A stretch of DNA of 64,000 nucleotides, taken from contig NZ_NCQY01000002.1 of assembly GCF_002894645.1 (NCBI RefSeq), positions 301,784-365,783 on the forward strand, in the 5' to 3' direction. The position numbers and the translations under genes were made by a program. The stretch is from Salinibacter altiplanensis (GTDB lineage Bacteria > Bacteroidota > Rhodothermia > Rhodothermales > Salinibacteraceae). The notes beneath the pieces are model-generated. The model had not been told where the DNA came from, ran no database searches, and saw only the letters and a list, made by a program, of their open reading frames with translations. This document shows, piece after piece, positions 1 to 64,000 of the stretch (positions are counted from its first letter, which is position 1; each line of letters opens with the position of its first letter).

Positions 1-285
1 GCACTGGAGCAGTTCAACCTGAGTGTCAACCAGCCCGACTATCGAGGTTCGGTTCGGGCCAGCGCAGAAGTGGTTCTGGCGGAGCCGCCTCGCTACCACG
101 TCCGAGCGACCCTGTTTGGGGAGGACGGAAAAGAGCTTGCCGAGGCGCTGACGTTCTTTGGGCCAAGTGGAGAGGACCTGCCGCCCGATCCCGCCCCGGA
201 AGACGAGGCCGAGGGCCCAGCACCGCCCCCGGCGCCCTTCATGCCCGTCCACGCCACCCGGTTCGGATCGCTGTGCCTGAACTAG
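1..285 (+). CDS. C-terminal end of an unrecognised protein (5' end outside window)
   Basis: The frame is open from base 1 to a TAG at 283-285 and gives the last 94 residues of a longer protein. An internal GTG at 70 could open a shorter frame, but the reading continues without a stop to the window edge, so I treat the gene as 5'-truncated. The visible part holds a region with beta-strand-like character (AEVVLAEPPRYHVRATLFG) and then a proline- and acid-rich linker. I do not recognise a family. The M20 peptidase starts about 130 bases downstream on the same strand. Confidence 0.6.
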   Translation, partial: ALEQFNLSVNQPDYRGSVRASAEVVLAEPPRYHVRATLFGEDGKELAEALTFFGPSGEDLPPDPAPEDEAEGPAPPPAPFMPVHATRFGSLCLN

Positions 286-417
286 TGATGGACATACGGA
301 GGAAGAGGAAGACGAACGGACGATCGTGCTGCGGAGGCACGGAGAGATGCTCCTGCTCGGAACCTTCATCGGGATGGAGCGTGGCGGACGCCGGACTCCC
401 AGCTCGGTCGTCCCAAT

Positions 418-1935
418 GTGTCCTCCATGCTTCCCGATTGGCTTTCCGGACGGCGTCTCTTGATCGGCACCGGACTGGTGCTGGGCGGTGTACTTGCCAT
501 TGTGGCGGTTCGGACCGGGCAGGTAGAGTCGCGCCAAGTGCAGACGGAGCCGGTGGAGCCGACGGTTTCGCCAGGGGCTCCGCGGCGGCTTGCTGAGGCC
601 CTGACGATTCGCACGATTACCGAGCGGGATCCTGCTGAACTCGACTCGGCGGCGTTCCGACAGTTCTATGAGTACGCGGCGCGGTCTTTTCCGGCCGTCC
701 ATTCGGCCCTCGACACGACCCACGTCAACGGGCTGAGCCGCCTCTACACCTGGAGGGGGCGCGTCCCCTCCCTTGCGCCCATCGTGCTCATGGCCCACGT
801 CGACGTGGTGCCGATCGAAGATTCTTCGGCCTGGACGCACCTGCCGTTCGAGGGACGAATTTCGGACGGACACGTGTGGGGACGCGGCGCCCTCGACGAC
901 AAGGCAAGTGCCCTTGGGATTCTGGAGGCCATGGAGGCCTTGCTGAACCGGGACGTGACGCCGCGGCGAACGGTGCATGTGGCGCTGGGACACGACGAAG
1001 AGGTGGGGGGGCGGCGGGGCGGACGTGCCCTGGCCGAACGGATCACTGCCAAGGGCGTCTCGCCGGCGCTGGTGGTCGACGAAGGAGGAGCGATCGCGCG
1101 GGGGGCCCTTCCGGGCCTGACGGACCCGCTCGCCGCCGTGGGAGTGGCGGGAAAAGGATTTTTGAGTCTGTCCCTCACGGCCGATGGGCCTGGGGGACAC
1201 TCGTCTGTGCCGCCGTTTCGAACCAGCATTGAGGTTCTCAATGAGGCGATGACTCGGCTGCGCGCCAACCCGTTGCCGTCCCGCCTCACGGGCGTGGCGG
1301 ACGCTATGTTCGAGTACCTCGCGCCGGAACTGACGCTTCCGATGCGCACGCTCCTGGCAAACCGGTGGCTCACGGCCCCGGTCCTCCGGGCCGTGCTGAA
1401 CCGCCGCCCGGCGACCCGGGCCACGATCCGGACGACGACCGTCCCGACACGGCTCGATGCCGGCGTGAAGGACAACGTGATCCCGACGCAGGCCCGCGCC
1501 GTCGTCAATTTTCGGATCCTGCCGGGCCAGTCGGTCGATGAGGTCATCGCGCACGTCCGAGCGGTCCTCGACGGACTGTCCGTTCAGGCCGAGCCGATCC
1601 GGTCGACCTCCCCCCCGTCGGTCTCCAAGATCGAGACGCCGGCGTTCCGGATGATGCAGCGCACCATCGGGCAGGTCACGGCCGACTCGGTCGTGGTGGC
1701 CCCGTACCTCCTGCCCGGGCGCACGGACAGCGGCTACTACGCCGACCACAGCGACGCCGTGTACCGGTTCGTGCCGTACCAGCTCGGCCCCGATGACCGG
1801 AGCCGCATCCACGGGCCCAACGAACGCATCGCGGTCGACGATTACCGGACTGTCGTCCAGTTTTATACCCAGCTCCTCCGCAACGCCGATCGTCTTCCGA
1901 CGGCATCGGGGGCCGAGGCTGGGCCGAACGGCTGA
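418..1935 (+). CDS. M20 family zinc metallopeptidase, membrane-anchored (PM20D1/carboxypeptidase S-like)
   Basis: Metallo-peptidase of 505 residues from GTG 418, or 502 from ATG 427. Residues about 12-31 form one hydrophobic segment that probably anchors the enzyme with its catalytic domain outside the cytoplasm. The M20 metal-site signatures are in order: MAHVDVVP (H127, D129), GRGALDDK (D160) and the catalytic pair in HDEEVGG (192-198), followed by a dimerisation-domain GGHSS. Length and the N-terminal anchor fit the carboxypeptidase S/PM20D1 branch, which hydrolyses peptides or N-acyl amino acids; the substrate cannot be read from sequence. It is followed 46 bases later by the D,D-carboxypeptidase on the same strand, so the two may be co-transcribed. 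Confidence 0.88.
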   Translation: MSSMLPDWLSGRRLLIGTGLVLGGVLAIVAVRTGQVESRQVQTEPVEPTVSPGAPRRLAEALTIRTITERDPAELDSAAFRQFYEYAARSFPAVHSALDTTHVNGLSRLYTWRGRVPSLAPIVLMAHVDVVPIEDSSAWTHLPFEGRISDGHVWGRGALDDKASALGILEAMEALLNRDVTPRRTVHVALGHDEEVGGRRGGRALAERITAKGVSPALVVDEGGAIARGALPGLTDPLAAVGVAGKGFLSLSLTADGPGGHSSVPPFRTSIEVLNEAMTRLRANPLPSRLTGVADAMFEYLAPELTLPMRTLLANRWLTAPVLRAVLNRRPATRATIRTTTVPTRLDAGVKDNVIPTQARAVVNFRILPGQSVDEVIAHVRAVLDGLSVQAEPIRSTSPPSVSKIETPAFRMMQRTIGQVTADSVVVAPYLLPGRTDSGYYADHSDAVYRFVPYQLGPDDRSRIHGPNERIAVDDYRTVVQFYTQLLRNADRLPTASGAEAGPNG

Positions 1936-1981
1936 CGGCACTCTCACGGCTTGTGTCACCCACCGTACCAACACCACGTCC

Positions 1982-3532
1982 ATGTCACGATCCGTTTCTC
2001 GAAGTGGGGGAGGACTGGGGCTCGTTCTCGCACTGTTGATGCTCGTGGTGGGAGGAGCGGCGACGGTTCAGGCCCAGTCGTCGCCCGCGACCGAGACGCC
2101 CCAGGAATACATCCAGTCTGTCGTCACCGACACGATCGACGCTGCCCCGTACACGGGGGCGCTCTGGGGCATTGAGGTGATCAATTTGGAAACGGATGAG
2201 CGGCTGTTTCAGCACAACCCGGAGCATCTGTTCACGCCTGCGTCCAACGCCAAGCTCTTGACCGCGGCCGCGGCCCTCCGCCGGCTGGGCCCCTCGTACC
2301 GCTACGAAACGAGGCTGTACGTGGACGGGCCGGTGCAGAATGGCGTCCTGCGCGGCAACCTAATTGTGCGGGGGAGTGGGGACCCCACCGTGGGGGGATA
2401 CGAGCAACGAGACGATCCCACGTCGGCTTTTCGGGACTGGGCGGATTCGCTGAAGGCAGCCGGCATCACGCACATCGAGGGCGATATTCTCGGGGACGAC
2501 GACCCGTTCAGCGACGTGCCGCTCGGGAACGGGTGGAGCTGGAACGACGTGCCCTCCTCGTACGCCGCGGAGATCAACGGACTTGTCTTCAACGGCAACT
2601 CGATTGACCTGGAGGTGCGGGGCCGCCAGGTGGGGGCGCCCGGTCGTGTCACCTGGTCGCCTTTCGAGACCGATTTCGTTCGGGTCCGCAATCAAAGCCG
2701 AACCGTGCCGCGCGACACCACGTCCGACGAGGAGTACGACCGCCCCTTTTCGGAAAATGCCTTCACGGTTCACTCCCGGATCCACCCGAACGAGGTCCAG
2801 GAGGAGCCCCTTACCATCACCGAGCCGACGAAGTATTTCACCCACACGCTCCGGTCCGTGCTGCTCCGAGAGGGCATCTCGGTAGCGGGACGAGGGCGAG
2901 ACGTGGACGAGACGCCCCTCAAGCCGCGCTACGAGGCCGACTCGGTACGGCGGGTTGGGACGTACCGGTCGCCCCCGCTGCGGGATATTGTGCAGACGAT
3001 GAACCACGAGAGCCAAAACCTTTACGCCGAGCAGCTGCTCCGCACGCTCGCCGTGGTGGGGCCGCCGGACACCACGGCCGACGATCTCACGGAGGGCTCG
3101 GCGGCGCTTGGCGCCCTGGCCGTCCGCACGGAGCTGTCGGAGGTGGGGATCGACACCAGTCGGGTGCGGGTCGTGGACGGCTCGGGCCTCTCGCGCAAGA
3201 ACTACGTCCGCCCCCGTGCCATGAGCCGCCTGCTGACGCACATGTGGGGCGAGGCGCCGCCCGACCGCAGTACGGCGTTTTACGACTCGTTGCCGATGGG
3301 GGGACGCGAGGGGACCCTCGAGTACCGGTTCCGGGGGGGCGCTGCGGCCGGCGAGGCGCGGGCCAAGACGGGCACGCTCACCGGGGCCAGTGCCCTTAGT
3401 GGGTACGTGAACACGCCCCGCGGCACACCGCTCGCCTTTGTGGTGTTTTGCAATCACCACCTGGCCGATACGGACGAGGTGCGGGCCGCGCAGGACGCGA
3501 TCGTGAACGCGCTGGCCGAACTGTCCCTATGA
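1982..3532 (+). CDS. dacB: D-alanyl-D-alanine carboxypeptidase/endopeptidase, PBP4 (class C) type
   Basis: Penicillin-binding protein of 516 residues that trims D-Ala from peptidoglycan stem peptides or cuts D,D-crosslinks in the periplasm. The ATG at 1982 is chosen because it opens a signal peptide (hydrophobic core 12-27, cleavage near VQA-QS at 31); upstream in-frame starts would bury it inside the M20 gene. The SxxK nucleophile box is S88-N-A-K91, the second box is DGSGLSRKN, and the third is AKTGTL near the C-terminus. The long spacing between the first two boxes is the extra domain typical of PBP4. The gene faces spmB-spmA convergently, recalling the D,D-carboxypeptidase/spmAB neighbourhood of Bacillus. 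Confidence 0.93.
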   Translation: MSRSVSRSGGGLGLVLALLMLVVGGAATVQAQSSPATETPQEYIQSVVTDTIDAAPYTGALWGIEVINLETDERLFQHNPEHLFTPASNAKLLTAAAALRRLGPSYRYETRLYVDGPVQNGVLRGNLIVRGSGDPTVGGYEQRDDPTSAFRDWADSLKAAGITHIEGDILGDDDPFSDVPLGNGWSWNDVPSSYAAEINGLVFNGNSIDLEVRGRQVGAPGRVTWSPFETDFVRVRNQSRTVPRDTTSDEEYDRPFSENAFTVHSRIHPNEVQEEPLTITEPTKYFTHTLRSVLLREGISVAGRGRDVDETPLKPRYEADSVRRVGTYRSPPLRDIVQTMNHESQNLYAEQLLRTLAVVGPPDTTADDLTEGSAALGALAVRTELSEVGIDTSRVRVVDGSGLSRKNYVRPRAMSRLLTHMWGEAPPDRSTAFYDSLPMGGREGTLEYRFRGGAAAGEARAKTGTLTGASALSGYVNTPRGTPLAFVVFCNHHLADTDEVRAAQDAIVNALAELSL

Positions 3533-3580
3533 GCCACCCCCCGGCCGTCTCTTCCGGACTGCCGACCGCGAGGCGCCACA

Positions 3581-4126
3581 CTACCCGAAGAGCAGCTGCA
3601 CCATGTACACCGACGCGAGAAAGCCGACGAAGTCGGCGAAGAGGCCGGCCGGCACGGCGTGTCGGGTGTCGCGGATGTTGACGGCGCCAAAGTAGACCGC
3701 AATGACGTAGAAGGTGGTCTCCGTGGAGCCGAACATGGTTGCGGCCATTTTCACCACGAGGGAATCCTCGCCGTACTGGTTAATCATGTCGGCCACGAGG
3801 CCCGCGGAGCCGGAGCCCGTGAGGGGGCGCACGAGGCCCATGGGAAGGACCTCGGCGGGCACCCCGATGACGCCCAGCACCGGATCGAGCACGTTCACGA
3901 GGTAGTCCATGGCGCCGGAGGCCCGGAACATCCCGATGGCGAAGAGAATGGCGATCAGGTAGGGAATGATGGTGACGGCCACGTCGAAGCCCTCCTTCGC
4001 GCCTTCCACGAAGACCTCGTAGACCCGCACGCCCTTGAGGAGGCCGTAGAGCGGAAAGCCGACGAGGAGGGCCGGCAGCACGAAGGCCGAGAGCGCGCTA
4101 ACGACGGAGCGAATGGTTTCAAGCAT
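3581..4126 (-). CDS. spmB: SpmB-like membrane protein (nucleoside-recognition Gate domain)
   Basis: Protein of 181 residues with about four hydrophobic segments. The sequence has the conserved Gate-domain features of spore maturation protein B: a GFDVAVTIIPYLIAIL helix, RPLTGSGSAG and FGSTETTFYVIAVYFG. It ends 49 bases from the convergent dacB stop. SpmA lies directly upstream on the same strand (57-base gap), so the two probably form an operon. In Bacillus, SpmA/SpmB act in spore-core dehydration; in a non-sporulating organism the role is unknown and may concern transport of a small molecule. Family assignment is firm, function is not. Confidence 0.88.
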   Translation of the reverse strand: MLETIRSVVSALSAFVLPALLVGFPLYGLLKGVRVYEVFVEGAKEGFDVAVTIIPYLIAILFAIGMFRASGAMDYLVNVLDPVLGVIGVPAEVLPMGLVRPLTGSGSAGLVADMINQYGEDSLVVKMAATMFGSTETTFYVIAVYFGAVNIRDTRHAVPAGLFADFVGFLASVYMVQLLFG

Positions 4127-4183
4127 GGCGGTAGAAGGGGGCGGTATGGGGCGGTATACAGGGGCAGAAGGGCGAGTCGAGAA

Positions 4184-5188
4184 TTACTCGTCCGGGTCCT
4201 CAGCGTCGGCGGTGCGGTGTGGGGCCGTGGCCCGGAAGTAGGGCAGCCGGTGGAGGGCCAGGGTGCCGAGGATGCCGGCGATGGTTGAGCAGAGGGTTGC
4301 CAGCGTGATGGAGAAGAAGAGCTGGTTGATCTGCAGGCCCATGATGGCGACCAGGAGCGAGGGGGGGACGAGCTGTACGCTCGACGTGTTGAGCGCCAGG
4401 AGCATCACCATGTCGTCGCTCGCCTTCTCGTCCGACGGGTTCAACTCCTGAAGGTCCTCCATGGCCTTGATGCCGAGGGGGGTGGCGGCGTTGCCCAGGC
4501 CGAACACATTTGCCAAGAGGTTGAGGCTGATGTTGGCGAGGGCCGGGTGGTCGTCTGGAACGTTGGGAAAGAGGGGGCTCAGAATCGGCTGTACGAGGCC
4601 GGTCAGGGATTCGATGAGGCCCGCCTCCTCGCCGATTTTCACGAGCCCCAGCATGAGCCCGAGGACGCCGATGAGGCTGAGGGCAAGCGAGGCGGCCGTT
4701 TCGGCAAAGTTGAGGGCCGCCTGTGCGATGTCGTTCAGCTTGCGGAAGCGCACCGGCTCAAACTGAAGGGCCGTTTCGATCCGGCCCGCGCCGACGGACG
4801 CCTGAGACGTGTTCTGGAGGGTGCCGCGGAGGGCTGGATTGTCATCCGTCGCGTGAAACGACTGAACGGTGGCGAGCGGCTCGGGAAGAGCGGCGTCCGG
4901 GTCGAATTCCACCTTTTGGCCCTCCTGGGTCTGCACGAGGGTGCCGGCGTAGACCGGGTCCGGAACCGGGTCGACATCGTACAAGTCTTGGTAGGTCGAC
5001 GAGTCGATTCGGATCTCGACCGGCTGTCGGCGCGCGTCTGGCGTGTACCCGTCGGGAAACTCGAGGGTGACGGGGAGGGGGGCGTCGTTCCGAAACCGAT
5101 TCTCGGCCAGCTCCTGGGTGTCTATGGTCAGGGCGAACAGCAGGCTCCCGATAATGAGCCCACTCCAGATGTAGTTGAGCATGGGCAT
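4184..5188 (-). CDS. spmA: SpmA-like membrane protein with a large extracytoplasmic insertion
   Basis: Protein of 334 residues. The C-terminal ~190 residues match spore maturation protein A: an EEAGLIESLTGL loop, LGLGN-type FGLGNAATPLGIKAM, and the ALNTSSVQLVPPSLL helix. Classic SpmA is under 200 residues. Here about 110-120 extra, mostly hydrophilic residues lie between the first membrane segment (about 5-20) and the second, probably outside the cytoplasm. The start is the first ATG (5188); an alternative ATG lies two codons in. The gene precedes spmB in the same orientation and presumably works with it. Confidence 0.85.
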   Translation of the reverse strand: MPMLNYIWSGLIIGSLLFALTIDTQELAENRFRNDAPLPVTLEFPDGYTPDARRQPVEIRIDSSTYQDLYDVDPVPDPVYAGTLVQTQEGQKVEFDPDAALPEPLATVQSFHATDDNPALRGTLQNTSQASVGAGRIETALQFEPVRFRKLNDIAQAALNFAETAASLALSLIGVLGLMLGLVKIGEEAGLIESLTGLVQPILSPLFPNVPDDHPALANISLNLLANVFGLGNAATPLGIKAMEDLQELNPSDEKASDDMVMLLALNTSSVQLVPPSLLVAIMGLQINQLFFSITLATLCSTIAGILGTLALHRLPYFRATAPHRTADAEDPDE

Positions 5189-5366
5189 TGGGCGTCGTCG
5201 AGCACAGGCGCGAATCGCTCCTCATCATACGGACTGCCGGTCGGAAGAGAAATCGCGGAGACGTAGTTCGTCGGGGGAGAGCGCCGTGGGCGACGGGAGG
5301 AACACTGCCCGAAAATCGGTGGTTGCAGAGCGCGACGCTTCGTTGTGTGGAGCCCACTGCAAACTC

Positions 5367-6347
5367 GTGTCTGTCCCCTCCTCCCCGCGGTCCAGTTCCC
5401 TGAAGTCGCCCCTCGTGGTGTTCAAATTTGGGGGGACCTCGGTGGGGACGCCGGACCGATTCCGGACTGTCGTGCGACTGATCCGGGAGGCGGCCGCCGA
5501 GGGGCGCGTCGTCGCCATCGTGTCGGCCCTTTCGGGCGTGTCGCGCCAACTGGCGAGTGCCCTGGAGGCGGCGTCGTCACGGACCGACGGGCCGACGGTC
5601 GCAGAGGATCTGGCGGACACACTCCGGGCCCGTCACGCCGAGCAGGCCAGGGCGGTGCTGAGTACAGACTGCCAGTCCGCGTACGAGGCGATCCTCGACG
5701 AGCGGTTGGCAGCCCTCCGACGCACCTTCGGGCGCATCGGGCCGGAGAAGGAAGCCCCGGCGGCTCGGGACGCGGTCCTGGCCGTCGGCGAGCAGCTCTC
5801 GGTGCCCCTGGTGACCCTGGCCCTGCGCGACGCCGGACTGTGTGCCCCGCGGTGCGACGCGACAGAGCTCGTCGTCACCGACGATACGTTCGGCGCGGCC
5901 CATGTGCAGCGGACGCCCACGACCGAGCGGGTGCGCTCCTGGTACCGGGCGCTGGCCCCCACGGCCGTGCCCGTCGTCGCGGGGTTTATCGGGGCCACAG
6001 AGGCCGGCGCCACGACGACGCTCGGCTTTGAGGGCAGCGACTACTCGGCTGCCCTCTTTGCACAGATTCTCCGGGCGCAGGGGCTTACCCGGTTCACCGA
6101 CGTGGACGGAATCTACACCGAGGATCCGGACGCCCACGAAGACGCCGAGCGGATCGACCACTTGTCCATGGAAGAAGCGGTCGATCGCAGTGCGTCGGGG
6201 GGGCTAGGCATGCACCCCAAAACGCTGCGCCCACTTGCCGACGCCGGCATTCCGATGCAGGTGCGGTCCATCGTCGCGCCGGACCGTCCGGGAACCCCGA
6301 TCGTGCCGGCCGATGGCACCGCCGACGCGCTCTGGCCGGCGCCGTGA
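5367..6347 (+). CDS. Aspartokinase-like amino acid kinase lacking ACT regulatory domains
   Basis: Protein of 326 residues from GTG 5367; the frame is open further upstream but encodes arginine-rich, non-homologous sequence. It carries the aspartokinase nucleotide-binding signature KFGGTS (20-25), a substrate-loop segment ending FEGSDYSAA, and TDVDGIYTEDP (244-254), so it is the catalytic domain that phosphorylates aspartate. It stops right after that domain. The two ACT domains that give feedback control in normal LysC/ThrA are absent, so it should be insensitive to lysine or threonine or use a separate partner. The next gene, 78 bases on, is a DapB-like oxidoreductase. Confidence 0.83.
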   Translation: MSVPSSPRSSSLKSPLVVFKFGGTSVGTPDRFRTVVRLIREAAAEGRVVAIVSALSGVSRQLASALEAASSRTDGPTVAEDLADTLRARHAEQARAVLSTDCQSAYEAILDERLAALRRTFGRIGPEKEAPAARDAVLAVGEQLSVPLVTLALRDAGLCAPRCDATELVVTDDTFGAAHVQRTPTTERVRSWYRALAPTAVPVVAGFIGATEAGATTTLGFEGSDYSAALFAQILRAQGLTRFTDVDGIYTEDPDAHEDAERIDHLSMEEAVDRSASGGLGMHPKTLRPLADAGIPMQVRSIVAPDRPGTPIVPADGTADALWPAP

Positions 6348-6425
6348 GGAGCCAACGTCCCGCCCCGGCTGTGGCGTCGGCGCCGGCGTACAGTTCGTTT
6401 CTCCCGCCCAACCCCGTTTCGTTTC

Positions 6426-7454
6426 GTGTCCTCTGATTCCCTTCGTGTCCTACAGTACGGCCTCGGGCCCATCGGGCAGGAGGTTGCCCGGACTGTTCTC
6501 AAGAAAGAGCCGTTCACCCTGGTTGGAGCCGTGGACATCGATCCGGACAAGGTGGGACGGGAGGTCACCGAGCTGATCGATGGAGATCTCTCGCCCACCG
6601 GCGTTCACGTGTCGGACGACGCCGAAGCAGCGTTGGCCAATGGTTCGCCCGACGTTGTGCTTCACACGACCACCTCCTTCCTGGAGGGCGTGACGGAGCA
6701 ACTGATGCAGTGCGCCCGGGCCGGGGCCCACGTCGTGTCCTCCACCGAAGAACTCTCCTTTCCGTATCACCAGTCGTCCGACGTGGCCGATCAGCTCGAT
6801 CACGTTGCCCGAGAGCACGGAGTTTCGCTCGTTGGCACGGGAGTGAATCCCGGGTACGCCATGGACACGGTGCCCCTCATGGCGACGGCGGGGTGTACCG
6901 ACGTCTGGGCCGTGCGGGCGGAGCGGGTCGTTGACGCGGGCAAGCGGCGCGCGCCACTGCAGGCGAAGGTGGGGGCCGGATTGTCGCCCCGGGCGTTCGA
7001 GACGAAAAAGGCCGGGGGAACCTTCGGGCACATCGGTCTTCGCGAGTCCCTGCGGATGGTGGCGGACGGGCTCGGATGGTCGCTGGATGGTGTTGAAGAG
7101 ATGCTTGAGCCGGTCCATGCCGACGCGCCGGTTGACACAGGGGTTCGGCAGGTGGCGGCCGGCGAGGTGGCAGGCATTCACCATACCGCCGTGGGGCAGG
7201 TCGGTGGCGAGTCGCGGCTGACCCTTGACCTCAAGATGTTCGTCGGGGCCGATCCGTCCTACGACGCCGTGACGGTGGACGGAGAGCCGCCCATCGACCT
7301 ACAGTTCCGTGGGGGCATCTTTGGAGACACCGCCACCGTAGGCATGCTGGCAAACACGGCCCCGCTGGTCGCCGATGCTGCGCCCGGGCTGCACACCATG
7401 ACCGACCTGCCCGTCCCTCGCGCGTTTGCGACGAGCCCCGCGGCGAGTGCCTGA
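6426..7454 (+). CDS. DapB/2,4-diaminopentanoate dehydrogenase-like NAD(P)-dependent oxidoreductase
   Basis: Protein of 342 residues from GTG 6426. A Rossmann nucleotide-binding motif YGLGPIGQ stands at residues 11-18, followed by VGAVDIDPDKVG, which resembles the N-terminal fold of dihydrodipicolinate reductase. The central GTGVNPGYAMDTVPL segment and the overall length fit the branch containing 2,4-diaminopentanoate dehydrogenase better than true DapB (about 270 residues). It follows the ACT-less aspartokinase in the same direction, which suggests a shared amino-acid pathway, but the substrate is unknown. The sequence alone does not distinguish lysine-pathway reduction from amino acid dehydrogenation. 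Confidence 0.75.
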   Translation: MSSDSLRVLQYGLGPIGQEVARTVLKKEPFTLVGAVDIDPDKVGREVTELIDGDLSPTGVHVSDDAEAALANGSPDVVLHTTTSFLEGVTEQLMQCARAGAHVVSSTEELSFPYHQSSDVADQLDHVAREHGVSLVGTGVNPGYAMDTVPLMATAGCTDVWAVRAERVVDAGKRRAPLQAKVGAGLSPRAFETKKAGGTFGHIGLRESLRMVADGLGWSLDGVEEMLEPVHADAPVDTGVRQVAAGEVAGIHHTAVGQVGGESRLTLDLKMFVGADPSYDAVTVDGEPPIDLQFRGGIFGDTATVGMLANTAPLVADAAPGLHTMTDLPVPRAFATSPAASA

Positions 7455-7497
7455 GAAGGGAAAGGGACGCCTACGAGTTTTTAATGTTAGACACGCG

Positions 7498-8205
7498 ATG
7501 GGTCTCGTGACCATTCTGTATCGCGATGAGTGCCTCCTCGTCGTCAATAAGCCGCCCGGACTGCTCTCCCAGCCCGACCACTCCGGGGCCCCGGACGTTG
7601 TGTCACGGGGCAAAGAGATGCTGTCCGATGGGACGGGGGAGGCGCCGTTTCTTGGGCTGGTGCACCGGCTCGACCGGCCCGCGTCGGGCGTCATGGCACT
7701 GGCGCGATCGTCGGAGGCGGCCCGGCACCTGTCCCGTCAGTTTCGGGAGCGGGTGGTCGAAAAGCGGTACGTCGTGGTCGTGGAGGGCACGCTCAACGGA
7801 ATCGGATCGTGGGTGGACTACATCGCAAAGTCCGATCGACGGGCCCGCCTCGTCGACGCCGACCATCCTGAGGGCAAGCGGGCCGAGCTCGACTGGCAGG
7901 TGCTCGAGTCGAACAGTGCCCGAACGCTCCTGCAGGTGACGCTCCAGACGGGGCGCTCGCATCAGATTCGCCTTCAGGCCGCGAGCCGGGGACACCCGGT
8001 GGTGGGGGACGACCGGTACGGCGCATCGGCGTCCCTCACGGACCGTGCCATCGCGCTCCACCACGTTCTCCTGCGGGCCGACCACCCCGCTCGCCCGCGT
8101 CGCAAGACCATCCGGGCGCCGCTCCCAGCGTGCTGGTCGGATGTGCTTACCGACGCGATGGACGCGGCCATCCACCGGATGCTCGACCGCGAGCAGCCGT
8201 CCTAA
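7498..8205 (+). CDS. RluA-family RNA pseudouridine synthase
   Basis: Protein of 235 residues from ATG 7498; the longer in-frame start at 7426 lies inside the preceding gene and adds unrelated arginine-rich sequence. The RluA catalytic motif HRLDRPASG is at 56-64, with the nucleophilic aspartate D59, and is followed by EKRYVVVVEG, TGRSHQIRLQ and GDDRYGA, all standard for the family. It isomerises uridine to pseudouridine in rRNA or tRNA. No S4 RNA-binding domain precedes the catalytic domain, as in RluA/TruC-type members. The exact target site cannot be assigned. Confidence 0.92.
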   Translation: MGLVTILYRDECLLVVNKPPGLLSQPDHSGAPDVVSRGKEMLSDGTGEAPFLGLVHRLDRPASGVMALARSSEAARHLSRQFRERVVEKRYVVVVEGTLNGIGSWVDYIAKSDRRARLVDADHPEGKRAELDWQVLESNSARTLLQVTLQTGRSHQIRLQAASRGHPVVGDDRYGASASLTDRAIALHHVLLRADHPARPRRKTIRAPLPACWSDVLTDAMDAAIHRMLDREQPS

Positions 8206-8301
8206 AATCCACGGGAAGATGGGGGCAGGAAAGGTATCGGGGCCCCGGCGAGTCACGTTCAGGCGCTCTCAAATCTCTCGAACGAACTGCAGTCTGCGAC
8301 C

Positions 8302-9285
8302 ATGGGCGATGATTTTGACCGTCTCGAAACCCTTCGTGAGGACCCGCGCGATGACCTTCCAATGGCGCACCGCATGAAGCGGTTCGTGGAGGCCCTGCAG
8401 CTTCGGATTACGCGGGCGCTCGACGACCTCGACCCGGGGACCTCATTCGAGGTGGATCGTTGGTCGCGGGAGGAAGGGGGAGGCGGCATCACGGCGGTGA
8501 TTGAGGGGGGCGATGTGTTTGAAAAGGGAGGCGTAAATACCTCTGCGGTCCACGGCGCGCTGCCGGACCGGATGGCCCAAGAGTTCGGCGTCGAGGAGGC
8601 GCCGTTCTACGCGACGGGCCTCTCTCTGGTGGTGCATCCCCGCTCCCCGTACGTCCCTACCGTCCACGCCAATTTCCGCTATTTCGCCCTGGGCGACGAC
8701 CTCATGGACCCGGTGGACCAGTGGTTTGGCGGCGGGGCCGACCTTACCCCGTACTACCCTCGACTCGACGACACTCAGCACTTTCATCGGGTCTGGAAGG
8801 ACGTGTGCGACCGTCACGAGGTGGCCGACTACGCCGCCTTTAAGGACAAATGCGACGACTATTTTTACCTGGATCACCGAGACGAGGCGCGCGGTGTGGG
8901 CGGCATCTTCTACGACTACCTTCGCGAGGACCCGGAGGGGCTGTTTTTCTTCACGCGGGAGGCCGGCCGGGCCTTTCTCGAGTCGTACCTCCCAATCGTG
9001 AAGCGCCGCCGGAACGAGTCCTACGGGACGCGGGAGAAAGCGCATCAGCGCATCCGTCGGGGGCGGTATGTGGAGTTTAACCTGGTGTACGATCGAGGCA
9101 CCAAATTTGGGCTGGAGTCCGACGGCCGCACGGAGAGCATTCTCATGAGCATGCCGCCACAGGTGCAGTGGCCGTACGACCACACGCCGGAGCCAGGCAC
9201 GCCGGAGGCGGACGCGCAGTGGTACTTTGCGGCCCGGGATTGGCTGTCTGTGACGGAGGCCGAGGCCCCAGACAGCACCACGTGA
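8302..9285 (+). CDS. hemF: Oxygen-dependent coproporphyrinogen III oxidase
   Basis: Protein of 327 residues, typical for HemF. It converts coproporphyrinogen III to protoporphyrinogen IX using O2. Family blocks are clear: an N-terminal helix, GGGGITAVIEGGDVFEKGGVN, FRYFALG, the signature WFGGGADLTPYYP and the C-terminal GRYVEFNLVYDRGTKFGL and MSMPPQVQW. It is the first of a tetrapyrrole group with hemH and hemL. Its presence says heme is made aerobically via protoporphyrin. Confidence 0.95.
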   Translation: MGDDFDRLETLREDPRDDLPMAHRMKRFVEALQLRITRALDDLDPGTSFEVDRWSREEGGGGITAVIEGGDVFEKGGVNTSAVHGALPDRMAQEFGVEEAPFYATGLSLVVHPRSPYVPTVHANFRYFALGDDLMDPVDQWFGGGADLTPYYPRLDDTQHFHRVWKDVCDRHEVADYAAFKDKCDDYFYLDHRDEARGVGGIFYDYLREDPEGLFFFTREAGRAFLESYLPIVKRRRNESYGTREKAHQRIRRGRYVEFNLVYDRGTKFGLESDGRTESILMSMPPQVQWPYDHTPEPGTPEADAQWYFAARDWLSVTEAEAPDSTT

Positions 9286-9414
9286 AGGCCCTGCTGAGAA
9301 GGCGTTTTAGGGCGAATTTCAACGCGGTTTAGGAACGGCACGGAAGGGCTAGCGCTCAATCTACCGCTGGTGTCACGCGTTCAAATTCGGCTTCTGAGTG
9401 TACGCTCGGTCCGT

Positions 9415-10758
9415 ATGACTCCCCTCGACATTCTTCATGCCCACGAGCCCGGTCAGTGGACGCGTCCCGAGGATTGTGTTTCTCAGACCCCTCTTCCGAT
9501 TGAGGAGGGAGATCGAGTTGGCGTAGTGTTGTTCAACCTGGGTGGGCCATCGGCCCTGGACGAGGTTGAGCCGTTTCTGTACCGCCTGCTGATGGACCCA
9601 CTGCTTCTCGACGTACCGGTCGGGGGACGGATGCGTCAGTGGCTGTCGGCATCGATGGCCTACGTCCGAGCCGGGTCTTTGCGCAAACGCTACGAGCTCA
9701 TCGGTGGCGACTCCCCCGTGCCCCGGCTGGCCCAGGAGCAGGCCGCAGTGCTTCAGCGTCACCTCCACGCCCGCTACGGGGGGGCGACCGGCGTGGACTT
9801 TCGCACGTACCCGGCGATGCGCTACGGACGCCCGTTTCCGGAGACGGTTGCGGCCGACATGGAGGAGGATGAGATTGACAAGGTCATCCTGGTGCCGTCG
9901 TATCCGCAGTACTCGGCTGCCACGACAGGGTCGGCCCTCGCATACTGGAAGGCCTTGGAGGCGGAGGAAGAGCGTCCGCCCTGGCCGACGACCGTCGTGC
10001 CCGAGTACGCTGCCAATCCGAAGTTTGTACAGGCGCTCTCGGAGCGAATCGACGAAGCCCTGCAACGCTTCCCGCGGCATGAGCGGGACGACGTTGCACT
10101 CGTTTTTAGCGCGCATAATGCGGTCTTCAGTGCCCAGAGGCGGCCCGAGCCCCCCTACTGCTGCCACGTGCACTCGACCGTGGAGCAGGTGATGCGGCAC
10201 CGGGAACAGCACCGTCCCTTCCGGACGGCCTTCCAAAGCGTAATTGGGCCGAGTCACTGGCCCACTCCCTCTCCCTCGGATGCCATCACTGCGCTCGCGG
10301 ATCGGGGGCATCGCGCGGTCCTGGTCGTCCCGATTACCTTCGTCACCGATCACGTCAACGTCCGCTACGACCTTGATGTGCGGGTGCGCGAGATGGCGGA
10401 GGCAGGCGGAATTGATCATTTCGAGGTGACGGCCGGGCTGAATACCCATCCACTGTTGATCGAGGCCCTTGGGGAGGCCACTGTGTCTCAGCTGGACCTG
10501 CCCGTCGATGTCAACCAGCTCCGCCACGAGGGCGACGGACACTCCGGGGCCTATCCGCTCCGGCCCCTCCAGCAGCTTCCCCGGCATAAAGTGACCCACG
10601 ACGCGGCCTGTCCGTCCTGTGGACGGCAGGGGGGCGCGCGCCGATGGACGGGTCCGGACCGTTCGACCCAGCCGGAGCCGTCCACCGATCGACCCGCGTC
10701 GCCCCCCGACGACCGCTCGAGCCCCGCCGCGGAATCGCGGCCGAAGGAAGACTCGTAG
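9415..10758 (+). CDS. hemH: Ferrochelatase with altered active-site residues and C-terminal extension
   Basis: Protein of 447 residues from ATG 9415 (GTG 9370 would add 15). It belongs to the family that inserts Fe2+ into protoporphyrin: LFNLGGPSALDEVEPFL near the start, SVPSYPQYS-type VPSYPQYSAAT, and a QSVIGPSHW segment. The catalytic histidine is kept (FSAH, H234), but the usual GLP/SLP after it is NAV. In the second block, normally SDHIETLYE, the sequence is TDHVNVRYD (H313), with asparagine N315 where the conserved glutamate is expected. After about residue 380 comes a low-complexity Pro/Ser/Asp tail with a CPSC motif. Position between hemF and hemL supports a heme role. Confidence 0.88.
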   Translation: MTPLDILHAHEPGQWTRPEDCVSQTPLPIEEGDRVGVVLFNLGGPSALDEVEPFLYRLLMDPLLLDVPVGGRMRQWLSASMAYVRAGSLRKRYELIGGDSPVPRLAQEQAAVLQRHLHARYGGATGVDFRTYPAMRYGRPFPETVAADMEEDEIDKVILVPSYPQYSAATTGSALAYWKALEAEEERPPWPTTVVPEYAANPKFVQALSERIDEALQRFPRHERDDVALVFSAHNAVFSAQRRPEPPYCCHVHSTVEQVMRHREQHRPFRTAFQSVIGPSHWPTPSPSDAITALADRGHRAVLVVPITFVTDHVNVRYDLDVRVREMAEAGGIDHFEVTAGLNTHPLLIEALGEATVSQLDLPVDVNQLRHEGDGHSGAYPLRPLQQLPRHKVTHDAACPSCGRQGGARRWTGPDRSTQPEPSTDRPASPPDDRSSPAAESRPKEDS

Positions 10759-10812
10759 GGAGTGTCTTCGGGGCGGTCCCGCATGCTTTCTGCATTTACC
10801 TCATCGCCGACG

Positions 10813-11385
10813 ATGAGTCTTTCTCTGTCCGATCAGCTATTGCGTACCCTGGCGGCCGTTCCCGTCTCCAGTCCCGTCCTGGACCTGGGATGCGGGGCGG
10901 GAGACCACACCGGAGCCCTGCTGCGCCTCGGGTTTCCCGTCCACGCCTGCGACCCCCGGCCGGAAGCGGTTGAGGATACGCAGGCCGTCGTCCGCGATCT
11001 GGTCGACGAGGAGACCGCGGAGACGTGTGTCCAGCAACTCTCCCTACAGGGGCTCGACGAACTGGAGGCGACCTTTGACTGGGTCATTGCCGACCGGACG
11101 GAGGCCCTGGTCGATTCGCCGGCCGACCTTGCAACTCTCCTCAACAAGAGCCAGAGCCTGCTGGCGCCCGGTGGGTGGGTGTACCTCACCGTTCCGGCGA
11201 CCACGGACGCCCCTGGCAAGGCGCCCCACGACGACACTGTAACTCGTTTCGCACCGGCGGACCTCGACACCGATGCTTTGAATATAGCACTGGTGGAGTC
11301 CCAGTCGCCCTCGCGCGTCGAAGAGAACGGAGAGGCTCGGGTCCATGCCCTTTACCGACATGTGAAACGGCCGACGCCCGAATGA
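10813..11385 (+). CDS. Class I SAM-dependent methyltransferase
   Basis: Protein of 190 residues from ATG 10813; in-frame starts at 10762 and 10783 are possible. Motif I for S-adenosylmethionine binding is VLDLGCGAG at 22-30, followed by an acidic loop (ACDPRPEAVE) and a post-motif DWVIADRTEAL and LLAPGGWVYLTVP, giving the seven-strand methyltransferase fold. The target is not evident. It lies between hemH and hemL on the same strand, but nothing in it specifically suggests a porphyrin substrate. Confidence 0.8.
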   Translation: MSLSLSDQLLRTLAAVPVSSPVLDLGCGAGDHTGALLRLGFPVHACDPRPEAVEDTQAVVRDLVDEETAETCVQQLSLQGLDELEATFDWVIADRTEALVDSPADLATLLNKSQSLLAPGGWVYLTVPATTDAPGKAPHDDTVTRFAPADLDTDALNIALVESQSPSRVEENGEARVHALYRHVKRPTPE

Positions 11386-11466
11386 CGGCCCCCGAGACGC
11401 CGTGCCTTGAGCCCGCAAAGGCTTCCCCCTGCTCGTCACTGCCTGACCGATCGCGCCACTGATCCC

Positions 11467-12783
11467 ATGGAAGTTGCCCCCTCCGATGTTGACCTGCGGA
11501 ACAGCCGGCGGTTTTACGAGCGTGCCCAGCACTCCATCCCGGGCGGCGTAAACTCTCCCGCCCGTGCCTTTGACAGCGTAGGGGGGACCCCGCTTTTCAT
11601 CGAACAAGCCAAGGGCGCGTACCTGGAGGATGCCGACGCGAATGAGTATCTCGACTACGTCGGCTCCTGGGGCCCGATGATCTTTGGGCATGCCCACCCG
11701 GACGTGGTCGAGGCCGTGAAAGACCAGGCCGAAGCGTCTACCTCCTTCGGCGCCCCTACAGAGATCGAGATCGACGTGGCCGACCTGGTGTGCGACCTCG
11801 TTCCGTCCGTGGAGAAGGTGCGGATGGTGAACTCGGGCACCGAGGCGACCATGAGCGCTGCCCGGCTGGCCCGAGGGTACACGGACCGCGACAAGATCAT
11901 CAAGTTTGAGGGCAACTACCACGGCCACGGCGACTTCTTCCTCATCTCCGCCGGGAGCGGGGCCATGACCCTCGGAAAGCCCGACTCGCCCGGCGTGACC
12001 GACGGCAACGCAAAAGACACGCTCCTGGCCCAGTACAACGATCTGGACCACGTCCAGCGGCTCGTGGACGCCAATCAGGGAGAGGTTGCCTGCATCATCG
12101 TGGAGCCGATTGCTGGCAACATGGGCTGCATTCCGCCGGAGCCCGGCTTCCTGGAGGGGCTGCGGAAGCTGTGTGATGCCCACGACATCGTGCTCGTCTT
12201 TGACGAGGTGATGACGGGCTTTCGGGTGGCGCCGGGCGGGGCCCAGGAGCGCTTCGGCGTGATTCCGGACCTGACCTGCCTGGGCAAAATTATCGGCGGG
12301 GGGCTGCCGGTGGGGGCGTACGGTGGGAAGGAGGAGATCATGGACTACGTTGCGCCCACGGGGCCGGTCTACCAGGCCGGCACCCTCAGCGGCAACCCGC
12401 TCGCGATGCGGGCAGGGCACGCCATCCTCTCCAAGATTGCCGCGGAGAAGGACCGCATCTATGACCAGCTGGAGAACTACGCGGAGGCGCTGCAGGAGGG
12501 CACGGAGCACAACCTCGACGCGCTGGGGGTGGACTATACGACGCACCAGGTGGGGGCGATGGGCAGCCTCTTTTTCACGGACACGGAGGTCGTGGACCAG
12601 GACACGGCCCAGACTGCGGACACGGAGGCCTACGCCGCCTACTTCCACGCCATGCTGGAGGAGGGCATCTACCTCCCCCCGTCTCAGTTTGAAGCAATGT
12701 TCTACGGCACCTGCCACGGCGAAGAGGAGCTCGAGACGACCCTGCAGACCCAGCGTCGTGCCCTGAAGCGAGTCCACTCGTAG
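11467..12783 (+). CDS. hemL: Glutamate-1-semialdehyde 2,1-aminomutase
   Basis: PLP enzyme of 438 residues that makes 5-aminolevulinate from glutamate-1-semialdehyde (C5 pathway). The start at ATG 11467 gives the usual N-terminus with IPGGVNSPARAF. The cofactor lysine is K274 in CLGKIIGGGLPVGAYGG, preceded by the DEVMTGFRVA aspartate block, and TFGAPTEIEIDLA-type SFGAPTEIEIDVADL is present. Length matches the family. Together with hemF and hemH it shows that tetrapyrroles are built from glutamate in this organism. Confidence 0.95.
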   Translation: MEVAPSDVDLRNSRRFYERAQHSIPGGVNSPARAFDSVGGTPLFIEQAKGAYLEDADANEYLDYVGSWGPMIFGHAHPDVVEAVKDQAEASTSFGAPTEIEIDVADLVCDLVPSVEKVRMVNSGTEATMSAARLARGYTDRDKIIKFEGNYHGHGDFFLISAGSGAMTLGKPDSPGVTDGNAKDTLLAQYNDLDHVQRLVDANQGEVACIIVEPIAGNMGCIPPEPGFLEGLRKLCDAHDIVLVFDEVMTGFRVAPGGAQERFGVIPDLTCLGKIIGGGLPVGAYGGKEEIMDYVAPTGPVYQAGTLSGNPLAMRAGHAILSKIAAEKDRIYDQLENYAEALQEGTEHNLDALGVDYTTHQVGAMGSLFFTDTEVVDQDTAQTADTEAYAAYFHAMLEEGIYLPPSQFEAMFYGTCHGEEELETTLQTQRRALKRVHS

Positions 12784-12819
12784 CAGGCGGCCCGTTCCCT
12801 TTGTGCTTTCGAATCGAAC

Positions 12820-14091
12820 ATGGACGACCGTACACCTTCTAGGGGGCAGCTTTTCGGGGTCGACCGGCGCGTGCTCGCGCTGGCCCTCGCGCGGATGGCA
12901 GACGCCGTCGGCAACTCGTTCCTCATCATTGTGCTCCCGCTTTACGTAGCCAGCGAGGCGGTGGGGGGGTGCATCTTTGGCCTGCCTGCCTCGATGGTTA
13001 CGGGGGTTGTTCTGGCGCTATTTGGCATCGCAAGCAGCACCGCACAGCCCCTGGCGGGGCGCCTGTCTGATCGGGTGGGACGCCGGAAGGTGTTCGTCAT
13101 CGGGGGGCTCGTGGTCCTCGGAGGGATTAACCTGTCGTTCGCGGCGGCGACGGTCTACTGGCACCTCTTCGCACTTCGGGTGATCCAGGGCCTCGCAGCG
13201 GCCTTCACCATCACGGCGAGCTTGGCCATCGTCAATGAACTGAGCGATCCGGGCAGCCGAGGGGGCAACATGGGCGTGTACAACTCTTTCCGCCTGATCG
13301 GTTTCGGGGCCGGGCCTCTTCTGGCGAGTGTGCTGCTCGAGATGGGGCCGTTTGTACTGCCGGGCGGAACGGAGGTGACGGGGTTTGAGGCGACGTTCGG
13401 GGTTGCCGCGGCCACCGCGTTTTTGGGCACGGGGCTCGTAGCGGCACTCGTGCAGGACCCGGAGGGCACGGCCCCCACAGAACGCCGGCTGGCTCTTCGC
13501 GTCTGGGATCGGTCGGGAACGGGATGGCGGCTCGATACCATATTCGCGCTGGGGATCGCAACGCTCATCATGGCAAGCTGCATGGCGCTGCTGTCTGCCA
13601 TCGAGCCGGAGGTAAATGCCCGCTTGGGACAGGGCCCGTTCCTCTTCGCGGTCGAGTTCGTGGCGCTCATCGCAGCCCTCGCAGCCCTGCAGCCGGTGGT
13701 GGGCCGGGCCAGCGATCGGGTGGGCCGCAAGCGCTTCATCGTAATCGGGCTGATGGGACTCGTCCCGACTACCCTCCTACAAGGAATGGTCGGCCTGCCC
13801 TGGCAGATGGTCGTGGTGCGAATGCTGCAGGGCGGGGCTGGGGCACTGGTGTTTGCCCCGGCGCTGGCCCTGGCGGGGGACCACACCGAACAGGGACAGT
13901 CGGGCGCACAGCTGGCCGTTCTGACCGTGGCATTTGGGCTCGGGATCTCCTCCGGCCAACTGATGGCCGGGTTCTTTGTCTCGTTTGGATTCGTCGTGCC
14001 GTTTGGGATTGGCAGCCTGCTCGCGGCGGGCGCTGCCGCACTGGTGGGCACACAGGTCGACGAGGCCGACCGGACCCCGTCCGCGGCGTAG
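12820..14091 (+). CDS. Major facilitator superfamily transporter
   Basis: Protein of 423 residues with about twelve hydrophobic segments in two halves. The loop signature GRLSDRVGRRKVF follows the second helix and recurs in the second half as GRASDRVGRKRFI, which is the duplicated MFS motif A. The position-conserved GPLLASVL in helix 5 resembles drug:H+ antiporters (motif C region GFGAGPLL). The substrate is unknown; a drug or metabolite exporter is plausible. It starts 36 bases after hemL and could be read through from it. Confidence 0.87.
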   Translation: MDDRTPSRGQLFGVDRRVLALALARMADAVGNSFLIIVLPLYVASEAVGGCIFGLPASMVTGVVLALFGIASSTAQPLAGRLSDRVGRRKVFVIGGLVVLGGINLSFAAATVYWHLFALRVIQGLAAAFTITASLAIVNELSDPGSRGGNMGVYNSFRLIGFGAGPLLASVLLEMGPFVLPGGTEVTGFEATFGVAAATAFLGTGLVAALVQDPEGTAPTERRLALRVWDRSGTGWRLDTIFALGIATLIMASCMALLSAIEPEVNARLGQGPFLFAVEFVALIAALAALQPVVGRASDRVGRKRFIVIGLMGLVPTTLLQGMVGLPWQMVVVRMLQGGAGALVFAPALALAGDHTEQGQSGAQLAVLTVAFGLGISSGQLMAGFFVSFGFVVPFGIGSLLAAGAAALVGTQVDEADRTPSAA

Positions 14092-14144
14092 GCAGGCGGG
14101 CGTTCCGGCCCGGGCACGTCCCGACAAATCGTCCCAACAAAGAA

Positions 14145-14165
14145 GCCCGCCCCGAGCGGGGGGGC
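14145..14165 (-). terminator. Probable intrinsic terminator of the 14207-14479 gene
   Basis: A GC-rich inverted repeat (GCCCGCCCCG / CGGGGGGGC, one unpaired base) lies 41 bases past the stop of the minus-strand gene. Read on the minus strand the hairpin is followed by TTCTTTGTT, a modest U-rich tail. Confidence 0.5.
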
Positions 14166-14206
14166 ACGCTCGAAGCGGGGACAGCCGGGCACGGTTCGGG
14201 GAGCAA

Positions 14207-14479
14207 TCACTCGCCCTTCCGTTCCAGAAGAAGGTCTTTTAGCTTCTCAAACTCGTCCCGTTGGAACGAGAGACTGTACTTTCCAGGGGCTTTGTCCTCG
14301 CCCACCTCGGTGAGGGGCTCTATGCCCGACGACCGAACCACCTCGATGAAGTCCTCCGACTCCATCTCGAAGGCCCCGGCGAAGTCTTCGGCCGTAGCGG
14401 CGTAGATGCCACCGTACGATTTGATCTCGCCGGTCGAAAAATCTTCGGCGTCCTGCGGCTTGAAGCTAACTCCACGCAT
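14207..14479 (-). CDS. Small acidic protein of unknown function
   Basis: Protein of 90 residues, acidic, without signal peptide or membrane segment. It looks like a small folded alpha/beta protein (SYGGIYAATAEDFAGAF, then a C-terminal amphipathic helix RDEFEKLKDLLLERK). I do not recognise the family. The frame is supported by composition like neighbouring genes, a hairpin terminator just beyond the stop, and convergence with the MFS gene. Confidence 0.6.
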   Translation of the reverse strand: MRGVSFKPQDAEDFSTGEIKSYGGIYAATAEDFAGAFEMESEDFIEVVRSSGIEPLTEVGEDKAPGKYSLSFQRDEFEKLKDLLLERKGE

Positions 14480-14874
14480 GAGGGCTGACGGGGTTGGTGG
14501 TCGGCACGGCTAGCCTTTTGTTTTCAGAGTAAATTGATTGTCCGGTGAAACGTTTCTCTTCTTGATGGGGGCGAGCGGCTCTGCGGAAGAACTTGTCAAG
14601 GCCAGTTCGCCGTCATCGGTGGAGTTCACATTTTAAGACCCTGTTTCAATTTTTGTCTTGGGACTCCGAGCGGCAGTAAGGGTCTGCAAATCCCCCCTGG
14701 CCCTGGCCGCCCCCGTTTCCGGGAACGAAGAAACTGGGGGCCAGGAACCTGTTTTGGCTGTGGATCGGTTGGCAAAGACATGCATTCCTCGTTTCGGATC
14801 CTTCCTTCCGCCCAAGGCTGGAGCCACGACCGACAGGAGAGTCCAACCGTCTCGTTCCTCAACCCTTTTCGCAG
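14480..14874. other. Intergenic region (395 bp) between divergent small genes
   Basis: No coding frame with family similarity. The left 60 bases are AT-richer and probably hold the promoter of the minus-strand gene. The only structure I see is the long inverted repeat at 14702-14745, listed separately. The start of the 128-residue gene follows about 130 bases later. Confidence 0.6.
14702..14745. repeat. Long imperfect inverted repeat (hairpin)
   Basis: CCTGGCC-G-CCC...GTTTC pairs with GAAAC-T-GGGGGCCAGG around a ten-base loop, giving about 15 base pairs with one bulge and one small internal loop. Neither side has a T-run, so it is not a standard terminator. It could be a leader structure or part of a small RNA. 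Confidence 0.5.
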
Positions 14875-15261
14875 ATGCTTCCCGACGAGTCTCTCGACGA
14901 CCTAACAGCGGCCGTGCAGGCGTGCGATGACGCACGGTCGGCACTCGTAGACGCCCTGAACGACGCCGCCCCCGCGGATGACGCACGGGCCGATTCGGCG
15001 GCGCTGGAGCCCGTGGGACGAGCGCTTGCCGACTGGCGGACCGCTCAGGAGCGGTTCATGTCTACGGTTGAGGCGGCGGGCGCCGCTGACCCCGCCACCA
15101 CCGCACTGCTCCTCCAAACGAACCACGGCGTGGATGCCTCGAACGCGCGCTGCGGAATTCCTGGGACGGATGTGGAGGGGGCGGACCAGCCGTTTCCCCT
15201 GGATCTGACGGGGGCGGAGGGCATGCTCCTCACACAGGCGGCGACGGAGCACCTCGAGTAG
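14875..15261 (+). CDS. Hypothetical acidic protein
   Basis: Protein of 128 residues, alanine- and aspartate-rich, probably helical in the first 70 residues (an alpha-helical DDLTAAVQACDDARSALVDAL stretch is split by a DDARAD turn). No signal peptide, no membrane segment and no recognised domain. It ends eight bases before the convergent pyrF stop. Codon use is like that of neighbours, which supports a real gene, but no function can be proposed. Confidence 0.55.
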   Translation: MLPDESLDDLTAAVQACDDARSALVDALNDAAPADDARADSAALEPVGRALADWRTAQERFMSTVEAAGAADPATTALLLQTNHGVDASNARCGIPGTDVEGADQPFPLDLTGAEGMLLTQAATEHLE

Positions 15262-15268
15262 TGGGCGC

Positions 15269-16090
15269 CTATCCGTTGAGGGCGTCCCGGAGCGTCCGTG
15301 CCGCCTCTGCGGCGGCGGCGGCGTAGTCGGGGCCCTCGGAGGCGTAGAGGATGCTGCGGCTGGAGTTGACCAGCACAGGCCCCTCCTCGGTGGCCGCGGC
15401 CTCCATCACGGCGGACGGGCGGCCGCCCTGTGCTCCGACGCCCGGAATCAAAAATGGGAGGGATGGACACAGCGACCGGAGGTCGTGCAGGGCCGCCGGG
15501 GCCGTTGCGCCGACCACGAGGCCGGCCTCTCCGGCGGCGCCTGTGCCCCAGTCCTTCACCCGCTGTGCCACGTGCCGATAGAGGGGAAGACCGTTGCACG
15601 TGCAGGCCTCCTGCAGGTCTTCGGCCCCGTCGTTCGAGGTGCGAGCGAGCACGAACGTGCAGGTGTTCTCGTGCTCGAGGAAAGGCGTTGCACTGTCCCG
15701 GCCCAGGTAGGGGGAGACTGTGCAGGCGTCGAGCCCGAGCTCTTCGTAGATCGACGCAGCGTAGAAGCGGGCCGAATGACCGATGTCACCGCGCTTGGCG
15801 TCCCCCAGCACCAAACAGTCGTCGGGGATTGTCGCCACGACCTGGTCCAGGACAGTCAGGCCCGCCGGCCCAAGGGCTTCGAAGAAGGCAAAGTTGGGCT
15901 TGAAGGCACACGCGTACGGGGCGGTCGCCTCCACAATGGTTGTGCAGAAGGCGCGCACGGCGTCCGTACGGAGTCGGCCGTCCTGGAGAGCCGGCGGAAA
16001 CCGCGCGGGGTCGGGGTCGAGTCCCACGCAGACCGCCGTGTCCTTCTGGGACTGGAGACGGCGAAGGCGGGTGGAGAAGGAAGTCGACAT
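15269..16090 (-). CDS. pyrF: Orotidine 5'-phosphate decarboxylase (type 2)
   Basis: Protein of 273 residues from ATG 16090; the frame is open upstream to 16402 but that part is not homologous. It performs the last step of UMP synthesis. The catalytic motif DAKRGDIG is at 97-104 (D97, K99, D102), preceded by the VGLDPDP opening and a KPNFAFFE strand, and followed by VSPYLG, VLARTSN and the phosphate-binding PGVGAQGG. The length and these motifs are those of the type 2 (mycobacterial/Bacteroidota) OMP decarboxylases rather than the ~230-residue type 1. Confidence 0.95.
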   Translation of the reverse strand: MSTSFSTRLRRLQSQKDTAVCVGLDPDPARFPPALQDGRLRTDAVRAFCTTIVEATAPYACAFKPNFAFFEALGPAGLTVLDQVVATIPDDCLVLGDAKRGDIGHSARFYAASIYEELGLDACTVSPYLGRDSATPFLEHENTCTFVLARTSNDGAEDLQEACTCNGLPLYRHVAQRVKDWGTGAAGEAGLVVGATAPAALHDLRSLCPSLPFLIPGVGAQGGRPSAVMEAAATEEGPVLVNSSRSILYASEGPDYAAAAAEAARTLRDALNG

Positions 16091-16413
16091 GATCGGACAA
16101 AACTGATCGGAAGAGAGCGCCGTTCCAACGTAGCGGTTCGGCCGAGCGCACGCAACTCCCCGTACGCACACTTCACTTGCGGGGCGACCCGTGCAGTCGG
16201 AACGGTCCTGAGGAGTTCGGTCGGGAAAAGAGCCGCGAAAGGAACTGAATGCAAGCAAACTGTTATTAAGGTTGGCTTTTGGTGGAAGCCCTTTCAAAAA
16301 ACCCGCAGGAAGCCCGAGTCTTGGGGAAAGATCATCTCCAACTTCTGTTGGATGTATGACTTCTTGAACGCCGGTCCCCCTCACGTCCCGTACACAAACC
16401 ACTCCGACCCGCC
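16091..16413. other. Divergent intergenic region between pyrF and the acyl-CoA dehydrogenase
   Basis: About 320 bases must contain promoters for both flanking genes. An AT-richer patch (ACTGTTATTAAGG) lies at about 16260-16275. I find no -35/-10 pair good enough to call and no inverted repeat worth naming. Confidence 0.5.
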
Positions 16414-18525
16414 ATGGCAGACCAAGGACTCAGCGACATCAAAGGGGTCTCCGATGAGGATCAGAAAATGATCCAGAACATCGAGACGATGATGGGCCCT
16501 GAGCCGGAAGACATGGGGTTCATTAAGAATGCCTTCTGGGGACGCCTCCGCGACGACCTGCTGTTTCCTTACCCGGAAGAAGGGGACGACGAGCGAGAGC
16601 GGTGTGACGCCCTTCTCGAAGAGCTCGAAGAATATCTGGAGAACGAGCACCCGCGGGTGGAAATTGACCGGGAGCAGTACATCCCCGAGTGGGTGGTCGA
16701 CCGGCTGTTCGACATGGGCGTGATGGGAATGATCATTCCGGAAGAGTATGGGGGCCTTGGGCTCGGGGTTACGAGCTACAACCGGGCACTGGAGATGATC
16801 GGACGCTACTGCGCGTCCACGGCCGTGATGGTGTCGGCGCACCAGTCGATCGGCTGCAAGGCAATCGTGATGTTCGGCACAGAAGAGCAAAAGGAGAAGT
16901 ATCTCCCGCTCGTCGCCCGGGAGGAGCTGAGTGCCTTCTGCCTATCGGAGCCGAATGTGGGGTCCGACGCCGCGGCGCAAGAGTCCTTTTCCGTGAAAAC
17001 CGAAGACGGCGAGTACATCCTGAATGGAGAGAAGAAGTGGTCCACCTCGGGGGCCATGAGCGGGGTGTGCACCGTCATGTGCAAGAACATGGTGCCCAAT
17101 CCCGAGACCGGCGAACTGGAACAGCAAGGGGTAAATGCGCTCATCGTAACGCCGGACATGGACGGGGTCGAGGTTTTTGAAAAGAACCGCGCGAAGACCG
17201 GCATCCGTGGGACGTGGCAGGCCCGATTCCGATTCAACGACGTGCGCGTGTCGGAGGAGAATGTCCTTCACGAAGAGGGCTCGGGCCTGAAGGTGGCCCT
17301 CTCGTGCCTCAACTACGGGCGGTGCACGCTTAGTGCAGGCGTCACCGGCGCCGCCAAGGCGGCTCGGGATCAGGGAATCAAGTGGGCCCAGACGCGCCAT
17401 CAGTTCGAGCGGCCCCTGGCGGATTTTGAGCTTGTGAAGCAGAAGATTGCTCGCATGTCGGCGGTCACCTACGCGATGGACGCCATGCTCTACATGATGA
17501 CTGGGCTTCTGGACCGGGGAGAGACCGACATCATGGTGGAGACGGCCATCACCAAGGTGTTCTGTTCCGAGCTCGGCTGGGAGGTGATTGACGAAGCGAT
17601 GCAGGTTATGGGGGGAGAGGGCTACATGACCGAGCACGAACTGGAGCGGGCCTGGCGCGACAACCGCATCCACAGCATTGTGGAAGGCTCCAACGAGGTC
17701 ATGCAGTCTTTCATCTTCGCCTACGGCGGCAAGCAGCTCGCCGAGAAGATGGTGTCGATCCAAGAGGCCCTGCTGTGGGACTCGGACGAGTCGATCGGGG
17801 ACAACCTTTCGCGCATTCTGACGGCCGCGACCACCCCGACAGTGCTGAAGAAGGCCCTGCCCATGGGGGCACAGCTGTTCCTCGGGCTGAAGCCGCGGGC
17901 CCCAGAGCTTCAGGGAGTGCATCCGGCCCTCCAGGACCAGGCCGACATGCTCGCGCGCCTCATTCAGAAGCACTCTCATTACTTCAAGCTCGTGAGCAAG
18001 TGGGAGCGCGAGGACGTGGTGAAGCATCAGGCCCAGCAGGCCCGCGTGGCGGACAATGCCATTTACATCTTTGCGCTCGCGTCGTCGCTGTCGAAGATGG
18101 ACGACCAGCTGCGCTCCGGCGAGTTCGGGCCGGAGTTTGAGCGGGACCGCGCCGCGTTTGAGTACCTCTTTGAATGGTTCAGCCGCAAGATCCACCGCAA
18201 CTTCGGCGAGATGCGTGACAATGCGGACGACAGCATGCGAGAAGCCGCGGAGGCCGCCCGTGCCCACAACGACACCCTGCCCAACGAAGACTTTTACATC
18301 CACGAGGGCAGTCCGCTGGGGCGTGACGCCGGCAAAGAGCGCCCGGAGGAGCACATCGCGCAGTTCGAGGGAGAAGGCGAAGACCCCCGTGCTGTAAACC
18401 GCGAGCCGGGGGACACGTACGATCTCGACCTTGACAAAATGGTCGATGACATGACCAAGCCTGTGGATCGAGGGGACGGTGCGCCCGAAGAGTCGACCCC
18501 TGCACCCAATCCGGACGATAACTGA
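16414..18525 (+). CDS. Large acyl-CoA dehydrogenase (VLCAD-like) with C-terminal extension
   Basis: FAD enzyme of 703 residues; ordinary acyl-CoA dehydrogenases have about 380. Residues about 60-450 contain the usual fold: PEEYGGLGLG, the FAD-contact block FCLSEPNVGSDAA, KKWSTSGA, and the catalytic-base loop VEGSNEVMQ with E424. The remaining ~270 residues are helical, as in very-long-chain dehydrogenases and ACAD9, and end in an acidic tail (residues ~640-703) rich in Asp/Glu. It should start beta-oxidation of long-chain acyl-CoA. It stands alone between long non-coding stretches, so it is probably monocistronic. Confidence 0.9.
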   Translation: MADQGLSDIKGVSDEDQKMIQNIETMMGPEPEDMGFIKNAFWGRLRDDLLFPYPEEGDDERERCDALLEELEEYLENEHPRVEIDREQYIPEWVVDRLFDMGVMGMIIPEEYGGLGLGVTSYNRALEMIGRYCASTAVMVSAHQSIGCKAIVMFGTEEQKEKYLPLVAREELSAFCLSEPNVGSDAAAQESFSVKTEDGEYILNGEKKWSTSGAMSGVCTVMCKNMVPNPETGELEQQGVNALIVTPDMDGVEVFEKNRAKTGIRGTWQARFRFNDVRVSEENVLHEEGSGLKVALSCLNYGRCTLSAGVTGAAKAARDQGIKWAQTRHQFERPLADFELVKQKIARMSAVTYAMDAMLYMMTGLLDRGETDIMVETAITKVFCSELGWEVIDEAMQVMGGEGYMTEHELERAWRDNRIHSIVEGSNEVMQSFIFAYGGKQLAEKMVSIQEALLWDSDESIGDNLSRILTAATTPTVLKKALPMGAQLFLGLKPRAPELQGVHPALQDQADMLARLIQKHSHYFKLVSKWEREDVVKHQAQQARVADNAIYIFALASSLSKMDDQLRSGEFGPEFERDRAAFEYLFEWFSRKIHRNFGEMRDNADDSMREAAEAARAHNDTLPNEDFYIHEGSPLGRDAGKERPEEHIAQFEGEGEDPRAVNREPGDTYDLDLDKMVDDMTKPVDRGDGAPEESTPAPNPDDN

Positions 18526-19214
18526 GCGGCTCGCGTCGCTGCGTCCCCGCACGGGCGATATTCCGCTGTGCAGTGGCGGGGGATTGCGTTTCCCCTCGCG
18601 GGAAAGGATCGCTTAGGTACAGATACAAAGGGGCCGGCGCAGATGCACGAGTGCGTGCGGCCGCACATTCGGTTTCCGGCACGCCAGCTCGGGCGACGAC
18701 GGATGCTCTCTCCGAGGCACCTGTTGGCGCCGGGGACCCCCTTTTCCGGTGCTCAGAGCGGCCCACCTTGGCATTTTGAGGCTGCGCCGGGAACGTAGAG
18801 ATTGGCGCTTCGCAGGTGTCCAGTGAGATCCTTTTGCCTCCCTTTCAAGGCCGGAAATTGTGCGACACAGCGGGTGCACTTGGAATTATGTGTCCCACAG
18901 GCGTACGCCCGTTCGATTCGCCCTTTGTCTGCGCGGGGAGATGCCCCCGTCAGCATGTTAGATTGGGGGCGTGCAGGCCCACTCGCGACCGGCCCGACGG
19001 ATCTGGTCGGAGGTCGTTTTGCCGGGAGGGGCGGCCGTTGTCGTGTTGAGTGTACAGACGCCGGTGCGCCAGTGTGCGAGAAGAGTGTGCGGGAAGGGAG
19101 TCCGTGGGCACGCTGGGTTGGCAGGAGGTAGGGACGAATCGTGCCGGTGCCTTGTGCATTGGTAGTGGGCGACCATACGTCTTCTCTCGACAGCCCGTCT
19201 CGGATCTTCGCCGC
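18526..19214. other. Gene-poor intergenic region (~690 bp)
   Basis: No frame in either direction shows family similarity or neighbour-like composition. The reading frame of the next gene is open back to 19050, but the extra 55 residues are Arg/Cys-rich and have no structure I recognise. A short TTTCCC/GGGAAA dyad sits at about 18590-18606. I see no tRNA, repeat array or terminator. Confidence 0.5.
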
Positions 19215-19943
19215 ATGCGCTCGCTCTACCTTGTTTATCTCGATCGTCATCACCTCGGGGACGAGCTCTTCCTCAAATCATTGGCCCAATACTTTTCGAG
19301 TGCGGGCACGGAGGCACCGACCAGTGTGTTGGTTCATGGGAGCGGCGAAAAGGTGGAACGCACCCTGGAGGCGCAGGGCTACTTTCCCGAACGCACCGAC
19401 GGGGTGCTCGACGTGGAGACGGAGGACCAGCGACGACTCGTAGAACGCGCCGTTCGGGAAGTGAACCAGGATATCGTCGCGGCACTGACCGACGAAGTCG
19501 TCTCTACGGTCGGCATTCAGGGCGTAGATCGTGGGCTGTTTCAGATGGACGACGATGCACGACTCCGGGCGACCAACGTGGGATGGCTGTCGGCGCTCCT
19601 CAAGCAGCACGTCGTTCCGGTTGTCTCCGCGCTCGTTAAGGCCCCGGGCACAGGAACTGTGCGTGAGGTGGGAACGGAGGAGGCTGTGCAGGCGCTGGCA
19701 GAGGCGCTGGACGACGCGTTCGAGCCGAGAATCTGTGTGTTAACGACCGCCGATGTTGCGGGCGTGCCCGACGAGACCGGCGGGGTGCAGTCGGCGATCA
19801 AGGGCGCGGCCCTGGAAGAGCACTCGGTCCCGGAGCCGGCGGCCGTGCGTCGGATGGCGGAGACGGACGTGCCCGTTCTGGTTACCAATGCGCAGGGGCT
19901 GCTCAACGGCCCTTCCCCAACGGGAACGCGCGTTCATGCGTAG
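19215..19943 (+). CDS. Divergent amino-acid-kinase-like protein of unknown substrate
   Basis: Protein of 242 residues from ATG 19215. Several stretches recall the acetylglutamate/carbamate kinase fold: a helix after the first strand, a central VVSTVGIQGVDRGLFQMDD, a VVPVVSALV strand, and a C-terminal VCVLTTADVAGV-like CVLTTADVAGVPDETG segment where kinases carry the nucleotide loop. However, the canonical N-terminal KxGG phosphate-binding lysine is not visible (sequence begins RSLYLVYLDRHHLGDELF). It may be a non-catalytic relative or a distant kinase. No linked pathway gene is nearby. Confidence 0.5.
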   Translation: MRSLYLVYLDRHHLGDELFLKSLAQYFSSAGTEAPTSVLVHGSGEKVERTLEAQGYFPERTDGVLDVETEDQRRLVERAVREVNQDIVAALTDEVVSTVGIQGVDRGLFQMDDDARLRATNVGWLSALLKQHVVPVVSALVKAPGTGTVREVGTEEAVQALAEALDDAFEPRICVLTTADVAGVPDETGGVQSAIKGAALEEHSVPEPAAVRRMAETDVPVLVTNAQGLLNGPSPTGTRVHA

Positions 19944-20033
19944 TCGTCTCCCTCGGCCTTGGCCCCACTGCTTGAACCTTTTGACAAATCAGGCGCGGAT
20001 GGAATTGGGAACGCACTCCCGCCAAGATCCGGC

Positions 20034-20062
20034 TTGACAGCGGCTGAGGGGGCCATTATGTT
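20034..20062 (+). promoter_or_regulatory. Sigma-70-type promoter of the histone-like gene
   Basis: TTGACA at 20034-20039, a 17-base spacer and TATGTT at 20057-20062. It lies 50 bases upstream of the ATG at 20112 with no competing frame between. Confidence 0.65.
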
Positions 20063-20111
20063 CTTGCTGCATAATCGAGTCATTCACGCTCAAATTTGCT
20101 GAGGTTATCGC

Positions 20112-20303
20112 ATGAGTACATTTGAAGAACGGTACAGTCAGTTGTCCGAAACCCTTGAGGGCGCTGAAGAGGACCTGATGAAGTTCTACGAAAAGGGCAA
20201 CAAAGCCGCCGGTACACGTGCCCGGAAGAGCCTCATGAAGCTCAAGAAGCTGTCCCACGAGGTCCGGCAAGAAATCCAGGAAATCAAAAACGACGAGCTT
20301 TAG
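20112..20303 (+). CDS. Histone H1-like protein (Hc1 family)
   Basis: Protein of 63 residues, almost entirely helical and mixed-charge, with the Lys-rich second half (ARKSLMKLKKLSHEVRQ) seen in small Hc1-like proteins of Bacteroidota. It probably binds DNA or nucleoid RNA non-specifically. In a proteome that is otherwise lysine-poor and acidic it stands out as lysine-rich. A consensus-like promoter sits just upstream and a strong terminator follows about 100 bases downstream, so it is likely a highly expressed single-gene unit. Confidence 0.8.
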   Translation: MSTFEERYSQLSETLEGAEEDLMKFYEKGNKAAGTRARKSLMKLKKLSHEVRQEIQEIKNDEL

Positions 20304-20406
20304 TGTTGGGCCGACCAATCCGCCTTCCCTAGGGGCAGGACATACTTGACTGGCCCACACGGGTAGAGTAAATTGGTCGCCGATTCGACGTTCAACGTCG
20401 CGGAGG

Positions 20407-20438
20407 AAGCCCTTGCTTTTCGTCGGCAAGGGCTTTTT
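20407..20438 (+). terminator. Intrinsic terminator after the histone-like gene
   Basis: A perfect ten-base-pair stem (AAGCCCTTGC / GCAAGGGCTT) with a nine-base loop is followed directly by a T-run at 20434-20438. Confidence 0.85.
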
Positions 20439-20525
20439 GCGTTCCGGAGTGTCTTTCATATCCTTCTGGTCGGATCCGGCCTGCCGGGCCGGTTTCATCT
20501 CCTGTCACCAGTCCCCACTGTTGCG

Positions 20526-21467
20526 ATGCCTGTCCGAACTGTTGTCGGTGCCCTTGCGGTGGCCTGCCTCGTCATGGCAGGGGCCTCCGTTCATGCTCAA
20601 CCGAAACACTCCCCCATCCCAAATCCCCAGAAACGCCCGATCTCCGACACCGCCGATGCGGAATGGGACTCGGAGCTGACCGGGAAGATTTCTGTGTCGC
20701 AGGCCGCGTACCGAAACTGGCAAGAGGGCGGCGTAAACTCGTTGTCGTTTACGACCTCGTTGGACGGTGCCACCGAACAAGAAGGCGACCGATGGGCGCA
20801 AGCCTACAGCGCTCAGTTTGCCCTCGGCTACATCAACCAGGAAGACCAGGAGGTTCGAAAGTCGGAGGATCGGATTCGTTTGCAGGCCAACCTGCAGTAT
20901 CAGGGAGAGGGCTTCTTTGACAAGTTCAGCCCCACCTTGGCCGGAGACCTCCGAACGCAGTTTGCGACCGGGTTTGACTACTCCGACAATCCGTATCCGG
21001 ACGATGATCCCTTGGCGGGAGAAGAGCCCCCTGTCCAGACCTCGTCGTTCTTCGCGCCTGGTATTCTCACGCAATCCCTGGGCCTTACGTACACGCCGGT
21101 CGATCCACTTGCGCTTCGGCTCGGGATTGCCTCGAAGCAGACCGTCGTGGCCGAACCGGACTTTCGGGTCCTGTACGGAGTTGACCCGGACGATCCAGCG
21201 CGTATAGAGGCGGGGGGGCAGTTCGCCGCGCGCTACGACCAGCAGCTTTCTGAGAGCATCCGCTATCGGTCCCAGCTCGACGTGTTCTTTGCCGTGAACC
21301 AGCTCGAAAATCCTCCGGACGCAGTCTGGGAAAACGTCATCAATCTCGAGGTGAATGATTGGCTGAGTACAGACCTGGAGTTCGTTGCGCTCTTCGACGA
21401 AGACACCTCCGGCGCGATTCAGGCCAAGGAGGTGATCTCGGTCGGGGTGTCCTTCACGCTCCTGTAG
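20526..21467 (+). CDS. DUF3078 outer-membrane protein
   Basis: Protein of 313 residues from ATG 20526, chosen because it opens a signal peptide (VVGALAVACLVMAG, cleavage near VHA-QP); the frame upstream overlaps the terminator hairpin. The mature part contains the DUF3078 hallmark NWQEGGVNSLSF and then alternating hydrophobic/polar strands ending in a C-terminal VISVGVSFTLL with a hydrophobic terminal residue, as expected for an outer-membrane beta-barrel. Its role is unknown; homologues are common in Bacteroidota envelopes. The two following genes are also envelope proteins in the same direction. Confidence 0.8.
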   Translation: MPVRTVVGALAVACLVMAGASVHAQPKHSPIPNPQKRPISDTADAEWDSELTGKISVSQAAYRNWQEGGVNSLSFTTSLDGATEQEGDRWAQAYSAQFALGYINQEDQEVRKSEDRIRLQANLQYQGEGFFDKFSPTLAGDLRTQFATGFDYSDNPYPDDDPLAGEEPPVQTSSFFAPGILTQSLGLTYTPVDPLALRLGIASKQTVVAEPDFRVLYGVDPDDPARIEAGGQFAARYDQQLSESIRYRSQLDVFFAVNQLENPPDAVWENVINLEVNDWLSTDLEFVALFDEDTSGAIQAKEVISVGVSFTLL

Positions 21468-21507
21468 GCGTCCCAGCGCGGTCGTGCCCCCTGACGTAGA
21501 TGCCCCA

Positions 21508-23847
21508 ATGCGCCGTGTCGCCGCTGCATACCTTGCGCTGGGCCTGTTGTTGGCCCCGGTTCCCCTCCTGAACGTGCTCCAGGCCGAGTCCGCCGCGGTG
21601 GTGGCCCTGGCGGCCTACTTCATTAGCGGGGCGGCGGCGGTCCGAGCGTTCGGGGCGAGGTCGGCCTCGGTGGGGCGTGTGCTGGCGCGCCAGGAGGCCG
21701 CCCTTCTGGTTCCGCTCGGGGTGTTGCTACTCGCGCAGTTCTGGGCCCCAAATTGCACCCTTGGGCAGGGACTCCTCTTCTACGCGCTGTTTCCGGGCGT
21801 CACGGTCGTCTTCGCGGTGGCGCTGGCGTACCTGCTGCGAGGAGTGCCGTCGTTGGTGCATCCGGGGTGGGTCCTGGGCGGCCTCGGGCTTCTCCTCGTG
21901 GGGGGCGGTCCGCTGTATGACCTCGGCCTGCATCCCCAGTTTTACACCTACAATCACGTTTTCGGGGGCGTCCTGGGGCCGATCTACGACGAGCAACTCG
22001 CCGTGCGCCCCGGACTTTTCGCCTTTCGGGGCCTGACGTTGCTTTGGGCCTTGCTTGCGCTGTTGGTTGGGCATCGGCTGCGGGGGCGCGGGCCCCGGTG
22101 GGCCGTCCCGGCGTGTGCCCTTCTGCTCGGGATGGGGTATGTGTTTTCCGTGCCGCTCGGCATCAACACGACGGCGGCCTCCATCCAAGAACGGTTGGGC
22201 GGCCACACGAGGACGGCTCACTTCGACCTCTACTACGACTCGACACAGGTTGATGCCCCTGCCGCCGCGGATCTGGCGGCCGCCCACGAGGCGCACTACG
22301 ATTGGGTGCGGCGCCGACTGGAGCGCGGGCCGGATGCGAAGGGCGCCCGGATTCAGAGCTACCTCTATCCAAATCCAGATGTGAAGGGGCGTCTCACTGG
22401 GGCGCGCACGACGAGCGTCAGCCCGGTGTGGCTCGACACGCCGCAGGTGCACCTGCTCCGAGACCGGGTGTCGCAGAGCCTCGGCCACGAACTGGCGCAT
22501 GTCGTGAGCCGTCCCTACGGGCTGCCGGGGCTCCGGGCCTCCTGGGCGCCGGGCCTTGTGGAAGGATGGGCGGTGGCCCTGGAACCGCCGTCTCCAGGGC
22601 CGTCCCCGGATGACCTCGTCCGCACCGCGGCCCAGTCCGATACGACGACCACGCTCGCCGCCGAGGCGCAGGCGGTGGCGCAGCGGCTGTCGCCCTGGGG
22701 CTTCTGGTCGGGGCGGGGGGCCGTCTCGTACGCCACGATGGGATCGTTCGTCCAGTACCTACTCGATCAGTACGGGCCGGCTCGGCTCAAGCGTGTCTAC
22801 GCCTGGGGAAATTTCGACACCGTCTACGGACGCCCGCTGGACACACTCGCGGCGGAGTGGGAGGCGCATCTCCGTCGAGCGCCGGTCGTGGCGCGGGACG
22901 CCCACGGCGTGGTTGCCCGGCGGTTCGCGCGTCCGTCGCTGTTCGAGACCGAGTGTCCCCACTACGTCCCGCCGGCGCGGCAGCACTATCAGACGGCACA
23001 GCGGGCCGGGCGCCGCCGCGACACCACCAGGAGGGAGCGGCTCCTGAAAGAAGCCCTTGGCGCCCGGCCGGGCTACGCGGCGGCCCACGAGGCGCTGGCC
23101 CGGCATCGGCTCGCCCAGGGACGGGCCAGTGCCGTCTGGCGTCAGGTCGATACGCTGTCGACGACGGCCCAGACGGCCGCTCTCCAGGTCGCGCAGGCCG
23201 ACGCGGCCGTGCTGCGGGGGGCGCCGGATACGGCGCGAGCGCTCTATGCCAGGGCCCGGGCCCAAGTTCCGAGCCACGCATATGACCTCCGGGCCCGCCT
23301 CACGCTCCGTGACGCGACCGCGGACCGTCCCGCGGTCGTTCGCGTGCTTACGAGCGGAGATTCGGCGGCGGCGCAGGCCCGGCGTTTGGCAAAACGGATT
23401 CCTCAAGACCCGCGGATACGGGCCTGGCAGGCCGTGCGGTGGATGGACGCGCGGCAGTACCGCCGCGCACTGACGCTGTGGGAGCGGCTTGAGGTGCCGG
23501 TGCCTGCCACCCGGCCACGAGGGTGGCGCCGGGAATGGGAACTGCAACACGCAGCGTGGGGGGCCACGTCGGCCTTGCGCGGGAATGCGGGAAACGCGGC
23601 GCGGCGATGGGCTGCGCAGGCCGCACGCAAGGCCCGAGTGCTCGGGGACAGCGAGCGCACGTTGCTCTTCGAGTGGTGGAAGCGGCGGGCGATGGACATG
23701 GACGCAGGGCCTCGCGCGGGCCGGCTCGGTCGTCCGTCTCCGAATCACGCGTCCCGGCCACTGGTTCAGGCACACGGTCGCTCTCTAGACCCCTCTCGGC
23801 GGAGGGACGACCCCACGTCGATTCCCCACGGCCCATGTGACTCGTAG
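21508..23847 (+). CDS. Membrane protein with MA-clan (HELAH) metallopeptidase domain and TPR-like tail
   Basis: Protein of 779 residues from ATG 21508 (GTG 21484 adds eight). Residues ~1-220 hold about seven hydrophobic helices. A soluble domain follows with the zinc motif HELAH at 327-331 and a second glutamate in GLVEGWAVALE (about E352), the gluzincin pattern of Peptidase_MA-like domains. The last ~280 residues are Ala/Arg-rich paired helices resembling TPR repeats (RERLLKEALGARPGYAAAHEALARHRL). It is presumably an envelope protease or chaperone whose catalytic part sits outside the inner membrane. The stop overlaps the start region of the next gene, so translation is probably coupled. Confidence 0.72.
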   Translation: MRRVAAAYLALGLLLAPVPLLNVLQAESAAVVALAAYFISGAAAVRAFGARSASVGRVLARQEAALLVPLGVLLLAQFWAPNCTLGQGLLFYALFPGVTVVFAVALAYLLRGVPSLVHPGWVLGGLGLLLVGGGPLYDLGLHPQFYTYNHVFGGVLGPIYDEQLAVRPGLFAFRGLTLLWALLALLVGHRLRGRGPRWAVPACALLLGMGYVFSVPLGINTTAASIQERLGGHTRTAHFDLYYDSTQVDAPAAADLAAAHEAHYDWVRRRLERGPDAKGARIQSYLYPNPDVKGRLTGARTTSVSPVWLDTPQVHLLRDRVSQSLGHELAHVVSRPYGLPGLRASWAPGLVEGWAVALEPPSPGPSPDDLVRTAAQSDTTTTLAAEAQAVAQRLSPWGFWSGRGAVSYATMGSFVQYLLDQYGPARLKRVYAWGNFDTVYGRPLDTLAAEWEAHLRRAPVVARDAHGVVARRFARPSLFETECPHYVPPARQHYQTAQRAGRRRDTTRRERLLKEALGARPGYAAAHEALARHRLAQGRASAVWRQVDTLSTTAQTAALQVAQADAAVLRGAPDTARALYARARAQVPSHAYDLRARLTLRDATADRPAVVRVLTSGDSAAAQARRLAKRIPQDPRIRAWQAVRWMDARQYRRALTLWERLEVPVPATRPRGWRREWELQHAAWGATSALRGNAGNAARRWAAQAARKARVLGDSERTLLFEWWKRRAMDMDAGPRAGRLGRPSPNHASRPLVQAHGRSLDPSRRRDDPTSIPHGPCDS

Positions 23848-23848
23848 C

Positions 23849-25153
23849 ATGCGCGTTGTTTCTCGTCTGGTGCTCGGACTGGGCCTGTGTGTCGGGGCGC
23901 TCGGGCTGGTGCTCGGGTGCAAGTCGACGGAGGAGACCGAACAGGCTGAGGCCTCCTCCTCGACTCCGGGCGCGGTCCAGCCGGGATTGACTCCGCCGTC
24001 CTCCTCGATCCGCACCATTCAACTGTACCAGGGAGGCGACGAGCAGAGCCTGCCCGTGACGTCGATGGGGAGAGGGGACGGCCTGACCCTGGAGTTCGAT
24101 CTCTTGGCGGAGGAGGGGCGTCCCCTCTCAATCTATTTTCAGCACGCCGACCGGACGTGGCGCCGCGACCTCTCGCCGGGCCAATTTCTAGAATCGTTTC
24201 AGGACGACCGCCTCGTGGACTACCGTCCGTCCCGCGGAACAGACATATCGTACGTGCACTACCGGTACCGCTTTCCCAACGATGACATTCGGTTCCGCGT
24301 CAGCGGAAACTACGTTCTGCGGGTGACCGAGCGGGGGCGCCGAGACTCGGTGCTCTTCGAACAGCCATTTTTCGTGACGGAGGAGGAGGGGGGGCTCCAG
24401 TTGGGGGCCGAGGGCCTTCCGGTGCCAGGGCAGCAGCAGCCCTCCCTTCGTCCTCGCGCCCGCTTCGCCCCGCCGTCCGCGATTCGGGGGAATCCTTTCG
24501 GACACGCCGTGTGCTTCGTTCGAAACGGGCGCTTTGCGGACACCCGATGCAAGGACCGTCCGCTGCTGGTGCGCCAGCCGGAGCTGGAGTTTGAGTTGGG
24601 GCGGGAGCGCGCCTACGATCCGGCCACGGCCGAGTACGGCCTTGACCTCAGTACCCTCCGGCCCACCGCGCAGGTTGCACGGGTGAAGCGCACCTCACGG
24701 CCCATTCAGGTTGTCCTGGACCCCGATCATGCTCGCTTTGCGGAGGCACTGCGAGGACCCAGCCTGAACGGGCAGACGGTCGTTCGGAATGCCCTCTCGG
24801 CCCAGGCGGATCCGAGCATCACCGCCGAGTATGTGGAGACGACCTTTGCCTTCGTTCCCCCTGACGAGACGCCCTACGGCAGCCCGCCGGTGGTGGCCGG
24901 CAGCTTCAGCGGAATGGACCCGGCCCAGGGTACCCCGATGGACTGGAACGCAGAGCAGGGACGGTATGAAGGGCGCGTCCTTCTCAAGCAGGGCCGCCAC
25001 CAATACTTCTATGCAACGTCGGGCCCGGGCCTTACGAAGGAGGTACGCCGAACGCAACTGCGCCGCACCAGTACCTATACGGCGTTTGTGTACTATCGGG
25101 ACCCGCAGTACAACACCGACCGCCTGCTCCGGGTGGGTGGGTTTCGGCCCTGA
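23849..25153 (+). CDS. Lipoprotein with type IX secretion system plug domain (DUF5103)
   Basis: Protein of 434 residues from ATG 23849, overlapping the previous stop by -1 frame. The N-terminus is a lipoprotein signal (GALGLVLGC, lipidated C24). The first folded block (about 50-175) has the DUF5103 pattern: IQLYQGGDEQSLPV, adjacent ADRTWRRDLSPGQFLESF, VHYRYRFPNDDIRFRVSGNY, matching the T9SS plug protein that closes the SprA translocon. The remainder also follows DUF5103 architecture with repeated beta-rich domains. It indicates that a type IX secretion apparatus or a derived system is present in the organism, although no other T9SS gene lies in this window. Confidence 0.78.
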   Translation: MRVVSRLVLGLGLCVGALGLVLGCKSTEETEQAEASSSTPGAVQPGLTPPSSSIRTIQLYQGGDEQSLPVTSMGRGDGLTLEFDLLAEEGRPLSIYFQHADRTWRRDLSPGQFLESFQDDRLVDYRPSRGTDISYVHYRYRFPNDDIRFRVSGNYVLRVTERGRRDSVLFEQPFFVTEEEGGLQLGAEGLPVPGQQQPSLRPRARFAPPSAIRGNPFGHAVCFVRNGRFADTRCKDRPLLVRQPELEFELGRERAYDPATAEYGLDLSTLRPTAQVARVKRTSRPIQVVLDPDHARFAEALRGPSLNGQTVVRNALSAQADPSITAEYVETTFAFVPPDETPYGSPPVVAGSFSGMDPAQGTPMDWNAEQGRYEGRVLLKQGRHQYFYATSGPGLTKEVRRTQLRRTSTYTAFVYYRDPQYNTDRLLRVGGFRP

Positions 25154-25167
25154 CCCTGCACAAGAAA

Positions 25168-25191
25168 CGCCCCATCCCGGGGGATGGGGCG
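25168..25191 (-). terminator. Intrinsic terminator of the cold-shock gene (possibly bidirectional)
   Basis: A perfect ten-base-pair stem CGCCCCATCC / GGATGGGGCG with a four-base loop lies between two convergent genes. Read on the minus strand it is followed by TTTCTTG, so it best serves the cold-shock gene that ends at 25222. Confidence 0.8.
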
Positions 25192-25221
25192 CACGTCCCA
25201 GAATAAAAGCAGGGCCGACCC

Positions 25222-25437
25222 CTATCCGATAACGACCACGTCCTGGGCGTTAGGGCCCTTGTCCGTGTGGCCGACCGTGAACTCGACCCGATCATCTTCG
25301 TCGAGACTCTTGAAGCCCTCCGTATCAATTTCGCTGTAGTGAACGAACAGATCTTCGTCTCGGTCTTCAGCGACGATAAACCCGTAGCCCTTGTCGTTGC
25401 TGAACCACTTGACGGTTCCCGTTTCGCGCTCTGCCAT
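25222..25437 (-). CDS. cspA: Cold-shock protein (CspA family)
   Basis: Protein of 71 residues forming one OB-fold cold-shock domain. The RNA-binding motifs are KGYGFI (RNP1, 16-21) and LFVHY (RNP2, 30-34), with the usual opening GTVKWF. It binds single-stranded RNA and melts secondary structure. Compared with CspA it is more acidic (AEDRDEDLF, SLDEDDRVEF), in keeping with a high-salt cytoplasm. A near-consensus promoter lies about 110 bases upstream of the ATG, leaving the long 5' leader typical of cold-regulated csp genes. A strong terminator follows. Confidence 0.95.
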   Translation of the reverse strand: MAERETGTVKWFSNDKGYGFIVAEDRDEDLFVHYSEIDTEGFKSLDEDDRVEFTVGHTDKGPNAQDVVVIG

Positions 25438-25552
25438 GGTGCTGCTGAAAGGTCAGTCGAAAGAACGTATGCTGTGCGGCAGGGCACCCGCCGTCCGTTG
25501 TGCACGCCACGATGGGGGGCACCAGACGTGGAGGCACTGCCGCATGCGATCC

Positions 25553-25581
25553 ATTATATAATCTTCAAAACCCGAAGTCAA
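25553..25581 (-). promoter_or_regulatory. Near-consensus sigma-70 promoter of the cold-shock gene
   Basis: On the minus strand TTGACT (25576-25581), a 17-base spacer and a perfect TATAAT (25553-25558). Transcription should start near 25546, leaving an untranslated leader of about 110 bases before the ATG at 25437. Confidence 0.8.
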
Positions 25582-25675
25582 TTTTTCCAGCAATGGCACA
25601 AGAGGCGGGCGGATCTCTGGGGGAGCGCCCCAGTCCAAGAATTCTCGTGTCGTTGAATGATCCATCTGCGTCCGC

Positions 25676-26734
25676 ATGCCCCTTTCGCTAGCGAGCCTCG
25701 TTGACGACGCCCCAACCCTGCGCACTCACCGTGCGGTCCGCTCCCCGATTGAGACGGCCTGTGCGCAGCACCCAGACGTCGCGACCTTCCACGAGCTGGG
25801 GCCGAGTGAGGACGGGACGGCCCTTTACGGGGCGGTGATGGGGACCGGCCCAATCACGGTGAGCCTCATTGCCGGCAACCACGCGGACGAGCCCGTTGGC
25901 CCGGAGACCCTCCGGTCCTTGCTCGTCAACGGACTGGCACAGCGAAACGAAATGGAGCCGCTGCTCCGGCGCTTCCAGTTTGTGGTCGTGCCACACACAA
26001 ACCCGGATGGGGAGGCGCGCAACCGGGCGTGGATGGAGGCGTGGCCGGACCTGGAGGCGTACCTGCGAGAGGCCGTTCGGGAACCACCCGGGCGTGACAT
26101 GGAGTACGGCTTTCCCGATATGCGCCCCGAGAACACCCACGTCTCGGCCTTTCTTCGCGAGCACGGGCCGCTTGATCTTCACGCCAGCCTACATGGTATG
26201 TCGGCCGGGGAGGGCGTGATGCTGCTTATCAACCGGCCGTGGACCTTCCGCACACAGGCGCTCCGGGACGACTTTGCGGCCGCGGCCGCGGCGGAGGGGC
26301 TGCCTCTGCACGACCACAACCGGAAGGGGAAGAAGGGATTCTTCTGGATCGAGCCGGGCTTCCAGACCACCCCGCGTGGGGACGCGATGCGGACGTACTT
26401 TCGGGCCCAGGGCGATTCTGCAATGGCCGATCGGTTTCACGACAGCTCGATGGAGTTTGTCGCGTCGCTGGGCGGAGACCCGCTCTCCCTCGTGACAGAG
26501 GTTCCCCTGTTTCTGATCAGTGGGGAGGGGGGCGATGGGCACCGGCCGACCCGGTACCTGGAGCTCCGGAAGCGCCTGCCGGACGTGAAGGCGCGGCTCG
26601 ATCGGGGAGAGGACGTCGACGAGGTGCTCGCCCCGTTCGACATTCACCCCGTCCCGCTCGATACGGCGATGCACCTCCAGTTTCGGGCCCTGGAGTTGGG
26701 ACTCCGGGCCGTCGCGCCGAAGTCCGCTTCGTGA
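25676..26734 (+). CDS. M14-family zinc carboxypeptidase
   Basis: Protein of 352 residues. The M14 zinc site begins with GNHADEP (H69, E72), the third ligand is in LDLHASLHG (H169 or H173), and the catalytic glutamate is E275 in LVTEVPLF. The asparagine/arginine substrate pocket is suggested by NPDGEARNR. No signal peptide, so it acts in the cytoplasm. It could remove C-terminal residues from peptides or deacylate amino acids like the succinylglutamate desuccinylase branch; specificity is not visible. The next gene starts 32 bases on, suggesting a two-gene unit. Confidence 0.86.
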   Translation: MPLSLASLVDDAPTLRTHRAVRSPIETACAQHPDVATFHELGPSEDGTALYGAVMGTGPITVSLIAGNHADEPVGPETLRSLLVNGLAQRNEMEPLLRRFQFVVVPHTNPDGEARNRAWMEAWPDLEAYLREAVREPPGRDMEYGFPDMRPENTHVSAFLREHGPLDLHASLHGMSAGEGVMLLINRPWTFRTQALRDDFAAAAAAEGLPLHDHNRKGKKGFFWIEPGFQTTPRGDAMRTYFRAQGDSAMADRFHDSSMEFVASLGGDPLSLVTEVPLFLISGEGGDGHRPTRYLELRKRLPDVKARLDRGEDVDEVLAPFDIHPVPLDTAMHLQFRALELGLRAVAPKSAS

Positions 26735-26765
26735 CTTCCCTTCTCAAACCAGACCAGAACCGCGA

Positions 26766-27830
26766 ATGTCTGCACTCATCTACGGGGCCTACGGGTACAC
26801 GGGACGACTCATCGCCCGGGCGGCGGTCGACCGAGGGCTCGAGCCCGTGCTGGCGGGCCGCGACGCCGATCGACTGGGAGAGCTGGGGGCAGCCCTGGAC
26901 CTTCCGACCCGAACCGCATCCCTCTCGGAGCCGGAGCGGCTGCGGGCAGCCCTGAACGGTGTCTCCGTGGTGCTCCACTGTGCGGGGCCGTTTGTCCACA
27001 CGGCCCCGCCGATGATTGCCGCTTGCCTGAAGGAGGAGACGCACTACCTGGATCTGACGGGGGAGGTGGACGTGTTTCGGAGGCTCGCTGATCGCGACGC
27101 GGAGGCCGAGGCCGCGGGCTGCATGCTGCTTCCCGGAATTGGGTTCGACGTGGTGCCGAGCGACTGCCTGTCACGATTCGTGGCGGGGCAGACCCCCCAC
27201 GCCGATGCCCTCGAGGTGGCGCTGTACGCCGACGGGACGGTCTCGCGAGGGACGCTCAAGACGCTGATCGAGCAGATGGGGCGGGGCGGGGTGGTACGCC
27301 GGAACGGACGGCTCCACGACGTACCGCCCGGATGGACCAGCCGAAACGTCGACTTTGGGGATCGCCGCCGTGGGGTCACCTCCATTCCCGAGGGCAGTGT
27401 CGTAACGAGCGGGGCGTCGACCGATGTGCCCAACGTGACCGCCTACATCGCCGTGCCGCTCCTCGTGCAGTCGCTGCTCCGGGCCAGCCGACACGTGCAA
27501 GGGGTTCTGGCGTGGCCGCCCTTGAAGCAGCTTTTGAAGCGACTCGTGGAGCAGCGCCGCCCGGGGCCGACCGCCGAGGAGCGCCGACAGGGCCGCACCG
27601 TGGTCTGGGCGTCGGCACGAGGGCCGGGGGGGAACACCACGACTGCCCGGCTCCACGGGCCGGAAGCCTATGCTTTTACGGCGCGGGCCGCGGCGGAAGC
27701 CCTCCAGCGCGTCCTCGATGGAACGGCCCCTTCTGGGTACCAGACGCCGTCCACTGCCTTCGGGGCGGACTTCGCGCTTGCCGTGGACGGAACCTCGCGA
27801 CAGATCGTCGAAGAGCCGTCGGGCTCATGA
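26766..27830 (+). CDS. Saccharopine dehydrogenase-like NADP-binding protein (trans-enoyl-reductase type)
   Basis: Protein of 354 residues with an N-terminal Rossmann motif GAYGYTG (7-13), followed by LAGRDADRLGEL, a VVLHCAGPF strand-turn and an HYLDLTGEVDV segment. These are the standard blocks of the saccharopine-dehydrogenase/trans-acting enoyl reductase family. Members are often annotated as saccharopine dehydrogenase, but the true substrate is usually unknown. GIGFDVVPSDC is also conserved in the family. It may be co-transcribed with the M14 peptidase. Confidence 0.82.
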   Translation: MSALIYGAYGYTGRLIARAAVDRGLEPVLAGRDADRLGELGAALDLPTRTASLSEPERLRAALNGVSVVLHCAGPFVHTAPPMIAACLKEETHYLDLTGEVDVFRRLADRDAEAEAAGCMLLPGIGFDVVPSDCLSRFVAGQTPHADALEVALYADGTVSRGTLKTLIEQMGRGGVVRRNGRLHDVPPGWTSRNVDFGDRRRGVTSIPEGSVVTSGASTDVPNVTAYIAVPLLVQSLLRASRHVQGVLAWPPLKQLLKRLVEQRRPGPTAEERRQGRTVVWASARGPGGNTTTARLHGPEAYAFTARAAAEALQRVLDGTAPSGYQTPSTAFGADFALAVDGTSRQIVEEPSGS

Positions 27831-27885
27831 GTGGGTTCCCTGTAGCCCCCCCCGCACACGTTTCCTCACCCGCACGTTGTCCTTT

Positions 27886-28176
27886 GTGTCTGCCTCGCCA
27901 TCCGCTTCTGAACCGAGCCTGAATTGGACGGCCATCGCGGCGCTCTACGCCGGACTCCTCTTCGGAATTGGCGTGATGCTCCTGGCTGAGCAGTACCGCA
28001 ACGCCACGTGGCTGGGGCTTCTCGGATGTGCCGGCGGCTGTACGGCGTACGGCCGTGTGCTGACCCAGCAGGGCCGAGAGACGATCGCGAAGCGGTGGAA
28101 ATGGGGCAGTGGCCTCCTCTACGCCACCTTTTTCCTCTGGGCCGGAACGGCCTTTCTGCGCGCCCTTCTGGGGTGA
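27886..28176 (+). CDS. Small membrane protein of unknown function
   Basis: Protein of about 96 residues from GTG 27886; the frame is open further upstream but overlaps the preceding gene with arginine-rich out-of-character sequence. Two or three hydrophobic segments are visible (IAALYAGLLFGIGVMLL, WLGLLGCAGGCTAYG, WGSGLLYATFFLWAGTAFL). No family is recognised. Start choice is uncertain. Confidence 0.55.
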   Translation: MSASPSASEPSLNWTAIAALYAGLLFGIGVMLLAEQYRNATWLGLLGCAGGCTAYGRVLTQQGRETIAKRWKWGSGLLYATFFLWAGTAFLRALLG

Positions 28177-28236
28177 GTCACGACCAGTGCCCCACAACTC
28201 TGTGGAAAAAACCAGATCGTTGAGGTGGGCGAACTC

Positions 28237-28265
28237 TTGGGGAAGCCAAAACAACTTTGTGGAAT
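28237..28265 (+). promoter_or_regulatory. Possible promoter of the superoxide dismutase gene
   Basis: TTGGGG (28237-28242), a 17-base spacer and TGGAAT (28260-28265), about 70 bases before the ATG. The match is only moderate, but a palindrome sits exactly over the predicted start site. Confidence 0.35.
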
Positions 28266-28268
28266 GAG

Positions 28269-28282
28269 GCGTTTGCAAACGC
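28269..28282. promoter_or_regulatory. Perfect 14-bp palindrome upstream of sodA (operator candidate)
   Basis: GCGTTTGCAAACGC is identical to its reverse complement and lies 54 bases before the sodA ATG, over the start site predicted from the promoter at 28237-28265. This is the classical position of a repressor operator. The binding protein is unknown. Confidence 0.45.
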
Positions 28283-28335
28283 AGGAAAGCAGCAACAAAC
28301 CTTAGTGCATTCTCCAACCAACCCCCCGACGGCTT

Positions 28336-28953
28336 ATGGCTTTTGAGCTTCCCGAACTGCCGTACGATTACGACGCCCTGGAGCCGCACATTGACGAGCA
28401 AACGATGCGGATCCACCACGACAAGCACCATGCCGGGTACACTCGAAAACTGAATAACGCTCTGGACGGACACGACGACCTCCAGGAGCACTCGATCGAA
28501 GAGCTTCTTGCTGGTCTCGACTCGCTCCCGGCGGACGTTCAGACGTCGGTGCGCCAGAACGGGGGCGGATTTTACAACCACCGCCTCTTCTGGAACACCA
28601 TGTCCCCGGACGGCGGGGGCACGCCGGACGGCGACCTTGCCGACGCCATCCACGACGCTTGTGGGTCCTACGAGGACTTCAAGGAGGCCTTTGCCGACGC
28701 TGCAACCGGGCAGTTTGGCAGCGGCTGGGGATGGCTCGTGGCGCAGCCCAACGGCGACCTCACGATTACCAGCACGCCCAACCAGAACAATCCGCTGTTG
28801 GACGGACATACGCCCATCCTTGGAATTGACGTGTGGGAGCACTCTTACTACCTGAACTACCAGAACGAGCGTGGCACCTACGTCGACGAGTGGTGGAACG
28901 TCGTCGACTGGAACGCCGTCGGTGACAACTACGACGAGGTTGTGACGGCGTAG
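28336..28953 (+). CDS. sodA: Superoxide dismutase, Mn-type (Fe/Mn family)
   Basis: Protein of 205 residues that dismutates superoxide in the cytoplasm. The four metal ligands are H27, H82, D165 and H169 (DVWEH). The second-sphere glutamine is in TPNQNNPL (Q150) with glycine in the NGGGFYNH block, an arrangement typical of manganese rather than iron enzymes. Length is normal and there is no export signal. The gene is a single unit with an upstream palindrome and a downstream terminator. Confidence 0.95.
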
Positions 28954-28998
28954 TAGCGTTTCCACACGGGTCCTGAAGGGTCCGACCTGCGTTTTCTG

Positions 28999-29030
28999 AA
29001 GGGGTGGCCGTTTGTCCGGCCGCCCCTTTT
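28999..29030 (+). terminator. Intrinsic terminator of sodA
   Basis: A twelve-base-pair stem (AAGGGGTGGCCG / CGGCCGCCCCTT, one G-T pair) with a six-base loop ends in a TTTT run at 29027-29030. Confidence 0.8.
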
Positions 29031-29062
29031 GTCGTTGGGGGATTGTTGCCCGAGCGGCGCGT

Positions 29063-29587
29063 CTACGCGTTCCGGAGGGCCCGAATGAGGGTCCGGCAGA
29101 AGGCTGGAATGTCCTTCACGACGCGGCCCCACACGAGGTGATCTTCCTGAAACGCGGCCTCGTCGACCCACTCCGCGCCCGCGTTCACGAGGTCGTCCTT
29201 GATGCCTGTGCTGCCGGTGGCCCGGCGGCCCTCCACGATGCCCGCAGAGATGCCGACGAGGCCGGCGTGACAAATCTGCGCGACGATTTTCTCCTGTGCA
29301 TCCAGGGTGCGCACGAGGTCGGTCACGTCCTCGTCGCGGCGGAGCTTGTCGGGGGCCCAGCCGCCCGGGACGACGACGCCGTCGAGGCGGTCGGGGGCCA
29401 GCGTACCGACGGCTGTGTCCGTCGTGGCCGTGAGCCCGTGTTTGCCGGTGAACGTGACGTCGGCCTCGCGGCCGGCGACCACGACCTCGGCGCCTTCTTC
29501 GCGGAGGCGCGTGGTAGGGACCCAAAACTCGAGGTCTTCAAACGAGCGGTCAACGAGAACGGCGACGCGGTGGGCGCTCAGAGACAT
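29063..29587 (-). CDS. DJ-1/PfpI family protein (glyoxalase III/deglycase-like)
   Basis: Protein of 174 residues from ATG 29587 (another ATG two codons upstream). The nucleophile-elbow cysteine is in AQICHAG (C106, followed by H107), and the conserved acidic residue is E17 in RSFEDLE, giving the PfpI/DJ-1 active site. VVPGGWAPD is the family's second block. Such proteins act as glyoxalases, deglycases or chaperones under stress; proteolysis has been claimed for some but not most. Its convergence with sodA may be coincidental. Confidence 0.9.
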   Translation of the reverse strand: MSLSAHRVAVLVDRSFEDLEFWVPTTRLREEGAEVVVAGREADVTFTGKHGLTATTDTAVGTLAPDRLDGVVVPGGWAPDKLRRDEDVTDLVRTLDAQEKIVAQICHAGLVGISAGIVEGRRATGSTGIKDDLVNAGAEWVDEAAFQEDHLVWGRVVKDIPAFCRTLIRALRNA

Positions 29588-29672
29588 GGGCATCGGGGAA
29601 GATTGGTCAAGGATAATCCGTTATTGAAAGAAATGCGTCGAAAAGAAAGGGTCAACAACTGTTCAGCGGATT

Positions 29673-29870
29673 TCAGTGGGATGCCGTCCGGTCGTACACG
29701 TCGTCAATGAACTCCTTGAACCAGTCGGGACGTACGACGAGGACGTAAGCCGCCAGGAAGGGGACGATGGGGACCACGAATAAGAGCAGGTCGACGGCGA
29801 CGAGGCCGGCGGCGATACACCAGATCTGGCGGTCGGAAATGATCGGGAGAGTGGGCAATGACGGGAGCAT
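29673..29870 (-). CDS. Small single-domain membrane protein, unknown
   Basis: Protein of 65 residues from ATG 29870; the frame is open to 29912, but the longer start adds nothing recognisable. One long or two short hydrophobic segments (IWCIAAGLVAVDLLLFVVPIVP, split here by proline) and an acidic C-terminus DWFKEFIDDVYDR. No family recognised. It precedes the DJ-1 gene by 85 bases on the same strand. Confidence 0.5.
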   Translation of the reverse strand: MLPSLPTLPIISDRQIWCIAAGLVAVDLLLFVVPIVPFLAAYVLVVRPDWFKEFIDDVYDRTASH

Positions 29871-30017
29871 GGGAAAATGTAGACGACAATGGATCGGGGA
29901 GGTTGCGTACACTGGTCGCCTCGTGGGTCATGCTTAGCAAACATTCAGCCCCTGTGGAAATTCGCACCGTGGTATCAACCTGACCAGACTGATCGTGCCC
30001 ACTGTCAACGTGTGTCT

Positions 30018-30479
30018 ATGCCATCTCAAGTCCCCTCTTCCTGGAGCAACTGGTTTTCCCGAAACCTCATCGAGGAGACAATTGCCCCCCTTCGAGTAGA
30101 GCGTCCCGTGCTCCTGTCGTTCCTCGTATTCCTCATTGGGGCGGGACTTGTGATTCCGTTGTCGCTGGAGTACTGGCTAAACGAGCCCGAATTTCTCCTC
30201 AATGTTCTCGCCGAGGCACACGGCGTGCTGCTGGACCTGCTGCTGTTTGGCTGCCTTCTGCTGTGGTTCGACCAGAAGGCCGAACGAAGACGCCGGATTG
30301 AGAAGTACACGAACGCCATCAACGACCTCCTTGGCTGGGAGCACGAGATGGCAACGTACCGGATTGTAGGAAACATCCGGCGACTGAACCAGGAAAAGAC
30401 TCCTCCAGAGACGCTAAAGGATGCCTACCTGCAGAGCGGACTTGAGGGATGCCGATCTTTCGGAAACGTCGGTGCATAG
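30018..30479 (+). CDS. 5' half of a frameshifted membrane/pentapeptide-repeat gene
   Basis: Reading from ATG 30018 gives 153 residues: two hydrophobic segments (about 33-53 and 65-90), then a basic helix KAERRRRIEKYTNAINDLLGWE and a linker ending ETLKDAYL. That last motif begins the first pentapeptide repeat, but the frame then runs into unrelated residues and stops at 30479. The repeats continue without a break in the +1 frame from about 30433. I read this as one gene split by a one-base insertion or two-base deletion at about 30432, not as two genes. A sequencing error is possible. Confidence 0.6.
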   Translation: MPSQVPSSWSNWFSRNLIEETIAPLRVERPVLLSFLVFLIGAGLVIPLSLEYWLNEPEFLLNVLAEAHGVLLDLLLFGCLLLWFDQKAERRRRIEKYTNAINDLLGWEHEMATYRIVGNIRRLNQEKTPPETLKDAYLQSGLEGCRSFGNVGA

Positions 30480-30819
30480 GGCCGACCTGGCCGACGCCGA
30501 TCTCCAAAGTGTGAACCTGTCGGATGCGTACTTGGGGACCGCGGACTTTACGGGGGCACACCTCCGAAAGGCTGATCTCTCCGAGGCGCACTTCGGGGTG
30601 TTCGCGGGCGTGGTGTCGTCGGAGGAGACGCAAGAGACGAGGCTCGTGGGGGCGGATCTCCGCGGGGCGGATCTCAGAGGCATCCGGAACGCCACCGCCC
30701 AGACCTTCGCCGACGTGAAGACCCTCTTTGGGGCTCGGCTCGATCCCGACTTGGAGGCAGACATTGAGGTAGAGTATCCTGAGCTGTTGGAACCACAGGT
30801 CGAAGGGCGCCGCGGATGA
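30421..30819 (+). CDS. 3' half of the same gene: pentapeptide-repeat domain
   Basis: The frame from 30421 encodes A(D/N)LxxADL-type repeats (RADLRDADLS, RADLADADLQ, VNLSDAYLG, ADFTGAHLRK, ADLSEAHFG, ADLRGADLRG), which fold into a right-handed quadrilateral beta helix. A short C-terminal helix follows. The ATG at 30421 lies inside the upstream frame and has no ribosome-binding site, so this half is unlikely to be translated on its own. Intact relatives are membrane-anchored pentapeptide proteins of unknown role. Confidence 0.6.
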   Translation: MPTCRADLRDADLSETSVHRADLADADLQSVNLSDAYLGTADFTGAHLRKADLSEAHFGVFAGVVSSEETQETRLVGADLRGADLRGIRNATAQTFADVKTLFGARLDPDLEADIEVEYPELLEPQVEGRRG

Positions 30820-30835
30820 GCAAGGTCGCCAGGGG

Positions 30836-31112
30836 CTACTCGGTGCGCAGGACCGTGGTAGGATTGACGCGAGCGGCACGGGGAGGGCCTGCACGCCCAC
30901 TGTGAAGAAGGCCACAAGGAGTGCCCCTGCACTGGCTCAGAGAAATACACCGGAACCGAGGTCAAGGTGATGGGCAATCGTGTCGAGCCACCGTGTCGAG
31001 CTCACATACGCCGTGGGCACCGATGGCCCGGCTCACCAGTCGCAGGACGTCCTTGGTGGTCCGCCCACCATCGGTTCCGCCGCGGTGCCGACGGTCTTCC
31101 GAACGCTTCTAC
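30836..31112 (-). pseudogene. Decayed C-terminal end of an FtsX/MacB-type ABC permease
   Basis: Minus-strand translation in successive frames restores the typical last transmembrane unit of these permeases: SVRKTVGTAAEPMVGG, then TKDVLRLVSRAIG, then AYVSSTRWLDTIAHHLDLG, ASAGALLVAFFTVGVQAL, and finally RAARVNPTTVLRTE followed by a stop at 30836-30838. Three frame changes and one in-frame stop (after GVFL) separate the pieces. The intact relative at 33486-35918 ends in the equivalent RAARLDPATTLRDE. This is clear gene decay with only the last ~95 residues recognisable. Confidence 0.8.
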
Positions 31113-31520
31113 GAGCAGCGCCCGAAAGGATGGGCAGGTAGAAGAGAAATCTACTCGCAAGGCTTCGAGTGGAACGGATACGGCTCCCAACTGCGACTCG
31201 TCGGCCCCGGTCTTTTGAAAAGGTGCAAAGAAGAGGGTCCCCTTACCGAGGAAGAGCGTCAGTCTTCCCATATGTGGTTGGGGAGCTTTCCCTGACGAAT
31301 CCCAAAATGGCAAGCTTACGTCCAAGAAAACATGACGATCAGATGAGCATCCTGGTACGTTCGGCAGGGGGCTTGCTCATCAAAAGATTGAGCCAGGCAG
31401 GGGCCATGTTGTCAGTGGAGGCAGTTTGCTTCTGAATGCTCCTTAAGGAGAGCCTCCGCACCACAGACGCGGCAATTTGTTTCTCCGTTGGTTCCATAAC
31501 GAAAAATTCAAATTTACTGA
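31113..31520. other. Non-coding stretch right of the permease relic
   Basis: About 400 bases with no frame resembling a known family in either direction. It is probably further eroded permease or inserted DNA. The right part (from about 31430) becomes AT-richer than the rest of the window. Confidence 0.45.
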
Positions 31521-31550
31521 TTGGGACTCTCGGCCACACAGGGGTATACT
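31521..31550 (+). promoter_or_regulatory. Probable promoter of the lipoprotein gene
   Basis: TTGGGA (31521-31526), an 18-base spacer and TATACT (31545-31550), 46 bases before the lipoprotein ATG at 31596. Confidence 0.5.
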
Positions 31551-31595
31551 TATGGGTGCGCTGTAGACTCTATTCTATCCAAGCAAATGTAAGCT

Positions 31596-32066
31596 ATGAC
31601 GTATCGTATCAAAGCAGCTATTGCTTTCTTGTTTGCCGCTGTCCTTGCAGCTGGATGCACTTCGCGAATTGGGGACTTTACGACGGTGTCCACGAAAAAC
31701 GTGAACATGGATGATGAGTACCAGAGAGTCGGTTCCACGGAGGGGTCAGATGGGACCTTTCTCGTTGGGCAGCCCGACATGAAGACGGCAGTTGACAACG
31801 CACTCGAAAATGCGGATGCCAGTGCGAAGTACTTGACGAACGCCCGTATCTACGGCACCAGCTACCCGTTCTACTCGAAGGTTACCGTAGAAGGAGATGC
31901 CTGGGCGCCCGTTAGTGGTGCTGATGCCGGAGGTGAAATCTACCGTCTGAAGACGACGAAGAACGGCAAGTTTCTCGTGAGTGAAGACGGCTCTGAGAAA
32001 ATAAAGGTCTTCGGAGCCGGTGATGCTTCTCCCGCGCTTCAGCCGAATGGCGAGAGAAGCCGCTGA
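31596..32066 (+). CDS. Small lipoprotein of unknown function, atypical base composition
   Basis: Protein of 156 residues with a lipoprotein signal (AFLFAAVLAAGC, lipidated C21) and a mature part starting TSRIGDFTTVSTKNV, a pattern I have met in small enterobacterial and phage-associated lipoproteins. The DNA is visibly richer in A and T than neighbours and the protein uses more lysine and asparagine, suggesting lateral acquisition. It sits between two relics of the same permease family, so it probably arrived with, or after, the event that broke them. It has its own promoter-like sequence. Confidence 0.7.
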   Translation: MTYRIKAAIAFLFAAVLAAGCTSRIGDFTTVSTKNVNMDDEYQRVGSTEGSDGTFLVGQPDMKTAVDNALENADASAKYLTNARIYGTSYPFYSKVTVEGDAWAPVSGADAGGEIYRLKTTKNGKFLVSEDGSEKIKVFGAGDASPALQPNGERSR

Positions 32067-32335
32067 GGCCTCCGTGCACGTGTTGGAATCTGATGTGGTA
32101 GATGGTATTGAGCCCGAGACACAGTGGGTGACGTGTACGAACAGGGACCGCCCGAGTCCTGTAGCGGGGACTGAGCAAGAGCGAAGTCACGCCCCTGGTG
32201 AGCCACTGGGCGAGTGCAAAGCCCGTTCTATACGAGATCCGCAAAATCGTAGGCCATAGACAACTCCCCAACAGATTCTCAACGATTCATCCAGTTCTAG
32301 GTCCGTGATAGGGCCAAATCCCAACCTCAACTCTG
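32067..32335. other. Region after the lipoprotein gene without recognisable gene
   Basis: Around 270 bases with short frames only and no family similarity. It leads into a strong plus-strand terminator, so it may be the 3' untranslated part of the lipoprotein transcript or the remains of a lost gene. Confidence 0.45.
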
Positions 32336-32367
32336 AGCCCGCCCTATCTATCAGGGCGGGCTTTTTT
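32336..32367 (+). terminator. Intrinsic terminator
   Basis: Perfect ten-base-pair stem AGCCCGCCCT / AGGGCGGGCT with a seven-base loop, running straight into TTTTTT. The nearest plus-strand gene is the lipoprotein, 270 bases upstream. Confidence 0.85.
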
Positions 32368-32639
32368 GTGTCTTCTCTGAAACGTCTGGGGCGTCAACGT
32401 TATGCATTGCTGAGGGATGAACGTGCGGGAAACCGTCGGGCATCGTCAAAGAGATACGGGCAGATCCCTTACGCTTTTCCCAGTTGGATTTCTCGACGAA
32501 AGCGGACGGTCGCGAGGGCTCATGCTGTAATGGGAGAGGGGCTCCGGGGCGCAGTTGTTCTTGGCGGTGCTGCCGCGAGGGAAACCCATGCTGGGGGCGG
32601 CGGCCTGCTTCGGTCGCTTGGCGCCAGAGCAGCAACGCA
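32368..32639. other. Unassigned DNA at the broken end of the permease pseudogene
   Basis: About 270 bases where permease similarity has ended on the minus strand and no other gene begins. The minus frame stays open but its sequence no longer matches permeases, which marks the breakpoint at about 32640. Confidence 0.45.
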
Positions 32640-33431
32640 GCCTAAACCGCATGTTGTCGAGCGACTGGACCCCGAGGCGAAGACCGTCGGTCGCCTCCGG
32701 CCGAGCCCGGTTCTCAAACAGGGTGACCGCTGCGGTGTGGAGGGTGGCGGGCGTCGTGTTGTCGCCGAGCCGCACGTACGTGTGCTGCGTGTAAACTGCT
32801 CCCAGGCGTCCGGGTCGGAGGCGGCGGCGGACTCCTCCGTGGCGAACAGGTACCCGTCCGCCGTCACGTGCGAGGGCCCGTCGGGGGCAGCGAGGACCCC
32901 GACGACGGTGTATGAGGTTTCTCCCTCGTGCTGAAAGGATTTGCCCACGGGGTTCGAGAAGCCAAACAGCTGCCGCGCCGTCTCCGAAGACACGACCGTC
33001 GTGCGGGGGCGCGACCGCGCGTTGCTCTTCGTGCCGGCCTGGAACCGAAAGCCGTCGAAGACCTGTCAGAACGCATCGCTGGTCTCTATGGTCTGGACGG
33101 TCAGGCTCTCGTTCTCGTCCACGATGAAGCTCTCCTCGTCCGGGTCGAGGGAAGCGACCGCGTCGAGGCCCGAAACCGACTCCCGAAGGGCCGTCGGGAG
33201 CGGCTGCGGGACCGTGGCGTGATGATACCCCTCGCTTTGGACCTGCGCGGTGACCCGGTGGATCTTTTCGCTGTCCGAATGAAAGCGGTCCGTCCGCCAT
33301 TGCTGGCGCACAAACAGCAGCACGAGCAGCGCTACGGCGAGGCCAACGGCCAGCCCGATTCCGTTGATGGCAGTGGTGCCCCGGTGCTTCCACAGGGTGC
33401 GAACGGCGGTCTTGAGGTAGCTCTGGATCAT
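32640..33431 (-). pseudogene. Truncated, inactivated FtsX/MacB-type ABC permease (N-terminal part)
   Basis: From ATG 33431 the product matches the N-terminus of the intact permease upstream: ALVLLFVRQQW-type first membrane helix and the start of the periplasmic core domain. A TGA at 33066-33068 stands where the paralogue has tryptophan (SFWQVFDGF versus DAF-stop-QVFDGF), a one-base nonsense change. The same frame then continues through SETARQLFGFSNPVGKSF to DAWEQ, where a one-base deletion shifts the frame (VYTQHTYVRLGDNTTPATL). Similarity ends at about 32640, near the LDNMRF segment, so the second membrane half is missing. Confidence 0.85.
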
Positions 33432-33485
33432 GGGCTTCTGCTGATTGAGAAATGCTAAACAGAAGGTTCGGCAACCCCTCTGTGA

Positions 33486-35918
33486 TCACTCGTCCCGCAG
33501 CGTGGTCGCCGGGTCAAGGCGGGCGGCCCGAACGGTTTGCATCCCAATCGTGACAAGGCACACCCCGACCACAGCACCGACGCAGAGGACAACGATTCCC
33601 CCTTCCACGTCCACGGCATCCGGCATCCACTGCAGCCACCCGTGATTCACGACCCACGCAATGGGCGTGGTGACGAGAGCCGTGCCAACTAGAAGCACGG
33701 CAAACGGCCACGACAGGTGCACCACGACATCGGTGACACTGGCCCCGAGGGCTTTCCGCACCCCGATTTCTTTTGTGCGGGTCTGCACCTGGTAGGTGGC
33801 TAGGCTCAATAGCCCAAGTGCAGCGATGAGAATCGTGAGGAGGCCGACGCCGCCGGTCAGGTACGCCACATCCTGGAGGGGCCCGTACCGCATCCGCACG
33901 ATGTCGTCGTAGTAGCGAAACTCGAACGGATGTAGTGTGTCGAAGCGCTCCGTCCAGGCGTCCTTCAAATCGCCACGAAGGACTGCCAGATCGTCGCTCC
34001 CCGCCCGAACGAGAGCGTACTTATAGTGTCGCGCGTTGGCATAGAGCATCATGGGACCTTCTGGATCGGCGAGGCCCCCTCCATACACCTCTCCCGTCCC
34101 CGTATACTCAAAGTTGTCGACGACCCCCACGACAGTTCGCCCCACCCCTGACGTCTCCGACCTGTCTTCCGTAATTTCGGCCCCGAGCGCCGCGCTCGGG
34201 CTGTCGAATCCAAGCTTCTCCACAGCCGCCTGGTTGAGAAGAACACCATCCCCTTGTACGTAGGCACGATCCCAGTTCGATACTGACGCCCGAAGGGTCA
34301 GCCCCATGTGAGCAACGAAGCTCGTGTCCACCGCAAATGAGACCGTTTTGATCGGGGTCTCCACGAGACTGGACCGAAGGTATCGAGTGTCATAGCTGCT
34401 GGGACCCAGCATCAGGTTGTTGATCGCCGCCACGTCCTGTACACTTGGCAGATCATCGACTGCGTCTCGAAACGTGTCGTAGGGCACGTCTTGGAGGGCG
34501 ACGCTCGCCACCCGATCCGTGCGAAGTTGATGGTCGGCCGTGGCCATGTGCCATGTCTGACGCAGCATCGTCGTAGCCGTGACCACGAGGAACAGCGTGA
34601 CGGCCACTTGGACTGCGATGAGAGCGCTACGGAGGCGCTGCGAGCCTCCCCCCCTCGACGAATCCCCTTGGGCTCGGAGCGTCTGTGCCGGACGATACGA
34701 CGACAGAACGAACGCCGGATAGGCGCCCGCCAGAAGGCCCACGACCACGCCCGTAAGCGCAATGAGCCCTATGACCGCCGGATCCAACAGCAGGTTCAAA
34801 TCCAGCGGTGGAATCTCCAAGAGGTCCAAGAGATAGAGATTGTTAAAGAGCGGCACAAACCCCCCGAGCAGCATCGTCGCCACAACTGAGGCCGAGAGGG
34901 CCGTCACGATGGCTTCGCCCAAAAACTGACCGACGAGTTGCGACTGCTGAGCCCCGAGGGTCTTCCGCACCCCCACCTCCCGCGCCCGCCGTAGTGATTG
35001 AGCCACCGACAAGCTTACGTAGTTGAATCCCGCAGCAATCAGAAGAACGGCCGCCAGCCCTCCGATAAACCAGAAGGTCCATCCGGAAAGAGTAAGTCGG
35101 CCGGCGATTTCATTCCAGAGGCGCGGCCCAAAGCGAAGGGTCGCGAGGGATTGCACAGAAAGCTGATAGTCCGATGCGTCCTCCGGCTGGGCACCGCGCT
35201 CAAAAAGAATTCCTGCCGTAGCCTCCAAGTCGGACGCAGACGTTCCCTCCGCGAGCCGCACGTACGTCCACTGGGAGTAGACATCCCCCCAGGCATCTGC
35301 GTCTCCCCCAGCAGACGAAGCGTCAGTGAGCGATAGGAACACATCCCCCCCCACATGTGTCGGCCCGTCGGGCGGGGCGAGCACCCCCGTGACGGTATAC
35401 TCCGTCTCCCCTTCGTGCAAAAATGTCCTCCCCACCGGGTTGTCGGTCCCAAAGAGGCGGCGGGCCATTTCTAGGGTCACCACAGCGGTGTGCGGCTGTG
35501 CCAGAAGCCTCTCCCTACTCCCCGCCCGGAGTTGGAACCCGTCGAAGACCTGCCAGAAAGAGGCGTCCACCTTCATCGCCTCCACCCCGAGGCTCGTGTC
35601 CCCCCGCACGACGAACGTGTCGCCGTATTGATCGACGGCCGTAGCGGCGTCAATTCCGGGAGCCGACTCGCGAAGGGCAGTCGGCAGCGGAGTAGGAGCG
35701 GTCGCGAAGTGCGCCCCATCGTTCATCCGGAGGGTCGTGACGCGGTGGATGCGATCCGATGCCGAATGAAAACGATCAATCCGCCACTGCTCTCGAACAA
35801 ACAGCAACACGAGCAGGACCACAGCAAGACTTACAGCCAACCCAAAAATGTTGATGGCCGTGGTACCGCCATTTCGGCGGAGGTTCCGAACGGCAACGGT
35901 CAGAAAGTTGCGAAGCAT
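33486..35918 (-). CDS. ABC transporter permease, FtsX/MacB family (intact)
   Basis: Membrane protein of 810 residues. One N-terminal helix (about 21-41), a MacB-type periplasmic core domain (about 50-260), three helices with the FtsX signature REVGVRKTLGAQQSQL, a second periplasmic domain and a final three-helix unit with KEIGVRKALGASVTDVV ending RAARLDPATTLRDE. It therefore has the duplicated FtsX architecture common in Bacteroidota. With the ATPase and adaptor encoded upstream it should form a MacAB-like mechanotransmission exporter that moves substrates (peptides, antibiotics or lipoproteins) from the periplasm outward. It lies third in coding order after the HlyD adaptor and ABC ATPase, apart from the four-helix protein. 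Confidence 0.9.
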   Translation of the reverse strand: MLRNFLTVAVRNLRRNGGTTAINIFGLAVSLAVVLLVLLFVREQWRIDRFHSASDRIHRVTTLRMNDGAHFATAPTPLPTALRESAPGIDAATAVDQYGDTFVVRGDTSLGVEAMKVDASFWQVFDGFQLRAGSRERLLAQPHTAVVTLEMARRLFGTDNPVGRTFLHEGETEYTVTGVLAPPDGPTHVGGDVFLSLTDASSAGGDADAWGDVYSQWTYVRLAEGTSASDLEATAGILFERGAQPEDASDYQLSVQSLATLRFGPRLWNEIAGRLTLSGWTFWFIGGLAAVLLIAAGFNYVSLSVAQSLRRAREVGVRKTLGAQQSQLVGQFLGEAIVTALSASVVATMLLGGFVPLFNNLYLLDLLEIPPLDLNLLLDPAVIGLIALTGVVVGLLAGAYPAFVLSSYRPAQTLRAQGDSSRGGGSQRLRSALIAVQVAVTLFLVVTATTMLRQTWHMATADHQLRTDRVASVALQDVPYDTFRDAVDDLPSVQDVAAINNLMLGPSSYDTRYLRSSLVETPIKTVSFAVDTSFVAHMGLTLRASVSNWDRAYVQGDGVLLNQAAVEKLGFDSPSAALGAEITEDRSETSGVGRTVVGVVDNFEYTGTGEVYGGGLADPEGPMMLYANARHYKYALVRAGSDDLAVLRGDLKDAWTERFDTLHPFEFRYYDDIVRMRYGPLQDVAYLTGGVGLLTILIAALGLLSLATYQVQTRTKEIGVRKALGASVTDVVVHLSWPFAVLLVGTALVTTPIAWVVNHGWLQWMPDAVDVEGGIVVLCVGAVVGVCLVTIGMQTVRAARLDPATTLRDE

Positions 35919-36041
35919 AATCGCCTGGTTGCATGTGAGTTGAAGGGTGGGTCCATAAACCCCCGCGGCTGGATTGGTGCTGACGTTGGACGACTCGGGT
36001 CGCAGCGGCCCTCTCTACAAGGACCGACCAGCATGGAGCCT

Positions 36042-36746
36042 CTACGCCCCAGGGTGCGCGGCGTACTCCTGCTCAATGAAGTTCTCGGAGACGACTTTGC
36101 CGTCGAACAGGTGGATGGTGCGGGCCGAGTACTCGGCGTCGGCGGGGGAGTGGGTCACCATCACAATGGTGGTGCCTGCCTCGTTGAGGTCCGAGAGCAG
36201 CTCCATCACCTGCGCGCCGTTGGTCGAGTCGAGGTTTCCGGTCGGCTCGTCGGCCAGGATGAGCTTCGGGTTGGCCACGACGGCCCGGGCCACGGCCACG
36301 CGCTGCTGCTGGCCGCCGGAGAGCTGTTGGGGAAAGTGGTCGCGGCGGTGGGCGATCTGGACGCGGTCGAGGGCCGCCTCCACGCGCTCATCGCGCTCCG
36401 CCGAGGGGATATCGAGGTAGAGGGGGGGCAGCTCCACGTTCTCGTAGACCGTGAGCTCGTCAATCAGGTTAAAGCTCTGGAAGACGAACCCGATGTTGCC
36501 CTTCCGCAGCTTGGCGCGCTGGCGCTCAGAGTGATCGCCCACTTCCTGCCCGTCGAATGCGTAGCGGCCCTCGGACGGGGTGTCGAGCAGGCCCAGAACA
36601 TTCAGTAGGGTGGACTTCCCGCAGCCGGACGGGCCCATGACGGAGACGAACTCGCCGGCGTCGATCTCGACGTGGACGCCGTTGAGGGCCAAGGTCTCGA
36701 CCTCGTCGGTGCGGTAGACTTTCTTGAGGTTTTCGGTCTGAATCAT
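36042..36746 (-). CDS. ABC transporter ATP-binding protein (MacB/LolD type)
   Basis: Protein of 234 residues. Walker A GPSGCGKST is at 38-46, the ABC signature is LSGGQQQRVAVARA and Walker B LILADEPTGNLD, followed by the H-loop THS. EADAGEFVSVMG-like opening and the TGNLDS motif are typical of the MacB/LolD/FtsE branch, which drives FtsX-type permeases. It is encoded 120 bases before the permease and shares its direction, so the two almost certainly form one transporter. Confidence 0.95.
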   Translation of the reverse strand: MIQTENLKKVYRTDEVETLALNGVHVEIDAGEFVSVMGPSGCGKSTLLNVLGLLDTPSEGRYAFDGQEVGDHSERQRAKLRKGNIGFVFQSFNLIDELTVYENVELPPLYLDIPSAERDERVEAALDRVQIAHRRDHFPQQLSGGQQQRVAVARAVVANPKLILADEPTGNLDSTNGAQVMELLSDLNEAGTTIVMVTHSPADAEYSARTIHLFDGKVVSENFIEQEYAAHPGA

Positions 36747-36824
36747 GGTGTGTTGGGGTTGGAGTGCTGGAGCGTTCGGGGGCTGGGGGAACTGAGTGAT
36801 GAGATGCTGGGGGCCAAGGTTGAC

Positions 36825-37316
36825 CTATTCCCTTTCAGGTGATGACGAACCGATGTCGACGTGGCGATCGGGGAGGGACCATTCGGGAGTGAATCCCCCG
36901 TCTGTCTCAAAGGGCAAAGTAGGCTCTTTCGCCTCCCCGGAGGAGTTTGGAATCGTACTCCGGACGTGCTTCAAGAGGCTGAGAATCATTCGCTGACAAA
37001 CCTCGCTGTCCTCCTGAATTTCCTCAACCCGTTCACGGTACCCAACGTCCTGATCAAGGACGACATACGACAAACTCTTGACTTCGGCGGCAGAACTCTG
37101 CTCGTAATCCAGGAAGCGGATGAAGTCCTTCTTGTTGTACCGGGCAAATCCTTCGGCGATATTCGACATTGTAGAGACGGCCGCCCCTGTAAGCTGATCG
37201 CGCAGTCGATAGTCGTTGGAGACCCCTGATTCCTTGATCAGGTCATACACCTCACTCGTCAATTCGCGGGCTTTCTTCCAGCATCGGAGGTCCTCGAATC
37301 GCTCAATCTTTGGCAT
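36825..37316 (-). CDS. Four-helix-bundle protein (23S rRNA intervening-sequence type)
   Basis: Protein of 163 residues. Residues 1-118 match the 23S rRNA-intervening-sequence/S23 family: RFEDLRCWKKARELTSEVYDL, DYRLRDQLTGAAVSTMSNIAEGFAR and FIRFLDYEQSSAAEVKS. Family members form pentameric four-helix bundles and often sit alone in bacterial genomes with no clear role. This one has an unusual C-terminal extension of about 45 residues (Pro-, Ser- and Thr-rich) not part of the fold. It is inserted in the export operon between the adaptor and the ATPase genes. Confidence 0.82.
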   Translation of the reverse strand: MPKIERFEDLRCWKKARELTSEVYDLIKESGVSNDYRLRDQLTGAAVSTMSNIAEGFARYNKKDFIRFLDYEQSSAAEVKSLSYVVLDQDVGYRERVEEIQEDSEVCQRMILSLLKHVRSTIPNSSGEAKEPTLPFETDGGFTPEWSLPDRHVDIGSSSPERE

Positions 37317-37387
37317 AGCAATTTGATCGACTTGGAATTGCGGTGCTCCTCAAATGAACACAACGATACCCAAACACACGAACACCG

Positions 37388-38758
37388 CTATTCCAGTGAG
37401 AGCCGGTCGGCATCCCCGAAGGAATCGTAGCTGCTCGTGATGACCTTGTCGCCGGGCTCCAGCCCGCCGAGCAGCTCGAAGTGGTTGGGGTTCTGGCGGC
37501 CGAGGCGAATGGGCTTTCGGACGGCATCGTCGCCGCTCTCGGTAAGCACGTAGGCCCAGTTGCCCCCGGTGCTCTGGTAGAAGCCGCCGCGGGCGAGGAG
37601 GGTCGCCGCTTTCGGCTGTCCGAGCTCCAGCTTCAGTCGTACGGTCTGCCCCCGGCGCACGGCGGGAGGGGAATCGCTCCCAAATGCCAGATCGACCTCA
37701 AACTGGCCGTTTTCCACCTCCGGATAGACCCGATCGATGGTAAGGGTGTGCGTCGTGTCCCCGAGGGCGTCGGTCGTGGCCGTTTGCCCGTGCCGCACGC
37801 GCTCGATGTAGAACTCGTCGATCTGGGCGCGCAGCTCGTAGCGGCCGATTTTGTCGACCTGACCGACGCGCGTGCCGGCGCCGATGATCTGCCCGAGCTC
37901 CGCGTTGAGCGAGGTCACCTGGCCGTCGATGGGAGCCTGTACCGTGAGGCTCTGGACGGCCTCCTGTATCGTCTCGTAGCGATCGTCGAGCCGCTGCTGC
38001 TGACTGCGCTGCTGGTCGAGCCGAGTCTGGTACGTGAGCGAGTCCTGCCGGTAGGCCGAACGGGTGAGCGCCAGCCGCCGCCGCTGGTATTGCAGGTCGT
38101 CTCGAGTCTGCTCGAACTGTTGGTCCGCGATCAGGTCCTGCTCGTGGAGCTGCTTTTGGCGTCGGTGCTGCCGCTCCAGTTGCCGGACCTGATTCCGGAT
38201 CTGTGCCAGGTCCCGCTGCAACCCGAGTCGCCGTTGCTCCATGTCCATCCGAATCTGCTGCATGCGGCTCCGTTGCTCGGAAAGCCGGGCCTCCGTGCGG
38301 GCCAGTTGGAGGCGCAGGTCGTTGTTCGAGAGCCGCAGGATGGGCTCTCCTTTCTCAACCATCGTCCCTTCTTCGAGGTAAATCTCCTCGACCCGCCCCC
38401 CCTCCACGGCCCCGAGATACACGGTCTGCTCCGGAACGGCCGTGCCCGTGACGGCGATAAATTCCTGAAAGTCGTCCTGTTGCACTGTCGAGACCGTTAC
38501 CTTGTCGCGGTCTACGTTGTAGACTTGCCCGCCCGTGGCGGTCGTCCACACGCCATACGCCAGCGCCCCAAGGGCCAGCACCACCGCCACACCGATCCCG
38601 ATGCGCCGGGGCGTGAAGAGGGACGTCTCAATCTTCCGGTCGATGCCTTCCCCCGTGCCTCCGGAGGAGTGTGGACCGCCGCCTATCAGGGGAGAGCCGG
38701 ACGAGGACGATTCATCGGAAGAGGCGCCGTTGGTGGACGTGGAGTCCTGAGGAACCAT
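37388..38758 (-). CDS. HlyD/MacA-type periplasmic adaptor of the ABC exporter
   Basis: Protein of 456 residues from ATG 38758 (an upstream in-frame start at 38782 overlaps the leader). A Ser/Gly-rich cytoplasmic tail is followed by one membrane helix (about residues 55-73), a lipoyl half motif GRVEEIYLEEGTMVEKGEPILRL, a long coiled-coil hairpin rich in Gln/Arg (about 140-265), the second lipoyl half QAPIDGQVTSLNAELGQII and beta-barrel domains. This is the membrane-fusion protein that links the inner-membrane ABC transporter to an outer-membrane channel. It is first in the operon and directly downstream of the sigma-54 promoter. Confidence 0.9.
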   Translation of the reverse strand: MVPQDSTSTNGASSDESSSSGSPLIGGGPHSSGGTGEGIDRKIETSLFTPRRIGIGVAVVLALGALAYGVWTTATGGQVYNVDRDKVTVSTVQQDDFQEFIAVTGTAVPEQTVYLGAVEGGRVEEIYLEEGTMVEKGEPILRLSNNDLRLQLARTEARLSEQRSRMQQIRMDMEQRRLGLQRDLAQIRNQVRQLERQHRRQKQLHEQDLIADQQFEQTRDDLQYQRRRLALTRSAYRQDSLTYQTRLDQQRSQQQRLDDRYETIQEAVQSLTVQAPIDGQVTSLNAELGQIIGAGTRVGQVDKIGRYELRAQIDEFYIERVRHGQTATTDALGDTTHTLTIDRVYPEVENGQFEVDLAFGSDSPPAVRRGQTVRLKLELGQPKAATLLARGGFYQSTGGNWAYVLTESGDDAVRKPIRLGRQNPNHFELLGGLEPGDKVITSSYDSFGDADRLSLE

Positions 38759-38820
38759 AAATGCAAAAGGGGTGGGCGACACACAATGCTACGGGCAGGC
38801 ATCACTGCAAGAACATGCCG

Positions 38821-38836
38821 TGCAACGGACGTTCCA
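38821..38836 (-). promoter_or_regulatory. Sigma-54 (RpoN) promoter of the export operon
   Basis: On the minus strand TGGAACG-TCCG-TTGCA matches the consensus TGGCACG-N4-TTGCW at every defined base but one, with GG and GC correctly ten bases apart. Start of transcription is expected near 38811, about 50 bases before the adaptor ATG. The adjacent divergent gene encodes a sigma-54 activator, which supports the call. Confidence 0.82.
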
Positions 38837-38889
38837 CCACTGGCAGGTGGCCTCTGGCGCCGAGAATCGACGATGGGAACGGGGGCAGT

Positions 38890-38903
38890 GTGCGGATCCG
38901 CAC
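38890..38903. promoter_or_regulatory. Perfect palindrome, candidate upstream activator site
   Basis: GTGCGGATCCGCAC is a perfect 14-base palindrome centred about 75 bases upstream of the -12 element of the sigma-54 promoter, the distance expected for an NtrC-type enhancer site. It also lies before the activator gene itself and could serve autoregulation. Confidence 0.55.
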
Positions 38904-39041
38904 GGCTGGATGTGCGCAATCGCCCGTTGGTCGACGGGGCCCCACTGTCGAGGGGGACGAAAAGAGAAACCATCTGCGGGCCGCTGCGCTTCACAGATCA
39001 TGGCCCCCAATGCACTCCTACACTCACGTCTCGGCGTCTCC

Positions 39042-40469
39042 ATGCCTGCCCCCGCCGCGTCCGCCCTCACCAAGACCGACGGTCGGGTTCTCGTCGTCGA
39101 CGACAACCGGGATGTGCTCACGGCGCTTCGGCTTCTGCTCAAAGAGCACGTGGGCGCGGTCCATACGACCATCGATCCGTCGTCCATCCCGTCGCTCCTC
39201 CGTGACAACGAGTACGACACGATCCTGCTGGACATGAACTTCCAGCAGGACGCCTCCAGCGGGCGGGAGGGCTTCGAGTGGCTCGACACAATTCAGGAGA
39301 TCGATCCGCAGGCCGTGGTCGTCATGATCACGGCCTACGGCGACGTGGAGAAGGCTGTGCGCGCCATGAAGGCCGGGGCCGCGGACTTCATCGTGAAGCC
39401 GTGGACCGACCCGGAGCTGGTGGCCAGCGTGCAGGCGGCGATCAAACTGCATCAGACCCGTGCGGTGGCGGAGTCGAGGAACGCCGCCCGGGATGCCGGG
39501 CCCGATGTGTCCACGGAGGTGGGAGAGGAGTCGCCCGGGTTCGAAGGAATTGTGGGGTCGAGTGCCGAGATGCAGTCGGTCTTCGATCTCATTGAGAAGG
39601 TGGCCGCGACGGAGGCCAACGTGCTTATCCTCGGGGAGAACGGCACGGGGAAAGAGCTCGTGGCCCGTGCGGTGCATCGTCGCTCCGAGCGAGACGACGC
39701 GAGATTTGTGACGGCGGACCTCGGGGCCCTCCGTTCGTCCCTCTTCGAGAGCGAGCTGTTCGGGCACGTGGAGGGAGCCTTTACCGGGGCCGATGCGGAC
39801 CGGACCGGGCGGGTTGAGGCAGCGGATGGGGGGACGCTCTTTCTCGACGAGATTGGCAACATTCCGATGGAGCTGCAGAAGAAGCTCCTTACCGTGCTGC
39901 AGCGCCGCGAGGTGACGCGCGTGGGGGACGTGGAGGCGCGGCCCGTCGACATCCGGCTGGTGTGCGCCACGAACCAGCCGATTTACGACGCAATGGACGA
40001 CGGCGATTTCCGGCAAGACCTCCTGTTCCGCATCAATACGGTCGAGATTGAGCTTCCGCCGCTGCGCGAGCGGGGCGATGACGTGGGGCTCCTGGCACGG
40101 CATTTCCTCACCGAATATGCCGACAAGTACGACGCCGCGACGACCGGCTTTACCGACGAGGCGCGCTCGGCCCTGCAGCAGTACCACTGGCCCGGCAACG
40201 TGCGGGAGCTGAAGCACACCGTGGAACGGGCCGTCATCCTCAGCGAGTCCTCCGAAATTATCCCCGATGACCTCCGCTTCTCAGCCCCTTCGCCCGAATC
40301 GTCGTCCGAGTCCGACGACGCCTTCGAGAGCCTCGACCTCGACGACCTGGAGCAGAAGGCCGTCCGGCAGGCGCTCAGCAAGCACGGCGGCAACGTGAGC
40401 CAGGCCGCCGAGGAGCTGGGCATCTCCCGCCGCGCCCTCTACCGCCGGATTGAGAAGTACGGATTGTAA
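39042..40469 (+). CDS. NtrC-family sigma-54-dependent response regulator
   Basis: Protein of 475 residues from ATG 39042 (ATG 39000 is an alternative). The receiver domain has the phosphorylated aspartate D64 (TILLDMNF) and lysine in FIVKPW. The AAA+ domain has Walker A GENGTGKE (198-205), the sigma-54 contact loop GAFTGA (245-250), Walker B GGTLFLDE (263-270) and the R-finger region. A Fis-type helix-turn-helix ends the protein (GGNVSQAAEELGISRRALYRRI). It is therefore a complete two-component activator of RpoN promoters. The divergent export operon carries such a promoter, so it is its probable target. The histidine kinase follows. Confidence 0.95.
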   Translation: MPAPAASALTKTDGRVLVVDDNRDVLTALRLLLKEHVGAVHTTIDPSSIPSLLRDNEYDTILLDMNFQQDASSGREGFEWLDTIQEIDPQAVVVMITAYGDVEKAVRAMKAGAADFIVKPWTDPELVASVQAAIKLHQTRAVAESRNAARDAGPDVSTEVGEESPGFEGIVGSSAEMQSVFDLIEKVAATEANVLILGENGTGKELVARAVHRRSERDDARFVTADLGALRSSLFESELFGHVEGAFTGADADRTGRVEAADGGTLFLDEIGNIPMELQKKLLTVLQRREVTRVGDVEARPVDIRLVCATNQPIYDAMDDGDFRQDLLFRINTVEIELPPLRERGDDVGLLARHFLTEYADKYDAATTGFTDEARSALQQYHWPGNVRELKHTVERAVILSESSEIIPDDLRFSAPSPESSSESDDAFESLDLDDLEQKAVRQALSKHGGNVSQAAEELGISRRALYRRIEKYGL

Positions 40470-40557
40470 GTATGTGCGTTTGGGTATGCGGGCGTGTCGA
40501 TCGGCGTGCTCATACGCTCACCTACTGACGCTCACACCCTCAGATCTCCACACCCAG

Positions 40558-41907
40558 ATGCACAGGCGCTTCCGCGTACAGGTGGCCTTCCGAGTCGCGG
40601 TAATCGCGGCCCTCGTGGCGGGGGCGGCGTACCTTGTGCTGGGCCTGCGGCTCTACCTGCCCGGGGGGCTTTTGGGGGCGTGTGCCATCCCCGTTGCCGT
40701 CTCGCTGGTGCGCTACGTCGAGAAGACCACGCGCGACCTCACTCGTTTTTTGGAGTCGGTGCGCTACGCGGACTTTACCCGCCGGTTCACGACCGACGGG
40801 CGGGGGCCCGTCTTCGAGGACCTGCGCGATGCCTTTGAGGATGTGACGGCCGAGTTTCGGCGGCTGCGGGCGGAAAAGGAACGGCAGGTGCAGTACCTAC
40901 AGCAGGTGGTACAGCACCTCGGGGTGGCCCTCATCACGTATCAGGACGACGGGGAGGTGGAGACGATGAACACGGCCGCCCGGCGTCTCCTCCGCACCGG
41001 TCCCATCCGGCACGTGGAGGCGCTGGAGCGGGTGAGCGACGAGCTGGCCGAGACGCTCCGTACGCTCGACTCCGGCGAGCAGGCCATGGTGCGGGTCGAG
41101 GAGGAGGACCGGACGCTTCAGCTGGCCGTCCGGGTGAGCCGGTTTCAGCTTCAGGGAGAGCCCCACGCCCTCGCCTCGATCCAGGACCTGCGTAACGAGC
41201 TGGAGGAGAAGGAGATGGAGGCGTGGCAGCAGCTGACGAGCGTGCTCACCCACGAGATCATGAACTCGGTGGCCCCGATCTCGTCGCTCGCCTCCACTGC
41301 CTCCCGCCGCCTCCGGGTCGGTGAGAGAAACGGCACGATTAGTGCCGACCAGGCCACCGATGCCCGAGAGGCGGTCAACACGATCGAGCGGCGCAGCGAG
41401 GGCCTCATGAACTTCGTCGACGCCTACCGAAGCTTCACCGACATCCCGGCGCCCGAGTTTGAAGTGCTTGATGCAGAGGGGCTCCTCTCCGATGTGGAGG
41501 ACCTGCTGCGTGCCCAGATCGAAGAGCAGAACCTCGCGGTTGCGGTCTCGGTCGCCCCCTCCGGACTTACCCTTTCCGCGGATCCAGACCTGCTGGACCA
41601 GTTGCTCATCAACCTGGCGCTAAACGCTGTGCAGGCCCTCGAAGAAGACCCTGGAACTGGTCAGGGCCGGATCGAGCTCCGCGCGTTCGTCGACCGACGG
41701 AGTCGCCCCGTGATCCAGGTAGAGGACAATGGCCCCGGCATTCCCGACGACGTGCAGGAGAAGATCTTCGTTCCGTTCTTCACCACGAAGGAGGAGGGGT
41801 CTGGGATTGGCCTCAGCCTGTCGCGCCAGATCATGCGCCTGCACGGCGGCCGTCTCTCGGTCCGCTCGACGGAGGGGGACGGGGCCGTGTTTACCCTCCG
41901 ATTTTAG
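40558..41907 (+). CDS. Sensor histidine kinase (NtrY/NtrB-like)
   Basis: Protein of 449 residues from ATG 40558; an upstream start at 40450 overlaps the regulator gene and gives atypical sequence. Two membrane helices at the N-terminus (about 8-28 and 33-52) with hardly any loop between them, a HAMP-like segment, a PAS-like region (residues about 110-205), the phospho-accepting histidine H232 in LTHEIMNSVAPI, and the ATP domain with NLALNAVQAL, DNGPGIP and GSGIGLSL. With almost no periplasmic domain it probably senses a membrane or cytoplasmic signal. It should phosphorylate the sigma-54 regulator encoded just upstream. Confidence 0.92.
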   Translation: MHRRFRVQVAFRVAVIAALVAGAAYLVLGLRLYLPGGLLGACAIPVAVSLVRYVEKTTRDLTRFLESVRYADFTRRFTTDGRGPVFEDLRDAFEDVTAEFRRLRAEKERQVQYLQQVVQHLGVALITYQDDGEVETMNTAARRLLRTGPIRHVEALERVSDELAETLRTLDSGEQAMVRVEEEDRTLQLAVRVSRFQLQGEPHALASIQDLRNELEEKEMEAWQQLTSVLTHEIMNSVAPISSLASTASRRLRVGERNGTISADQATDAREAVNTIERRSEGLMNFVDAYRSFTDIPAPEFEVLDAEGLLSDVEDLLRAQIEEQNLAVAVSVAPSGLTLSADPDLLDQLLINLALNAVQALEEDPGTGQGRIELRAFVDRRSRPVIQVEDNGPGIPDDVQEKIFVPFFTTKEEGSGIGLSLSRQIMRLHGGRLSVRSTEGDGAVFTLRF

Positions 41908-42004
41908 GAATAGGTCTTCCCGAAGGAGTCCCGGCATCGAGAAGTGGGCGCGGGGAAAGGAGGCTGTGGCCCGTGGCACGTGAGGCGTGACTTGCATCAT
42001 CCCC

Positions 42005-43432
42005 TCACGCGCTGCCCACCGCCGCCTCCCGGTTTCGTCGGCTGATGAGCTTCCACTGCTCCGTCTGGAAGCGGTAGTAGATGACCGCGGCGGGCACGGC
42101 CGTCTCGGCGAACAGGGTGCCGTAGAGCCCCCAGATGCCGAACGACGTGACGGCCCCGAGGTAGGCCAGGGGGAGGGCGAAGACGAAGAGGCCCAATAGC
42201 TGGCCGTAGAAGGGCCATGTGGTGTCGCCACTGGCGCGGAGCGGTCCCATTGCGCCATTCATGACGCCCCAACACAGCACGCTCACACAGGCGGCCCGGA
42301 TGAGGGCCGTCGTGGGGGCCTGCACGGCGCCGTCGGCGACGAAGAGGGCACTGATCGGATCGGCCACAATGAAGACGGCGGCTCCGACCAGGGCATAGGT
42401 CGCGACGGTGAAGCGAAGGGTGTCGCGGGCGTAGCCGTCGGCGTCCTGCTCGTGGCCCGCGCCGAGCGACTGGCCGACGAGGCTGCTGGAGGCGAGCCCG
42501 AAGCCCCACCCGGGTGTGTTCATGAGGGCGCGGACGCGGAGCGCGACCACGAAGGCGGCCACCATGTTGGGCCCGTAGAGGCCCACGATGGCGAGCAGGG
42601 GAAACTGGCCGCCGTTCTGAGCGACCTTCCGCAGGGCGAGGGGGGTCGAGATGCGAGCGAGGTGACGGGCGTCCGCCGCGTCCCAGTAGGGCGCGGACCA
42701 GTTGATCTGGACGGGCAGGGAACCCACAACCGGAAGGCGCCCTGCGGTGAGCCCCCATCCGAGGAGAAGCACGCCGCCGATGCTCCCGAGAACCGTGCCC
42801 AGGGCCGCCCCGACCACGCCCAGGTCAAAGACAAAGATAAAGACGGCGTTCAGCCCCACGTTGATCACCGCGCCCCCGGCCCGCACGATCATGGGCGTCC
42901 AGGCATCGTCGGCCCCGATGAGGGTGCGGCTTCCGATCAGGTTGAGGGCCGCGAAGGGCATCGCCAGGCTTGCAACGCGCAGGTAGCGGGTGCCGTACTG
43001 GATGGCTTCCTCGCCCGTCCCGATGAGGCGAATGAGCGGCTCCGGAAGCGTCCAGAACACGAGGACGAGGGGCAATGTCACCAGGAGGGCGGCCCCCACG
43101 CTCACCTTCACCGCCCGGTCGATGTCGTCGTGCCGCCCGGCCCCGTACCGCTGCGAGACGAGGCTGATCGTTCCGCCGGCGATGCCGCCCCCGAGCATGT
43201 ACGTCATCGTCCAGTAGGGCACCCCGTAGCCCACCCCCGCGATGGCCGCCGGGCCCACGGTCATCCCCACCATCGCTACGTCGGCCGTTGCCTTCGACAT
43301 GCGCGCCAGGCCTGTCAGGATGCGGGGCCAGGCCAGGTCCGCAATCCGCTTCGCCCGCGAGGCCGCGATGAGTTGCCAATGGGCGAGGAGGCGCCCGATG
43401 CCCTCGACGGTGGCGCGGATGGGATTTGGCAC
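42005..43432 (-). CDS. MATE-family efflux transporter
   Basis: Protein of about 475 residues from GTG 43432; the frame is open to 43543, but the extra 37 residues are not typical. About twelve hydrophobic helices in two homologous halves, each starting with a motif like ILTGLARMSKATADVAMVG. AGRHDDIDRAVKVSVG and GPNMVAAFVVALRV are MATE-like loops and helices. It should export drugs or metabolites using a Na+ or H+ gradient; Na+ is likely in a halophile but is not visible from sequence. It converges with the histidine kinase and has no partner gene nearby. Confidence 0.87.
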   Translation of the reverse strand: MPNPIRATVEGIGRLLAHWQLIAASRAKRIADLAWPRILTGLARMSKATADVAMVGMTVGPAAIAGVGYGVPYWTMTYMLGGGIAGGTISLVSQRYGAGRHDDIDRAVKVSVGAALLVTLPLVLVFWTLPEPLIRLIGTGEEAIQYGTRYLRVASLAMPFAALNLIGSRTLIGADDAWTPMIVRAGGAVINVGLNAVFIFVFDLGVVGAALGTVLGSIGGVLLLGWGLTAGRLPVVGSLPVQINWSAPYWDAADARHLARISTPLALRKVAQNGGQFPLLAIVGLYGPNMVAAFVVALRVRALMNTPGWGFGLASSSLVGQSLGAGHEQDADGYARDTLRFTVATYALVGAAVFIVADPISALFVADGAVQAPTTALIRAACVSVLCWGVMNGAMGPLRASGDTTWPFYGQLLGLFVFALPLAYLGAVTSFGIWGLYGTLFAETAVPAAVIYYRFQTEQWKLISRRNREAAVGSA

Positions 43433-43753
43433 AGAGACGAATCGGAACGGAAAAACAGCGTGGACGGTCCCAACACCTACACGGATGGCGTGTCGGGGAA
43501 AGGAGGCACTTGTAAGGCAGAGGGGTTGTTCGGGGGAGTCCATCGGAGCGGGGGCTCAGCCCCAGGAATAACTGATTTCTACCATTCCCCTTACGTGCTC
43601 TTGACCTGCGGGCCTGCCGGCGTCCACCGCCCTTGGGCTCGAAACCCCAATCGACGGGAATGTGAGACGAATGAAATTGCCTTCATCAATCGGGAGAGGG
43701 ACGCGTTACGGCACCGCGTCTTGTAGTCTTTGTTTGCTCCAGTGTCCCTCCCA

Positions 43754-44530
43754 ATGCTGCTTTTCTATCTTCTGGCCGCCCTCGCCCTCGTTGTGATTGG
43801 TGCTGTCGTACGCACCTTCAAGGTCGTGAAGGAGTACGAGCGCGGCGTCAAATTTATGCTCGGCCAGTTCGTGAAGGTGATGAAGCCGGGCCTCGGCACG
43901 GTCATCCCACTGATTCAGTCGTGGGAACGGGTCGACATGCGCGTGAAGGCGGTCGACGTGCCGCGGCAGGAGAGCATCACCCGCGACAACGTGACCGTCG
44001 AGATCGACGCCGTCATCTACTACCAGGTGCGGGATGCAGAGAAGGCCATTCTGGAGGTCGAGGAGTACATGTACGCCACGCAGCAGTTGGCACAGACCAC
44101 CATGCGCAACATCGTTGGGGAGGTGGACCTCGACGCGCTGCTGGCCGAGCGGGAGCGCATCTCCCGGCAGATCCGTGAGATTATCGACGAGGCCACCGAC
44201 CCGTGGGGCATCGCGGTGCAGTCGGTGGAGCTCAAAGACATCGTCCTGGCGGAGAACATGAAGCGCGTGATCGCCCGGCAGGCCGAGGCCGAGCGAGAGC
44301 GCCGGGCCGTCACGATTCAGGCGGAGGGCGAGCTGGAGGCGGCCCAAAACATGGCCGATGCGGCCAGCACCCTCAACCAGGAAGAGGGTGCCCTGCACCT
44401 CCGCACGCTGCAAACGCTCAACAGCCTCAGCAGTGACGACTCAAACACCGTCATCTTCGCCGTGCCCACGGAGGCGCTGCGGGCCCTGGAGAAAATTGGG
44501 GCAGATGGGCCGGACGAGAGCAGTCCCTAG
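43754..44530 (+). CDS. Slipin/stomatin-like SPFH-domain membrane protein
   Basis: Protein of 258 residues from ATG 43754. An N-terminal hydrophobic hairpin (2-18) precedes the SPFH/band 7 domain, whose hallmarks are YERGVKFMLGQF, RVDMRVKAVDVPRQESITRDNV, the central EVDLDALLAERERISRQIREII and the coiled-coil QAEAERERRAVTIQAEGELEAAQNM. It oligomerises on the cytoplasmic face of membrane microdomains. Many slipins sit beside an NfeD protease partner; none is encoded here, so this is a stand-alone member. Confidence 0.93.
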   Translation: MLLFYLLAALALVVIGAVVRTFKVVKEYERGVKFMLGQFVKVMKPGLGTVIPLIQSWERVDMRVKAVDVPRQESITRDNVTVEIDAVIYYQVRDAEKAILEVEEYMYATQQLAQTTMRNIVGEVDLDALLAERERISRQIREIIDEATDPWGIAVQSVELKDIVLAENMKRVIARQAEAERERRAVTIQAEGELEAAQNMADAASTLNQEEGALHLRTLQTLNSLSSDDSNTVIFAVPTEALRALEKIGADGPDESSP

Positions 44531-44743
44531 CGGGAACCAGAGAAATGAAGAGACCGCCGGCCGTAACTGAGGTCCCGATCTACTGACAGTGCCCCTGGGG
44601 GCACCTCCTGCGACGACCGGGGCACTTTGATCTTGGGGCACCAGGCTTTCCACCGTTTTGCCACAGGCGGCCTGTTTGCCACCGCATTATACCAAATGCC
44701 GACGGTCATTGTGCACATTTGTGTGGATGATACGGGAAGAGAA

Positions 44744-44767
44744 CGTCGCGAGGCGCGCCTCGCGACG
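44744..44767. repeat. Perfect 24-bp palindrome
   Basis: CGTCGCGAGGCG is followed immediately by its exact reverse complement CGCCTCGCGACG, with no loop. It lies between the slipin gene and the tRNA terminator and has no T-run beside it. Confidence 0.7.
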
Positions 44768-44881
44768 GGCCTTCCGAGACGTCCCAGAGCCATCCGGTGC
44801 ATGGTGATCCCTCGCAACTGGTATTACCACCAAAACGGAGGCAAGCTGCAACAAACGTGTTGCAACGCGGCCCAACAGAAA

Positions 44882-44917
44882 ACGCCGATTCCAGGCCACA
44901 GGGCCCGGAATCGGCGT
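44882..44917 (-). terminator. Intrinsic terminator of the tRNA gene
   Basis: An eleven-base-pair perfect stem ACGCCGATTCC / GGAATCGGCGT with a fourteen-base loop, followed on the minus strand by TTTTCTG, 23 bases after the tRNA. Confidence 0.82.
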
Positions 44918-44939
44918 CCAAATGCTGCTTAGAGCCATG

Positions 44940-45013
44940 TACGCTCGGGAGGATTCGAACCCCCGGCCTTCGGTACCGGAAACCGATGCTCTGTCCGACT
45001 GAGCTACGAGCGC
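44940..45013 (-). tRNA. tRNA-Arg (anticodon CCG)
   Basis: The minus strand folds as a full cloverleaf: acceptor GCGCTCG/CGAGCGT, D arm GCTC/GAGC, anticodon stem TCGGT/ACCGA with loop TTCCGGT (anticodon CCG, reading CGG), T arm GGGGG/CCTCC with loop TTCGAAT. Discriminator base A. The CCA end is not encoded (the following bases are CAT). Single gene with its own terminator. Confidence 0.95.
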
Positions 45014-45149
45014 AACTCTGAAAACGACACTACAGTGTTCGGAAGACGCCCCGAAGTGTTCCTGCAAAGAATCGGCAAAGGGGCAAACAGGAGGGGGCGC
45101 CGTACTTTCAAGGCGCCGCTAGCCTTTCTCCCCTTGGGCCTTCCAGGTC

Positions 45150-46154
45150 GTGGCCGCTTCCTCCTCTGTCCCCGGCAGTGTTCTGTTCGATCCGTGGCAC
45201 CGACGGGGGCGCCTTCCGCTGGACGGCCCGTTGGAACGGGCGTCGGTAGGGCGGCCCACCCTCAGTTTTGTGACGGGCCTGTTGGGCCTCGGGGCTGCGT
45301 TTCTGTTGTTTCAGTTTCTCCTCACCCCCATCGCGCTCCTGACTCAGATTGCGCTGGCGGAGGGGGGACTGTCGATGAAGGTGTTTCAGAATCCGGAGCG
45401 GCTGGTGGCGTCCTACACACAGGAGTTGCTGATCAGCAACAGCATCGGGCAGGTGGTGGGGCTGGCGGGGCCGGCGCTGCTGGCGGCGCGGCTGCACTCG
45501 TCCGAATGGGCGGCGTACCTGCGCCTGCGGGGCGTGGACGGGCGGCTCCTGGCGCTGGCCCTGGTCGGGATCGTGGGGCTGCAGCCCGTGACGCAGTGGC
45601 TGGCGGAGCTCAATCGGGCGCTGCCCCTGCCGGAGTCCCTCCGGGTGATGGAGCAGTCGCAGCTGGAGCTAATTCGGAGTGTGTTGGAGAGTGACTTGGG
45701 GCTTCTCTTCAACGTCACGATGCTGGCGCTCGTGCCCGGTGTGTGTGAAGAACTGCTGTTCCGTGGCTATGCCCAGCGACAGTTTGAGCGTGCCGCCGGG
45801 CCGGTCGGCGGAATTCTCTTGGCCGGGGGGCTCTTCGGACTGTATCACCTTCGCCCCTCGCAGGCCCTTCCGCTGACTGTGCTCGGGCTGTACATGGCCT
45901 ACCTCGTGTGGCGCACAGGCAGCCTCGTGCCGGCCGTGCTGGTCCACATTGTGCACAACGGCCTCGCCGTTGCCGGGGCCCGGTACGTGGAGACGCATCC
46001 CGACTATACAGTCCGTGTGCTTGAACGGACCTCCATGCCCTGGTCCCTGGTGGGACTCGGGTTCGTCATTGTGGGAGGTGTTCTCTATGTTATGCACTCC
46101 CTCGCTTCACGCATCCGCGATCCCGAACGTGGGACGGAGCGCTCTTCTCCTTGA
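45150..46154 (+). CDS. CPBP-family intramembrane metalloprotease
   Basis: Protein of 334 residues from GTG 45150 with about seven membrane helices. The CPBP active-site motifs are visible: CEELLFRGYAQ (E200, E201, R205), GLYHLRPSQALPL (histidine) and LVHIVHNGLAVAG (histidine and asparagine). Family members include CAAX-prenyl-type endopeptidases and bacteriocin-immunity proteins; here the role is unknown. It opens a group with the DUF2007 gene and cdsA, all in one direction with short gaps, so an operon is likely. Confidence 0.88.
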   Translation: MAASSSVPGSVLFDPWHRRGRLPLDGPLERASVGRPTLSFVTGLLGLGAAFLLFQFLLTPIALLTQIALAEGGLSMKVFQNPERLVASYTQELLISNSIGQVVGLAGPALLAARLHSSEWAAYLRLRGVDGRLLALALVGIVGLQPVTQWLAELNRALPLPESLRVMEQSQLELIRSVLESDLGLLFNVTMLALVPGVCEELLFRGYAQRQFERAAGPVGGILLAGGLFGLYHLRPSQALPLTVLGLYMAYLVWRTGSLVPAVLVHIVHNGLAVAGARYVETHPDYTVRVLERTSMPWSLVGLGFVIVGGVLYVMHSLASRIRDPERGTERSSP

Positions 46155-46169
46155 TCGTGTCTACACCCC

Positions 46170-46550
46170 ATGAGTTCGCACGAGAATTGGGCGAGCGTCT
46201 TCCGGACCAGCACCGACTACGAAGCCGACCTCGTTCGGGATCGGCTTGACGACAGCGGCATTCCGGCCGTCGTGCTGACCCAGCGCGACCATGCGTTCAA
46301 CCTCACCGTCGGCGACCTTGCTTCGGTGCGCGTGATGGTGCCGCCGGGACAGGCCGACCGGGCGGCGTCGCTGTTGGAGGAGCAGCTTTCGGACAAGGAA
46401 CTGGAGGCGGCGGCCCTGGATGCGGACCCTGATGCGTCCCCGGCCAATCCCCCCGATCAAGACTCAAAGCTCGACTCCGGGCACGAGCACATGGACCTGG
46501 GGCCGCCCGACGAGGATTGGGAGGACGCCGCCGACAACTCGTCGGCGTAG
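46170..46550 (+). CDS. DUF2007 protein
   Basis: Protein of 126 residues. The first ~70 match the DUF2007 domain (WASVFRTSTDYEADLVRDRLDDSGIPAVVL, followed by VRVMVPPGQADRA), a ferredoxin-like fold thought to take part in signalling. The C-terminal 50 residues are highly acidic and probably unstructured. It lies 16 bases after the CPBP gene and 48 before cdsA. Confidence 0.82.
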   Translation: MSSHENWASVFRTSTDYEADLVRDRLDDSGIPAVVLTQRDHAFNLTVGDLASVRVMVPPGQADRAASLLEEQLSDKELEAAALDADPDASPANPPDQDSKLDSGHEHMDLGPPDEDWEDAADNSSA

Positions 46551-46597
46551 GGGGAGAGGATCGACGCCATGGAGTGGACTGACTGCGCTGCGTTCCC

Positions 46598-47416
46598 GTG
46601 AGCAACAACCTTCGCCGGATCGTCACGGCCCTCTTGGCGGCGCCGGTCGTGCTGGGACTGGCCTATCTGGGGAGCTGGTGGTTTGCGGGCCTGGTCGCCG
46701 GCATCGGGCTGTTGGGACAGCGGGAGCTCTACCGGATGGCCCGCCAGGGAGGCGCATGGCCTCAACGAGTGTGGGGAGGGGTTGTGGGGGGGCTCCTCGT
46801 GGTCACGTTCCTGCGGCCGGCCCTCTGGCCCGTTGGGGCAGCAGTCTTGCTGCTCTTCGTCGTGGCCGCGCCGCTCCTGGTGTCGCAGGAGCAGTTTCTG
46901 TTTAGCTTCACGGTGACGCTCGCGGGTGCCGTGTACCCGACCGGCCTGCTTGGAAGTCTCATCTGGCTTCGAGAGGCCCGAAATGCGACCGTCGGCGACA
47001 AAGAGGCGTTCTGGCTCGTCGTGTTCGTACTGGTGGTGGTGTGGGCGACGGACGTGGCGGCCTACTACGTCGGCAAGACCCTCGGGCGGCGTCCCCTCGC
47101 TCCGTCCATCTCCCCGAACAAGACGTGGGAGGGCACGCTCGGGGGCTTGGGGGCGGCCCTGATCGTCGGCCTTGTGCTCAAGCTGACCGTCGTGGACCTC
47201 CTCGCCTGGACCCATGTGGTCGCTCTGATCGGGATTGGAGGGGGAGTCAGCCAACTCGGGGATCTGCTAGAGAGCAAGCTGAAGCGCTCGGTGGCGGTCG
47301 ACGATTCGAGCCAGCTCCTGCCGGGCCACGGCGGGATGCTGGACCGGTTCGATGCGATGGCCGTGGCGGCCCCGCTCAGCGTGCTCTACCTCCACCTGGT
47401 TGCGGGCCTGGTCTAG
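46598..47416 (+). CDS. cdsA: Phosphatidate cytidylyltransferase
   Basis: Protein of 272 residues from GTG 46598 with about seven membrane helices. The family signature runs SPNKTWEG (about 170), then GGGVSQLGDLLESKLKR and VDDSSQLLPGHGGMLDRFDAM, which contains the conserved GHGGxxDRxD block of CDP-diglyceride synthases. It makes CDP-diacylglycerol for phospholipids at the inner membrane. It follows the CPBP and DUF2007 genes closely. Confidence 0.94.
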   Translation: MSNNLRRIVTALLAAPVVLGLAYLGSWWFAGLVAGIGLLGQRELYRMARQGGAWPQRVWGGVVGGLLVVTFLRPALWPVGAAVLLLFVVAAPLLVSQEQFLFSFTVTLAGAVYPTGLLGSLIWLREARNATVGDKEAFWLVVFVLVVVWATDVAAYYVGKTLGRRPLAPSISPNKTWEGTLGGLGAALIVGLVLKLTVVDLLAWTHVVALIGIGGGVSQLGDLLESKLKRSVAVDDSSQLLPGHGGMLDRFDAMAVAAPLSVLYLHLVAGLV

Positions 47417-47562
47417 CGTCCGGTTGTACGCCGGGAACAGAGCCGCGAATGGGCGCGAGAGGGACGGCCTGAGAGGGGCCAGACACCGGTCTATAGGAAC
47501 GACGGCTCCGACCGTTCTGTTCAGAATGGCGCACGTTTTCCTGACACGCAGCCGACACGCCC

Positions 47563-47763
47563 ATGGGTTTGTTCAGTGCCGGGCGTGGGCCCCGGTCGTT
47601 CGACTATCGGCCTCGCCACCACGACCCGGAGGAGGAGGACGACCGCGACATCCGGCGGCGGATGAAGTCCCGCCGCGCTCAGGAAGCCCAGCGCAGCCCG
47701 CTCAGCCTGCTGTTCTTCCTGGCCCTGCTGTTTCTCACGGTACTCCTTTACTACTCGCTGTAA
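47563..47763 (+). CDS. Small single-span membrane protein, unknown
   Basis: Protein of 66 residues. A charged N-terminal half (PEEEDDRDIRRRMKSRRAQ) and one C-terminal membrane helix (SLLFFLALLFLTVLLYYSL). Likely topology is N-in. It is placed directly before mutL (22-base gap), but no functional link is known. Not a recognised family. Confidence 0.6.
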   Translation: MGLFSAGRGPRSFDYRPRHHDPEEEDDRDIRRRMKSRRAQEAQRSPLSLLFFLALLFLTVLLYYSL

Positions 47764-47785
47764 ATTTTCGCAGTCCGTCCGCGCC

Positions 47786-49768
47786 GTGTCCGACGAGTCC
47801 GCCCCATCCGAGGGCCTCATTGAGGTGATGTCCGACCGCCTTGCCAACCAGATCGCGGCGGGCGAGGTGGTGCAGCGGCCCGCCTCGGTGGCGAAGGAGC
47901 TGGTCGAGAATGCCCTGGATGCGGGGGCCTCATCGGTGGAGGTGCTCCTGAAAGATGCAGGGAGCACCCTCGTACAGGTCATCGACGACGGGTGTGGGAT
48001 GGGGCCGGGGGACGCGGAGCGCTGCTTCGAGCGACACGCCACCAGCAAGCTCCGCTCGGTAGACGACCTGGAGCGCATTCGGACGCTCGGGTTTCGGGGA
48101 GAGGCCCTCGCGTCGATCGCCGCCGTCTCGCAGGTGACGCTGAAGACCAAGCGGGTGGAGGACGAGGCGGGGAGCCTGGTTCGGGTCGAGGGGGGAGAGC
48201 CGGTGGAAAAACGTCCCTGCGCGATCCCGAGCGGCACCTCCGTGGCGGTCCGCAACCTGTTCTTCAATGTGCCGGCCCGGCGCAACTTTCTGAAGACCCC
48301 GGCGACCGAGCTGAAGCACCTCTCGCAAACCGTCCAGTCTCTGGCCCTGGCCAACCCCGACACGGCGGTCCGTCTGGAGCACGACGGCCACGAGCACTAC
48401 GACCTGCCCGCGGCCCGAAATGACGGCTGGCAAACGGCCACCCGGGCCCGCATTCTCGGCCTCTTCGGCAGCGACCACGAGGGCGAATTGGTGGCGGTCG
48501 AAGATGAATCGAGTGACCTCAGGCTGCGCGGGTTCGTGGGGGCGCCGTCCTTTCACCGAAAGACGCGGGGGGAGCAGTTCTTGTTCGTGAACGGCCGGGC
48601 CGTCACAGATCGGTACCTGAGCCACGCGGTCAAGAAGGCGTACGGCGAACTGGTGCCAGATGGGGCATTTCCGTTCTTCGCGCTCTTTCTGGCGATGAAC
48701 CCGGAGCGGGTGGACGTGAATGTCCATCCGCAGAAGGAGGAGGTGAAGTTCGACGATCAGAGCGGCATCTACGGGTTCTTGCGGAGTGCGGTGCGGAGGG
48801 CCCTGGGGCGCGTGCACGTGTCGCCGCAGATGAACGACGGGGGAGAAGACAAGACGGAGCGTGGAGCGGACGCCCCCGGTTCCGACGAGGAGGACGCAGG
48901 CGGCCCCGCATCTCCGGTGCTGGGCGATGGCACCTCCTCTTCACGGCCCCCGCCGACGTCTTTTCAGCCGCGGCAGTCGTCCGGAGGCGGATCGGAACGT
49001 TCGTCTGCCGGGCCGTCCGCTCGCCCCTCCAGGTCGGAGGGTGCTTCTCCATCGGCGTCGCCGGGGGATCGGTCCGATACGCTCTACCATCCTCCGGACG
49101 CGCCCGACGAGGCTTCCTCGGAGGACGCCCTGCCCTCGTCCCCTCAGCGAGAGACAAGATCGTCTCCGACCCCTGCCTCCAACGACGGGGCGGAGCGCTC
49201 GGGCCCGCGTCCGGTCTGGGGGCTGCACGACACCTACGTCGTGACGCCGACGGAAACGGGAATCATGCTCGTCGACCAGCGCGCGGCGCACGTTCGTGTG
49301 CTCTACGAGCGAGCCCGGGCGCATCTCCGCGACCAGCAGGGGGCGTCTCAGCGCCTGCTCTTTCCACACACCGTGGAGCTGTCTCCCGCCGAGATCGAGC
49401 TGCTGAACGAGTTGCGGACGGACCTCGATGCGCTTGGGTTTGAGCTGGAGCGCCTCAGTGGACGAACCGTGTCGGTGCGGGGCGTGCCGACCGACGTGCC
49501 GGACGGCAACGAAGATACGATCCTGGAGGAGCTCCTGGAGCAGTACCAGTCCGCTCAGAATGCCGTCGAGGATGAGCGCCGTGAGCACCTCGCGAAAACG
49601 ATGGCCCAGCGGAGTGCCGTGGGCCGAGGGCAGTCGTTGTCGGAGGAGGAGCGCCGAGCCCTTCTCCACGACCTGTTCGACTGCGAAATGCCCTACGCCG
49701 ACCCCACCGGCACGCCCACAATCGTTAAGTTTTCGATGGAGGAATTGGCCGACCGCTTCGGCCGGTAG
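47786..49768 (+). CDS. mutL: DNA mismatch repair protein MutL, endonuclease motifs degenerate
   Basis: Protein of 660 residues from GTG 47786. The N-terminal GHKL ATPase has IAAGEVVQRPASVAKELVENALDAG, DDGCGM, TLGFRGEALASI and a FVNGRAV block. A Ser/Pro/Asp-rich linker (about 350-475) precedes the dimerisation domain. Where endonuclease-type MutL has DQHAxxE, this has DQRAAHVRVLYE (497-508), lacking the first glutamate; the second motif, usually CPHGRP, is DPTGTP (639-644), and ACHSAI is AQRSAV. It therefore probably cannot nick DNA itself. tilS follows 28 bases later. Confidence 0.93.
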   Translation: MSDESAPSEGLIEVMSDRLANQIAAGEVVQRPASVAKELVENALDAGASSVEVLLKDAGSTLVQVIDDGCGMGPGDAERCFERHATSKLRSVDDLERIRTLGFRGEALASIAAVSQVTLKTKRVEDEAGSLVRVEGGEPVEKRPCAIPSGTSVAVRNLFFNVPARRNFLKTPATELKHLSQTVQSLALANPDTAVRLEHDGHEHYDLPAARNDGWQTATRARILGLFGSDHEGELVAVEDESSDLRLRGFVGAPSFHRKTRGEQFLFVNGRAVTDRYLSHAVKKAYGELVPDGAFPFFALFLAMNPERVDVNVHPQKEEVKFDDQSGIYGFLRSAVRRALGRVHVSPQMNDGGEDKTERGADAPGSDEEDAGGPASPVLGDGTSSSRPPPTSFQPRQSSGGGSERSSAGPSARPSRSEGASPSASPGDRSDTLYHPPDAPDEASSEDALPSSPQRETRSSPTPASNDGAERSGPRPVWGLHDTYVVTPTETGIMLVDQRAAHVRVLYERARAHLRDQQGASQRLLFPHTVELSPAEIELLNELRTDLDALGFELERLSGRTVSVRGVPTDVPDGNEDTILEELLEQYQSAQNAVEDERREHLAKTMAQRSAVGRGQSLSEEERRALLHDLFDCEMPYADPTGTPTIVKFSMEELADRFGR

Positions 49769-49796
49769 GTCGTTTTTCCCACGAGCCTGTAGCCCG

Positions 49797-51203
49797 ATGT
49801 CACACACGCTCGTTGACACGGTTGCGGCGTTCAGCGAACGGTACGCCCTGCTGGACGATGAACCGATACTGGTGGCCGCAAGCGGCGGTGTGGACTCGAT
49901 GACGTGTCTCTCTGTGCTCCGGCACCTGGGCGTCGACGTGCACGCCCTCCACGCCAACTACGGGCTGCGGGCCGGGGCCGATGCGGACGAAGCTCTGGTG
50001 CGCCGGTGGTGCAGCGACCAGTCGCCCCCGGTGCCGCTCTCCGTAGTGGCGCTGGATGCTGAACGCCGGGTCGCCTCCAACGACGAGTCGCTTCAAGAAG
50101 CCGCCCGTCGACTGCGCTACGACGCCCTCGCCGATCACGCCGCAGAGATTGGGGCGGCCGCCGTGGCGACGGGGCATCACCGCGACGACCAGGCCGAGAC
50201 GCTTCTCCTCAACCTCGTTCGCGGGAGCGGGCCGGAGGGGCTCGCCGGGATGCGGCCTGCACGGCTCCTCAAGGCCGATTCGTCCGTTCTCCTCGTTCGT
50301 CCCCTTCTGAACGTCCGACGGGCCGCCATCGAGTCCTACGCCGACGCCATCGGACTTCCGTGGCGGACCGATCCGACCAACCGCCGTCACGACTACGACC
50401 GCGGTGTGGTGCGGACCGACATTCTTCCCCGACTGGAGTCTCACTTCGAGGGCGCGACCGACGCCCTGGCCCGCTCGGCGGATCTCATGCAGGAGTACGT
50501 CGACCAGGCCCTCCGTCCCGGCCTGAATCAGCGGATGTCACAGGCGTACACGGGCTGCGAGGCGGGCGGGGCCCTGTCCGTTGCGGTCCTGCGTGCAGAG
50601 CCGTCCGTCTGGCGACGGCGCCTTCTTCTGGAGGCCCTGCGCCGCACGCTGCCCGCTGCACCCTACTCCCGGGCGGTGGCCGAAGAGCTGGAGTCCCTCG
50701 TGGAGGCACAGGTGGGCAAGCGCGTCGAAGTGGGGGCGGGCACCGTCTGGCGGGAGCGTGGGCAGCTGCGCTTCGTGCCCGGCGCCGCCACGCACGCCCC
50801 GGCCTCGCCCACGCCTGTTGAGTGGGGAACGCCGGTGTCCATTCCCCAGGGCCGTCTCCGGGTGGAGCTGTGTGACGAGCGGCCCGCGTCGCTGGCGTCC
50901 GGCACGCCGCACGTTGCCTACGCCGACGCGGACCGGCTGGGGACGGCGCCCACGGTGCGTCCTTGGGCGGATGGCGACCGCATCCGGCCGCTGGGGCTGG
51001 ACGGGACCAAGCCGGTGAGCGACCTCCTCACCGAAGCCCGTGTGCCCCCTCACGACCGAGGGCAGGTGTCTGTGTTGTGCGGGAACGACCGCATTGCCTG
51101 GGTGGTGAGCCACCGGCTCGCGCACCGGGTCCGCGTGCGACCGGAAACCGACCGGGTGGCCCGGCTTGTCCTCCGTCCGCATGAAAACCCCTCGGACAAT
51201 TGA
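49797..51203 (+). CDS. tilS: tRNA(Ile)-lysidine synthase
   Basis: Protein of 468 residues from ATG 49797; the frame is open far upstream, inside mutL. It converts C34 of the CAU tRNA-Ile to lysidine so that AUA is read as isoleucine. The PP-loop SGGVDS is at 29-34, followed by the family ATGHHRDDQAETLLLNLVRGSG and a GLAGM segment; the C-terminal domains (to 468) fit TilS of usual length, ending with the small KPVSDLLTEARVP module. The hpt gene starts right after, the same tilS-hpt pairing seen in Firmicutes. Confidence 0.93.
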   Translation: MSHTLVDTVAAFSERYALLDDEPILVAASGGVDSMTCLSVLRHLGVDVHALHANYGLRAGADADEALVRRWCSDQSPPVPLSVVALDAERRVASNDESLQEAARRLRYDALADHAAEIGAAAVATGHHRDDQAETLLLNLVRGSGPEGLAGMRPARLLKADSSVLLVRPLLNVRRAAIESYADAIGLPWRTDPTNRRHDYDRGVVRTDILPRLESHFEGATDALARSADLMQEYVDQALRPGLNQRMSQAYTGCEAGGALSVAVLRAEPSVWRRRLLLEALRRTLPAAPYSRAVAEELESLVEAQVGKRVEVGAGTVWRERGQLRFVPGAATHAPASPTPVEWGTPVSIPQGRLRVELCDERPASLASGTPHVAYADADRLGTAPTVRPWADGDRIRPLGLDGTKPVSDLLTEARVPPHDRGQVSVLCGNDRIAWVVSHRLAHRVRVRPETDRVARLVLRPHENPSDN

Positions 51204-51229
51204 CACTCTTCGGGGCCGCCGCCTAGCTT
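51200..51229 (+). promoter_or_regulatory. Probable promoter of hpt inside the tilS 3' end
   Basis: TTGACA (51200-51205) overlaps the tilS stop, followed after 18 bases by TAGCTT (51224-51229), 37 bases before the first hpt ATG. The -10 also fits the Bacteroidota TANNTTTG pattern in part. Confidence 0.5.
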
Positions 51230-51265
51230 AGATTGTCGTGCTTACGCTTTGCTTTCTTTCCATCG

Positions 51266-51868
51266 ATGGCCCTAGACATGCCCACTACGCGTGACCTCTT
51301 GGAGACCCCCGTCCAGCCCACCGACGCCGCCGTTACCGTGCAGGGGGACCGCTTTCGGCGATACCTGTTGGCCGAGCGGATTCAGGAGCGGGTTGCCGAG
51401 ATGGGACAGGCCATTGCGCGTGACTACGCCACCACCACCCCCATCCTCGTGAGCGTCCTGAACGGAGCGTTCATGTACACCGCGGACCTGATGCGGGCCA
51501 TCGACACGGACTGTGAGATCGACTTTATTAAGCTCTCCTCGTACGGGGACGAGAAGGTCTCGAGCGGAGAGGTGCGGGAGCTCAAAAGTGTCGACGCCGA
51601 CCTTGAGGGCCGCGACGTGGTCGTGGTGGAGGACATCGTGGACACGGGATTGTCGATGGACTTCATGAAGCGCCGTCTCGCGGAGCACAACCCGGCGTCC
51701 CTCCGGGTGTCGACGCTGCTTCACAAGCCCACGGCGACGGAGCCGAACCTCACGCTCGACTACGTCGGCTTCCGCATTCCGGACCTCTTCGTGATCGGCT
51801 ACGGGCTCGACTACGGCCAGCTCGCCCGCAACCTCTCCGACATTTACATTCTCGACGAGGAGGGATGA
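51266..51868 (+). CDS. hpt: Hypoxanthine phosphoribosyltransferase
   Basis: Protein of 200 residues from ATG 51266 (ATG 51278 is also possible). It recycles hypoxanthine and guanine with PRPP. The PRPP-binding motif VVVVEDIVDTGLS carries the two acidic residues, preceded by VSVLNGAFMY with the loop that binds pyrophosphate, and FIKLSSYG. The C-terminal base pocket LDYVGFRIPDLFVIGYGLDY is typical. It follows tilS and has its own promoter-like sequence. Confidence 0.95.
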   Translation: MALDMPTTRDLLETPVQPTDAAVTVQGDRFRRYLLAERIQERVAEMGQAIARDYATTTPILVSVLNGAFMYTADLMRAIDTDCEIDFIKLSSYGDEKVSSGEVRELKSVDADLEGRDVVVVEDIVDTGLSMDFMKRRLAEHNPASLRVSTLLHKPTATEPNLTLDYVGFRIPDLFVIGYGLDYGQLARNLSDIYILDEEG

Positions 51869-52009
51869 GGGGCCCCGGAGCACGGATCGGCACAGATGCT
51901 CCACTGAGAATTGTACGGGCTTGCCGACGGAGGGAAGAGACGGGTCCGTGGGGCCGTGTCGGTGCGCGCTCTTCGTCCAAACGTCCTCTTGCATTGCGTT
52001 GCTGGTTTG

Positions 52010-53098
52010 ATGGCCGAATCGTCGCCCCGCATTCTCGTGGTCTACACTGGGGGCACCGTTGGCATGGTGGAAAGCGAGGAGGGCTACGTGCCGGGGGCCG
52101 GTACCCTGGAGGCCCTCATGGACCAGCGGGCCTCGTTTCAGTCGGAGGACGTGCCCGACTACGACGTGCATGCGTTCGATCCGCTGCTCGATAGCGCGAA
52201 CATGACGCCGGACGACTGGCTCCAGATCGCAGAGGCGATTCGGTCGCGCTTTGAGGCGTACGACGGCTTCCTGGTCGTCCATGGGACGGACACGATGGCG
52301 TTTACGGCCTCGGCGCTCGCCTTCATGCTGCACCCCCTCGACAAGCCGGTGCTCCTGACTGGGGCCCAGCTGCCGCTCGACGAGACGCGGACCGACGCGC
52401 AAGGCAACCTGCTCACGTCCCTGCTGCTCCTCGGTACCCACGCCGACCGGATGGGTGGGGTGCACGTGTTCTTTCACAATCGCCTCTATCGCGGCCCCCG
52501 CGTGACGAAGGTGAACGCCGATGCGTTTTCGGCCTTCGACTCCCCGAACTTTCCCGCCGTGGGCACGGCCGGGATCGACCTCGACGTGGAGTGGGAGCGG
52601 ATGCCGGCGCCGCACCACCCGCCCCGCACGCCCGTCGTGACGGAGCTCGGGGCCGCGACCGTCTCGGCGTTTCGGCTCTTCCCGGGGCTGGGGGTGGCGT
52701 CCCTGAAAAATGTGCTGGCCCCGCCGGTGCAGGGCGTCGTACTGGAGTGCTTCGGGGCTGGCAACGCCCCGGCACAAAACGAGGCGTTTCTCGACGCCCT
52801 CCGGACGGCGACCGACCGGGGCGTCGTCATCGTGGCGGTGACGCAGCCGCTGCGCGGCACGGCGGACCTTGACCTCTACGCCACCGGGCAGGCCCTGGCG
52901 AACGTAGGGGTGGTGAGCGGCTACGACATGACGACGGAGGCGGCACTGGCCAAGCTGTACTACCTCTTCGAACAGGACCACGCGCCCGACGAGGTGCGTC
53001 GTCTCGTTCAGCGCAACCTTCGGGGCGAGCTGACGCCCCCGGACGAGGTGCCGCCCGCCCTGGGCCGCACGCGGCGCCGCCTGGCCGGCTATCGATGA
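52010..53098 (+). CDS. ansA: L-asparaginase (type I, cytoplasmic)
   Basis: Protein of 362 residues from ATG 52010; a longer frame begins at 51911 without similarity. The two catalytic threonine blocks are VYTGGTVGMV (T13 and T16 region) and VVHGTDTMAF (T93, D94, with K-containing TGAQ block following). The LTGAQLPLDETRTDAQGN segment is characteristic. It hydrolyses asparagine to aspartate and ammonia. No signal peptide supports the type I (AnsA) assignment. It converges with tryptophanase, its neighbour in amino acid catabolism. Confidence 0.93.
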   Translation: MAESSPRILVVYTGGTVGMVESEEGYVPGAGTLEALMDQRASFQSEDVPDYDVHAFDPLLDSANMTPDDWLQIAEAIRSRFEAYDGFLVVHGTDTMAFTASALAFMLHPLDKPVLLTGAQLPLDETRTDAQGNLLTSLLLLGTHADRMGGVHVFFHNRLYRGPRVTKVNADAFSAFDSPNFPAVGTAGIDLDVEWERMPAPHHPPRTPVVTELGAATVSAFRLFPGLGVASLKNVLAPPVQGVVLECFGAGNAPAQNEAFLDALRTATDRGVVIVAVTQPLRGTADLDLYATGQALANVGVVSGYDMTTEAALAKLYYLFEQDHAPDEVRRLVQRNLRGELTPPDEVPPALGRTRRRLAGYR

Positions 53099-53105
53099 CG
53101 ACTCG

Positions 53106-54524
53106 TTACGACGCCTCGGCGGGGGCGTCGGTCTCGTGGTGGACCGCCCCGGGCTCCTGCGGGCGAAAGTGGGCCGTAAAGTGCCGGAGCTGGGGCGGCT
53201 CCTCGGTGATCTCGTAGCCGCAGAGGGCGTCCTTGCGGCCCACGAGCGCCTCGAAGCACTCGATCACGTAGTCGACGTGGCTCTGGGTATAGACGCGGCG
53301 GGGGATGGCGAGGCGCAGGAGCTCCTGGTCCGCCGGCTCCTCGCTGCCGTCGGGCTGCCGACCAAACATAACCGATCCGATCTCGACCCCGCGGATGCCG
53401 CCCGTCACGTACAGGGCGACGGCCAGCGACTGGGCCGGGTAGTCCAGCGGGGGAATGTGGGGCAGAAGCGACTTGGCGTCGATGTACACCGCGTGCCCGC
53501 CCACCGGCCTGATGATGGGCACGCCCAAGTCGGTGAGGGCCTCGCCAAGGTAGCGGGTCGAGGCCATGCGGTACTCCAGATAGTCCTCGTCGACGATCTC
53601 CTGGAGCCCCACGGCGATGGCCTCTAGGTCGCGCCCTGCCAGCCCGCCGTACGTCGGAAAGCCCTCCGTAAGAATCAGCTGATTGCGGGCCTTGCGGGCC
53701 CACGTGTCGTGGTCCAGGGCCAGCCACCCGCCGATGTTGACCAGCGCGTCTTTCTTGGCGCTCATGGTCATGCCGTCCGCGTGCGAAAACATCTCCCGGA
53801 CGATCGCCTTGACTGAATGGTCGCCGTACCCGTCTTCGCGCTGCTTGATGAAGTAGGCGTTTTCCGCGAAGCGGCAGGCATCGAGGAAGAGCGGCACGCC
53901 GTGCTCGTTACACAGGGCCTTCGCGCCGCGGATGTTGGCCATTGAGACCGGCTGGCCACCGCCGGTGTTGTTCGTAACAGTGAGCATGACGAGAGGCACC
54001 CGGTCACCCTCTTCCTGCAGCAGTGCCTCCAGCCGATCGAGGTTGATGTTGCCCTTGAACGGGTGCTCCTCGTCCGGAACATGGCCCGCGTCGACGACGA
54101 GGTCGATCGCCTCGGCGCCCGTAGCCTCAATGTTGGCGCGGGTGGTGTCGAAGTGCGTGTTGCTCGGAATTTTGACGTCGGGGCCCGCCACCAGGCCCAT
54201 CAGGATGCGCTCGGCGGCCCGGCCCTGATGGGTGGGAATGACGTGCTCGAACGGCATGAGGTCTTTGACCGCCTCCTCGAACCGAAAGTAGGAGGGCGAT
54301 CCCGCGTAGCTCTCGTCGCCTTGCATGAGGCCGGCCCACTGCGCCGCGCTCATCGCGGAGGTCCCGGAGTCGGTGAGCAGGTCGATGATTACATCGTCGG
54401 CGTGCAGGTTGAAGAGGTTGTAGTGCGCGTCCTGAATCATCTGCTCGCGCTCGGCCCGAGAGGTGAGTTGAATGGGCTCGACCGACTTGATCCGAAACGG
54501 CTCGATGATCGTGTCCATCTCCAT
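53106..54524 (-). CDS. tnaA: Tryptophanase
   Basis: PLP enzyme of 472 residues that splits tryptophan to indole, pyruvate and ammonia. PLP lysine is in TMSAKKDALVNIGG (K258 by analogy with the second lysine of the pair). The family separates from tyrosine phenol-lyase at two places: the lyase has arginine in its MERG segment, whereas here the sequence is VEIGS, and the C-terminal HFT motif is LRHFTAHF with the tryptophanase histidine. There is no TnaC-like leader in the 92 bases upstream, so regulation differs from E. coli. An ECF sigma gene precedes it on the same strand. Confidence 0.92.
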   Translation of the reverse strand: MEMDTIIEPFRIKSVEPIQLTSRAEREQMIQDAHYNLFNLHADDVIIDLLTDSGTSAMSAAQWAGLMQGDESYAGSPSYFRFEEAVKDLMPFEHVIPTHQGRAAERILMGLVAGPDVKIPSNTHFDTTRANIEATGAEAIDLVVDAGHVPDEEHPFKGNINLDRLEALLQEEGDRVPLVMLTVTNNTGGGQPVSMANIRGAKALCNEHGVPLFLDACRFAENAYFIKQREDGYGDHSVKAIVREMFSHADGMTMSAKKDALVNIGGWLALDHDTWARKARNQLILTEGFPTYGGLAGRDLEAIAVGLQEIVDEDYLEYRMASTRYLGEALTDLGVPIIRPVGGHAVYIDAKSLLPHIPPLDYPAQSLAVALYVTGGIRGVEIGSVMFGRQPDGSEEPADQELLRLAIPRRVYTQSHVDYVIECFEALVGRKDALCGYEITEEPPQLRHFTAHFRPQEPGAVHHETDAPAEAS

Positions 54525-54616
54525 GGCAGACTGAGGGACTCTGAGGGTGAAACGGTATAGTAACGTATCAACTTAGCCCCCCAAGGACAATGAAGAGATG
54601 GATGGGGGGAACCAAT

Positions 54617-55141
54617 CTACGCCGGAACCGGGTCGAGGGCGCGGTCGAGCTGCCCCCGGAGCTTTTTGCGGCCCCGGTGGAGGTACACCTTCACCGTGTT
54701 GAGCGGCCTATCCAGTACCTCGGCGATCTCTTTGTACTTGAGGCCCTGCAGCTCGCGGAGGGCCACCACTCGCCGATACGGATCGTCGACCCGGTCCAGG
54801 GCATCGAGCACATGGTCGTGGAGGTCGGCGTCCTCGGCGTGCCGGTCGGGCGTCCGGGTCGGGCTCGGGGCGCGGTCTACGCTATCGGGGTTGTGCCGGA
54901 CGGTCTTGCGCCGCCGCTGGCGAGCCCGGAGGCGATCGATACAGGCGTTCCGGGTGACGCGCATGAGCCAGGCGATGACGCCGTCCTCGTCGAGCTCGTC
55001 CTGGTGCTCCCAGAGCGTCACCAGCACCTCCTGCGTTACGTCCTGGGCCGTGGCGTGATCGTTGAGCATCGATCGGGCGAACCGGTATACCTGGTCCTCG
55101 TGGGTGGACACCTGACGTTCGAAGGCGGGAACCGTATTCAT
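54617..55141 (-). CDS. ECF-type RNA polymerase sigma factor
   Basis: Protein of 174 residues with region 2 (YRFARSMLNDHATAQDVTQEVLVTLWEHQ, here containing the DAEDxxQE-like core) and region 4 (PYRRVVALRELQGLKYKEIAEVLDRPLNTVKVYLHRGRKKLR). A long charged linker (RTPDRHAEDADLHDH) joins them. No anti-sigma or membrane gene is adjacent; the downstream gene is tryptophanase and the upstream 400 bases are empty. It may be controlled by a distant factor or by transcription. Confidence 0.93.
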   Translation of the reverse strand: MNTVPAFERQVSTHEDQVYRFARSMLNDHATAQDVTQEVLVTLWEHQDELDEDGVIAWLMRVTRNACIDRLRARQRRRKTVRHNPDSVDRAPSPTRTPDRHAEDADLHDHVLDALDRVDDPYRRVVALRELQGLKYKEIAEVLDRPLNTVKVYLHRGRKKLRGQLDRALDPVPA

Positions 55142-55544
55142 CGCGGGGGAGTCGTGTCTGAAACGAACCGAGCGGGCACGACGAACGGCCGTCGTACAGC
55201 CACGACGGACAGCCTCGTCCGTCCTTGACTGCAGGGACGCCTACGATCTCGTCCGGGGCCGAGATGCCCGGCGCGCGATGAGTGGGATGCATCGTACGAT
55301 CAATCGCCCGGCCTCGTCCCCAAGATCAAACACACCCGCCCCAACCGGGGAGCGACGAGGAGCAGGGGGAGAGACGAGGCAAGAATTGAGAGTCGGGAAG
55401 CGCATTTCCCGTCGCAGCGTCTCGGGCCCTGTCCCGGTTCAGCTTGGGCAAAGGCGGCCTTTCAGAGGTGCTTCGTGCCTACGCTGTGCAGTGGCACAGG
55501 TGAGTGCCCCCTGGGGCCTGTGGAGGAGCGGAGGTGGCCTTTGA
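55142..55544. other. Intergenic region between sigma factor and HD protein
   Basis: About 400 bases upstream of the sigma gene with only short frames. A direct motif GACGG/CGTCCG-rich patch occurs at about 55190-55220 (ACGACGGAC...CGTCCGTC). I see no convincing promoter, RNA or terminator. Confidence 0.45.
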
Positions 55545-56858
55545 TCAGTCGTCCAGGACGGGGGCAAGGTCCAGGTCAACGGGCTTCGGAAAGCACACGT
55601 AGGGCTTTTCGACGAACCCCGTGAGGTCCGAGATGGTGGTGGTGTCGGCCATCTCAGAGAGCTCGCGGGCGGTGCCGTCCCGGCCCAGAATCCCAATCAG
55701 CTCCTCATTGTCGTCGTAGGCGGTGTGGCGTGACACATTGAGGGTGAGGTAGTGCCGGGCGGCGGCCTCGGCCTCCGATCGGGCCACGAGACCTTCGTCC
55801 ACGAGCCAGTCGGCCACCTCGGTGCGCCAGGCGGCCCTCCGCGCCTCGCTGGGGCGCTGAGACAGGAAGCGGACGCGCAGGAAGACACGGTTGATGAAGC
55901 GATGGCACAGGTCGGCCATGACCGGATCGGGGCCTTGCATCCACTGCTTGAGGCTAAAGAGGACATCGGTGTCGTCGAGCTGCAGGTAGTGGTTGCGGAC
56001 CTCGGGGGTCTCGATCTCGTCGACGTGGACGTTGTGGTCGAGAAAGAAGAGCAGGGCGTGCGATCCCCGTCGCAGCCAGTCGGGAGAGGCCCCGGCCTCA
56101 AGGTGGACCTGCGCACGCTGCAGAATGCCCCGGAGCAGCTCGTCGCCGGCTAGCACGGTCTTGTGGAGGTAGACCTGCCAATACATAAGCCGGCGCGAGA
56201 TGAGGAAGTTCTCAACGGCGTAGATGCCTTTGGCTTCGATCATGACCTCGGCGTCGGAGCCGCCCGAGAGGGGGTGCACGCGCATCGTTTTAAGGAGGCG
56301 CTGGGCCCCGACCTCCCCCTCCGCAACGCCGGTGTAGAAGGAGTCCCGCCGGAGGTAGTCGAGCCGATCCATGTCGAGCTGGCTCGACACCAGCTGGTGA
56401 AAAAAGGGACGCTGGTAGGTATCGTCGAACATGTCAAGGGCCGTCTCCAGCGTCCCGTCCATGCGTTCGTTGAGGTCCGTCAGCAGGACCCGACTCATGT
56501 CCTCGTGCGAGAAGTCCTCAATGAGCTGGTGTTCGAGCGTGTGGGAGAAGGCGCCGTGCCCCACGTCGTGCAGGAGCGCGACGGCCAGGGCAGCGGTCTG
56601 TTCGTCGGGACTCACGGGTGTGCCCTTCTCGGACAGATTGGCGAGGGCATCTTGCATGAGTGCCATCGCCCCGAGCGCGTGGTTGAAGCGCGTGTGCTCG
56701 GCTCCCGGGAAGACGAGGTGGCCGACCCCGAGCTGGCGGATCCGGCGCAGGCGCTGCACCTCCGGCGTTTGGATGAGGGCCATGATCACGGTCTTCGGCA
56801 CGGAAATGAACCCGTGCACTGGATCCGAGAAGAGCTTAAAGCGCTGGTTGGAGGACAC
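55545..56858 (-). CDS. HD-superfamily phosphohydrolase (dNTPase-like)
   Basis: Protein of 437 residues. The HD metal site is spread over RFNHALGAM (H60), ALLHDVGHGAFSH (H97, D98, H101, H106) and a later aspartate in DMDRLDYLRRDSFYTG. The N-terminal FSDPVHGFI and LRRIRQLGVGHLVFPGAEHTRF are characteristic of the YwfO/SAMHD1-like deoxynucleotide triphosphohydrolase branch. It probably hydrolyses dNTPs or related nucleotides. The C-terminal half contains a second helical domain of usual size. Confidence 0.9.
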   Translation of the reverse strand: MSSNQRFKLFSDPVHGFISVPKTVIMALIQTPEVQRLRRIRQLGVGHLVFPGAEHTRFNHALGAMALMQDALANLSEKGTPVSPDEQTAALAVALLHDVGHGAFSHTLEHQLIEDFSHEDMSRVLLTDLNERMDGTLETALDMFDDTYQRPFFHQLVSSQLDMDRLDYLRRDSFYTGVAEGEVGAQRLLKTMRVHPLSGGSDAEVMIEAKGIYAVENFLISRRLMYWQVYLHKTVLAGDELLRGILQRAQVHLEAGASPDWLRRGSHALLFFLDHNVHVDEIETPEVRNHYLQLDDTDVLFSLKQWMQGPDPVMADLCHRFINRVFLRVRFLSQRPSEARRAAWRTEVADWLVDEGLVARSEAEAAARHYLTLNVSRHTAYDDNEELIGILGRDGTARELSEMADTTTISDLTGFVEKPYVCFPKPVDLDLAPVLDD

Positions 56859-56930
56859 GAGGGGTGGGCGAGTTGTTGAACGGAAGCGTCACGAAAGAGC
56901 GGTGGGGCCGTGTGTCGGGAGCGGGGCATG

Positions 56931-57803
56931 CTACCACCCATCCTCGGCCAGCTTCTCGACGATGGTGGTGTAGAAGGCATTCGAGTCGAAGCTGGCGGCG
57001 AGGCCCGATGAGAGGCCGACCTGTCGGGCGTGGTCCGCGTCGATGGTGCCCTGATAGTGGCCCCAGCGGGCGCTTTCGACGCTGACAATGCCGTCGTTTT
57101 CCCCTTCTTCCTCGTACAGGCGGCGGTTGAGATACCGAAAAATGGGGGCAATGGGGATGTCGGTTCCTTTGCCGGCCCGGCAGCCGTAGGACCAGTACTC
57201 CACGTCTGGGTGGTCGGGCACGTCCGGGTTGAACGTATTTTCCATGTACTCGGGGGTGAGCTCCGTGAGGGCCTTCCGGATGTTCGCGGAGCCGTCCTCC
57301 AGGATGTGGGTCCCGACCCAATCGGCCATGTCTGTGAGCCAGTCGCGCACGAGCTCAGGCTGGTCGAGCACAAGGGAGGCGACCGAGGAACCGCGGTGGG
57401 GGGTGGCAATGGTGACGAGGGCGTCGACCGCCTCGTGCCAGCCCATGGCCGAGATGAGGTAGCGGGCGTCGAGCCCACCCATCGAGTGGGCGATGAGCAG
57501 CAGTCGGTCGGCCCCCGTTTCGTCGAGGACGTGTTGCAGGCGGTCATTCCAGGTGGCGGTCCGAGCGCGGACGGTGTCGTAAGGGGACACGTTGGGCGCC
57601 ACGGCCCGCACGCCCTGTGACCGGAGGTGCAGGGCTTCCTCGTGCAGGTGCCCGCCCCGCCGAAACGAGGCCCCGACCCCAAATCCGTGCATGAGTACGA
57701 CCGGGGCCTGCACCGGAATCATCTCGGGTTGGGGAAACGGCTCCAGGCCCGTGATGCGCCGCAGGGCGGAGGCCGGGATCGTCTCGTCCAGTTCATCGGG
57801 CAT
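56931..57803 (-). CDS. Alpha/beta-hydrolase lipase/esterase (AHSMGG type)
   Basis: Protein of 290 residues. The oxyanion-hole segment VVLMHGFGVG is at 35-44, the nucleophile S107 in LLIAHSMGGLDARYL, the catalytic aspartate probably in the ENDGIVSVES loop and the histidine in DADHARQVG. This arrangement is that of triacylglycerol lipases related to Pseudomonas and Bacillus LipA. There is no signal peptide, so unless secreted by a non-classical route the enzyme is cytoplasmic. The HD gene lies just downstream on the same strand (72-base gap). Confidence 0.87.
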   Translation of the reverse strand: MPDELDETIPASALRRITGLEPFPQPEMIPVQAPVVLMHGFGVGASFRRGGHLHEEALHLRSQGVRAVAPNVSPYDTVRARTATWNDRLQHVLDETGADRLLLIAHSMGGLDARYLISAMGWHEAVDALVTIATPHRGSSVASLVLDQPELVRDWLTDMADWVGTHILEDGSANIRKALTELTPEYMENTFNPDVPDHPDVEYWSYGCRAGKGTDIPIAPIFRYLNRRLYEEEGENDGIVSVESARWGHYQGTIDADHARQVGLSSGLAASFDSNAFYTTIVEKLAEDGW

Positions 57804-57885
57804 GAAAAGCGATGGGCCGACTGGGAAGAGTCACTGCATGTGGGATACCCACACAAACCCCGGCGAGTTCGTGGGCCCCACGGGG

Positions 57886-58539
57886 CTACAGCGCAAGAAC
57901 AGGGAGAAGCGAGACGGGCCGGCCCCCAATGAGCGCCTCACCGGCGACAACCGCCACGGCGGCCGCCACGGGCACGCGGATGTTGTCGTTGACGGGCAAG
58001 GAGAGGGCCTCGGTCCCCGCGCCCACCAGCACGCCGGCGGCCCCTGGGCCGAAAGCAATGGACGAAAAGAAGGCCATCACGCCCAGGCCCGTGCCCACGA
58101 ACGCGGCGGTGCCCTCCACCGTCGCCGAGCGTGTGCCCCATGCGTGGTGGCCCCACCGGCGGCCCACCAGCGCAGCAGCGGCGTCCGCGAGCATGGCCAT
58201 CACGAGCACCGGCACCGCAATCCGGAGGGGGAAAAGAAAGACCATGAGGGCAGCGCTCACCAGCACGCATGTGGCTCCGTTGAAGCGGATCCCCGCTCTG
58301 GTCGCCGGCAACTCCTCCGCTCGCATGAGGCCCCCAAAGGTCCACCGGATGATCGTGTTGACGGACTCGGAATACGCTCGGGCCACGTCGGCGGCAATGG
58401 CCGCGAGGGCCGCGGGGGCCAGTAGGTACAGCGCCGTGGGCAGGCCGACGCCCCACGCCCCAAACGGGATGGAAAGGGCAAGGAGATGAAGGGCCTTTCG
58501 GCCGACTTCGCCAGTGTAGGAGAGGGAAGAGGCGGGCAC
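57886..58539 (-). CDS. Dolichol/phytol kinase-like (SEC59/VTE5 family) membrane protein
   Basis: Protein of 217 residues with about six membrane helices. It matches the polyprenol kinase/cytidylyltransferase-like family: GEVGRKALHLLALSIP (the R-K-x-x-H motif), DVARAYSESVNTIIRWTFGGLMRAEE, FNGATCVLVSAAL, MLADAAAALVGRRWG, then EGTAAFVGTGLGVMAF. In other organisms members use CTP to phosphorylate dolichol or phytol; here the lipid is unknown, perhaps a chlorophyll- or carotenoid-like prenol. It stands between the lipase and the dienelactone hydrolase gene. Confidence 0.85.
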   Translation of the reverse strand: MPASSLSYTGEVGRKALHLLALSIPFGAWGVGLPTALYLLAPAALAAIAADVARAYSESVNTIIRWTFGGLMRAEELPATRAGIRFNGATCVLVSAALMVFLFPLRIAVPVLVMAMLADAAAALVGRRWGHHAWGTRSATVEGTAAFVGTGLGVMAFFSSIAFGPGAAGVLVGAGTEALSLPVNDNIRVPVAAAVAVVAGEALIGGRPVSLLPVLAL

Positions 58540-58747
58540 GAGAGGGCGAAACCAGGACGCGGGATTTCGTTCGTCTCCCGAACCTTCCGGTCCAGCGATG
58601 GTTCAGCAAACAGTCCATATTCGGCCCAATTCTCGAATGGAATCAGCGGGAACTGGATCGTATGGGGCTGGCACTCGGCTCCCTGTTGAGATGGACGGCG
58701 TCCACGTCGTCGATACGCGCCAGGATTTCTCAAACGCCACTGTTTCC

Positions 58748-59617
58748 ATGCGCTGGTCCACCGCGTTGCTGATCCTCTTTGCACTCCCACTGCTGACCGG
58801 CTGTGGGGCCGATGAGAGCGCCGAGGCCGAACGCATGGCGGAAGAGCACGAGGGCGACACCCCCACGGCCACCGATGCCGCCCAGGCCCCCGAAATTCCG
58901 GTGGAGGGGGGCACCATTTCCTATTGGCAACAGGAGGGAACAGATCAGACCGGCTACCTCGCCGCGCCCACCAATGCGGATTCAGTGCGGTCCGCCCGAG
59001 GGGGCGACGCGCTCCCCGGCATCGTCGTGATCCACGAGTGGTGGGGCCTCAACGACAACATCCGCGCCGCCACGCGACGACTCGCGGGGCAGGGCTACCG
59101 GGTCCTGGCCGTGGACCTGTACGGCGACGCCGTGGCCGCAACGCCGGACTCCGCGCAGGCCCTGATGGGCCGGGCGATGGAGGATCCGGACCCTCTCGTC
59201 GAAAATGTGTTGGCCGGGCACGCCTACCTGAGATCGGAAGCCAACGTGCCCCGCACCGCCCTGCTGGGCTGGTGCTTCGGCGGGGGCATGACGTACCGGA
59301 CGCTCGCAGTGGGCCTGGGTGCCTTCGACGCCGCCGTGGCCTACTACGGCACGCCAGATCCCCTCTCCGGCGAGGCCCTGCAGGCGCTGGAGACCCCGAT
59401 CCTCGCCCACTTTGGCACGCAGGACCAGGCCGTCCCGATCGACGCGGCCCGGAGCTTCCGTGACCGGATGAACGACGCTGGCAAGCCGCTGTCCTACTAC
59501 GAGTACGATGCGGGCCACGCGTTTGCGAATCCGTCGGGCGAACGCTACGAGCCAAAAGCCGCCGAGCAGGCGTGGACCCGCACAACCGATTTCCTCCGGA
59601 CACACCTTGATCCGTAG
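58748..59617 (+). CDS. Dienelactone-hydrolase family lipoprotein
   Basis: Protein of 289 residues from ATG 58748, chosen because it opens a lipoprotein signal (LPLLTGC, lipidated C19); the frame upstream has no relevant sequence. The alpha/beta-hydrolase domain has the family's glutamate in VIHEWWGLND, the nucleophile cysteine C176 in LGWCFGGGMT, the aspartate in GTQDQAVP and the histidine in DAGHAFANPS, matching dienelactone hydrolase (Cys-Asp-His with Glu). The acidic linker after the lipid anchor (AEEHEGDTPTATD) is typical of exported halophile proteins. hemE follows about 100 bases on. Confidence 0.88.
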   Translation: MRWSTALLILFALPLLTGCGADESAEAERMAEEHEGDTPTATDAAQAPEIPVEGGTISYWQQEGTDQTGYLAAPTNADSVRSARGGDALPGIVVIHEWWGLNDNIRAATRRLAGQGYRVLAVDLYGDAVAATPDSAQALMGRAMEDPDPLVENVLAGHAYLRSEANVPRTALLGWCFGGGMTYRTLAVGLGAFDAAVAYYGTPDPLSGEALQALETPILAHFGTQDQAVPIDAARSFRDRMNDAGKPLSYYEYDAGHAFANPSGERYEPKAAEQAWTRTTDFLRTHLDP

Positions 59618-59716
59618 GCTGTCCTTCTCGTCTGGCGACCCGCTTCCCGGAAGCGGCCTCGCGCTCCCCCTCCTGGCACCGAATCCACCCATTCTTTCGG
59701 ACGCATCCTCTCGCAC

Positions 59717-60781
59717 ATGGCTTCCTTCCCGCCCCTCCAAAACGACCGCCTTCTCCGCACCGCCCGCGGGGAGCCCACCGACCGCACGCCCGTCTGGATG
59801 ATGCGACAGGCCGGCCGGTATCTCCCCGAGTACCGAGCAATCAGGGAAGAGCATGGGTTTTTTGAAGTCGTGGAGACCCCTGAGCTCGCGGCGGACGTGA
59901 CCATTCAGCCCGTCGAACGGTTTGCCATCGACGCGGCAATCCTGTTCTGTGACATCATGGTCGTGCCCGAGGCCATGGGCCTGACGGTCAAGATGGTGTC
60001 GGGGCAGGGGCCGACCTTTCCGAAGCCCCTTACGACGCCCGCGGAGATGGAGCGCCTCGTAGAGCCGGACGTGGAGCACGCCCTCGGGCATGTGTTCGAC
60101 GCACTCACAGTGACCCGTCACAAGCTGGCCGGGCGGGTGCCCCTCATCGGCTTCTCGGGGGCGCCGTGGACGCTCATGGCGTACATGGTAGAGGGAGGGG
60201 GCAGCAAGTCGTACCGGGCGGCCCGGCGCTGGCTCTACCGCCACCCCGACGCCAGTAAGGCCCTGCTTCAGCGCACGACGGACGTAATTGTCGACTATCT
60301 GATCCGGCAGGCAGAAGCGGGGGCGCAGGTGCTACAGGTTTTTGACTCTTGGGCGGGCCTGCACAGCCCGGAGAACTTCCGCACGTTCTGCCTCCCGTAC
60401 CTCGCTGAGATTGCCACGCGGGTGAAGGACGTGCATTCCGATGTGCCGCTCATCGTCTTTGCGAAGGGAGCACACTATGCCCTGGATGCGCTGGCGGACA
60501 CCGACTACGATGTCATCAGTCTGGATTCTACAATGGACCCGGCGGCCGCCCGCGATACGGTCGGCGACCGGGCGGTCCTACAGGGCAATCTTGACCCGTG
60601 TGCACTGTACGCTCCGCCCGACGTTCTGCAGCAGGAAGTGCAACGCATGCTGGCGGGGTTCGGCTCGCACCCCCACATCGGCAACCTCGGCCACGGCATG
60701 CTTCCAGACCACGATCCCGAGCGTGCCCGTGTCTTCGTCGACACCGTCCACGAACACTCTCAACACATGCGAGCCGCCTGA
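59717..60781 (+). CDS. hemE: Uroporphyrinogen III decarboxylase
   Basis: Protein of 354 residues, the usual length. It removes four carboxyl groups from uroporphyrinogen III. Near the N-terminus is the substrate-arginine block TPVWMMRQAGRYLPEYR, followed by ILFCDIMVVPEAMG, then GFSGAPWTLMAYMVEG, FDSWAGLHSPE and the C-terminal GNLDP and NLGHGMLPDHDPE, each conserved. It supplies the hemF substrate, although hemF and hemH are some 50 kb away in this window. Confidence 0.96.
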   Translation: MASFPPLQNDRLLRTARGEPTDRTPVWMMRQAGRYLPEYRAIREEHGFFEVVETPELAADVTIQPVERFAIDAAILFCDIMVVPEAMGLTVKMVSGQGPTFPKPLTTPAEMERLVEPDVEHALGHVFDALTVTRHKLAGRVPLIGFSGAPWTLMAYMVEGGGSKSYRAARRWLYRHPDASKALLQRTTDVIVDYLIRQAEAGAQVLQVFDSWAGLHSPENFRTFCLPYLAEIATRVKDVHSDVPLIVFAKGAHYALDALADTDYDVISLDSTMDPAAARDTVGDRAVLQGNLDPCALYAPPDVLQQEVQRMLAGFGSHPHIGNLGHGMLPDHDPERARVFVDTVHEHSQHMRAA

Positions 60782-60844
60782 AGACGAAGGAGACCCGGGA
60801 CGGTGCCATTCTCCGTACTTTTCCTAGGATTCCCTTCTGTTGCT

Positions 60845-63151
60845 ATGCTCGACACCGCCGCCCCGAAGGTTCGTGCCGTCCTCCCGCTGCTATACGTTGC
60901 CTGGGCCGATGGCGTGCTCACGCCGTCCGAGGCCGAGACCATTCGCGGTCACCTCCGCGCTCAAGATTGGCTGGACGTGAGCACCCGCGAGGAGATCTGT
61001 GCCCACCTCGACCCCCAGTCGCCCCCGACCTCGACCCAATACTTCCGATGGGTCCGGGCGCTGCGGAAGGGGGCCGAAGACGCCCCCGTGACGACGCGAT
61101 GCACACTTGCGGAGCTGGGGATGGCCCTCGCGACGGTTGGGGGAGATGGGGCGGCCCTGCCGGACGCATCTCGTCGCGCGCTCGAAGACATTGAGGCGGC
61201 GTTGGACATCAACGGGGAGGCAGTGGTCTGTGACCTGCTGGGCGAGCGTCCCGAGCCGTCGCCGGTCGAGTCGGAGACGCCGTTTGACACGGGTGCAATG
61301 CAGGGCTTGCTCGACGGGCCCCACGCAGACCTGCGTGAACACATCCGCACGCTGCTTCAAGATCCCACCTTTGCGTACCGGGAAGAGCTGGGCACAGACG
61401 CCTACCGTGAGCAGGTCCTCGACTGGTGCAGGCACCTGGCCGATCAGGGGCTCGGGGCGCTCGCGTTCCCCGACGAGTACGGGGGCGACGGGGACATGGA
61501 ACGGTTCATCGTGGCCTTCGAGACGCTTGCCTACCATGACCTGAGCCTGGTCATCAAGTTTGGGGTGCAGTTCGGTTTGTTTGGGGGCAGCATCTACCAC
61601 CTCGGGACGGAGCGCCACCACGAGGCCTATCTGCAACGGGCGGGCACCCTCGACCTGCCCGGCTGTTTCGCCATGACGGAGTGGGGACACGGCTCGAATG
61701 TACGGGAGCTGGAGACGACGGCCCGCTACGATCCCGCCACCGAAGAGTTCGTGGTCAACACCCCGCACGACGGTGCCCGAAAAGAATGGATTGGCAACGC
61801 CGCCGCACACGGGCAGGTGGCGACCGTCTTTGCCCAGCTCCAGACCGACGGGGAGGAGCACGGGGTCCACGCGTTCCTCGTGCCCATCCGGGCGGAGGAT
61901 GGCACGCCGCAGCCGCGTGTCCGGATCGAAGACTGTGGCGAGAAGGTTGGCCTCAACGGCGTGGACAACGGGCGCCTCTGGTTCGACCAGGTGCGCATCC
62001 CACGTGAAAATCTGCTCGACCGGTACGCGCAGGTCGATCCGGACGGCACCTACGACAGCCCGATCCCGAGCTCCGGCAAGCGCTTCTTCACGATGCTAAG
62101 TACCCTGATCGGCGGGCGCATCAGTGTGGCGCGGGCGGGGCTGAGTGCGGCCAAGTCGGGGCTCACGATTGCCATCCGCTACGGCAATCGGCGCCGCCAG
62201 TTTGGCCCGAAGGACGAGCCGGAAGTGCCTCTTCTCGACTACCGCACCCACAAGCGGCGCCTCCTGCCGCGTCTGGCCACGACGTACGCCCTTCACTTCG
62301 CGCTCGATGACCTCACTGCGCGGTTTGCCCGCAAGGGACGGGGCGAGTCGCTGGAGGCCATCGAGGCGGAGGCCAACGCGTTGAAGGCATACACCACCTG
62401 GCACACCAACGCCACCCTCCAGGAGGCGCGCGAGGCATGCGGGGGACAGGGCTACCGGGCCGATACCCGCATCGGACGTCTGCGGGCCGACACGGATGTC
62501 TTCACCACGTTCGAGGGCGACAATACGGTGCTCATGCTACAGGTGGCCAAGGGACTGCTCTCGGACTTTCAGCGGGAGTTTCGGGACATGAACCTGTGGG
62601 GCATGGCGCGCTTCGTGGCCGACGAGGTGGCCACCCAGGTGCAGGAGCTCAATCCGGTCGTCACGCGCAAGACGGATTCCGAGCACCTGCGGGGGCTTCC
62701 GTTCCAGAAAAACGCCCTCACGTATCGCGCTGAGAAGCAGCTTCAGAACGTGGGCCGACGCCTCCAGCGCCGCATTGACGACGGCACAGAGCCGTTCGAC
62801 GCGTTCGTGGACGTGCAGGACCACCTCGTCCAGTGCGCCCGGGCGGAGGCAGAGCGAATGGTCCTGGAGCGCTTTGCGGACGCAATCGGGGAGGTTGAAG
62901 ATGCGGCGCTCCAGGACACGCTCACGACCCTCCGTCGGCTGTTTGCACTGTCTCGCGTGGAGGAAGACCTAGGCTGGTTTCTGGAGGCCGGCTACGTAAG
63001 CGCGTCGAAAGCAAAGGCCATCCGGGGGGCCGTAAACGATCTTTGCGACGAGGTGCGTCCGCAGGCAGAGGCCCTGGTCGGTGCCTTTGGCATTCCAGAC
63101 GCCGTGCTGGGGGCCCCAATCGTAACGGAGCCGAGCCCCGGCCCGAAGTGA
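60845..63151 (+). CDS. TerB-domain/acyl-CoA oxidase-like fusion
   Basis: Protein of 768 residues from ATG 60845. Residues ~1-125 form a helical TerB-like domain: VRAVLPLLYVAWADGVLTPSEAE carries the acidic ADGxxxxxE metal-binding pattern. From about 170 the acyl-CoA dehydrogenase/oxidase fold follows: FPDEYGGDGD, CFAMTEWGHGSNVRE, and the C-terminal EACGGQGYRA and FEGDNTVLMLQVAKGLL, the acyl-CoA oxidase hallmark. It is the second such enzyme in the window. What the TerB domain adds (membrane or metal sensing) is unknown. Confidence 0.86.
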   Translation: MLDTAAPKVRAVLPLLYVAWADGVLTPSEAETIRGHLRAQDWLDVSTREEICAHLDPQSPPTSTQYFRWVRALRKGAEDAPVTTRCTLAELGMALATVGGDGAALPDASRRALEDIEAALDINGEAVVCDLLGERPEPSPVESETPFDTGAMQGLLDGPHADLREHIRTLLQDPTFAYREELGTDAYREQVLDWCRHLADQGLGALAFPDEYGGDGDMERFIVAFETLAYHDLSLVIKFGVQFGLFGGSIYHLGTERHHEAYLQRAGTLDLPGCFAMTEWGHGSNVRELETTARYDPATEEFVVNTPHDGARKEWIGNAAAHGQVATVFAQLQTDGEEHGVHAFLVPIRAEDGTPQPRVRIEDCGEKVGLNGVDNGRLWFDQVRIPRENLLDRYAQVDPDGTYDSPIPSSGKRFFTMLSTLIGGRISVARAGLSAAKSGLTIAIRYGNRRRQFGPKDEPEVPLLDYRTHKRRLLPRLATTYALHFALDDLTARFARKGRGESLEAIEAEANALKAYTTWHTNATLQEAREACGGQGYRADTRIGRLRADTDVFTTFEGDNTVLMLQVAKGLLSDFQREFRDMNLWGMARFVADEVATQVQELNPVVTRKTDSEHLRGLPFQKNALTYRAEKQLQNVGRRLQRRIDDGTEPFDAFVDVQDHLVQCARAEAERMVLERFADAIGEVEDAALQDTLTTLRRLFALSRVEEDLGWFLEAGYVSASKAKAIRGAVNDLCDEVRPQAEALVGAFGIPDAVLGAPIVTEPSPGPK

Positions 63152-63176
63152 CGCTGGCATCAACGGCGCGTCGGGT

Positions 63177-63446
63177 TCAGAGCAGCAGTCCCCACGCGAC
63201 GGCCATTCCTGCGCAGCCGCCGAGGAGGAGCAGGTCCGCGGGGCGCGTCCAGGCTCTGCGCTTCCAAATTCCGTACAGGGCGATCGGCCAGCACACGAGC
63301 ACGAGAAGCCCGAGCCATCCGGTGTGCTCGTGCCACGGGGACCCTGTCGCCTCCGAAAGGTGAACGTGCGTCAGCGTTTCTCCGCAGACCGGGCAGAAGT
63401 CGTCCGACGGCTCCCGACGGGCACCGCAGGAGGGACAGTGCTCCAT
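63177..63446 (-). CDS. Zinc-ribbon membrane protein
   Basis: Protein of 89 residues. A zinc ribbon with two CxxC pairs stands at the N-terminus (HCPSCGARREPSDDFCPVCGETL is split here: C4/C7 and C18/C21), followed by a short linker and two membrane helices (about 45-62 and 73-89). Likely a small regulatory or accessory membrane protein; the partner is unknown. It is encoded 26 bases from the convergent acyl-CoA oxidase gene. Confidence 0.8.
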   Translation of the reverse strand: MEHCPSCGARREPSDDFCPVCGETLTHVHLSEATGSPWHEHTGWLGLLVLVCWPIALYGIWKRRAWTRPADLLLLGGCAGMAVAWGLLL

Positions 63447-63502
63447 AGAACATCAGGACAAACACAAAGAAGGACCAGCCGAGCCCCGGCCCGGGGCCGC
63501 GC

Positions 63503-64000
63503 CTAGTTTTCGGCTTCCTGGATTTCGAAGGGCACGCGCGCATCGGCCCAGTAAAGGACGCATGTGCCGGAGGTGCTGGTGACCTGCTCGAACCCAAACG
63601 TCATCATCTCGTGCGGAGGAGCGGATTCCGGGCTCACATCCACCCGCAAGGCATCCGCGCTCCGGTCGTACTGCGTGCCCCACTGGTCGGCCACGTTATT
63701 GAAGATGATCGTCCAGGAGTTCGGGCCCGGAATCGTGTAGAGCGAGTAGGTCCCGGCGGACAGCGACTCCCCCTCGATGGTTACGTCCGACGAGACAGAG
63801 AACGTGGTGGCCTCGTTCGCGCCGGTGCGCCAGACCTCGTTGTACGGCACCAAATCCCCAAAGATGGCGCGGTCGTTCACTTGAGGGCGCCCGTATGTGA
63901 GGCGGACCTCGGTGGTGCCGATGGTCTGGGACACCGCTGCATTGGGACTGGTGCGGGGCTCCTCGGTGCCCCGGTCCTGAGCGGCGGCGGGGGGGGGGGG
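63503..64000 (-). CDS. DUF2911 protein (5' end outside window)
   Basis: The frame is open from 64000 to its stop at 63503-63505 and encodes 165 residues of the mature part plus the end of a signal peptide (AAA-QDRG). The DUF2911 pattern is clear: VRLTYGRPQVNDRAIFG, then VPYNEVWRTGANEATTF, SAGTYSLYTIPG and NSWTIIFNN. It is an exported protein of unknown role. The first codons lie beyond the window behind a run of at least 12 G (63989-64000 on the plus strand, C in the coding strand, reading as prolines). An internal GTG at 63934 would give a shorter form, but the longer one matches the family. Confidence 0.85.
   Translation of the reverse strand, partial: PPPPAAAQDRGTEEPRTSPNAAVSQTIGTTEVRLTYGRPQVNDRAIFGDLVPYNEVWRTGANEATTFSVSSDVTIEGESLSAGTYSLYTIPGPNSWTIIFNNVADQWGTQYDRSADALRVDVSPESAPPHEMMTFGFEQVTSTSGTCVLYWADARVPFEIQEAEN
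63989..64000. repeat. Homopolymeric tract of at least 12 G (continues past the window edge)
   Basis: Twelve or more consecutive G close the window, inside the signal-peptide or leader region of the DUF2911 gene. Tracts of this length are prone to slipped-strand changes and would alter the reading frame of that gene. Confidence 0.85.

What the first reader, a model, noticed from the sequence alone, without database searches (positions are those of the whole stretch)
38821..38836. Sigma-54 promoter driving a MacAB-like export operon next to its own NtrC-type activator
The minus-strand site TGGAACG-N4-TTGCA has all but one of the defined consensus bases and exact GG/GC spacing, and it stands about 50 bases before the HlyD gene. 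The divergent gene encodes a complete sigma-54 activator with GAFTGA and its histidine kinase. The whole locus (kinase, regulator, adaptor, four-helix protein, ATPase, permease) therefore looks like a self-contained, signal-controlled export system whose signal and cargo are unknown.
Basis: partly seen in the sequence, partly recalled or inferred. Interest (0 to 1): 0.75.

Follow-up and report, generated by a model that had tools for sequence, protein, structure and literature searches.

The report
Conserved sigma-54 switch for membrane exporters
A sigma-54-type promoter with a pair of repeat sites upstream stands before an exporter gene set that faces a sensor-and-activator gene pair, and the same promoter-plus-repeats layout, at spacings about one DNA turn apart, precedes matching exporter genes in many other bacteria, so a membrane sensor likely switches the exporter on; what triggers it and what it exports are unknown.

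Summary
The site is real: TGGAACG-N4-TTGCA, minus strand 38836..38821, 11 of 12 consensus bases, 62 bases before the adaptor (HlyD) ATG. By sequence alone it is not beyond chance (18 near-matches genome-wide, 40 for the reversed control). Context decides. The kinase-regulator pair facing adaptor, ATPase and permease recurs in relatives and other phyla with the promoter in the shared gap (window plus 12 relatives: z 8.7; 41 further loci: z about 12).

Its distance to the promoter is 52 bases here; elsewhere it falls on steps of about one helical turn (41-43, 51-55, 62-67, 73-75). In 13 genomes whose adaptor gene lies apart from the kinase, all 13 adaptor promoters carry both elements, so control likely also acts in trans.

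The kinase is predicted to have two membrane helices with almost no external loop. Permeases are far less conserved than the control genes. Sigma-54 control of FtsX-type permeases was predicted in 2025; ten searches (listed in the report) showed no description of this activator, enhancer or spacing. No wet-lab evidence; signal and cargo unknown.

The parts
38821..38836 (-). sigma-54-type promoter TGGAACG-N4-TTGCA (-24/-12); predicted transcription start near 38810-38811
   Evidence: Direct reading; a promoter-like box at ladder spacing from the palindromes in 13 of 13 adaptor-regulator gaps, window included; by plain consensus score 8 of the 13 exceed shuffles one by one
38889..38904 (-). proximal half of the predicted enhancer, palindrome CGTGCGGATCCGCACA, 52 bases upstream of the -24 box
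38911..38926 (-). distal half of the predicted enhancer, palindrome CGGGCGATTGCGCACA, 22 bases upstream of the proximal one
   Evidence: the 32-base core 38892-38923 is the only place in the genome matching that fixed-spacing pattern at up to 1 mismatch
37388..38758 (-). HlyD/MacA-type periplasmic adaptor, 456 aa, first gene of the predicted operon
   Evidence: Pfam HlyD_3 64.5 bits; RND_mfp TIGR01730 139.9 bits, cut-off 94.9
36825..37316 (-). four-helix (23S_rRNA_IVP) protein, 163 aa, probably an insertion between adaptor and ATPase
   Evidence: PF05635 90.9 bits; other cassettes carry such ORFs in different gaps and both orientations
36042..36746 (-). ABC ATPase, 234 aa
   Evidence: PF00005; 95% identical to the G004 ortholog
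33486..35918 (-). MacB-like duplicated FtsX permease, 810 aa
   Evidence: MacB_PCD and two FtsX stretches; TIGR03434 243.6 bits, below its cut-off 622.3; 58% to a permease of a second operon in G004
32520..33431 (-). frame-broken remnant of a second permease (pieces 33066-33431 and 32520-32993)
   Evidence: Piece A 75% and piece B 65% (first stretch) identical to the G004 operon-2 permease; described only
39042..40469 (+). NtrC-type sigma-54 activator (receiver, AAA+ with GAFTGA, Fis-type HTH), 475 aa
   Evidence: Response_reg 76.2, Sigma54_activat 219.3, HTH_8 57.3 bits; GAFTGA read in the translation
40558..41907 (+). sensor histidine kinase: two predicted membrane helices with a very short external loop, H-box LTHEIMNS, HATPase_c
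   Evidence: HATPase_c 88.2 bits; hydropathy and alignment A1

Best explanation
The site is very likely a working sigma-54 promoter that is predicted to be switched on by the divergently encoded NtrC-type regulator, bound at a tandem palindromic enhancer 52 bases upstream, so that a membrane-embedded kinase would control a MacB-like exporter operon. Shown by sequence: the promoter box, the two palindromes, their spacing, the gene order and their recurrence. Inferred: the kinase, predicted to have almost no extracytoplasmic loop, senses a change in the membrane or in the exporter itself and phosphorylates the regulator. The regulator then oligomerises on the two palindromes, reaches sigma-54 polymerase by DNA looping on a fixed helical face, and drives adaptor, ATPase and permease. 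The exporter would then remove or deliver an envelope-active compound (peptide, lipid or drug-like). In this genome the regulator appears to have one target. In several relatives there are more such sites, most of them before permease or ATPase genes, and the permeases are far less conserved than the control genes.
For: Promoter score summed over 13 adaptor-regulator gaps (window and 12 relatives): 129 against 106.6 (sd 2.6) in shuffles, maximum 116. 41 further loci: 366 against 313.1 (sd 4.5), with the opposite strand at 313. Enhancer score in the same 41: 643 against 437.6 (sd 5.7). Both elements at a step of the spacing ladder: 13 of 13 and 22 of 41, against 0 of 54 in each of 50 shuffle rounds. 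Spacing: 63 enhancer-promoter pairs all lie at 41-75 bases although 0-115 were allowed; 62 of 63 fall in 41-43, 51-55, 62-67 or 73-75; period about 11, p at most 0.0005. In trans: 13 of 13 unlinked adaptor genes carry a promoter within 110 bases of the start (0.19 of 13 expected) and a palindrome of at least 9 of 10 (0.10 of 13 expected) at 51, 64, 65 or 71-74 bases from it; the two together at 41-76 bases occur in 13 of 13 and in none of 500 shuffle rounds. The three sets share no loci. Further targets in relatives precede permease or ATPase genes. rpoN is present; regulator domains and GAFTGA.
Against: No transcript, binding or mutant data exist here. The bare -24/-12 match is no better than chance genome-wide. 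Five of the 13 gaps (L064, L065, L068, L069, L070) do not exceed shuffles singly on promoter score. The looser promoter pattern and the ladder classes were set after seeing part of the data. The unlinked adaptors were scored after the pair rule was fixed: that rule called only 3 of 13; the 13 of 13 uses the best single palindrome, a measure added afterwards, and 10 of 13 lie in the preset spacing classes, the other three at 71, one base outside. In two of the 14 genomes of that test no regulator was detected beside the kinase (L170, L181), and one genome (L177) gave no adaptor. 19 of 41 named loci failed the joint call. In 34 of 80 named loci no minus-strand transporter gene was detected, some of them on short contigs. 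G020 has an enhancer-promoter before an ATPase but no detected ortholog of the regulator (88% complete assembly). Two of 12 composite hits (G009, G013:C359) have no transporter gene directly beside them.
Confidence: 0.85

Rival explanations
1. The -24/-12 match is a chance hit and the exporter operon is transcribed by a sigma-70-type promoter.
For: Genome-wide the match is no more frequent than its reversed control (18 against 40), and the window holds fewer than expected.
Against: Conservation in place, strand and spacing over 13 + 41 + 13 loci that shuffles do not reproduce.
Confidence: 0.04
2. The promoter is sigma-54-dependent but its activator is another of the genome's NtrC-type proteins; the palindromes bind that protein or a repressor.
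For: The genome has eight strong Sigma54_activat proteins. G020 has the enhancer but no detected ortholog of this regulator; in L170 and L181 no regulator was detected beside the kinase.
Against: Composite enhancer-promoter sites occur in 5 of the 10 genomes with the ortholog and in 1 of the 15 without it, among the 25 searched. The gene pair keeps its place beside the enhancer across phyla.
Confidence: 0.08
3. The regulator acts mainly on its own kinase-regulator operon, and the exporter promoter is secondary.
For: In L065, L066 and L067 a sigma-54-like box also faces the regulator gene at 54 or 73 bases, and in L122 at 53.
Against: No such box was called in the window or in the other loci scanned; in the 41 named gaps the exporter-facing strand carries the signal while the opposite strand stays at the shuffle mean.
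Confidence: 0.03

Closest known systems
NtrC-type two-component systems with sigma-54 targets (NtrBC, AtoSC, ZraSR, PrsKR)
   Same: Receiver-AAA+-Fis HTH activator with GAFTGA, partner kinase, palindromic upstream sites, -24/-12 promoter (features of the known systems recalled).
   Different: No equivalog cut-off shown is met (best TIGR02915 408.1 against 502.6; AtoC 356.5 against 714; NtrC 339.5 against 558.6, best 25 of 91 families shown); the targets are MacB-like exporters.
Predicted sigma-54 control of FtsX-type ABC permeases (COG0577) in Bacteroidia, Opitutia and gamma-proteobacteria, PLoS One 2025, PMC12316311
   Same: Same class of target and of promoter; that paper claims the first link between them (passages seen).
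   Different: In the passages I saw it gives no activator, kinase or enhancer for these operons; its main text has no word beginning 'Rhodotherm'.
Bce-type modules of Firmicutes (BceRSAB)
   Same: Intramembrane-type kinase paired with an ABC transporter.
   Different: Here the regulator is NtrC-type and sigma-54-dependent, and there is an RND-type adaptor. Whether the transporter does the sensing is untested. Comparison rests on the starts of abstracts in a listing (PMC3023708, PMC10314905) and recall.
MacAB-TolC and the darobactin exporter DarBCD
   Same: Adaptor, ATPase and FtsX-type permease; an outer-membrane efflux protein follows the ATPase in L140.
   Different: Separate ATPase and a duplicated permease; MacA, MacB and DarB/C/D cut-offs are not met.

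Membership tests
sigma-54-dependent promoter | -24 GG and -12 GC in register, near consensus | tested here: met
   11 of 12 defined bases
sigma-54-dependent promoter | rpoN gene in the genome | tested here: met
   One PF04552 match, 194.7 bits
sigma-54-dependent promoter | transcription start about 12 bases downstream, lost without RpoN | not testable with these tools
   No RNA data
NtrC-type enhancer-binding protein | receiver, AAA+ with GAFTGA, Fis-type HTH | tested here: met
NtrC-type enhancer-binding protein | binds a palindromic upstream enhancer | tested here: inconclusive
   Conserved tandem palindrome with helical spacing; binding itself not tested
NtrC / AtoC / ZraR / PrsR proper | NCBIfam equivalog cut-off | tested here: not met
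MacAB | MacA and MacB equivalog cut-offs; ATPase fused to permease | tested here: not met
   MacA 31 of 342; MacB 216.7 (ATPase) and 25.7 (permease) of 966
Darobactin exporter DarBCD | DarB, DarC, DarD cut-offs | tested here: not met
   75.4 of 700, 206.6 of 450, 273.5 of 375
ADOP duplicated permease (TIGR03434) | subfamily cut-off | tested here: not met
   243.6 of 622.3 bits over residues 6-810
Intramembrane-sensing histidine kinase | two membrane helices with a very short extracytoplasmic loop | tested here: met
   By hydropathy only: of 13 orthologs L068 lacks its start; in 11 of the other 12 a second hydrophobic stretch passes the threshold (L062 by one window), in L064 it does not. Alignment of 11 shows no added loop. 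Topology not measured
Bce-type module | OmpR-type regulator and BceAB transporter without RND adaptor | tested here: not met
   NtrC-type regulator and RND-type adaptor; definition recalled

The most novel reading that the evidence does not exclude
This is one ancient sigma-54 regulon of Bacteroidota and neighbouring phyla: a loop-less membrane kinase reads envelope damage through the exporter, a sigma-54 counterpart of the Bce modules, and a conserved enhancer cassette that tolerates only whole-turn spacing changes is copied in front of an ever-changing stock of permeases, giving a stable sensor with an evolvable efflux arsenal.
Probability: 0.3. Interest if true: 0.78.

Novelty: new variant of a known kind. 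Interest (0 to 1): 0.6.

Why it matters
NtrC-type activators are common outside the Proteobacteria, but their targets there are mostly unknown (general knowledge). Here one activator, its kinase, its likely enhancer and its targets can be named together over several phyla, with a spacing rule that finds the adaptor promoter even when it is unlinked. That makes the signal and cargo of a widespread MacB-like exporter testable with a short list of mutants, and gives a natural series of enhancer-promoter distances for the study of DNA looping.

Tried and rejected
Bare consensus counts were tried first and show no enrichment; they are reported as negative. The 32-base enhancer pattern at fixed spacing gave many single hits in relatives, with the reversed control as frequent or more so in several genomes; only hits followed by a promoter-like box were kept. 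Twelve of the places were fetched; in L095, L097, L099, L100, L102 and L103 the rule called no site, and they were not used as targets. One search scored five loci in the wrong orientation; one search repeats it with these turned round, and only one search is used. A check script found no shared loci between the three sets and added the control for single palindromes. L071 and L075 were left out of the 13-gap test because no adaptor match lay on their short contigs; L142, L148, L167, L183 and L198 have a minus-strand transporter gene but none close enough to the regulator, and were not among the 41 scored of 46. The idea that the four-helix protein is a working subunit was weighed and set aside: its ORFs sit in different gaps of the cassette and in both orientations. 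The idea that the window's permease is a straight ortholog of the permeases behind this ATPase in G004 was rejected: they share 31-37%, while a permease of the next operon shares 58%. Literature searches that listed nothing on this activator or enhancer: (listings only, apart from the papers named in the report).

Full report
Observation. The minus-strand sequence TGGAACGTCCGTTGCA at 38836..38821 is present and agrees with TGGCACGNNNNTTGCW at 11 of 12 defined bases. The adaptor ATG is at 38758; in L062, from a same-genus genome, the 456-aa adaptor likewise starts MVPQ, 60 bases after its promoter. The regulator starts at 39042 on the plus strand, so the gap is about 285 bases. As a bare match the site proves nothing: at up to one mismatch the genome has 18 such matches and 40 for the reversed pattern, and at up to two mismatches the window has 5 against 9.3 expected.

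Genes. Pfam and NCBIfam name a HlyD/RND-type adaptor, a 23S_rRNA_IVP four-helix protein, an ABC ATPase and an 810-aa permease with MacB_PCD and two FtsX stretches on the minus strand, and a receiver-AAA+-HTH_8 regulator and a HATPase_c kinase on the plus strand. GAFTGA and a Walker A motif are read in the regulator (motif meanings recalled). The genome has one rpoN and 12 Sigma54_activat matches, eight of them strong. By sequence, solved relatives of the permease include MacB and LolC/LolF-type chains, and those of the adaptor include MexJ, MacA and EmrA.

Relatives. A search of 41 genomes (own included) with the regulator gave full or partial orthologs in 15 (L032-L045, of which L045 is cut by its contig end, and the partial L049), only 3 of them among the 13 genomes of the same genus. 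Fetched loci show the kinase-regulator pair facing adaptor, ATPase and permeases where the contigs reach. In 13 of the 15 loci (the window and 12 relatives) the adaptor-regulator gap could be read; two were dropped for lack of an adaptor match on the contig. Best promoter scores on the adaptor strand sum to 129 against 106.6 (sd 2.6, maximum 116) in 1000 shuffles; 8 of 13 score at least 10 of 12, against 0.5 on average and at most 4 in shuffles. Singly, L064, L065, L068, L069 and L070 do not exceed shuffles.

Enhancer. The same gaps carry two tandem 16-base palindromes. In the window these are at 38911-38926 and 38889-38904; the 32-base core matches its pattern without mismatch and is the only place in the genome at up to one mismatch. 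From the proximal palindrome to the -24 box there are 52 bases here, 51-53 in seven relatives (L062, L063, L065-L069) and 62 in L064; in the more distant L070, L072, L073 and L074 the values are 62, 75, 43 and 66. A composite pattern (palindrome, 45-72 bases, promoter) occurs at 12 places in 25 genomes and once for the reversed control. Nine of the 12 stand before an adaptor, ATPase or permease gene or operon, one before a small ORF at a contig edge (G013:C156), and two (G009, G013:C359) have no transporter gene directly beside them. In the own genome a looser composite gave 4 places against 5 for the control; one is the window's own site, and the other three were not followed further.

Further targets in relatives. 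Besides the adaptor gaps, one search found enhancer-promoter units directly before permease genes in L093, L096, L116 (two) and L117 (two), before ATPase-led operons in L101, L118 and L098 (in L118 and L098 with a short ORF first), and before other genes in L066 (a DUF4097 protein, 23.1 bits, cut-off 22.9), L092 (unknown) and L094 (small ORF). L101 and L118 lie just downstream of the first operon in G004 and G005. The window's permease is 58% identical to the first permease of that second operon in G004 but only 31-37% to the permeases of the first operon, and the frame-broken remnant beside it is 75% identical to the same second-operon permease in its first piece. The simplest reading, inferred, is that the window's lineage lost the first permeases, the second enhancer and the second ATPase, leaving a fused operon with a duplicated permease of which one copy has decayed.

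Other phyla. 76 of 80 carry a regulator match at more than 45% identity, and 46 of 80 a transporter gene on the minus strand. In 41 of these 46 the gap could be scored (one search names the five others): promoter sum 366 against 313.1 (sd 4.5) in shuffles, opposite strand 313; enhancer sum 643 against 437.6 (sd 5.7). Both elements at ladder spacing: 22 of 41, and 13 of 13 in the first set, against 0 of 54 in each of 50 shuffle rounds. In the named gaps the -12 element is TTGC in 2 of 30 promoter calls (TTGG 8, ATGA 5, TTGA 4, others 11), in the first set in 10 of 13.

Spacing. Scanning the 80 named loci (2.66 million bases counting both strands) and the window with the relatives' loci (0.90 million) for palindrome pairs followed by a promoter at 0-115 bases gave 34 and 29 pairs. 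None lies outside 41-75. 62 of 63 fall in 41-43 (5), 51-55 (25), 62-67 (28) or 73-75 (4); one is at 59. The period is about 11, p at most 0.0005 against uniform spacing over the same span. A few pairs are not independent: two share one promoter in L094, and four face the regulator gene (L065, L066, L067, L122). This is what a face-of-the-helix requirement would give; that it reflects DNA looping is inference from the known mechanism of NtrC-type activators.

Test in trans. Fourteen genomes were chosen whose kinase locus, with 10 kb on either side, shows no adaptor: nine with kinase and regulator and no transporter match, L174 with one plus-strand ATPase match, L178 and L180 with a permease (and ATPase in L180) but no adaptor, and L170 and L181 where no regulator was detected either. 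Thirteen have exactly one adaptor match elsewhere, and L177's genome has none; none of the 13 places overlaps a kinase locus. All 13 have a promoter within 110 bases of the start (0.19 of 13 expected) and a palindrome of at least 9 of 10 (0.10 of 13 expected) at 51, 64, 65 or 71-74 bases from it; 10 of 13 lie in the preset spacing classes and three at 71; palindrome and promoter at 41-76 bases together never occurred in 500 shuffle rounds of the 13. The stricter pair rule of 13. The regulator therefore likely acts on this adaptor gene wherever it lies.

Kinase. In 12 of 13 orthologs with a start (all but L068) the N-terminus is a hydrophobic stretch followed closely by a second one, which passes the hydropathy threshold in 11 of the 12 (not in L064, and in L062 by a single window), then a conserved RYVEKTxRDLTRFLES stretch and the H-box LTHEIMNS. 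I see no room for a ligand-binding extracytoplasmic domain. That it senses in or through the membrane is inference by likeness to the kinases of Bce-type modules (starts of abstracts seen in the listing).

Known or new. PLoS One 2025 (PMC12316311; passages seen) predicts sigma-54 control of COG0577 permeases in Bacteroidia, Opitutia and gamma-proteobacteria and calls it the first such evidence. In those passages it names no activator, enhancer or kinase for them. A word search of the main text of the 2011 survey PMC3162934 found no word beginning 'Bacteroid' and no 'ABC transporter'. The listings showed nothing on this system; most subscription papers are outside that library. I therefore rate it a new variant of a known kind: a standard NtrC/sigma-54 switch with a new pairing of loop-less kinase, MacB-like exporter and helical spacing rule.

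Limits. All evidence is sequence comparison. The promoter pattern and ladder classes were shaped on part of the data; the in-trans set is the only one scored after the pair rule was fixed, and there the single-palindrome measure was added afterwards. Shuffle controls do not remove shared ancestry, though the three sets share no loci. Many named loci are metagenome bins, so the phylum of a single locus may be wrong.

Noticed in passing
window 36825-37316; L063, L064, L066, L067, L128, L132, L159: Four-helix (23S_rRNA_IVP) ORFs recur inside this cassette: all 10 ORFs found in the scanned loci by a profile built on five of them lie in its gaps (adaptor-ATPase, regulator-kinase and others), in both orientations. 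The own genome has 5 such matches in all. It looks like a preferred insertion place.
   Followed up: partly
window 32520-33431: Frame-broken remnant of a second MacB-like permease, closest to a permease of a neighbouring operon in a same-genus genome.
   Followed up: yes
L065, L066, L067, L122: A second sigma-54-like box (TGGAAYGCTTTTCGTT type in L066 and L067) faces the regulator gene at 53, 54 or 73 bases from the same enhancer, suggesting autoregulation in some lineages.
   Followed up: no
named loci L122-L201; L214-L226: In the named, mostly Bacteroidota gaps the -12 element of these promoters is rarely TTGC (2 of 30) and more often TTGG, ATGA or TTGA; in the 13 unlinked adaptor promoters it is TTGG in 11. 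A possible lineage shift in sigma-54 recognition.
   Followed up: partly
L094, L098, L101, L118: Several secondary target operons begin with a short ORF having a hydrophobic N-terminus, before the ATPase or at a contig edge; possible cargo or accessory peptide.
   Followed up: no
L146, L153, L154: A further enhancer-promoter unit outside the adaptor gap; in L146 and L153 it precedes a 98-aa ORF, which in L146 lies downstream of the ATPase and is followed by lumazine-binding-like and pentapeptide-repeat proteins.
   Followed up: partly
L173, L177, L184, L188, L189, L191, L194: Where the exporter is not beside the kinase pair, an ORF resembling an FKBP-type isomerase (recalled likeness) faces the regulator in these loci.
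   Followed up: no
window 42005-44530; L063: The MATE-like and band-7-like neighbours of the cassette are conserved next to it in G004 (92% identity); the family names are my own labels.
   Followed up: no
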